Below are positions 1-25,942 of a stretch of DNA of 25,942 nt, in pieces (positions within the stretch are counted from its first letter, which is position 1; each line of letters starts with the position of its first letter). Origin of the DNA: a virus; IMG/VR virus record IMGVR_UViG_3300044511_000092, positions 1 through 25,942 of that record, one strand, 5' to 3'. The position numbers and the translations under genes were made by a program. The notes under the pieces are model-generated. The model was not told the origin of the DNA and did no database searches. It saw only the letters and a list, made by a program, of their open reading frames with translations.

Positions 1-586
1 TCCTGACGAAGATGTCGAAGCACTCCATGTGTTCTGGGGGTGCCGACTGAGTGCCACCACCCATTGCTTCGACCGACGCCAACTTGAACAATTGCGGGCC
101 GATGGGCTCACAGTCCTTAAGGTTCTCCAGCGCCCACAAGATGTAGGGCCTGATCTGAGCCTCGGACCCGTTTGGGTCATCGTTGAGCTTGTCGGGGCGA
201 CCAACGAGGATGTTCATGCCACCCTCCTTCTTCACCCGGACGAACTCATTGACATATCGCACGTCACTGATGATCTTGGGGACACTTCTGTCACGAAAGG
301 CGAGGTCAAGCCAGATGGTGGGGACAATCTTGCGGAAGCCATCCCCGATGAACTGTAGTCCCTGCCGAACTGTCATGTCAAAACCGGGTGGTGTCTCCGG
401 TATGACCTTCCACTTCTCGACGAAAGCAAGATCCACACCAAACGTGTCAGTGAAAACCCTCTTTACGTTCGCGGCGAACGCGGCTCTCTCCCAGCGCCCA
501 CCGGCATCATTCAACTTCTCCTTCAGCCTGTCGGCTAAAGTGTCTTTGCCCATCTGGGCTTGACCAGCGACTCCAATGACAAACAT
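1..586 (-). CDS. Deoxynucleoside monophosphate kinase, 3' end outside window
   Basis: The first 195 codons are visible and the reading frame is open to the window edge. The protein begins MFVIGVAGQAQMGKDTLADR, a P-loop of the GxxxxGKDT type at residues 5-16. Further on are RQGLQFIGDGFRK (about 81-93) and IISDVRYVNE (about 111-120). This pattern is typical of the T4 gp1-like dNMP kinase family, which phosphorylates dNMPs to supply dNTPs for phage replication in the cytoplasm. The ATG at 586 lies one base after the stop of the HNH gene, so the two are co-transcribed on the minus strand. A general P-loop nucleotide kinase is the main alternative. The C-terminus is not visible. Confidence 0.8.
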   Translation of the reverse strand, partial: MFVIGVAGQAQMGKDTLADRLKEKLNDAGGRWERAAFAANVKRVFTDTFGVDLAFVEKWKVIPETPPGFDMTVRQGLQFIGDGFRKIVPTIWLDLAFRDRSVPKIISDVRYVNEFVRVKKEGGMNILVGRPDKLNDDPNGSEAQIRPYILWALENLKDCEPIGPQLFKLASVEAMGGGTQSAPPEHMECFDIFVR

Positions 587-587
587 G

Positions 588-1136
588 TTAAGCCTCCGTG
601 CTTCCTTGTTGTTCGTAGATCTTCCTGATCCACACGAAGAACTCTTCAATTGAAAGAGTGTTCTTCGCTCGATTGCATTGCATACAACAAGGGACCACGT
701 TGTCCTTCACGTATCCGTCTCGGTTGTCTCTGCGATCTAGTCCGTTGTACGCATAAGACCCGTTGTACGCTTTGCTTTGACACAAGTTACTCGGGCCAGC
801 ACCGCAGTAATGACAATCTTTGTTGATGAGATCAAAGAACTCGTCCCTACTGAGAGCGAACTCGATGCCATTTCTCTTGGCACGTATCTTGTATCGGTGG
901 TATGTGTAAGTCTTGGCAGCTTCCCCGCTGGGCTTCGCCTTCCGCTTGTTCTCCTCAGCGACAGTTCGGGGCTTCACCCCTTGCTTTATCACATGATTGA
1001 GAATGGAACGCGAAGTAACTCCGAATTCATCCGCAAGAGCCCCAGAAGATTCACCTGAAGCGTAACGCTTAGCAATTTCTGCGCTCTGGCTTTCATTCAG
1101 CCGGTTGGCTGCCGCCACTTCCCCTCCCATAATCAT
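588..1136 (-). CDS. HNH endonuclease with N-terminal helix-turn-helix
   Basis: The 182-residue protein has a helix-turn-helix-like segment at about residues 13-50 (ESQSAEIAKRYASGES, then ADEFGVTSRSILNHV). An HNH zinc-finger nuclease domain follows at about 78-175: CHYC at 108-111, NGLDRRDN at 131-138, DNVVPCCMQCN at 145-155. The paired CxxC motifs should hold the structural zinc. Phage proteins of this kind are usually free-standing homing-type endonucleases. The ATG at 1136 overlaps the end of the zinc-ribbon gene by 44 bases, so this gene may have been inserted against its 3' end. A later GTG (codon 7) is possible but poorly spaced from the GGGAGGGG tract. Function is confident; mobility is inferred. 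Confidence 0.85.
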   Translation of the reverse strand: MIMGGEVAAANRLNESQSAEIAKRYASGESSGALADEFGVTSRSILNHVIKQGVKPRTVAEENKRKAKPSGEAAKTYTYHRYKIRAKRNGIEFALSRDEFFDLINKDCHYCGAGPSNLCQSKAYNGSYAYNGLDRRDNRDGYVKDNVVPCCMQCNRAKNTLSIEEFFVWIRKIYEQQGSTEA

Positions 1137-1314
1137 TCACATAAAAGCCACTGCCCACAAAGATAAGACCGGGGACTCCAAACAGTCGCCGCAGTTTCTT
1201 CTTCTTGCATTCCGGGCAGTCCGTCAGAGGTTCATCCTTGAAACTCTGCATCTCATCGAACTTGTGACCGCAACCACCGTGGTCAGGGTCACACAGATAC
1301 TCGTAGGTGGGCAT
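1093..1314 (-). CDS. FmdB-family zinc ribbon protein
   Basis: This 73-residue protein starts MPTYEYLCDPDHGGCGHKF and has a second cysteine pair, CPEC, at about 33-36. It then runs into a GSGFYVNDYG segment. This is the full pattern of the FmdB putative regulatory zinc-ribbon family: MPxYEYxC, two Cys pairs, and a C-terminal GSGxYxxDY. Family members are small, probably zinc-binding, and of unknown precise role; a regulatory function is only a family name. It lies in the minus-strand operon between the lipoprotein and the HNH gene, and its 3' end overlaps the HNH start. Confidence 0.8.
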   Translation of the reverse strand: MPTYEYLCDPDHGGCGHKFDEMQSFKDEPLTDCPECKKKKLRRLFGVPGLIFVGSGFYVNDYGRGSGGSQPAE

Positions 1315-1317
1315 CCG

Positions 1318-1623
1318 TCACTCCACGCCAAACCATTCTCCTCTGGTCACACTGTTGTAGGTGCCCTGAGACACCATCAACTTACGTTGACGGACTTTGC
1401 CGTCCTCGCACTTCTTCTCGATGGTCACGTACCATCGGTCAGGTATGTGTTCTGTCTCATACACAAACGTCTCTTGCAGCACGTCGTACCGCATCGTGCT
1501 TTCTTCGTGCGCTGGCACAAATTGCTTGGAGATGATCTCGCCCTCATTGATCTGAGAGGCACATCCAGCAAACGTGAGGCACAGAAGGGCCGCACAACAG
1601 ATGTACTTAAGCTGTTTCAGCAT
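1318..1623 (-). CDS. Small predicted lipoprotein
   Basis: The protein has 101 residues. Its N-terminus is MLKQLKYICCAALLCLTFAG followed by Cys21: two lysines, a hydrophobic stretch and the lipobox LTFAGC, so a type II signal peptide with lipidation at Cys21 is likely. The mature part is polar with no family I recognise. Phage lipoproteins of this size can act at the cell envelope, for example in superinfection exclusion or as spanins, but nothing here selects one of these. The ATG at 1623 lies inside the end of the thioredoxin gene (17-base overlap), suggesting translational coupling. Confidence 0.75.
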   Translation of the reverse strand: MLKQLKYICCAALLCLTFAGCASQINEGEIISKQFVPAHEESTMRYDVLQETFVYETEHIPDRWYVTIEKKCEDGKVRQRKLMVSQGTYNSVTRGEWFGVE

Positions 1624-1912
1624 TGAGTTGATCCACTTTCAGTTGGATGGCTGCCTTTGAAGCGAGGCCGGTGATCCGGTCCACTTCAACCCCATCCCTG
1701 AGAAAGACGAGGCATGGAACGCCGCTCACTGCGAAGCGCACTCCGAGATCGCGGTTCTCCTCGACATCCACCTTGCACACTTTGATGCCTTCGATCTCTT
1801 CGAGGACCGGGGCCAGCACCTTGCAGGGGCCGCACCAGACAGTGAAGAAATCAACAAGCACCAGACCTTCGCTTGTATTTTCGGCGAAGGTGTCTTCGTT
1901 AAGCACCAACAT
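1607..1912 (-). CDS. trxA: Thioredoxin
   Basis: The protein is 101 residues from the ATG at 1912. I chose this start because GGAGG lies six bases upstream; the frame is open further but without a comparable site. It contains VDFFTVWCGPCKVLAP, the thioredoxin active-site WCGPC at about 26-30, and GVPCLVF with the conserved cis-proline at about 66. Length and motif order match the family. It is a cytoplasmic dithiol reductase; likely clients are ribonucleotide reductase or phage proteins. It lies just downstream of a ferredoxin:thioredoxin reductase catalytic chain in the same operon, so that enzyme is its probable reductant. Confidence 0.93.
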   Translation of the reverse strand: MLVLNEDTFAENTSEGLVLVDFFTVWCGPCKVLAPVLEEIEGIKVCKVDVEENRDLGVRFAVSGVPCLVFLRDGVEVDRITGLASKAAIQLKVDQLNAETA

Positions 1913-1948
1913 TGTAATCCTCCGTTGTTTAAGCCGCAATAGGGGTTC

Positions 1949-2341
1949 TTACAGAAGGTGCCGCGACTCGCGGCCCCTATCGGGCGTGGGATCTGTAGTT
2001 ATCCCATAGGTCTCTTTTCCTTCGTGTCCATCGGGCAGATACTCCGTGATCGGTAGTCCGTCTGGCCGCGTGAACAACAAGCAGTGACAATACTTGTACT
2101 GCTTCATTTCGTCGCAGGCACACACCCAACGACGACCGTGCTCCTCCATCTCCTTCTCCTTGTCCGGGTAGAAATTGCAGGGGCACAATGGTTTGCCTAA
2201 GACATCGAGATGACGAGCGAGTCCCTTGACGACGGCATCCTCTGCTTCGGGGTGGCCCGACGTGCCTGTCTTCTCACGATACTTCGCCACGTAGGTCTGT
2301 ATCTTAATCAATGACTTCTCTGATGGTTCGCTCATTTTCAT
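1949..2341 (-). CDS. ftrB: Ferredoxin:thioredoxin reductase catalytic chain
   Basis: The 130-residue protein has the signature cysteine layout of the FTR catalytic beta chain: CPC at 53-55, 18 residues, CAC at 74-76, eight residues, CHC at 85-87. The sequence around it (KPLCPCNFYPD, RRWVCACDEM, YCHCLLF) is also family-like. In this family four cysteines hold a 4Fe-4S cluster and two form the redox disulfide that passes ferredoxin electrons to thioredoxin. The neighbouring thioredoxin gene is its obvious substrate. No variable chain is in the window, so it may work alone or with a host subunit. The ATG at 2341 has no strong Shine-Dalgarno; an ATG two codons later is possible. Confidence 0.9.
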   Translation of the reverse strand: MKMSEPSEKSLIKIQTYVAKYREKTGTSGHPEAEDAVVKGLARHLDVLGKPLCPCNFYPDKEKEMEEHGRRWVCACDEMKQYKYCHCLLFTRPDGLPITEYLPDGHEGKETYGITTDPTPDRGRESRHLL

Positions 2342-2463
2342 GGCTCGAAGTGTTAATAGTTAAGGTAACTTAAGATAGTGTGCCACCAGCAATAGTGTGT
2401 TGGCCTTACAGCATTATAGCGAAGGCTGGTGACACCACTCTATTATACAAAGGGTAGACCATA
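2342..2463. promoter_or_regulatory. Divergent intergenic region, likely two-way promoter region
   Basis: This AT-rich gap separates the minus-strand redox operon from a plus-strand gene. It holds TATTAT at 2441-2446 on the plus strand and two TATAAT-like hexamers on the minus strand. I could not find a well-spaced -35 for any of them, so the exact promoters are uncertain. AAGGG before the ATG at 2464 is a fair ribosome-binding site. Confidence 0.4.
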
Positions 2464-2853
2464 ATGAGCAAGAAAAAGAAACCAAGACAGATCGAGCGTA
2501 TCTGTAAGAATTGTCGTCTGTATGATCCGGGCAAGGAGCATTGCTCAGTCGTGGTTCTCCATGAAGGCGAGCGGCTCCACCTGCCGGTACTCCCCAACGA
2601 TCCATGCTTCTTTGAGGGAAACTACTTCGACCCGACGACGAAGGCTATGGAAGACTTCGCCGGGGACATTAAGGAAGTGAAGTTTTGGGTGGAAAACGAG
2701 CAGGGGGAGAAGACCAACAAGAACGGCGTCGTTAAGATGGAATACCCAGAGGGCTTCCTCGGCAAAGGCGTCGATGAATTGCTAGGCGATGACGACGATG
2801 CCGACATCTTCGAGTATCTGAAGACGATGCGCGAACTCAACCGGGGCCGCTAA
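2464..2853 (+). CDS. Hypothetical protein with cysteine motif, acidic C-terminus
   Basis: I do not recognise this 129-residue protein. It has a basic start (MSKKKKPRQIERI), then CKNCRLYDPGKEHC (about 14-27) and a further Cys at about 48 in PNDPCFF. Four cysteines in this spacing could bind zinc or an Fe-S cluster. The C-terminal third is acidic (LLGDDDDADIFEYL). AAGGG lies about eight bases before the ATG. It is a lone plus-strand gene whose stop overlaps the stop of the convergent gene by three bases. The codon pattern and ribosome-binding site support a real gene. Confidence 0.75.
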   Translation: MSKKKKPRQIERICKNCRLYDPGKEHCSVVVLHEGERLHLPVLPNDPCFFEGNYFDPTTKAMEDFAGDIKEVKFWVENEQGEKTNKNGVVKMEYPEGFLGKGVDELLGDDDDADIFEYLKTMRELNRGR

Positions 2854-3164
2854 AACCCGACTTCCTGCCAACGAAACTCATACTGCTCTGCAAGCTCGTC
2901 GATGTCATCCCGCCAATTCTCATCGGGATCGTCACGGATGTTGTAGTGACGCTCCGCGACGACTTCTTCGCGGTACTGCGGCTCCGTGCCGAGCGTGTCA
3001 ACGATCAGTCGCTCCACGACTCGGCTCGAACATTTCTGACTCATAGATGTGCGGTGGCAGGCGGGGATCGCGTCATTGAAGTCATTGTAGACCGCGATCT
3101 TCCGCCAGCCAACCGGCGTCTGAACTTGTAACTCGTACTCCTCTGGGCCAATTTCACGTCGCAT
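2850..3164 (-). CDS. Hypothetical protein
   Basis: I placed the start at the ATG at 3164 (104 residues, MRREIGPEEYELQVQ...). GAGAGG lies upstream, and this start overlaps the preceding gene's stop by only 11 bases, consistent with translational coupling. A longer frame from 3209 would overlap by 56 bases. The protein is charged and probably soluble. It has a beta-rich N-terminal part (EYELQVQTPVGWRKIAVYN) and an acidic tail ending in EFRWQEVGF. No family is recognised. It belongs to a run of short genes downstream of the Ski2-like helicase. Confidence 0.65.
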   Translation of the reverse strand: MRREIGPEEYELQVQTPVGWRKIAVYNDFNDAIPACHRTSMSQKCSSRVVERLIVDTLGTEPQYREEVVAERHYNIRDDPDENWRDDIDELAEQYEFRWQEVGF

Positions 3165-3369
3165 TCGCACAAACCTCTCGCGGCACCCGCCTCTTCCGCG
3201 CGTTGACATAGGCCCAGACCACTTCAGCGCCCGTCAAAAACCGTTGTTTCCAGTTGTCGTACACCATGTAGCGACCGCCCTCGGGGTCGTTCACGGCCAC
3301 TTCAGCGGCCTCGCCAGCCGTCTCACAGTGTTGGGTGTAGTTCGGTTCGAGATATACCGTGTAACGCAT
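3154..3369 (-). CDS. Small hypothetical protein
   Basis: This 71-residue protein (MRYTVYLEPNYTQHCE...) has a good ribosome-binding site, AAGGAG, seven bases before the ATG. It contains EAAEVAVNDPEGGRYMVYD and ends in a basic segment. It shares the MRY start and a similar small beta-rich look with the next gene upstream (3385-3660), so the two may be distant paralogues; this is weak. Function unknown. Confidence 0.65.
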   Translation of the reverse strand: MRYTVYLEPNYTQHCETAGEAAEVAVNDPEGGRYMVYDNWKQRFLTGAEVVWAYVNARKRRVPREVCANAT

Positions 3370-3384
3370 CGGGGACTCCTTCCC

Positions 3385-3660
3385 TCAAAAACCTTCCCTG
3401 ATCCAGAGCACAGGCTCCTTCTCTTTCTCTGCTGCGGCCTCTTCATCCAGCGCCATCAAGTAACAGAAGGCGATGTCATCATCGCTGAGCCAATCTTCCT
3501 TGTGATTGTCCCAGACGAATGTTTTCAGTCGCTCCAATGTCCCGAGGTTAAAGAGAATGTCGCCCACAGCAATGTTGTTACCACAGTAAGCCAGTAGAGT
3601 GACATTGGCTGGTTTCTTCCTCGGGTCATTGTCATGACTCCGATACAACCAATATCTCAA
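3385..3660 (-). CDS. Small hypothetical protein
   Basis: The 91-residue protein (MRYWLYRSHDNDPRKKPANV...) has no family I can name. It has hydrophobic segments without a transmembrane helix (VTLLAYCGNNIAVGDILFNL), an acidic DWLSDDDIAFCYLMALDEE stretch and the ending LWIREGF. Its start overlaps the helicase stop by four bases (3657-3660), an ATGA-type junction that suggests coupled translation with the helicase. Confidence 0.7.
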   Translation of the reverse strand: MRYWLYRSHDNDPRKKPANVTLLAYCGNNIAVGDILFNLGTLERLKTFVWDNHKEDWLSDDDIAFCYLMALDEEAAAEKEKEPVLWIREGF

Positions 3661-5711
3661 GAGATCGACTCCTTCAAGTTGATGAGGCGGGCTCCCTCAA
3701 GGGCTTCTGTCGCTGTCTTGACGCCACACTTCATGATACCGGCCAGAGTAGCCGCATCGTAGGTCAGGAAATCATCGACCGTCTTAATCCTCTTGGCCTT
3801 GAGCTTCTTGGCTCGGGCCTGACCGACGTTCGGAATCTGAACCAGTTGCACGAGATCGGCTTCCACGCCGTAACGGATGCGCAACCGCAGGACGTTGAGC
3901 CAAGCTTGCTTATCCCATTTGCAGGACATGCCGTCAATGGCATTCACAACCTGCATGGTGCGATCCAGATCAGCCAGCAGCGTTCCCTGTAGAGCCTGAA
4001 TCTGCGAAATGTCCTTGCGGCCCTTCAGCATGTAGTAGTAGGCGGCTCCGATCTTTATGGCTGAATCCGTGAACTTGCCCCTGCCGAACATCTTCTCGAT
4101 CTTGCCTTGATAGGCAGCGATGGCTTCCTTCTCGTACTTGTTGACGATGCCCCAGCGATGGCTGTCAATGTTGCCGAGCGCAATGGAGACCACAAAGTCA
4201 TCGCCTTCCTTCTTCTCATCGAACATCTGCTTAAAATTCCGCCGCAGATCACTCACATCGAAGGGCGAGTAGTAGAACATGCTGGCAATTTTGCCAATGG
4301 CCGAGCACTGGTACTCCTCGTTCTCAACGTATATCGCCTTGAACTGCTCCAAAAGCCCCATCGTTTTGTCGATGAGTTGATCATCGAAGGCATGATCTTG
4401 GAAATGAGCCAGCGAACGACGGAACCACTGGTGAAATCCCTCGCGCGTCTTCACGTTGCCCTGATGGATCTCGGCGACAATATGAAAGGCCAGCGTTTTG
4501 TAGTGCGGATTCTCGGCCTTGCCCACAAAGTCAAGCAGAGTGCTGCGGATCGGCGGCTTGTGCTTGAGCTTCTTAATCCACGCATCCTTGTCCGTTTCGG
4601 GCACGAGGATGTAGGCGTCACCACGGGGGTCATACTTCGGACGCCCGGCGCGGCCCACCATCTGTTGGATGTCATAGTTCTCGACTTCCTTGAGCCCACG
4701 GTGAACGCCAGTGACCACCACGCGACGAGCAGGAAGGTTAAGGCCCCACGCCAACGTCGAGGTAGCAACCAGAACGCGAAAGTCCTTGTCATTCTTGAAC
4801 CGATCTTCGATGTCGAGCCTGTCCTTGAGCGTCAGCACGGCGTTGTGAAACTCGGCTTTGACACCATAGCGAGCCAGATGTTTGACCATCTGGTGGCCGG
4901 TGTCGATGGTGTGGACGAAGATCAAGAATTTGTCGTCAGGGTAGTATTCTGCGATGGCACAGGCCGTGCCCACCTTTTGGGCTTCCTTGTCGTAGTAGCC
5001 CTTGTCGCCGTCGTAATACGTCTCGTAGTGCAAGTTGAGCGGACAGGGCCGGTAGTCCGACTCTAAGTAGTAGGTGTCGCGGCCCGTCATCTTCGTCACC
5101 CAACCGCAAATTTCATCTACGTTCGGCATGGTGGCCGATAGTAAGACGATGCGGATGTCCGGGTTAATCTCGGTTAGCTTCATGAGCGCCACTTCGATAT
5201 GGTCGCCTCGGCTGGGTACGGTCAACAAGTGGCTCTCGTCGAAGACGACGGTGCCCACGTCGAACAAAAAGCGGCTCTTGTCGCTCTTGTGATTGCGACA
5301 CCTACTCGCCAACATCTCTGGCGTCATGACCACAAGGTTCGACTCGTCCATCTCCTTAATCCGTTTCATGGTGAAGCGGAAGTCGCCTGTGGCGATGGAG
5401 ATGTTCAGATCGTGGAAGTGATGAGTGTCCCCGGTCCAGTCCATCTCCTTCTCTTTAGCGAGTGCCTTGAGTGGACCAACATAGATGCCCTTGCCGCCGC
5501 GCTTTCGCATCTCATAGGCAAGATACATCTCGGCGGCGACCGTCTTGCCAGCCGACGTAGCGGCGGCGATGGCGACGTTGCTCGTGCCCTCGTAGATGTC
5601 GATGAGTCGGCTCTGGACCGGGTTGAACTCGGCAAATTCCCACTTGCCGTACTTGTAATCCTTCGTCGGAACGAGAGTGGGATTGTCTGCAATCTTGATG
5701 ACTTCTGGCAT
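3657..5711 (-). CDS. Ski2/Hel308-like superfamily 2 helicase
   Basis: The 684-residue protein has the full superfamily 2 motif set. FNPVQ (Q-motif-like) is at about 29-33, ATSAGKT (motif I) at 51-57, FDESH (motif II) near 158, LLSATMPN (motif III) near 190 and QMVGRAGRP (motif VI) near 350. A winged-helix and ratchet-like region follows. The last 60 residues contain a helix-hairpin-helix pair (LVQIPNVGQARAKKL and MKCGVKTA). This layout matches Ski2-like DNA helicases such as Hel308, which unwind lagging-strand forks in an ATP-dependent 3'-5' manner. A role in phage replication or recombination restart is inferred. The start is well supported by GAGGAGG upstream. Confidence 0.88.
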   Translation of the reverse strand: MPEVIKIADNPTLVPTKDYKYGKWEFAEFNPVQSRLIDIYEGTSNVAIAAATSAGKTVAAEMYLAYEMRKRGGKGIYVGPLKALAKEKEMDWTGDTHHFHDLNISIATGDFRFTMKRIKEMDESNLVVMTPEMLASRCRNHKSDKSRFLFDVGTVVFDESHLLTVPSRGDHIEVALMKLTEINPDIRIVLLSATMPNVDEICGWVTKMTGRDTYYLESDYRPCPLNLHYETYYDGDKGYYDKEAQKVGTACAIAEYYPDDKFLIFVHTIDTGHQMVKHLARYGVKAEFHNAVLTLKDRLDIEDRFKNDKDFRVLVATSTLAWGLNLPARRVVVTGVHRGLKEVENYDIQQMVGRAGRPKYDPRGDAYILVPETDKDAWIKKLKHKPPIRSTLLDFVGKAENPHYKTLAFHIVAEIHQGNVKTREGFHQWFRRSLAHFQDHAFDDQLIDKTMGLLEQFKAIYVENEEYQCSAIGKIASMFYYSPFDVSDLRRNFKQMFDEKKEGDDFVVSIALGNIDSHRWGIVNKYEKEAIAAYQGKIEKMFGRGKFTDSAIKIGAAYYYMLKGRKDISQIQALQGTLLADLDRTMQVVNAIDGMSCKWDKQAWLNVLRLRIRYGVEADLVQLVQIPNVGQARAKKLKAKRIKTVDDFLTYDAATLAGIMKCGVKTATEALEGARLINLKESIS

Positions 5712-5754
5712 GATGACCTCCTCGTGCCATTATCGTCGGAACGGGTGCCGCAGA

Positions 5755-6324
5755 TTACATGCCCCACTTGTAACGTAGACACCGAATCACGTCGATGGCA
5801 TCCTCGACAGCAGTGTGTTGAACAGACTTGTTGATACCGGCCCGCTGGAGACAGACCTCCAAGCTAGGCGGTGTCTCGTCCTTCTTCGGATCGAAGTACA
5901 TCATGCAGGGGTCCATGACTCGATGGTGGATCTTGATCCACCGATCAAAGTTGTCGATTCGGCGCAGGAACCGTTGATCGAACCCGGCGAAGTTCTTGCC
6001 AGCCGCAACAATCTTGATCGGGTCGTCGGGGTCTTGGCGGTTGTATCCCTGCTCGGCCAGCCAGTCGGCGAAGTCTTCGCCGAGGAAGTCGTGATTCAAA
6101 TAGACCCAGCCATCCTCACGGGCGGCAATACGGGCCAGAATCTTCGAGTGCATCGCCATTGCGAATGGCTCACCGCTGTAGACCCTTTTGGTGAGGTAAC
6201 AGTGATAGCGGGGGAGTTCTTCGAGAGTCTTCTCCATGTGATGGATAACGGCCCCGAACTCAATCACGTCGCAGGTGTCTGGGTCAAGACCCAGAGTTTC
6301 GATGTCAATGCTCACGAATGGCAT
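5755..6324 (-). CDS. DnaQ-like DEDDh 3'-5' exonuclease
   Basis: The 189-residue protein opens with MPFVSIDIETLGLDPDTCDV, giving Exo I (DIET at 7-10). AGKNFAGFDQRFL (about 108-120) gives Exo II with its Asp. HTAVED near 174-179 gives the DEDDh Exo III motif with catalytic His and Asp. All four acidic residues and the histidine are present, so it should be active. Family members trim RNA or DNA, or proofread DNA synthesis. The short DNA polymerase at 23082-24416 has no obvious exonuclease domain, so this may be its separate proofreading nuclease; that is inference. It sits directly upstream of the Ski2-like helicase gene. Confidence 0.88.
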   Translation of the reverse strand: MPFVSIDIETLGLDPDTCDVIEFGAVIHHMEKTLEELPRYHCYLTKRVYSGEPFAMAMHSKILARIAAREDGWVYLNHDFLGEDFADWLAEQGYNRQDPDDPIKIVAAGKNFAGFDQRFLRRIDNFDRWIKIHHRVMDPCMMYFDPKKDETPPSLEVCLQRAGINKSVQHTAVEDAIDVIRCLRYKWGM

Positions 6325-6344
6325 ACAGAGTCCTTTCTGGAAGA

Positions 6345-6373
6345 AAACACAAGGGCGGCTCCTCGCCGCCCTT
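6345..6373 (-). terminator. Rho-independent terminator upstream of exonuclease gene
   Basis: A perfect 9-bp stem (6351-6359 with 6365-6373, five-base loop) is followed on the minus strand by TGTGTTTTC. It should end transcripts from the 6380-6655 gene. The exonuclease gene then needs readthrough or a promoter very near its start. Confidence 0.7.
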
Positions 6374-6379
6374 GATAGT

Positions 6380-6655
6380 TTAAGCCGTGACAGGCCCCGG
6401 CTTCAAGGGCATTCCCTTCTTCTTCGTTTCTTTGGCGAGGATGTCCCTCGTCTTATCGAGTAGATCGAAGAGCGCCATGCCGGACTCTGCTGTTTGCAGC
6501 AGGGCGTCCATCTTGGCGTGCTTCGACATCCTGTCCAGAGCCTCGGGCAGATCGCCCGAATATCGCTCAGTAAGCCTAAGCGACAGGAAGCGCAGATCCT
6601 CTTCGGAAAGAGAGGCTGCGTACTCTACTACAGTGCTTCGCTGCTCTTTTGTCAT
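6380..6655 (-). CDS. Small helical hypothetical protein
   Basis: This 91-residue protein (MTKEQRSTVVEYAASLSEED...) is charged and predicted largely helical, ending in a lysine-rich tail (KETKKKGMPLKPGPVTA). No family is recognised. GAGGT lies seven bases before the ATG. The gene is divergent from the plus-strand gene beginning at 6667; the two starts are about ten bases apart. A strong terminator follows its stop. Confidence 0.65.
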   Translation of the reverse strand: MTKEQRSTVVEYAASLSEEDLRFLSLRLTERYSGDLPEALDRMSKHAKMDALLQTAESGMALFDLLDKTRDILAKETKKKGMPLKPGPVTA

Positions 6656-6666
6656 GGTATTACCTC

Positions 6667-7032
6667 ATGGTAAGCAGACTTCTGAATTTGAAAGGGCTTG
6701 AACAAGTTCTTCAAGCCCACTGGACCGAGTTCCTCGACCCCGTGCAAGTCATGCGCGTGGTTATGGAACATGTACGTGATACCAAATTTAAGGTCATCCG
6801 ACAAGCGGAGATTCCTCCGAGACACGTCAAGGTAACTGTAACTAAGGTCAGTGTCTTCTTGGGGAAAGACGAACTCCCCTGCCTCAAAGAACAACTTGAG
6901 GTTTGGATCGAGTTCTCGATTCCTAAAGACGCTGGCGTGGTGATCGGCACCTACACCGGCGTCTTGGGCCTTTCAGGGGATTTCCGTCTTAAAGAAAGCT
7001 TCGGCACTCACTTTCTGCCAGAAACTTCTTAA
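6667..7032 (+). CDS. Hypothetical protein, probably beta-rich
   Basis: From the ATG at 6667 this gives 121 residues (MVSRLLNLKGLEQVLQ...). A TTG start 18 bases earlier is also in frame. The middle alternates hydrophobic and polar residues (HVKVTVTKVSVFL, LEVWIEFSIP), suggesting beta strands, and the end is GVLGLSGDFRLKESFGTHFL. No family is recognised. Shine-Dalgarno support is weak. The opposite strand carries only short frames here, and the gene fills a space that would otherwise be empty. It ends convergently, overlapping the next gene by four bases. Confidence 0.6.
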   Translation: MVSRLLNLKGLEQVLQAHWTEFLDPVQVMRVVMEHVRDTKFKVIRQAEIPPRHVKVTVTKVSVFLGKDELPCLKEQLEVWIEFSIPKDAGVVIGTYTGVLGLSGDFRLKESFGTHFLPETS

Positions 7033-7337
7033 ACAACGTCGAGGGTACGAACGACCACTCCATCCTTGTCGATAAGCTCGTCCTCATACACGATTGTATT
7101 CTTCTCTGGCTCGTACTGCAACCCTAAGTTGTAAGAATCCAACATGGCCGACTTACCGTCTCTGGTAGCCACAACGTAGCAGTAATCATCTGTCTTCTTG
7201 AGATCACCTAGTTCGTTTTCTTGAAGAATACCGATTTCCAGCGTGATGCCGTCTGGGAGGATCAATTCGACAGAACCCGTCTTCAGTAACTCAGAGATGA
7301 GTAGGTACTGGAGCTTGCGTGCTTTTGCAGTGTTCAT
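7029..7337 (-). CDS. Hypothetical protein
   Basis: This 102-residue protein (MNTAKARKLQYLLISELLK...) starts with an amphipathic helix, then alternating short strands (VELILPDGITLEIGIL, CYVVATRDGKSAML) and an acidic end. AGAGGT lies eight bases before the ATG, so the start is good. No family is recognised. It is convergent with the plus-strand gene at 6667-7032 and lies downstream of the 7386-7832 gene. Confidence 0.7.
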   Translation of the reverse strand: MNTAKARKLQYLLISELLKTGSVELILPDGITLEIGILQENELGDLKKTDDYCYVVATRDGKSAMLDSYNLGLQYEPEKNTIVYEDELIDKDGVVVRTLDVV

Positions 7338-7385
7338 TGTGTTTACCTCTTCGGTTTGTGGCTTGCACAGTATTTGTCCTGATGA

Positions 7386-7832
7386 TCAGAACAAATCGAC
7401 AGTACCGGGCTGAAGAATGCTGAATTGGAATCCTTCGTAGCTGCCCGGCTTATTTTTCTTGTCGGGCGGCAACGGACGGCCCTCTCTCGACCTAATAGTC
7501 CAACAATAGACCTTTCGATTGTTCTTGAAGAACTCGATATACGAAAGGTTGTTGGAGCCAAGAAAGGCACGACCAACCTTACAAACAACGGCAAAAGGTA
7601 GAAACGGCGCAAATGAAGACTGCACCTGAAAAGACTCTAAGAAGTATTCACCGTAGTCCGCCTTACTGAAACAAACAGACAAGTCATAGCCATCTACCGC
7701 AAAGCTGCGGTGCTTGAACAGCAAAACGTCCTGCTCCACCCGGAAATCAACGACCGGGAAGGTATAGGGCACCAGCATGTCTGCCATTGCCCTCATCTCA
7801 GCAACTTCTTCTCTCAATGCTTTGGCTACCAT
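7386..7832 (-). CDS. Hypothetical protein
   Basis: The 148-residue protein (MVAKALREEVAEMRAMADML...) has a helical first 20 residues, then a mixed domain with many aromatics (YTFPVVDFRVEQDVLLF, YGEYFLESFQVQSSF). No signature motif or membrane segment was found. It lies 15 bases downstream of the amidoligase-like gene and is probably transcribed with it. Amidoligases are often found with small partner genes, but I cannot assign a role. Confidence 0.65.
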   Translation of the reverse strand: MVAKALREEVAEMRAMADMLVPYTFPVVDFRVEQDVLLFKHRSFAVDGYDLSVCFSKADYGEYFLESFQVQSSFAPFLPFAVVCKVGRAFLGSNNLSYIEFFKNNRKVYCWTIRSREGRPLPPDKKNKPGSYEGFQFSILQPGTVDLF

Positions 7833-7847
7833 TGAGATTATATAGCA

Positions 7848-8882
7848 TCACAGAATGTAGTTCTTGGCGAACAACCTCTCTTCACGAGAATCAGTGATCT
7901 CCTGCTCGCTCATTGCTGACTTAAGATAGTCTAAGAATTCTGAGCGAGCCATAGCCCGTCCTTTGTTCGACCAGACACCCGGAAGATCCGCATCCCAGCC
8001 ATGCTGTAAACACCGGCCAAGCATCCATTGCTTCACTTGACCGAGCCCACCAGAAAGAGGCTCGTCGAACTTAAGAAGCTTGAATACATCCTTTGGGTCC
8101 AACCAGAGCAAACCAGTAGACGGATCGCCTTCTTTGTACTCGTTGGGCAAAGGCCGGTCCTTCGTGACCTCGACAAAGTGTAAGATGAACCTGATCCAGT
8201 TCTTTGTGAAATACGGGTCCAAGCAAGCATCATTCTCGGCGATGCGAAATTCCAACGTCTGTTTTCGGGCATTGCGCATGGTGAAACCGCCGCCCTTGAT
8301 GAAGTGATAGGCATTGATCGAGTAATACTTGAAGCCAGAGACGCGATTGATGATCTCGTCTGGGTCCATCGGGAAAGTGTCCCAAAACAAATCAGTCATT
8401 CCTATGAACTGACAATACCGATTGTTCTTACGGAAAGGCGGGAAACAGTCATAGATGACATGCTCACACTTAATGTAATGGGCTATCACAGATGCCAGTT
8501 GGTCGCGGTTCAAGTCAGCAATGTTGACATGAACGTGCATCGAGCAACGCTTGTCAGACCGGATCTCATGCTGGTTGAGCGCCCGGATCACCCGAAGCAA
8601 AGAACGTAAGCCCTTCCACCCCTTCAAAACAGGCGTGCAAACTTCTATGCCACAACTAGAATCTGGTTTGACAACCCAGCAATCGTTGTTATGCGTGTAG
8701 TGCCAGCCGTCGATCTGCACCTTCTTTCTTAGAAGTTTGCTAATCATACAAGCTACGACCTCCGCACCGAGCGGGATCTCACCATTATCTTCATTCAGCT
8801 TTTTAATAATTCCGTCGAACGTGTTCAGTTCTATCTCGACTCCGAACCTTCTTAGGAAATGGCAATCAAGTACCCTATCCAT
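7848..8882 (-). CDS. Amidoligase-like enzyme
   Basis: The 344-residue protein shows the pattern of the amidoligase family, a GCS/glutamine synthetase-like fold. RFGVEIELN is near the N-terminus (about 12-20), and CWVVKPDSSCGIEVCTPVL follows at about 68-86. Next come the histidine pair CSMHVHVNIA (about 113-122), NNRYCQFIG, and TLEFRIAENDAC (about 211-222), a conserved E-x-R pattern. Such enzymes join an amine to a carboxylate using ATP. Proposed roles include peptide tagging and cell-wall modification, and phage and plasmid copies are known. The substrate is unknown. A near-consensus promoter sits immediately upstream. Confidence 0.75.
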   Translation of the reverse strand: MDRVLDCHFLRRFGVEIELNTFDGIIKKLNEDNGEIPLGAEVVACMISKLLRKKVQIDGWHYTHNNDCWVVKPDSSCGIEVCTPVLKGWKGLRSLLRVIRALNQHEIRSDKRCSMHVHVNIADLNRDQLASVIAHYIKCEHVIYDCFPPFRKNNRYCQFIGMTDLFWDTFPMDPDEIINRVSGFKYYSINAYHFIKGGGFTMRNARKQTLEFRIAENDACLDPYFTKNWIRFILHFVEVTKDRPLPNEYKEGDPSTGLLWLDPKDVFKLLKFDEPLSGGLGQVKQWMLGRCLQHGWDADLPGVWSNKGRAMARSEFLDYLKSAMSEQEITDSREERLFAKNYIL

Positions 8883-8890
8883 GAACTACG

Positions 8891-8919
8891 ATTCTATGTA
8901 TAATGCGGCTTGCTGTCAA
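8891..8919 (-). promoter_or_regulatory. Sigma70-like promoter of the amidoligase-like gene
   Basis: On the minus strand TTGACA (8914-8919) and TAGAAT (8891-8896) are separated by exactly 17 bases. The expected transcript start falls about at or within three bases of the ATG at 8882, giving an almost leaderless mRNA. A plus-strand TATAAT at 8899-8904 overlaps it but lacks a -35. Confidence 0.75.
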
Positions 8920-8944
8920 CCTGCATTGGATTTGAGGGACCAGA

Positions 8945-9415
8945 ATGAACGAAAGATGCCTATTGATCAAGACAAAAGACGGCAGACGACTTCTAACACA
9001 TGAGAAGAACCTGCCGTCGCTCATAGAATTCGCCAAGACCTTCAAGGTGGAAATCTACCTTGTTGAACCAGAAGAAAACCAAACCATCCTTGAACTAAAA
9101 CCCTTGACTTCTGCTATTTGCTCATCTGACAACTCAGATCCGCCAAAATACAGGAAGATCGAGCGCGTCTTCCCGAAGTCAAAACGAACGCGGAAGACGA
9201 TTCTTGCTGATGCCCAGAAGATCGACAGGTACATCCAAAAGCGTCTGACGACAGGAAAGCCAGTCAGCCTCAAGGAACTGAAAAAGAAATACAAGGAACA
9301 CAAGCTTACAGATGCCTGCCTGTGTAATCATCTCACAGTAGTCCGAAAGCTACTGTCAGCGCAAGGCCACACGTTCAGGAAAATCGCTGCGGGGACATAT
9401 TGTTTAAGCAACTGA
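8945..9415 (+). CDS. Hypothetical basic protein
   Basis: The 156-residue protein has GAGGGA seven bases before its ATG. The first 50 residues look like a small alpha/beta unit (CLLIKTKDGRRLLTHEKNLP). Then come a basic linker (PKYRKIERVFPKSKRTRK) and a C-terminal helical part with a winged-helix-like ending (LTDACLCNHLTVVRKLLSAQ, GHTFRKIAAGTYCLSN). DNA binding is plausible from the charge and helix pattern but is inference. It is the first of two coupled plus-strand genes: its TGA overlaps the ATG of the next (TGATG). Confidence 0.7.
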   Translation: MNERCLLIKTKDGRRLLTHEKNLPSLIEFAKTFKVEIYLVEPEENQTILELKPLTSAICSSDNSDPPKYRKIERVFPKSKRTRKTILADAQKIDRYIQKRLTTGKPVSLKELKKKYKEHKLTDACLCNHLTVVRKLLSAQGHTFRKIAAGTYCLSN

Positions 9416-9819
9416 TGAATTGGTTTCGAGGCCCCGCTGAGGAGAACCTCAAAGTGGAAGAAATCGAAGAACTGAGAGGACAGGAAGTGCATTTCGGACG
9501 ACATGGGCTGGTCGAACTGCCTAACGGGGCCATCGTCGAGCTAGGAGAGCCCTACATCCCGCACGCCGAAGTGGTTAGCAACTCAGATATGTTTTTTGTG
9601 CCGGACCAAGAAATAGAACTCGAACTCGATATGGTCTGGCAAGGCGACCTCTCTTTCCTCGACAATCCCGACATACAATATCGGGCAAGGCGCTACATCC
9701 CCCAAGAAATCCTTGATCTTGCCCTCCTCGAAGACTTCGACGACTACGATGAGTACCATAAAAAAAGGCAAGCGGCCAATCCTGACCGCTTGCCTTATGA
9801 TCCACGCGAAGGCTTTTAG
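9415..9819 (+). CDS. Hypothetical acidic protein
   Basis: The start is the ATG at 9415, overlapping the previous stop as TGATG; an in-frame TTG lies 15 bases earlier. The 134-residue protein is acidic (VEEIEELRGQEVHF, QEIELELDMVWQG, LLEDFDDYDEYHKK) and ends PYDPREGF. No family is recognised. Its last 60 bases contain, on the other strand, the terminator of the convergent recombinase gene, and the stops overlap by four bases. Confidence 0.7.
   Translation: MNWFRGPAEENLKVEEIEELRGQEVHFGRHGLVELPNGAIVELGEPYIPHAEVVSNSDMFFVPDQEIELELDMVWQGDLSFLDNPDIQYRARRYIPQEILDLALLEDFDDYDEYHKKRQAANPDRLPYDPREGF
9760..9796 (-). terminator. Terminator of the RecA/UvsX gene, inside a convergent gene
   Basis: A perfect 11-bp stem (9765-9775 with 9786-9796, ten-base loop) is followed on the minus strand by about seven T residues. 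It lies 20-56 bases past the recombinase stop, within the coding end of the plus-strand gene. Confidence 0.85.
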
Positions 9820-11075
9820 TCCTCCAGCGTCTCTTCGTCCTTCTCGTCGTCTGGCAGTTCCGCTTCGACGGGATTCCCGTCCAGATCGAAGTTGACGGGC
9901 TTCTCGCGGAAGTCGCCGCTCTCCGTGGCGAACAGGCCACCACCCCACTTGTCGAGGTAGCCCTGAACATCCTCGGCACAGGTGCCGTCAATCAGTTTCG
10001 GGCAGTCCATCAGCACAGCCACCGGCACCCGGTTCTCTGCCTTCGCCGCCTTGAACTTGTACTCCGTCCGCGTGTCGGGCAGGTAGTCTTTGGCGACTTC
10101 GTAGTTGCCAGCACCCTTCTGCACGATGCGTTCGCTTTCGAGCAGTGGGTTGAGCAAGCCGCTGAGCGGGTCAACGCCTTCCTCGAAGTAGAGCTTCACG
10201 TCGTCCGCGATAATGAACGGACGGCAGGTGCGGTTCTTGACATTGCGGACCTGCATGTTGATGCCAGCGAACTTCTCCAACTTGGCGTGCTCGATCTTCT
10301 TCTTGGCCTGCGTGCGGAACCGCAGCGAAGCATAGAACTTCACGGCGTTGCCACCCGGCGTAGTCTCTGGCGAGCCGTAGAGCACGCCGATCTTGTCACG
10401 CACTTGGTTGATCAGGTAGACGGTCACGTCATTCTCAGCGACCATCGACTGGAGCTTGCGCATCTCAGCAGAGATGATACGGGCACGTTCCCCCGGCTGC
10501 TCCTGACGACCCACGATCTTCTTCCACTCGGTCGGGCTGAAGTCCATAGGCAGGTTGTTCTCCCTTAGCTCGCGCTCGCAGGGCGGCACGGTCAGTGAGT
10601 CGAACATGACGTAGATGGGCTTGCGCTCACGCTTGAGTTCCTTGTCCCTATCGCGGATCGCCTTTACCGCGACGTGGATCTGCCTGAAGGCACGTTCCAG
10701 TGACGATGGTGCGTAGCGGAGCACGCGCTTCAGGTTCAAGTGACTGACCTTCTGCATGAATTCGCCGTTCGAGGCGTTCTCGCAGTCGAGCAGGATGGCC
10801 CAGCCGTCCATCTGCTGACAACCGAACAAACCGTTCGCGCCGATCAGAGACTTGCCGGACGCTTCCGGGCCGAAGGCTTCAATGATTCTGCCACCCGGTA
10901 GGCCACCGATGATGAACTTGCCAGAGCAGGAATAGTTGATGGCGAGATTGCCAGTGTCGATGTAGAACCTAACGCTCTCCAATTGGTCGAGCGTGTCGCC
11001 GCCTGTTTCCTCTGCCAGAGCCGCGTACTCAGCGTCGAGATTGTTGAGTTGGTCTCCTTGTTTCTTCTTTGCCAT
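9816..11075 (-). CDS. RecA/UvsX-type recombinase
   Basis: The 419-residue protein carries the RecA core: Walker A GPEASGKS at 69-76, Walker B as VMFDSLT near 167, and a near-diagnostic RecA stretch, LINQVRDKIGVLYGSPETTP then GGNAVKFYASLR (about 237-268). The C-terminal region is acidic (ELPDDEKDEETLED), as in RecA. It polymerises on single-stranded DNA and drives strand exchange. Its neighbours, a gp32-like SSB and a coiled-coil protein upstream, plus a possible UvsY-like protein at 17651, fit a T4-like recombination module. GGAGG precedes the ATG by about ten bases. It has its own terminator. Confidence 0.95.
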   Translation of the reverse strand: MAKKKQGDQLNNLDAEYAALAEETGGDTLDQLESVRFYIDTGNLAINYSCSGKFIIGGLPGGRIIEAFGPEASGKSLIGANGLFGCQQMDGWAILLDCENASNGEFMQKVSHLNLKRVLRYAPSSLERAFRQIHVAVKAIRDRDKELKRERKPIYVMFDSLTVPPCERELRENNLPMDFSPTEWKKIVGRQEQPGERARIISAEMRKLQSMVAENDVTVYLINQVRDKIGVLYGSPETTPGGNAVKFYASLRFRTQAKKKIEHAKLEKFAGINMQVRNVKNRTCRPFIIADDVKLYFEEGVDPLSGLLNPLLESERIVQKGAGNYEVAKDYLPDTRTEYKFKAAKAENRVPVAVLMDCPKLIDGTCAEDVQGYLDKWGGGLFATESGDFREKPVNFDLDGNPVEAELPDDEKDEETLED

Positions 11076-11181
11076 GATGGGTATTCCTCCAAAAGAACTG
11101 ATGACTCATCTTCGCATAATGGGTTGACCTCCTTGAACGGGCGGACAACTTTTCGGATTCATTAAGACGCGATGCGCAAAA

Positions 11182-11215
11182 AGAAAGGGGCGATGGGTTA
11201 ACACCGCCCCTTTCT
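11182..11215 (-). terminator. Terminator of the SSB gene
   Basis: A perfect 11-bp stem (11182-11192 with 11205-11215, 12-base loop) is followed by TTTTTGCG on the minus strand, just past the SSB stop. It separates the SSB transcript from the recombinase gene. Confidence 0.88.
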
Positions 11216-11229
11216 GGGAATCAGGCTTG

Positions 11230-12255
11230 TTAGCCTTCCATCTCTTCGAGTTGCTTGAGGAAGTCCTCGTCTTCGATGGCGAGGGTCTCCTTCTTCGCTG
11301 CTGTGGCCTCGGCCTGAGCCGGGGGAGCAGCGGTCTCGGTCTTGCTGGTTGGCACACCAGCGGGGACCGTCACCTTCACAGCGGTCGGAGCTTTGGCCTC
11401 TTCGTCAACCTCGTCCTCACCCTTCGCACGCCACTTGGCGTCGAACTCCTCGGTGTTGAACGTCTCGGCGTCGTCTGGGATCAGGCCACGGTGAATGGCG
11501 AGTTCCTTTTCGAGATAGTCGAGTTCCTTCGGGTTGCGGAGCTTCGTCAAGTCGTGCAGGTTCTCCTGCCAGAGTTTGAGTTCCTCGACCGTACCGGCAG
11601 GGCTCGGGTTGCGAGCGAAGCCAGAGCGTTCGTACTTCGGGAAGCCCTCGGAGCCAGCCGTGACTTCCTTGCGAATGATGAAGTCCCAGCCGTTCTTCGG
11701 ATCGGTGATGTTGCCCAGCTTGCTGTCCGGGTCGCCATCTTCGCCGACGATGGCCTTGATGATGAGCTTGTGGAGGATCTTGCCGACCGAGAGGATTCTC
11801 GGGCCGACGTTCTTGAGTTCCTTGCCGTCCACCACCATCGAACGCACGATGGCGTTGTAGTAGTAGCGTTCGACGGGCTTGATGCTGCGGGCCTCGTCCT
11901 TCAGCTTCTCAGCCTCAGCGCCGCGACCAGCCTTCTCCAGCTTGTCGATCTGCTTCCACAGGCTGCTGTAGTAATCGCAGATCGGGCAGTCCACGTTGCG
12001 ATCCCACTTGCCGTTGACCAGCGGGCGGGGGCAGTGAACCTTGCGTCCGTTCATCGTGTGGACGCGGTTGTATTGGAACAACTTGCCACCCTTGATCGGG
12101 GGCAGGACGCGGACGGCCACGCTACCGGTCTGACCGGGCTTGACCTCTGGCATCGGGACGAACTGGTCGAGAAAACTCGCCGAGCCTCCCTGTTCCTTCA
12201 GGCGGGCATCCTCGCCCACCATTTCTTCCAAATTGAGTGTTCCGAATTCGCTCAT
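11230..12255 (-). CDS. gp32-like single-strand DNA-binding protein
   Basis: The 341-residue protein resembles T4 gp32 in layout. It has an N-terminal segment, then a core with a zinc-type Cys/His cluster (HTMNGRKVHCPRPL, then DRNVDCPICDYYSS, about 66-96) and aromatic-rich strands (VERYYYNAIVRSMV). An alanine/proline-rich linker and an acidic tail (LAIEDEDFLKQLEEMEG) end it. Such proteins coat single-stranded DNA and recruit the helicase, polymerase and UvsX through the acidic tail. A good promoter and a 5' hairpin lie upstream and a strong terminator lies downstream, so it can be expressed as a single-gene unit. Confidence 0.88.
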   Translation of the reverse strand: MSEFGTLNLEEMVGEDARLKEQGGSASFLDQFVPMPEVKPGQTGSVAVRVLPPIKGGKLFQYNRVHTMNGRKVHCPRPLVNGKWDRNVDCPICDYYSSLWKQIDKLEKAGRGAEAEKLKDEARSIKPVERYYYNAIVRSMVVDGKELKNVGPRILSVGKILHKLIIKAIVGEDGDPDSKLGNITDPKNGWDFIIRKEVTAGSEGFPKYERSGFARNPSPAGTVEELKLWQENLHDLTKLRNPKELDYLEKELAIHRGLIPDDAETFNTEEFDAKWRAKGEDEVDEEAKAPTAVKVTVPAGVPTSKTETAAPPAQAEATAAKKETLAIEDEDFLKQLEEMEG

Positions 12256-12281
12256 GATCGTTCTCCGTATTCTTAAAGTAG

Positions 12282-12315
12282 GTTCACCGTGTTTGAGTTG
12301 TTGCTCACTGTGAAC
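12282..12315 (-). promoter_or_regulatory. 5' leader hairpin of the SSB mRNA
   Basis: A 10-bp stem with one mismatch (12282-12291 with 12306-12315, 14-base loop) begins about where the SSB promoter would start transcription. It could stabilise the mRNA or serve as a site for self-control by the SSB, as gp32 controls its own mRNA. The role is inferred. Confidence 0.5.
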
Positions 12316-12321
12316 GATGAT

Positions 12322-12350
12322 CTTATACTTCTTTTCGGAGAACTGGTCAA
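12322..12350 (-). promoter_or_regulatory. Sigma70-like promoter of the SSB gene
   Basis: On the minus strand TTGACC (12345-12350) and TATAAG (12322-12327) are separated by exactly 17 bases. The site lies in the gap between the coiled-coil protein gene and the SSB gene. Confidence 0.75.
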
Positions 12351-12356
12351 GGCACT

Positions 12357-12902
12357 TTAGCCTTCAGTAAGAATTTCCTCTTCGGCGGGCTGATCCGACT
12401 TAATCAATTCCACGTCCGCGACTGGTGCCTTTATTACAGAAACCTCGGCAATCTCTTCCGTGCCGCCGCCCATTCCGGCTGTCGGCTGATCGAGCGCCGC
12501 CATTTGGCCGCTCAGTTCTTTGGACTGTGCAACGAGCTTGTTGTGCAGGAACGACAACTTGTCTTCGAGAGTCTCCTGCCCAGCACCTTCGAGTTCCTTG
12601 TTCAGAGCTTCCTTCTTGGCGTGCTCCTTCTTGTACTCATCTTCCAGTGCCTTAAGGATATTGCAATTCTTTTCCAACTGCGAGAGCGTCTTGTCGTCCA
12701 TCTTAAGGAACACGTCGTCCGCCCAAATGTTGAGATCGCCCATCTCCTTTTGGAGCTTCTTGATTCTCTTGAGTCTACGGAACTCAGCAGTCTCTTCTTG
12801 CCGCGCGGCGGTGGCCTTAGCCTGTCGCGCCAACTTTGCCTTGAGGTTCTTCTGATCGCGTTCCTTACGCTTCCTGAGCTTCTTCTGTTCTTTCGATGAC
12901 AT
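12357..12902 (-). CDS. Coiled-coil hypothetical protein
   Basis: From the ATG at 12902, 181 residues (MSSKEQKKLRKRKERDQKNL...). Purine-rich AAGGAAAGGA sites support this start over a longer frame from 12932. The first 60 residues are extremely basic and helical, followed by long heptad-like stretches (LSQLEKNCNILKALEDEYKK, LEDKLSFLHNKLVAQSKEL). The C-terminus is acidic. This suggests a coiled-coil protein with a nucleic-acid-binding N-terminus. No family is recognised. It precedes the SSB and recombinase genes, so a replication or scaffolding role is possible but unproven. Confidence 0.7.
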   Translation of the reverse strand: MSSKEQKKLRKRKERDQKNLKAKLARQAKATAARQEETAEFRRLKRIKKLQKEMGDLNIWADDVFLKMDDKTLSQLEKNCNILKALEDEYKKEHAKKEALNKELEGAGQETLEDKLSFLHNKLVAQSKELSGQMAALDQPTAGMGGGTEEIAEVSVIKAPVADVELIKSDQPAEEEILTEG

Positions 12903-13062
12903 CTTCGTTGTCCTTTCCTTGTGGAATTGCAACCCCCAGAATGCAGGGGTTTTCGGCCATCACCTTCATCTTAAGCTGTTCCAGCGCGGCCATTCTGAAG
13001 GAGATTTCCATCGCTTTGTACCGATTCTTGATCTTCCTTTGGTTCAACCAGTGATTTCTCAT
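12865..13062 (-). CDS. Small protein with MRNHWL start, tandem paralogue
   Basis: This 65-residue protein begins MRNHWLNQRKIKNRYKAMEI. AAGGAG lies about four bases before the ATG. It aligns over its first 47 residues with the protein of the next upstream gene: the same HWL start, basic stretch and a Met-rich helix (FRMAALEQLKMKVMAE). The two are therefore likely tandem duplicates. Its end overlaps the coiled-coil gene start by 38 bases. Function unknown. Confidence 0.6.
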   Translation of the reverse strand: MRNHWLNQRKIKNRYKAMEISFRMAALEQLKMKVMAENPCILGVAIPQGKDNEDVIERTEEAQEA

Positions 13063-13204
13063 TTTGCTCCTTAAAGATTAAGAAGTCACCAGATAGCATC
13101 ATCTCGATCCTTAAGAGTCTCTCCCAGCGCCGCATGGCCTCGGGAGAATACATTAAGTCACGAAGTCTTCTGCGACTCCTGCATCTTAACCAGTGGTTCT
13201 TCAT
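12971..13204 (-). CDS. Small protein with MKNHWL start, tandem paralogue
   Basis: The 77-residue frame begins MKNHWLRCRSRRRLRDLMYS with AGGG upstream. Residues 1-47 parallel the downstream paralogue, including a Met/Leu-rich helix (AMRRWERLLRIEMMLSGDF). The last 30 residues overlap the paralogue's start by 92 bases, an unusually long overlap, so this part may be accidental. The same MKNHWL beginning occurs again in the gene at 16474-16869. Function unknown. Confidence 0.5.
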   Translation of the reverse strand: MKNHWLRCRSRRRLRDLMYSPEAMRRWERLLRIEMMLSGDFLIFKEQNEKSLVEPKEDQESVQSDGNLLQNGRAGTA

Positions 13205-13219
13205 ATTTCGACCCTAAAC

Positions 13220-14170
13220 TTAGCGGGTGCGCTTTCCGGGTCGAATGTCCGGCATCTGTAACATATCTGCCGGGACCGTCCCATCATCTATGGGGATTCC
13301 CTGCGGAATAGCCATGCCAGCCATCTTAGGATCTGGCGCATCCATGTACATTTCGTCTTCGTAGGCGAGCTTGGGTTTTCTAACTCCCCTCCCGTTCTGT
13401 CCTGAAAACCCCAACTGCTTGTCTGCCATGAGACCCATGCCAGCACTCGTGAAGTATTTCTCGTCTACTTCTACGACTCTGTTCAGGTCATCTGTGACAG
13501 CAAGCCTCTGTGCGTCCAATCTTCCATCAGGACTCGGAATGACAGCGTGGACCGGATACTTCCGGTCGGGGGTGAACTTCAGCGAGAGCCGCTTGACTTC
13601 CTTCTCATAGAAGTACGGCTCGAAATAGACGTGGTACAAAACCTTCTTCGGATCGACTTTAGCCCGTGCCACAGCAGCAGTCTGCCGCTGAACCGGCACT
13701 GGCCTATTCGGATTGCCGTAGAGGTCTTCCATGCTCTGTTGGGCTCTGGCAGCAACGAGCGCTTCGTGTGGATGCTGGCCCGGAGCCACCGGCATGTTGG
13801 CGGGAACCACAGTGACCAGACCTTGTTGCGGCGGCTGGACCGGCTGCGGCTGCGCATCAGGCTCGCCCATGTCTTCGGCCACCATTTGTGCGGCCTCGTT
13901 GAACGAGAACTTCTTGTTCTTAAGGACAATGCCCCGACCATCCTTGCACTCCTTGAAGTTGAGTTCCTTGCGAACCAACTCGACAGCCTCCACATCGACA
14001 ACCCAGATGTCGCGGCGAGCCATCTGTGACATGATCACACCAGCCAGCTTCTCCAACGGAGTCTCATCGAAGGGCTTGCCGACTTTGACGAGCTTCTCTT
14101 CTTTGATTTCTGTATTGTAGCCACCTTCCTCTTTGCGTGGGTGGAAGATGAACTTGACTTCGTAACCCAT
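13220..14170 (-). CDS. Hypothetical protein with Pro/Gln-rich linker
   Basis: The 316-residue protein (MGYEVKFIFHPRKEEGGYNT...) has a compact N-terminal domain of about 100 residues, a linker rich in proline and glutamine (DAQPQPVQPPQQGLVTVVP), and a second domain from about residue 165 (VLYHVYFEPYFYEKEVKRLS). No family is recognised. AGAGGT lies before the ATG. Its length and two-domain build suggest a real, possibly virion or DNA-metabolism protein, but nothing assigns it. Confidence 0.75.
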   Translation of the reverse strand: MGYEVKFIFHPRKEEGGYNTEIKEEKLVKVGKPFDETPLEKLAGVIMSQMARRDIWVVDVEAVELVRKELNFKECKDGRGIVLKNKKFSFNEAAQMVAEDMGEPDAQPQPVQPPQQGLVTVVPANMPVAPGQHPHEALVAARAQQSMEDLYGNPNRPVPVQRQTAAVARAKVDPKKVLYHVYFEPYFYEKEVKRLSLKFTPDRKYPVHAVIPSPDGRLDAQRLAVTDDLNRVVEVDEKYFTSAGMGLMADKQLGFSGQNGRGVRKPKLAYEDEMYMDAPDPKMAGMAIPQGIPIDDGTVPADMLQMPDIRPGKRTR

Positions 14171-14185
14171 TGACTACCTCTTCTG

Positions 14186-14920
14186 TTACCTAGTTATGAC
14201 GCCGACGCCGTATCGAGTCTCGAAAACCTCGGGCTCCCGGTTCTTTACCCTACAGAACGCTTTGAAGGAGTCCTTCACGTCAGCTTCTTGTATATAGTCC
14301 ACAACTAATAATCCTTCCGGGTTGAGATAACGCCATAAGAACTCTAGGTAACGACTGGTTTTCTCGGCATTGTACTTCTCCGTCAACAGGCCCATGTCGA
14401 TCCGGTAGTCTGGATTGTTGTTCATTTCCAACATGCTGTCATTGAGCAACATAAACCCATACTTCCCCTCAGTCTGCCCGAACCGCTTGAGGTTGCTGGT
14501 AATGATTGAAGCTGGCGGCTTGATGTCATACGAGTCCATCGCCAACCAATCCTCAACCGTCTTGCAACCCTGCATGAAACAGGCACCAATCAGCCCAAGC
14601 TTCGCGCCGATCTGAACAACGCTCTTAGGTGTGGTCTGCGTCCCGAGGTAGTAATAGAAGGGGAAGTAGCGAGGATCGCCAAACGCCGGGGTATCCTTAG
14701 AAGAAACATCGAGAAACTTCAACGATCCCAGAAGATGATTTGAGTCAAGAAAGCCCCTATCGAGCTTTTCATTAAGATACACGGCATCCATACAAATAAA
14801 AAGAGTGTGGCAAACATAAAGTTCACCACACTCTCGGTAGATGGAGGTTATACGGGACTTCCATATCCCATTAGCCGCAGTAACGTGCTGTAAACCGTGA
14901 AAATGTTCTCGGTTCTGCAC
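14186..14920 (-). CDS. SAM-dependent methyltransferase-like protein
   Basis: The 244-residue frame starts at a GTG (14920). The core resembles a class I methyltransferase: SVVQIGAKLGLIGACFMQG (about 100-118) in place of the glycine-rich motif I, and LEFLWRYLNPEGLLVVDYIQ (about 192-211) like the strand-4 to strand-5 region. Motif I is degenerate, so activity is uncertain. A terminator-like hairpin with a T-run lies inside the first third (14803-14834). A later ATG at 14791, just past it, would give a shorter protein but has no ribosome-binding site. The GTG overlaps the TAG of a six-codon leader frame, suggesting coupled initiation. Confidence 0.5.
   Translation of the reverse strand: MQNREHFHGLQHVTAANGIWKSRITSIYRECGELYVCHTLFICMDAVYLNEKLDRGFLDSNHLLGSLKFLDVSSKDTPAFGDPRYFPFYYYLGTQTTPKSVVQIGAKLGLIGACFMQGCKTVEDWLAMDSYDIKPPASIITSNLKRFGQTEGKYGFMLLNDSMLEMNNNPDYRIDMGLLTEKYNAEKTSRYLEFLWRYLNPEGLLVVDYIQEADVKDSFKAFCRVKNREPEVFETRYGVGVITR
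14803..14834 (-). terminator. Terminator-like hairpin inside the methyltransferase-like gene
   Basis: A stem of about nine base pairs (GAGTGTGG paired with CCACACTC plus flank, 15-base loop) is followed by TTTTTATTTG on the minus strand. It lies about 90 bases into the coding frame, so it could act as an attenuator, or the true start could be further on. Confidence 0.55.
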
Positions 14921-14940
14921 TAACCATCTGCAACTAACAT
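14920..14940 (-). CDS. Possible leader peptide MLVADG
   Basis: ATG at 14940 has AAGAGG five bases upstream and encodes six residues before TAG. That stop overlaps the GTG start of the methyltransferase-like frame (TAGTG). It may load ribosomes for coupled initiation, or mark a frameshift relative to an ancestral start. It is very short, so translation is uncertain. Confidence 0.35.
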   Translation of the reverse strand: MLVADG

Positions 14941-14965
14941 AGTAACCTCTTGTGGATTTTGCAAT

Positions 14966-15490
14966 TCATTTTGTGCAGTCCCACGGCTCATCTAAAATCT
15001 CTCCGTAAGCCTTGTCAGAGACCAGCTTGTTCGCAAAGGCCATCATCCTCGAATCGCCACCGTAGTATTCATTGAGGATCGTGCGGTAGACGTGGCTATT
15101 GGGCGTGTACCTGTTGAAGAAGGGCATCTCCTCCCCCTGACCGAACTTGATGTTGGTGATCGCGGCGGCGATAGCCGGGGAACGCGAAATGCCTGCCTCG
15201 CAGTGGATCAGCATCACCTTAACCTTGTCCCAGACCTCCTCCACGAAGTCCAAGACCTGTCTTGCCTGCTCCTTGCTGAAGAGCTTGCCGTCGAGGGCAT
15301 CTTCTTGCCCCAGACGGGGATTGGCGATGTCCCAGAAGCATAGTCTGAGAAGCCCGACCCTGTTCTCTTCGCTGAGGACGGGGAAGTCGCCCCTCTCCGT
15401 CGATACCGAGATTGCGGCCCACGGCACGCTGCACTTGAATTCCTTAGCCCATTTTCTTGAACGGACATCTATGTCTAATATGCTTTCCAA
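14966..15490 (-). CDS. Dual-specificity/tyrosine phosphatase-like protein
   Basis: I placed the start at TTG 15490, preceded by GGGAGG four bases upstream (174 residues); the frame is open to 15502. The protein contains the active-site loop VMLIHCEAGISRSPAIAAA (about 105-123), matching the HCx5R(S/T) signature of Cys-dependent phosphatases. The region before it has acidic residues (CFWDIANPRLGQEDAL) that could include the general acid Asp. Family members remove phosphate from protein Tyr/Ser/Thr or from nucleotide and lipid substrates. The phage target is unknown. A terminator lies immediately upstream. Confidence 0.82.
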   Translation of the reverse strand: MESILDIDVRSRKWAKEFKCSVPWAAISVSTERGDFPVLSEENRVGLLRLCFWDIANPRLGQEDALDGKLFSKEQARQVLDFVEEVWDKVKVMLIHCEAGISRSPAIAAAITNIKFGQGEEMPFFNRYTPNSHVYRTILNEYYGGDSRMMAFANKLVSDKAYGEILDEPWDCTK

Positions 15491-15514
15491 CGATCCTCCC
15501 AAGTCAACTATAGT

Positions 15515-15559
15515 AACAAAAAAAGGGAACCAGAGTCAACGAGACTACTGGTTCCCTTT
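15515..15559 (-). terminator. Strong terminator between 15724-16464 and phosphatase genes
   Basis: A perfect 12-bp stem (15522-15533 with 15548-15559, 14-base loop) is followed by seven T residues on the minus strand. It lies only about 25-30 bases before the phosphatase start, leaving little room for a separate promoter. Confidence 0.88.
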
Positions 15560-15723
15560 GGCTTGTTATTGCCTGTGAGGTTGGCACCCTTCTTGACTCA
15601 CTAAGAATCAGCAGAAGTTCCCATAAGCCATTGCCTCGCCATAGAACCCGGATGCCGCATCATTGGGATTAGCGTCAACCGTCCTGCTCTACAGCACGAA
15701 CGACACAGTATATAGTCAGTTCT
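15560..15723 (-). pseudogene. Gene-free stretch with coding remnant or small RNA
   Basis: No complete gene is visible. On the minus strand a start-less open stretch at about 15607-15690 reads SRTVDANPNDAASGFYGEAM then AYGNFC and a stop, preceded by TAG. Its FYGEAMAYGNF resembles IYGEVGSGGVW near the end of the adjacent 15724-16464 protein, so it could be a decayed copy of that C-terminus. The stretch also lies between a weak promoter and a strong terminator, so a small RNA of about 190 bases is the alternative. Confidence 0.3.
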
Positions 15724-15738
15724 TTAAGGAATTGTAAA
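15709..15738 (-). promoter_or_regulatory. Possible sigma70-like promoter
   Basis: On the minus strand TTTACA (15733-15738) and TATATA (15709-15714) are separated by 18 bases, overlapping the stop of the 15724-16464 gene. It would drive the short stretch that ends at the 15515-15559 terminator. Confidence 0.4.
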
Positions 15739-16464
15739 CACATCTGCTTGGCCGCTGGCCCAGACGCCACCCGAGCCAACTTCTCCGTAGATGTTATAGC
15801 TGCTGCCGTCTGCGTACACGCCTGCCGGGGTGACGAAGAAGTTGACGACGAGCATTACCTTCGAGGAACCAGCCGCCAGAGGCCCGTTGGTGTCCCCGAT
15901 GATGTTCCAGATGTTGTCGTTGCTGGCGAACGTGCCAGCGGCCCGGAGGCCCACGCCGGTCGTATGGAAGCTCTGGATATTGTTGAAGCTGTCGAAGTAA
16001 CCGCTGACCCGCGCCGCAGGTGGGGACAGAACCACGAAATGCCGGTGGATACACAGAACATCCGCCGTGCCGTTGCCAACCACCCCGGCTGGGACCGGGT
16101 AGATGTTGTACGTCACGGGGCCACAAATCTCAGCCACCTGAATGTCGTGGAGTAAGCGCTTGTCTTGATCGTAGAAGTCGTCATCGTCAAGATCGTTGAA
16201 GAGCGAGAGGATCTCTGGGGCATTATCTGAGTTGAGTGATCCAAAGTAGGTGGCATTCTTCCAAATGTCCACAATCACGTTACTGTAGGTGGGCATCTTC
16301 GACAGGTAGATGTCCCAGAAATCGCTGCCCTTCTTGAACGTGGCCTGAAACTGGTACGGGGTGATCTTGTGCCAGATCAGGGCGCACCGCCTCAAACTCT
16401 CAACCATCTCAAGAGTGGCGATCTTGTGATACAAGCCGGTGAGTATTCCCCTGTCTGTTGGCAT
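15724..16464 (-). CDS. Hypothetical protein, possible structural protein
   Basis: The 246-residue protein (MPTDRGILTGLYHKIATLEM...) has AAGGAG a few bases before its ATG. The N-terminal half is mixed. The C-terminal half is rich in Gly, Ala, Ser, Asn and Val with repeated short strands (VSGYFDSFNNIQSFHTTGVG, DGSSYNIYGEVGSGGVW), the composition of phage tail-fibre, decoration or receptor-binding domains. No family is recognised, and its replication-gene neighbours give no support for a virion role. It ends next to the remnant at 15560-15723. Confidence 0.7.
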   Translation of the reverse strand: MPTDRGILTGLYHKIATLEMVESLRRCALIWHKITPYQFQATFKKGSDFWDIYLSKMPTYSNVIVDIWKNATYFGSLNSDNAPEILSLFNDLDDDDFYDQDKRLLHDIQVAEICGPVTYNIYPVPAGVVGNGTADVLCIHRHFVVLSPPAARVSGYFDSFNNIQSFHTTGVGLRAAGTFASNDNIWNIIGDTNGPLAAGSSKVMLVVNFFVTPAGVYADGSSYNIYGEVGSGGVWASGQADVFTIP

Positions 16465-16473
16465 GGGCTCCTT

Positions 16474-16869
16474 TTAAGCGCAGTGAACGTGCTTCAGTTG
16501 GTTGTAGCCGAAGGATAGCTTGAGATCTTCGACTGTCTCGCCGATGCCCACGTTGTCATAGGTGAGATCGGAGAGTTCGAAGTATTCCAACTCATTCATC
16601 AAGCTGGCATAGAGACGCAAACGGGCCAGCCAACCGGCCATCGTCTTGCGTGATTCAGTGAGAAAATCAACAAGCTCCTGATCGCTTGTCTTCGTCATGG
16701 CGTCCTTGAAGGTGATACTGGACACGCCACTGACAGAGCCCATGAATCCCAGACGGTCGTTCATGCCGACCCGTCGAGGCTTCAAAACAAAGATGCCGTT
16801 CTTGCTGAACTCGGCGGTCCAGAACCGCCGCTTCTTCTGTTCATGTAGTGTTAGCCAGTGATTCTTCAT
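16474..16869 (-). CDS. Hypothetical protein with MKNHWL start
   Basis: The 131-residue protein begins MKNHWLTLHEQKKRRFWTAE, sharing the MKNHWL start and following basic stretch with the two paralogues at 12865-13204. The rest (ITFKDAMTKTSDQELVDFL, MAGWLARLRLYASLMNEL) is different and of unknown function. The ATG has GGGGT upstream and lies 29 bases inside the glycosylase gene end, so it is probably translated by coupling. Confidence 0.7.
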   Translation of the reverse strand: MKNHWLTLHEQKKRRFWTAEFSKNGIFVLKPRRVGMNDRLGFMGSVSGVSSITFKDAMTKTSDQELVDFLTESRKTMAGWLARLRLYASLMNELEYFELSDLTYDNVGIGETVEDLKLSFGYNQLKHVHCA

Positions 16870-17437
16870 CGCTACCCCGTTGCTTATTCCAGATCTTGAG
16901 GTCCAGATCAGCAGGGGATGTGTTCATCGCCGTCGCAATCTTCAGGAAAGCCTGCTCAAGTTCCAGATACTTCTTCTTCGTTGGCGTGTTCTTCGGCACT
17001 GCGTAACCAGTGTAATAAGACAGCCACTTCAGAACATGAGTATCTAGGCAAGCAACCTGTGCATTTTTCCGGGTATGAAGGACGAAGTAGCGGGCCGTCT
17101 TCATGCCGACCCCGTAGAGAGCCTCAAGCTGCTCCACCGTGCAGGTCTTCAGGTCTAAACCTGAAGAAGCGGCTACCAGCAGGCCCTTTGATTTGATGTT
17201 GTAGCAACCGAAACCAAAGGACTTCATAGTCTTGGCAAGATCCTCGTGCTCTTGGATCGCCAAGATGATCTGAAACGGCGTGCCTTCACAGAAGTCCTTG
17301 CCGTATTCGAGTAGGTTGTTGAGGTTGGCGGCGGTGCGCGTGGCATTCTTGCCTGCGACAGCAATACAAAAGAGGAGAAACTCTTGGAGTCCCTCCTCTT
17401 TGCGATTGAAGTCAGTGGCTTTGACTGGATCAACCAT
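16841..17437 (-). CDS. HhH-GPD DNA glycosylase / endonuclease III-like
   Basis: The 198-residue protein has the HhH-GPD core: LEALYGVGMKTARYFVLHT (about 104-122) with the hairpin GVGxKTA and a Lys in the position of the endonuclease III catalytic lysine, followed by ACLDTHVLKWL (about 128-138) with the catalytic Asp. Both residues of a bifunctional glycosylase/AP lyase are therefore present. The C-terminal 4Fe-4S cysteines of typical Nth are missing, as in OGG-type or archaeal members. The enzyme would remove damaged bases such as oxidised purines; the exact substrate is not determinable. GGGAG precedes the ATG. Confidence 0.82.
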   Translation of the reverse strand: MVDPVKATDFNRKEEGLQEFLLFCIAVAGKNATRTAANLNNLLEYGKDFCEGTPFQIILAIQEHEDLAKTMKSFGFGCYNIKSKGLLVAASSGLDLKTCTVEQLEALYGVGMKTARYFVLHTRKNAQVACLDTHVLKWLSYYTGYAVPKNTPTKKKYLELEQAFLKIATAMNTSPADLDLKIWNKQRGSDEESLANTT

Positions 17438-17650
17438 CCGTGGTCTCCCATTTCCTGATGAGGCGCTTACAGGGGATCTTAATGGGTATTGGCCGCTCTT
17501 GGCCGCAGGGCTCCTGAATTTCGCCTCCTACTTCAAGCCCTTTTTCGATTTCAGAGGTCGGGGATTTCAGATCCAACCACCAGACTTAATCAAAAAATCT
17601 GATGATTGTTAAGATGTTACCCCAATCCCCAAATTATCGCAACCTGTTTT

Positions 17651-18202
17651 TTAGAACAGGTTCTCTGTACTGAGGTTTGACTCAAACTCAGACGGCTGTT
17701 CATCGCCGTCGAATGACTTTACCGTCTCCTCGACGGCCTTGTCCAGACCCGGCACATAGTTCGGGTCTTTATGCCCGTAGATCGTGTCCTCGCGGAGCTT
17801 GTCCATCTGTTTCCGCAACATGTGGCCCATCGACTGAGCATTGTCGTGGTTCTTGTCCCAAGCCTTCAGGTGATTCTTAAGGCGGTTGACAATGTAGCGG
17901 GCCTCGACGATCTCTTCCTTGATTTCCGACACGTCGGCATCGCACTTGGACTTGGCTTCGGCCAGCTTGTCACTCGCGCCATTCTCTTTGGCTTCCACAA
18001 AGCGCTCAGAGAAGATCTTCTCGTACTTGACTTCCTTGTTTTGAAGGTTCTTCTCGGCCAGAGCGAGATAGGCACCGAAGTTGTCGTAGAACCCAGCTTC
18101 TTTCTGGATGTATGTGTTGAGGGAATCCTCATCAAACCGCAAGTTTTCTGGGTCAACTGAGACCTCGAACTTGTCAAACTGTAGTTTTTCTGCCTTTGCC
18201 AT
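17651..18202 (-). CDS. Helical protein, possible UvsY-like recombination mediator
   Basis: The 183-residue protein (MAKAEKLQFDKFEVSVDPEN...) is mostly helical and charged. It has a long coiled region (AYLALAEKNLQNKEVKYEKI, VSEIKEEIVEARYIVNRLKN) and an acidic tail. Its order of elements (short strand segment, DSLNTYIQKEAGFYDNFG, then the helical core) recalls T4 UvsY, which loads UvsX on gp32-coated DNA. This is a weak resemblance. A good promoter precedes it. The 213-base gap downstream (17438-17650) holds only an 8-bp stem around its stop and no gene I can support. Confidence 0.55.
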   Translation of the reverse strand: MAKAEKLQFDKFEVSVDPENLRFDEDSLNTYIQKEAGFYDNFGAYLALAEKNLQNKEVKYEKIFSERFVEAKENGASDKLAEAKSKCDADVSEIKEEIVEARYIVNRLKNHLKAWDKNHDNAQSMGHMLRKQMDKLREDTIYGHKDPNYVPGLDKAVEETVKSFDGDEQPSEFESNLSTENLF

Positions 18203-18224
18203 GATCGTCTCCTACTCCTTTAGC

Positions 18225-18253
18225 ATGATACTGTATAATCGAGCAAATGGCAA
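18225..18253 (-). promoter_or_regulatory. Sigma70-like promoter of the UvsY-like gene
   Basis: On the minus strand TTGCCA (18248-18253) and TATCAT (18225-18230) are separated by 17 bases. The -35 lies inside one arm of a perfect 12-bp inverted repeat (18245-18256 with 18270-18281). That repeat follows the helicase stop but lacks a T-run in that direction; it may be an operator or an RNA-processing hairpin. Confidence 0.65.
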
Positions 18254-18291
18254 CGCGGCTTGACTGGCGGCGTTGCCATTTTCTTAAAGAA

Positions 18292-19827
18292 TTAGCCCTC
18301 TTCATCTTCTTGCTGGATGTTCTCATTGAGAACGTCCTTGATGTCATCATCGTCGGTGTCGGAGGGCTTCCAGTGCTCGACCACCATATCCACTTTCGTC
18401 TCTTCGGAGACAACTTCCTTCTGTGCGTTCAGCTTCGCCTTGTACTCTTCGCGGGTGATCTCGGTGATCCTCAAGGTCTCCTTGTCGAACTTAAGATAGA
18501 TCTGATAGCGGCTCTTGCCATCACGCTGCTTGATGACGTAGCCGCGACCGATGCCGAGAAGCTTCTCATTGTCGTTCTGGTTCAATGAGACGCAACCATC
18601 AAGGGGCCTAATCTGGCCGAAAGCGTCAGCCAAGTGTTCGTCGTCAATGCGGTGCCGCTCGCCCTTGCCCTCCTTCTTCGCATCGCGGTTTGGCTGCATA
18701 GCGGTCGCCACGAAGATGTTCTCCTCGGTCGCCAGCGCACGAAGCTCGCGGACGAGCTTCTCGCGGGACTCGTAGGTCTTCATGTCGGGATGGTTTGCCA
18801 TTTCGCCAACGTAATCCACGATCACGAAGTCGGGATCGAAGCCGTGGAAACGTAGCTGACTGATATAGGCCCGGATCGTGTTGATGGTGGCCGTGCCAGC
18901 CGGGAACTGCTTGATGACGAGGGGCCAGATTTCGCCCGCGTACTGGACCGACGAGAAGCCCGTGAGCTTCTTGAAGATGTCGTCCTTGTTGGCACACAAA
19001 TTTTGGACAGGAAATCCAGTGAAGATGGCGTCCAGTCGGTCGGCCACCTTTTCTTCTGCGAGTTCAAGAGAGATATAGACACCCTTCTTGCCTCGCAGGA
19101 CGTTCGTTGCCGCGATGTTCGCCAGCATGACGGACTTGCCAACGCCCGAACCAGCCACGATGGACACGATCTCACCACGACAGTAACCGCCACCAGCCAC
19201 TTCGAGGTCGATGCCGTCCAGACCGAGGATGAACCGTTCCTTGTCTTGGTCCTCTTCCTCCTTCTTGGCGTAGCGATCCTTGATGCTCTTGAAGTAGTCG
19301 ATGCCGATCTCGAAGTTCTGATGCGTGGTCATCGCCTCACGCATCTTGTCATAGATCTTGTTCCACGTATCCTCGGACTCCGGGGCCTTGTCAATCATCG
19401 TCAAAGAGTCGTGGAACGCCTTCTTGAGCGACTGAATCTTGGCGAAGTACGTGATCTTGTCTTGCAGGTACTCCCGCGCCTCCATGCCCGGCTGGAAGTA
19501 TTCAAACAGGACGTTCACTTCGCCGAGGTAGTAGGGCAGGGCCTTGTTGTCCTTCAACTCGGACTTCAGTTCGTTGATGATGAAGTCCTTCCGAGGAAGG
19601 ATGCGGTACTTCTTGAAGAACTCGAAGGCGATACCAACCACCTTCGAGTGGGCCTTGTTCGTGAAGTAGCTCGACCGAACAAGGTCGAGCGACTGGAGGA
19701 GGAACTGTCTGTCTGCGATCAGGAGGGCCGCGATGTGCCGTTGGAACTCCTCGTCCCAACTGTACTTCGTATCCCCCTCACCATCTGGATCAACCAGTGT
19801 GGGGTCGTCAATGAATGGGTCTGCCAT
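18292..19827 (-). CDS. DnaB/gp41-like replicative helicase
   Basis: The 511-residue protein has an N-terminal helical domain (FQRHIAALLIADRQFLLQSL, as in DnaB-type N domains) and a RecA-like C-terminal ATPase. Walker A AGSGVGKS is at 225-232 within GEIVSIVAGSGVGKS, an ExA-type ISLELAEEKVADRL is near 252-265, and Walker B is DFVIVDYVGEM near 340. VATAMQPNRDA and VSLNQNDNE fit the later helicase motifs. It would form a hexamer and unwind DNA at the fork. The C-terminal tail is acidic. Its own promoter and a small leader hairpin lie upstream. Confidence 0.93.
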   Translation of the reverse strand: MADPFIDDPTLVDPDGEGDTKYSWDEEFQRHIAALLIADRQFLLQSLDLVRSSYFTNKAHSKVVGIAFEFFKKYRILPRKDFIINELKSELKDNKALPYYLGEVNVLFEYFQPGMEAREYLQDKITYFAKIQSLKKAFHDSLTMIDKAPESEDTWNKIYDKMREAMTTHQNFEIGIDYFKSIKDRYAKKEEEDQDKERFILGLDGIDLEVAGGGYCRGEIVSIVAGSGVGKSVMLANIAATNVLRGKKGVYISLELAEEKVADRLDAIFTGFPVQNLCANKDDIFKKLTGFSSVQYAGEIWPLVIKQFPAGTATINTIRAYISQLRFHGFDPDFVIVDYVGEMANHPDMKTYESREKLVRELRALATEENIFVATAMQPNRDAKKEGKGERHRIDDEHLADAFGQIRPLDGCVSLNQNDNEKLLGIGRGYVIKQRDGKSRYQIYLKFDKETLRITEITREEYKAKLNAQKEVVSEETKVDMVVEHWKPSDTDDDDIKDVLNENIQQEDEEG

Positions 19828-19837
19828 CTTACACCTT

Positions 19838-19851
19838 CCCGATGAGTCGGG
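19838..19851 (-). promoter_or_regulatory. Small leader hairpin before the helicase ribosome-binding site
   Basis: CCCGA and TCGGG form a 5-bp stem with a four-base loop just upstream of the AAGG Shine-Dalgarno of the helicase gene. It may affect mRNA stability or translation; this is inferred. Confidence 0.35.
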
Positions 19852-19874
19852 TATCTAGTCTTAATGATCGACCC

Positions 19875-19903
19875 TTTATACCCGAAACATAAGATTGCGC
19901 CAA
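19875..19903 (-). promoter_or_regulatory. Sigma70-like promoter of the helicase gene
   Basis: On the minus strand TTGGCG (19898-19903) and TATAAA (19875-19880) are separated by exactly 17 bases. It lies just after the terminator of the TIGR operon. Confidence 0.72.
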
Positions 19904-19913
19904 CTCTGGGTTT

Positions 19914-19948
19914 AGGAAAGGAAAAGCCGCCTTAAATCAAGGCGGCTT
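19914..19948 (-). terminator. Terminator of the tasR operon and array 1
   Basis: A perfect 10-bp stem (19924-19933 with 19939-19948, five-base loop) is followed on the minus strand by TTTTCCTTTCC. It ends the unit carrying tasR, array 2, the Nudix gene and array 1, and supports minus-strand transcription of the repeats. Confidence 0.8.
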
Positions 19949-19961
19949 CGTACAAACTTAT

Positions 19962-20094
19962 TGGTCTTTCGACAGCGCCCAGATGACTCACAAGGTATCC
20001 GCGACTTTTCAGCACTGCTACGATGGTTCACACACGATCTTTGGTCTTTCGACAGCACCGCTTTGGTTCACACACGATCTTTGGTCTTTCGACA
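19962..20094 (-). repeat. TIGR-like array 1 (four 13-base and three 9-base boxes)
   Basis: Read on the plus strand, a 13-base box (TGGTCTTTCGACA type; 19962, 20002, 20042, 20082) alternates with a 9-base box (TGGTTCACA type; 19984, 20024, 20064). Every variable spacer is exactly 9 bases and the unit is exactly 40 bases. Spacers in order are gcgcccaga, aggtatccg, ctgctacga, cacgatctt, gcaccgctt, cacgatctt; the last repeats the fourth. The probable RNA is the minus strand, where each 13-base box folds into a GAAA-tetraloop hairpin. One box (20002) has a T:A pair in place of C:G next to the loop. The array starts directly after the Nudix stop and ends at a terminator. Confidence 0.88.
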
Positions 20095-20592
20095 TCAACT
20101 CGGCGGCTTCGAGAAAGTGGGGATTGTTACAGATATTGTGTGAAGAGGCTTGTATTCCGGGCAGGCGGAATCGGTGATGGTCCATCCATCGACTTCGCAC
20201 CGCATGAGCGGAATGATGACCCGCAGATTGGGAATAAGCCGCTTGTCGGCCAACGCCTCATGGAACGGCATCCACATAACCTCTTCGGTCTCGCCCTCGC
20301 GGGGCTTAAGTTCGACGTGTGTTTCGGCGATGGCATTGAGACAGTGGATCGTGAACTGACGGTCCTTCATCACACCCATCTGTTGCATCCGCCACGCTTG
20401 CAGACCGGTCTCTTCGTGAAGCTCGCGCTTGGCGGCTTCCTCGGGCGTCTCCCCTTCTTCCATGCGGCCACCGGGCAGATTCAGCTTGCCCTTCTGCCAC
20501 TCCGGTCGGTCCTTGAGGATGAGCAGGATTTGAATCTGATCCTTGAAGTCGCTGTACCTCATGCACAGGACTAACACGTATTCCTTCGACAT
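20095..20592 (-). CDS. Nudix hydrolase
   Basis: The 165-residue protein contains the complete Nudix box at about residues 38-61 (GGRMEEGETPEEAAKREL then HEETGL), fitting Gx5Ex7REUxEExGU. These enzymes hydrolyse nucleoside diphosphates linked to another group, such as oxidised dNTPs, NAD derivatives or RNA caps; the substrate is unknown. I chose the ATG at 20592 (MSKEYVLVL...) with AAGGAG upstream; the frame stays open through array 2, but that part is repeat, not protein. The gene sits between TIGR arrays 2 and 1 in the tasR operon, and its TGA abuts the first box of array 1. Confidence 0.9.
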   Translation of the reverse strand: MSKEYVLVLCMRYSDFKDQIQILLILKDRPEWQKGKLNLPGGRMEEGETPEEAAKRELHEETGLQAWRMQQMGVMKDRQFTIHCLNAIAETHVELKPREGETEEVMWMPFHEALADKRLIPNLRVIIPLMRCEVDGWTITDSACPEYKPLHTISVTIPTFSKPPS

Positions 20593-20605
20593 CCATGTCT
20601 CCTTA

Positions 20606-20937
20606 TGGTTCACAAAATGAGTTTGGCCTCTCGGCAAACCTCCGTTGGTTCGCAAGGCGGTTCTGGCCTTTCGGCAAGGTACACATGGCCCGTATTCCCT
20701 TTTGGTCCTTCGACAAAGTTCTAATGACTCACACTGAAACAGTGGCCTCTCGGCAACACCGCGATGGTTCACATATCAACTCTGGCCTTTCGGCAGTGGC
20801 TCTTTGGCTCACAGCACCAGCATGGCCTTTCGGCACAGGTACATTGGCTCGTACCACGCAGCTAACAATGACTCACAAGCTGCCCTTTGGCCTTTCGGCA
20901 CAGCTATGATGGTTCACATTCGCTGAATTGGCCTTTA
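20606..20937 (-). repeat. TIGR-like array 2 (seven full 13-base and nine 9-base boxes)
   Basis: The 13-base boxes start at 20624, 20664, 20703, 20743, 20783, 20823 and 20888, with a partial one at 20929. The 9-base boxes start at 20606, 20646, 20686, 20725, 20765, 20805, 20845, 20869 and 20910. Spacers are 9 bases except one of 8 and two of 10. The order is aaatgagtt, aacctccgt, aggcggttc, aggtacaca, ttcccttt, aagttctaa, ctgaaacag, acaccgcga, tatcaactc, gtggctctt, gcaccagca, caggtacat, an irregular 15 bases, agctgccctt, cagctatga, ttcgctgaat. The irregular unit lacks a 13-base box. Most boxes here are the C:G form (minus strand TGCCGAAAGGCCA). The array directly follows tasR, whose stop lies in the partial box. 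Confidence 0.88.
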
Positions 20938-21930
20938 TGTCAGCCCCGGATACGCAGTAGGAGGAAGAATCTCCTTTGAGTGTCCGCCATGTTCAAGCAC
21001 CCACGGCTTCGGCACTGGTAGACCTTCCAATTCGCGCCATGCCTTCCACAGATGGTGGAGAAAGATCTTACCGGCCTTACGGCGAGCACGCCGTTCCGCG
21101 TGAAGGAGCGACTGTACGCGCCGATCTTCTCTGGCCTTGCCAGAGTCCTCCTCGAAGATCTTGGCACATCGCGCCTTCTCATCAGCATAGATGCCGTTGT
21201 AGATTGGCGACTTCTGGCGGACGAACTGATCTGGAACGCCGTGACACACAAGACATCGCAGAGCGCTATTCCAGTTAGCCACAACACCCTTCTGTTTCTT
21301 GAGTGCCTTGTTGTCCTTGATGTGGACCCCGGCGTAAGCGTACAAGTTCGACACATTGTCGAACCGCTTGATCTCACCAATCTCAGAGATGAGACCAGCG
21401 GCGAGTGCCGGGCCGATGCCCTTGATCTTCGATAGGAAAGTGTCGTAGATGGGAATTCGCTTCAGTTCCTTCGTCAGCTTCTTGGCAAGCAGGTCTTTGG
21501 CCTTCTCAAGCGAGGCAAGGTATTCCTTATTGTCGTCGTCTTCTGCGGCCCATTGGCGGTTCTTGACGGCGGTGATCTGCTTGGTGAGTTGTTCGTAGTT
21601 GACATAAAACTGCTTGAGCTTCGAGTCCTCTTTCATCTGGCGAAACTTCGCCGGGGAATCCTTATACAAATCCCAGATGACGATGGCATCATTGTCATCG
21701 GTCTTGGGAATGTTGTACTTCTCGCGGTAAGCTGCTGAAGAGTTCGGGCTGCATCGCATTACGATGGCCCCATCCTTGATCAATGGCTTCGCCAGCTTGT
21801 TCGGCATGTTCTCTGTGAGGATGACATCACCAGCCTCAACCTTTGGCATCTTGTGCGTCATCTTCTTTCCGTTCCAAACGGAAAGCTTTTCTTCTTCGTA
21901 GCCCCAATCAATGGAATAAAGCTTGGACAT
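20935..21930 (-). CDS. tasR: TasR: TIGR-associated RuvC-like, IS110-related RNA-guided nuclease
   Basis: The protein has 331 residues from the ATG at 21930, which has AAAGGAGG seven bases upstream; a longer frame from 21969 has no such site. The N-terminal domain shows the IS110-type RuvC/DEDD acids: Asp8 (YSIDWG), Glu40 (ILTEN), Asp78 and Asp81 (KTDDNDA). A helical middle (about 95-165) leads to KGIGPALAAGLISEIGEIKR then FDNVSNLYAYAGV (170-202), the IS110 C-terminal/Nop-like signature, and a basic helical tail. The Ser of the IS110 QSG motif is absent (HIKDNKALKKQKG). With TIGR-like arrays on both sides, it fits TasR, which uses tandem-spacer guide RNA to cut DNA, better than a transposase. 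Confidence 0.82.
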   Translation of the reverse strand: MSKLYSIDWGYEEEKLSVWNGKKMTHKMPKVEAGDVILTENMPNKLAKPLIKDGAIVMRCSPNSSAAYREKYNIPKTDDNDAIVIWDLYKDSPAKFRQMKEDSKLKQFYVNYEQLTKQITAVKNRQWAAEDDDNKEYLASLEKAKDLLAKKLTKELKRIPIYDTFLSKIKGIGPALAAGLISEIGEIKRFDNVSNLYAYAGVHIKDNKALKKQKGVVANWNSALRCLVCHGVPDQFVRQKSPIYNGIYADEKARCAKIFEEDSGKAREDRRVQSLLHAERRARRKAGKIFLHHLWKAWRELEGLPVPKPWVLEHGGHSKEILPPTAYPGLT

Positions 21931-21959
21931 CCCTGTCCTCCTTTGGTTAAGACCATGAG

Positions 21960-21988
21960 ATGATACCAACGTAATTCTTACAGGTCAA
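21960..21988 (-). promoter_or_regulatory. Sigma70-like promoter of tasR
   Basis: On the minus strand TTGACC (21983-21988) and TATCAT (21960-21965) are separated by exactly 17 bases. It lies between the array 3 terminator and the tasR start, so tasR can be expressed apart from array 3. Confidence 0.75.
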
Positions 21989-22000
21989 TGCCTTTCTTAA

Positions 22001-22037
22001 AGAAAAAATCCCCGCCTGTAATTACAGGCGGGGATTT
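22001..22037 (-). terminator. Perfect palindrome, terminator of array 3
   Basis: A perfect 32-base palindrome (22006-22037, two 16-base arms) is followed on the minus strand by TTTTTTCT. It should end minus-strand transcripts of array 3 just before the tasR promoter. The plus-strand side has no T-run, which supports the minus strand as the RNA strand. Confidence 0.85.
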
Positions 22038-22049
22038 GCAATATCGTGC

Positions 22050-22361
22050 TGGCTTTTCAGCAGGGCGGATGCGGCCCACACATCTCATGTGGTCTTTCGA
22101 CAGATTGAATGGGCTCACAAATAACAAGTGGCCTTACGGCAAGTGTCCATTGGCTCACACTTCGGTTCGGGCCTTTCGGCGAACGTGGACTGATTCGCAA
22201 GAGATTCATAGTCTTTCGACATGCCTTCCTTGACTCGCTAGTTCCCCATGATCTTTCGACATAGGATTCAGCGGCTCACACAAGCAGATTGATCTTTCGA
22301 CAAAGTTGCTGTGGTTCGCATGGCCGATATGGTCTTTTGACAACCTTATCGTGGCTCGCAT
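22050..22361 (-). repeat. TIGR-like array 3 (eight 13-base and eight 9-base boxes)
   Basis: The 13-base boxes start at 22050, 22090, 22129, 22169, 22210, 22250, 22291 and 22331; the 9-base boxes at 22072, 22111, 22151, 22191, 22232, 22273, 22313 and 22353. The unit is 39-41 bases. Spacers are gggcggatg, catctcatg, gattgaat, aataacaag, agtgtccat, cttcggttc, aacgtggac, aagagattca, tgccttcct, agttcccca, taggattcag, caagcagat, aagttgctg, tggccgata, accttatcg. The boxes are more varied than in arrays 1 and 2, including a GUAA loop (22129) and an AAAA loop (22331). Perfect palindromes bracket the array. No promoter was found at its right end, so it may be read from the sigma-like gene. Confidence 0.88.
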
Positions 22362-22365
22362 AGTC

Positions 22366-22391
22366 CCCCGACATCTTAAGATGTCGGGGGA
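22366..22391. repeat. Perfect 26-base palindrome at the outer end of array 3
   Basis: Two 13-base arms, five G:C pairs at the base and CTTAAG at the centre. Neither strand has a T-run after it, so it is a processing or weak terminator hairpin, or a boundary of the array. It lies 30 bases after the stop of the sigma-like gene. Confidence 0.75.
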
Positions 22392-22420
22392 CCGGGGCTA
22401 GTGCCTCCACCAGTCACGGA

Positions 22421-22993
22421 TCATTCCGTGGCGGCTCCAAGATAGTCATACTCGCTTAAAGAAACAAGTCCAGTTCGCCACGATTTCTCTCGGGTGATTT
22501 GTTTCCCGAGCGACTTCTGTGCATTCCAGATAATTTGCTTCGTATAAGTGGAAAACTTAGGGTCAATCGAAAGCGGCTTGTCCTTTGCCGGTCTACAATC
22601 CTTCGGGACGTGTTTCCGTATGAGCCTGTCGAGGATTAGCTCTTGGAACTCGCCAAACTTCTGTCGATTGGCCCCATGTCTTCTTCGATCTTTCCATAGC
22701 TGTTTCAGTTCTTTCACCAGACTCTTAATGAACTTGTCTTCGACATGATCATCAAGGATCTGGAAGCACTCTTCAATGTACGTCTGACGCTTGTAGTAGC
22801 TACCGGCCCTGAGAAGGGCGATGCGCAACTCCTGCACGTCATCGTCGGGATCATTCGTGAGGCTATTCTTAGAGTTCTTTTTCTTAAGTTGCCATGCGGC
22901 ATAGTGACACAGATTTCCGAATTTCTCGTCGAGCACTTGGTATTCATCTGGGGTCACTGGATATGTGTTGACAATCGTTTCGAGCGTTTGCAA
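22421..22993 (-). CDS. Sigma-factor-like protein
   Basis: The 190-residue protein starts at TTG 22993 with AGGAGG four bases upstream, the same arrangement as the phosphatase gene. The first half resembles sigma region 2: DEKFGNLCHYAAWQL, then NDPDDDVQELRIALLRAG (compare the D-D-x-x-Q-E pattern of region 2.1/2.2) and an aromatic helix. KFSTYTKQIIWNAQKSL (about 146-162) recalls the FxTY...I.N pattern of phage late sigma factors of the gp55 type. No clear region 4 is seen. It could redirect host RNA polymerase to other phage promoters. The match is by pattern only. Confidence 0.5.
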   Translation of the reverse strand: MQTLETIVNTYPVTPDEYQVLDEKFGNLCHYAAWQLKKKNSKNSLTNDPDDDVQELRIALLRAGSYYKRQTYIEECFQILDDHVEDKFIKSLVKELKQLWKDRRRHGANRQKFGEFQELILDRLIRKHVPKDCRPAKDKPLSIDPKFSTYTKQIIWNAQKSLGKQITREKSWRTGLVSLSEYDYLGAATE

Positions 22994-23031
22994 CGGTCCT
23001 CCTATACAATTCTTTCGTAGGCGTGGATGAA

Positions 23032-23086
23032 CTAAGACGGCACATCTTCAATGGTCTTTCGACAGAAAGTCTACGACCGCCTTAGT
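23032..23086 (-). repeat. Lone TIGR-like unit inside a hairpin
   Basis: A single 13-base box (23052-23064, TGGTCTTTCGACA on the plus strand) lies in the loop between ten-base arms ACTAAGACGG and CCGCCTTAGT, which pair with one mismatch. No clear 9-base box flanks it. It lies between the sigma-like gene and the DNA polymerase stop. It could be a one-unit guide RNA or a remnant of a lost array. Confidence 0.7.
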
Positions 23087-24416
23087 CCTTCCACAGAACT
23101 TTCATTTTGTCGAGCTTGGCTCCGAACTTCACTTCGACTTTCATTCTTAAGCCGGGGCAGAGTCTCGATTCACCCTCCAAGATCTCTTTGACCTTGAGGT
23201 ACGTCTCACGCGCCGCCTCGATCTTGCACACCAGACCGAAGCCGTCATGGACGGTGAAGGCGATGTACGCCCTCTCGCTGTTGAGTGCGAATTGCAACTC
23301 AATCAGTTTCTCTTGGCATACCGTCGCCGCGACTCCTTGAACCACGAAGTCTCTGGCGAGGTAGCTCTTGTTCTCTTCAAACGTCCGTGGCCTGCCCAAC
23401 CGGTCCAATACCGGTCCCTTCTTGGCAGCCTCTTGTACATCCATCATCCACCGCCAAGCGACCGGGAAGGCCATCTTGATGCGGTTGATCAGTTCTTTGG
23501 CGACTGTCTCGGGCACGCCGATCAACTCCCCGAGGCGCGAGGCCCCACAGCCGTACATGACGGGCAGGAAGATCAGCTTGGACATGTTCCGCTTGGTATC
23601 CGTGTCGCATTTATCGTTGGTCAGAATCTCGTAGATACGACGGTGCAGGTCGTCTCCTGAGTCTAGGATTTCTTTGAGTTGTGGATCGCCCGAGAGCCAC
23701 TGTAGGACAGTGACCTCGCAGTGCCGAAAGTCAGCGTAGAGAAACCGATTCCCATAGCCCTTTGGTTTCAGAGCCCTCTTTACGTCTGGCCCCATGTTGT
23801 GGGGGAGGTAACTCTTGGCGAATTTCTTAAGGCAGTTCATTCGCCCGTTGATCTGTCCCTCGATCTCGTAGTAGGGATACTCGGAACGCTTGGCGTCCTC
23901 GTTCAAGAGGGCCGTCGTTTCGATCACAGGCAATACTTTAAGCGAAAGTGGTAGATGAACCGCTTTGTAGACTAGCTGCCAAGTTTTGTGTTCGACAGCG
24001 TGCTTTGTCCTATTTACGGCTTCCACCAAATTTTCTGGCGACTTTTTTCCGCGAATGCCAAGAAAGTTTTCGACCACCTTCAAGTCGATGAAGACCTGCT
24101 GGGGCGAAGGTAGGACAAACTTGTGCGGGCATTGGGCGTGGAAGTAGGTGGCGAAGGACTTGAAGTTGTAGACGTACAAGCGGTCCACACACTCCTTGTT
24201 GAACAAGGTCGCGTCGAACTGAGCCACGAGGGGCATCACGTCTTTAGATTCGACCTCAAACTCCACTCGCTGTTCATTCCCACAAATGATGATCTTGAAG
24301 GGCGCATTCTCAGTGTGATCGGGCACTTCTGGTTCCGTCTTAAGAAACACAGCCCGATTGGTTTCCAGTAGCTCAGAAATCTGTACCGCCGCGTCATACA
24401 GGTTCATGTCAGCCAT
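23082..24416 (-). CDS. Family A DNA polymerase, short form
   Basis: The 444-residue protein has the family A polymerase motifs: INGRMNC (189-195, like Pol I TxGRLS), motif A YADFRHCEVTVLQWL with Asp229, motif B KRNMSKLIFLPVMYG with Arg276, Lys280 and Tyr288, and motif C FTVHDGFGL with His390-Asp391. Motif C has Gly where most members have Glu. The roughly 190 residues before the palm are too short for the 3'-5' exonuclease and thumb of Pol I, and no exonuclease motifs are visible. It is the likely replicative polymerase, with proofreading possibly supplied by the DnaQ-like protein at 5755-6324. The start has a weak ribosome-binding site. Confidence 0.92.
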   Translation of the reverse strand: MADMNLYDAAVQISELLETNRAVFLKTEPEVPDHTENAPFKIIICGNEQRVEFEVESKDVMPLVAQFDATLFNKECVDRLYVYNFKSFATYFHAQCPHKFVLPSPQQVFIDLKVVENFLGIRGKKSPENLVEAVNRTKHAVEHKTWQLVYKAVHLPLSLKVLPVIETTALLNEDAKRSEYPYYEIEGQINGRMNCLKKFAKSYLPHNMGPDVKRALKPKGYGNRFLYADFRHCEVTVLQWLSGDPQLKEILDSGDDLHRRIYEILTNDKCDTDTKRNMSKLIFLPVMYGCGASRLGELIGVPETVAKELINRIKMAFPVAWRWMMDVQEAAKKGPVLDRLGRPRTFEENKSYLARDFVVQGVAATVCQEKLIELQFALNSERAYIAFTVHDGFGLVCKIEAARETYLKVKEILEGESRLCPGLRMKVEVKFGAKLDKMKVLWKD

Positions 24417-24559
24417 CTTAACTCATTTGACAGCCGATAGCTAGATGCAATTCAGCACTTTTGTTGTCTGGATATGGGCGCACCGGATGCTATGGTTGTG
24501 ACTATAGTATCAAGAAAATAAATGCGCCTTAAAGACCCTTAAGATATAGGGGCCGCAAA

Positions 24560-24965
24560 CTGCGCACTTTTCCCTTTCCGGCAAGGCGTAACTAATGATC
24601 GGCCTTGCGGACTATAATCGCAACGTGGTTGCGTTTTTGAAGCAGTGTTCCTTGTTGCCTACTAACCTCGACCACTGCCTGAACCCCCACCCGGTCGCAT
24701 AAAGCTTTCAGGCACCATAGCATCGGTGGGTTTATGGAACGAGGCTCACTTCGGTCCCAGAGGGAAAGCCGCGTACCGTTTCGGCGGCTCGGTTCCGGTA
24801 AGACTCACCCGGCCTCTATAGTTTTTGCCACCAGTCCCCTCGGGCCACTGCGTTTGCCTTCGGGCTGCTCTGGCGGGGAGAAATGCTCCGCGCTGTAATC
24901 CACAAGAATGCTTGCGGGCCTGCGCTTTGCTGGCTCCCATCCAAGTAATTCACCGTGCCCGTATA
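24560..24965 (-). ncRNA. Candidate structured non-coding RNA region
   Basis: The 654-base gap between the polymerase and the 25071 gene has no credible gene but much pairing. A perfect 7-bp stem lies at 24581-24587 with 24602-24608, and a 6-bp hairpin with a T-run (plus strand) at 24619-24638. TGCCTGAA pairs with TTCAGGCA around 24678-24715, with CCCACC and GGTGGG crossing it as a possible pseudoknot. AGCCGC pairs with GCGGCT near 24766-24790, inside outer GGAAC(C)GAG/CTCGTTCC arms. A minus-strand promoter precedes it. I could not match it to RNase P, tmRNA, tRNA or a group I intron. Large phage RNAs such as GOLLD are only an analogy. Confidence 0.4.
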
Positions 24966-24991
24966 GTACCACGGCGTCTTAATCAAAGCAA
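24963..24991 (-). promoter_or_regulatory. Possible promoter of the structured RNA region
   Basis: On the minus strand TTGCTT (24986-24991) and TACTAT (24963-24968) are separated by 17 bases. It would drive the region at 24560-24960 and, by readthrough, the DNA polymerase gene. Confidence 0.45.
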
Positions 24992-25070
24992 GGGCAGAAT
25001 TGATTAAGATTCGGGCTTGGCGCATTCGATCATGCTCGGTAGGATGCGGCTGTGAACCGTAAATACGAGC

Positions 25071-25811
25071 ATGGAGAACGAAGACTTGATCGAGTACGAC
25101 GCCATCTTCCAGTGGCACATGAAGCCTCTGGAAATCGAGGCATACAAGTTGGCGGTCTGCTATGAAAAGGAGTACCGCAGGCTCTTCGGCGAGACCGCCG
25201 ATGGTCAAGCAGTACGCAGGAACTCCTTGCCAAAGCGAACGGACCCACGCAAGTCGAACCTGTTTCGACACTGCTGGAAGATGCGCCGAGAAACACGCGG
25301 CCTCATCGACTCGACCGAATACCGCAACTACATCATCGGCAACCTGACCATCCTTAAGCTCCAGAACGCCCATGTCGAACCGAACGGTATCTGCGGTGAC
25401 AAGGCGTGGATCAGGTACAAGGTCTGGAAGCGGAAGTACGACGCTAAGATGGCCGAGGTCGCGGCTACCGCCCCTCCCCCATCTGTTTCGACCACCAGCC
25501 CGAAGATCATCGGGCAGATCGACAAGACTAAGAAGTTTCTGTTCGAAAGGTGCGACGGGGAGCCCACGTTCGATAAGATGAAGAACTTCATCGACACGGG
25601 CATCTTTAAGTTCTGGGTAGCGACCGGCAAGGTCTCCCACTACTATGTCGTCCTTTCTCCTTTCGTGGCAAGGGCTTGCGACGTAGACAAGCTCGCCGAG
25701 CAGTGCGCTTTCAGTGCGGCACTGATGCGTGAGAAGATCACAGAAGAAGTAAAGGGCTACTTCGACTATGAGTACAAACATGAATTCGCTCCTTCAGCAC
25801 CAGCAGTTTGA
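25071..25811 (+). CDS. Hypothetical protein
   Basis: The 246-residue protein (MENEDLIEYDAIFQWHMKPL...) has the AAG/GAG-rich codon use of its neighbours, unlike the frame opposite, which is cysteine- and valine-rich. It has a helical, basic middle (RRNSLPKRTDPRKSNLFRHC), a Ala/Pro/Ser linker (VAATAPPPSVSTTSPK, about 130-145) and a C-terminal domain (KKFLFERCDGEPTFDKMKNF). No family is recognised. It is divergent from the structured RNA region. The ribosome-binding site is weak. Confidence 0.65.
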   Translation: MENEDLIEYDAIFQWHMKPLEIEAYKLAVCYEKEYRRLFGETADGQAVRRNSLPKRTDPRKSNLFRHCWKMRRETRGLIDSTEYRNYIIGNLTILKLQNAHVEPNGICGDKAWIRYKVWKRKYDAKMAEVAATAPPPSVSTTSPKIIGQIDKTKKFLFERCDGEPTFDKMKNFIDTGIFKFWVATGKVSHYYVVLSPFVARACDVDKLAEQCAFSAALMREKITEEVKGYFDYEYKHEFAPSAPAV

Positions 25812-25942
25812 GGACGACGACGAAGCCTACATGAATGTGGACTTCTATCTGTACGTTGATGGAAAGTCCATTCTAGCGCTATGTGTCGAGTTGCGCCATC
25901 CCGAATTTCAAGTTTCCGACGTTCACTGGCGTCGCTTTTCCG
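25780..25942 (+). CDS. Hypothetical protein, cut by window end
   Basis: From the ATG at 25780 the frame is open for 54 codons to the window edge (MNSLLQHQQFEDDDEAYMNV...). It overlaps the previous stop by 32 bases; a second ATG at 25831 would avoid this but has no better ribosome-binding site. The visible part has two beta-like stretches (VDFYLYVDGKSILALCVEL). Too little is present to assign a function. Confidence 0.5.
   Translation, partial: MNSLLQHQQFEDDDEAYMNVDFYLYVDGKSILALCVELRHPEFQVSDVHWRRFS

What the first reader, a model, noticed from the sequence alone, without database searches (positions are those of the whole stretch)
23032..23086. A lone guide-like unit displayed in a stem
One canonical 13-base box sits 660 bases from array 3, with the usual-length flanks but inside a 10-bp stem (one mismatch) instead of between 9-base boxes. 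The stem also contains the DNA polymerase stop codon. It could be a single, specially processed guide that acts on a phage or host target, a sensor that TasR binds in the polymerase mRNA (self-control), or a remnant.
Basis: partly seen in the sequence, partly recalled or inferred. Interest (0 to 1): 0.6.

Follow-up and report, generated by a model that had tools for sequence, protein, structure and literature searches.

The report
Stem-clamped solo guide RNA in phage
A phage that carries an RNA-guided DNA cutter (TIGR-TasR) also carries one extra guide unit, set apart from its guide arrays, held closed by its own hairpin stem at the end of the DNA polymerase gene; a related phage has the same unit in the same place with a different but still self-pairing stem, so it looks like a real, conserved solo guide and not a leftover.

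Summary
On the minus strand, which carries the genes and on which the repeats have the 'UG...CCA' boxes of published TasR arrays, the unit reads 12-bp stem / box C (UCG) / 9-nt spacer A / canonical loop repeat / 9-nt spacer B / box D (UG) / stem. The pol stop codon lies in the 5' arm. A second TasR phage (IMG/VR 3300015263_000599) has a unit at the same pol/190-aa junction with a wholly different, still complementary stem, and a second stem unit over the 190-aa gene's stop codon. A descriptor scan finds exactly these three in the two phages and none in a TasR-less relative; 22 relatives without TasR show no unit at this junction where it could be read. Best explanation: a solo, stem-closed tigRNA made from the pol transcript and loaded into TasR. 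Stem-loop TIGR arrays are published for other Tas clades; new here is the solo form beside dual-repeat arrays under one TasR. Target unknown; a cis-acting TasR site is the main rival.

The parts
23077..23088 (-). 5' arm of stem, GGACUAAGGCGG, contains pol stop codon UAA (23084-23082)
   Evidence: 12 contiguous pairs with 3' arm, flush with box C
23074..23076 (-). box C position, UCG (canonical CCA)
   Evidence: Register; UCG also ends the array-1 loop at 20002-20014, and CCG and UCA occur in arrays
23065..23073 (-). spacer A, UAGACUUUC (9 nt)
23052..23064 (-). loop repeat UGUCGAAAGACCA (box D UG, 2-bp stem with GAAA tetraloop, box C CCA)
   Evidence: exact match to array loop consensus UGYCGAAAGRCCA
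23043..23051 (-). spacer B, UUGAAGAUG (9 nt)
23041..23042 (-). box D, UG
23029..23040 (-). 3' arm of stem, CCGUCUUAGUUC
23082..24416 (-). family A DNA polymerase gene whose stop codon lies in the stem
   Evidence: PF00476 E=1.1e-25
22421..22993 (-). 190-aa gene of unknown function directly downstream of the unit, TTG start, AGGAGGA just upstream
   Evidence: conserved neighbour of pol in relatives
22039..22360 (-). dual-repeat TIGR array 3 (8 units), followed by rho-independent terminator 22037-22006
20935..21969 (-). TasR (RuvC + Nop), presumed partner of the unit
   Evidence: 9mty (TaTasR) E=8.4e-88; D21, E53, D91, D94 invariant with TaTasR
20606..20941 (-). dual-repeat TIGR array 2; first degenerate unit overlaps tasR stop codon
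19952..20115 (-). dual-repeat TIGR array 1 (4 units), then a hairpin with T-rich tail

Best explanation
It is a solo, stem-closed tigRNA gene. It is transcribed with the DNA polymerase mRNA (minus strand) and folds so that a 10-12 bp stem brings box C and box D together. That makes, at the open end of the guide, the same box C/D motif that the GAAA-capped loop repeat makes at the other end. A TasR dimer binds the two motifs and uses spacers A and B as a split guide against an 18-bp DNA target (predicted target strand 5'-TAGACTTTC-CATCTTCAA-3', 0-2 bp gap allowed). The stem replaces the two flanking edge repeats, so one unit can stand alone and need not be cut out of an array precisely. Shown here: strand, boxes, spacer lengths, flush stem, conserved position with stem turnover, association with TasR. 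Inferred: transcription, TasR loading, DNA targeting.
For: Minus-strand repeats are UGYCGAAAGRCCA / UGYGARCCA, i.e. 'UG...CCA' with an A-rich loop as in TasR arrays of PMC12045711; array 3 ends in a terminator on that strand. TasR is full length, homologous to TaTasR (9mty), with D11 and other acidic residues kept. Three stem units in two phages, 10-14 pairs, none in 31 array or other units. Positional orthologue in G001 with a different complementary stem while the 17 nt UUUCUGUCGAAAGACCA are identical; pol proteins are only 57% identical. TasR-less relatives have a short pol/190-aa gap with no unit. Published stem-loop TIGR units have two 8-12-nt spacers flanked by boxes C/D, a palindrome in place of edge repeats, and are processed into single units.
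Against: No RNA data. Box C is UCG, two changes from CCA. No target: none with <=3 mismatches in the window or the two relatives. Spacers differ between the two phages (A 6/9, B 2/9 identical), so no shared target is shown. Only two TasR phages of this kind were found. Spacers A and B pair partly with each other in both pol-junction units, which could hinder guiding.
Confidence: 0.64

Rival explanations
1. A cis-acting TasR binding site: TasR binds the pre-formed box C/D hairpin in the pol mRNA 3' end, just upstream of the ribosome-binding site of the 190-aa gene, and controls translation, decay or read-through of that transcript, or is titrated by it.
For: The unit is on the coding strand, inside the pol/190-aa gap, overlapping the pol stop codon; stem, boxes and loop are kept while spacers differ; all three stems begin at or over a stop codon.
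Against: Spacer lengths are kept at 9 nt (10 for one spacer), the format of a guide; G001 has a second unit at another gene's stop codon with no gene closely downstream, only array 3 behind a terminator-like hairpin; the published stem-loop units are processed guides.
Confidence: 0.17
2. A degenerate remnant of a lost array, with the stem arising by chance or as an unrelated hairpin.
For: One unit only; box C changed to UCG; a clearly degenerate single unit without a stem exists at the tasR 3' end in G001 (L020 2641-2653, UACCGAAAGGUCA).
Against: Loop repeat is exact in all three stem units, against 8 of 20 (window) and 4 of 11 (G001) other units; flush stem in both phages with different sequence; chance of >=10 flush pairs about 2-3e-4 per unit.
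Confidence: 0.12
3. An ordinary intergenic hairpin or transcription terminator between pol and the 190-aa gene that happens to contain a loop-repeat-like 13-mer.
For: Hairpins are common at gene ends (general knowledge).
Against: No T run follows either stem and the loop is 36 nt; exact 13-mer, box D and 9-nt spacing coincide; TasR-less relatives lack it.
Confidence: 0.02

Closest known systems
TIGR stem-loop arrays (Faure et al. 2025, PMC12045711; TasA locus from Peromyscus gut)
   Same: Two short spacers flanked by boxes C and D, a variable palindromic stem in place of edge repeats, one hairpin per guide; the paper notes that some keep a conserved loop-repeat-like middle.
   Different: Those are tandem arrays of Tas clades outside the dual-repeat clade. 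Here the unit is solitary, at a stop codon, and shares its loop repeat with dual-repeat arrays of a TasR in the same gene cluster.
TIGR dual-repeat arrays with TasR (TaTIGR)
   Same: Same kind of loop repeat, 9-nt spacers, UG/CCA boxes, same strand as genes; TasR 42% identical to TaTasR over the aligned part.
   Different: No edge repeats; ends closed by a 10-12 bp stem.
Stem-loop units upstream of TasA-like genes in mycobacteriophages (Euphoria gp70, prophiFSAT01-1 gp27)
   Same: Stems of 9-13 bp enclosing 30-39 nt, with CA directly after the 5' arm in most; the window unit encloses 36 nt.
   Different: Several tandem hairpins next to a solo-Nop TasA; no dual-repeat array was seen beside them; not tested experimentally here.
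Box C/D snoRNA and IS110 bridge RNA
   Same: Helix-closed guide presenting C/D-type boxes to a Nop domain.
   Different: No k-turn/L7Ae motif was looked for; bridge RNA has two guide loops and serves recombination.

Membership tests
TIGR-TasR system | Tas protein with Nop domain and RuvC | tested here: met
   9mty E=8.4e-88; D21 aligns with catalytic D11 of TaTasR
TIGR-TasR system | Alternating edge and loop repeats with 9-nt spacers, UG...CCA boxes | tested here: met
   Arrays 1-3 on minus strand
TIGR-TasR system | Processing into 36-nt RNAs bound by Tas | not testable with these tools
   no RNA data
TIGR stem-loop guide unit | Two 8-12-nt spacers each between box C and box D | tested here: met
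   UCG-9-UG...CCA-9-UG; the first box C departs from CCA but keeps the C and a base that can pair with the U of UG
TIGR stem-loop guide unit | Palindromic stem in place of edge repeats | tested here: met
   12 bp flush; 10 and up to 14 pairs in the relative's two units
TIGR stem-loop guide unit | Tandem array of such units | tested here: not met
   Solitary in window; two well separated units in G001
TIGR stem-loop guide unit | Partner Tas outside the dual-repeat clade | tested here: not met
   TasR here has dual-repeat arrays and matches TaTasR best among solved chains; no tree was built
TIGR stem-loop guide unit | Released as a single hairpin RNA bound to Tas | not testable with these tools
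   needs RNA sequencing

The most novel reading that the evidence does not exclude
TasR phages use a second, stop-codon-embedded guide format: hairpin-closed solo tigRNAs whose 5' stem arm lies in the footprint of a terminating ribosome, so that guide assembly is coupled to translation of replication genes, while the edge-repeat arrays are expressed and processed separately.
Probability: 0.15. Interest if true: 0.8.

Novelty: new variant of a known kind. Interest (0 to 1): 0.57.

Why it matters
How tigRNAs mature and what TIGR systems target are stated open questions. A solo guide in which a stem does the job of two edge repeats shows that one TasR probably accepts both published guide formats, gives a minimal natural single-guide design, and offers a sharp test: break and restore the stem and ask for TasR loading and cutting. 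It also joins the dual-repeat and stem-loop types, which were reported in separate clades.

Tried and rejected
Plus-strand reading: rejected, boxes do not fit the published polarity and the stem has a mismatch. Terminator: no T tract. Rfam: no match. Near DNA matches in phage records: none. Self targets of the unit: none at <=3 mismatches in the window, G001 or G002. An exact 18-mer hunt through the large collections was not run because chance matches would be expected. TasR-based scans: genome contigs gave nothing with the full alignment and hits that look like IS110 transposases (short conserved stretch, not examined further) with the C-terminal part; viral contigs gave G001 and five solo-Nop Tas loci, most with dual-repeat arrays, in which no convincing stem-clamped unit was found (one 9-pair match in L011 lies inside a gene and comes from a looser descriptor). 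Two further pattern hits, L129 and L130, were chance. MAFFT alignment of the three stem units was unreliable, so pairing was counted by register instead. A covariance model was not built because only three units exist.

Full report
What is there. The window is a 25,942-bp IMG/VR phage contig. Genes around the finding run on the minus strand: family A DNA polymerase (23082-24416), a 190-aa gene (22421-22993), TIGR array 3, a TasR-like gene (20935-21969), array 2, a NUDIX gene, array 1, a DnaB-like helicase. The TasR-like protein matches the solved TaTasR (9mty) along its length (E=8.4e-88) and keeps its D11 (here D21) and further acidic residues.

Strand. In the published system (PMC12045711) TasR edge and loop repeats start with UG (box D) and end with CCA (box C), the TasR loop is A-rich, and arrays end with a rho-independent terminator. 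Here this holds on the minus strand only: loop UGYCGAAAGRCCA, edge UGYGARCCA; array 3 is followed by a terminator on that strand (22037-22006). The third and tenth loop positions covary (U-A, C-G), as a short GAAA-capped stem would require.

The unit. On that strand it reads GGACUAAGGCGG-UCG-UAGACUUUC-UGUCGAAAGACCA-UUGAAGAUG-UG-CCGUCUUAGUUC. The two arms make 12 uninterrupted pairs including two G.U; the plus-strand mismatch is one of these. The stem starts exactly next to box C and box D. The pol stop codon UAA is in the 5' arm. Array units never show more than 4 flush pairs; only about 2-3 positions in 10,000 of these sequences reach 10.

Conservation. A pattern search found one other phage contig with these repeats, IMGVR_UViG_3300015263_000599 (G001), with the same gene order and a TasR 63% identical. 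At the same pol/190-aa junction it has GGGAUGGCUGGAG-CCA-GAUAGUUUC-UGUCGAAAGACCA-AAACAUUAGU-UG-CCCAGCCAUCCC: the stem is of quite different sequence but still pairs, the loop repeat and four bases before it are identical, spacer B is one base longer, and the stem begins right after the pol stop codon. A second stem unit, GCUUCGUAGU-CCA-ACGCCGAGG-UGCCGAAAGGCCA-CACACCGAC-UG-AUUGCGAAGC, covers the stop codon (UAG) of the 190-aa gene. A descriptor scan of the window, all of G001 and all of G002 returned these three only. Twenty-two relatives sharing the 190-aa gene have no TasR on their contigs; where the upstream stretch is held, they show no unit directly upstream of this gene, and G002 has about 9 nt there. 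Presence of the unit thus goes with TasR, though only two TasR-bearing phages are known.

How it most likely works. In TasR the RNA presents two equal box C/D motifs to a symmetric dimer; at the open end of an array-derived tigRNA the motif is held by one or two pairs made from two cut edge repeats, and the authors doubt these form in naked RNA. In this unit the open end is closed by a real helix that starts where the edge-repeat pairs would be. It should therefore fold before TasR binds and needs no neighbours. The likeliest role is a solo guide expressed with the polymerase transcript. From the published cut rule (5' of the base paired with the fifth spacer base; 8-nt 3' overhangs) the target strand should read spacer A followed by the reverse complement of spacer B; this orientation is my derivation. 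No such site with up to 3 mismatches is in the window, G001 or G002, so self-targeting is not supported and the real target is unknown.

Rivals. A TasR-bound control element in the mRNA would also keep boxes, stem and loop and let spacers drift, and all three stems lie at stop codons; I give it 0.17. A remnant is less likely: the loop repeat is exact in all three stem units while array units often deviate, and a truly degenerate lone unit without stem is visible in G001.

Known or new. Stem-loop TIGR arrays are published for Tas proteins outside the dual-repeat clade. Here the stem form and the dual-repeat form occur together with one RuvC-bearing Tas and one shared loop repeat, and the stem form is solitary. 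I file it as a new variant of a known kind. Only two papers that treat this system in any detail were found in the library, and the supplement of the main one could not be read, so later or subscription work may describe such units.

Noticed in passing
L143 3669-3970 and 3998-4705 (Mycobacterium phage Euphoria NC_023726 gp70); L145 3777-3955 and 3989-4723 (prophiFSAT01-1 gp27): Genes annotated 'transposase' or 'hypothetical' in mycobacteriophages (76 records hit by TaTasR) look like solo-Nop TasA with several stem-loops (9-13 bp stems around 30-39 nt) just upstream: a candidate stem-loop TIGR system in a laboratory-tractable host.
   Followed up: partly
L011 5489-5805 (Microcystis phage Mvi-JY20 PP438412): TasA-like gene annotated 'hypothetical protein' followed by a dual-repeat TIGR array with 36-nt period.
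   Followed up: partly
L148-L151 (IMG/VR contigs): Solo-Nop Tas genes with 36-nt dual-repeat arrays downstream on the same strand; L151 has at least 27 units.
   Followed up: partly
L020 2641-2653: Degenerate single loop repeat (UACCGAAAGGUCA) without stem at the tasR 3' end of G001, where the window has array 2: probably an array remnant.
   Followed up: partly
window 20929-20941: The first, degenerate unit of array 2 overlaps the tasR stop codon.
   Followed up: no
window 23043-23051 and 22081-22089: Spacer B of the lone unit and of an array-3 unit share their last five bases (AGATG) before box D; could be common descent or chance.
   Followed up: no
window 20033-20081: Two neighbouring array-1 units share an identical spacer B (AAGATCGTG); G001 array 3 also has a repeated spacer (TATCAGGCG). 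Partial unit duplication may be how arrays grow.
   Followed up: no
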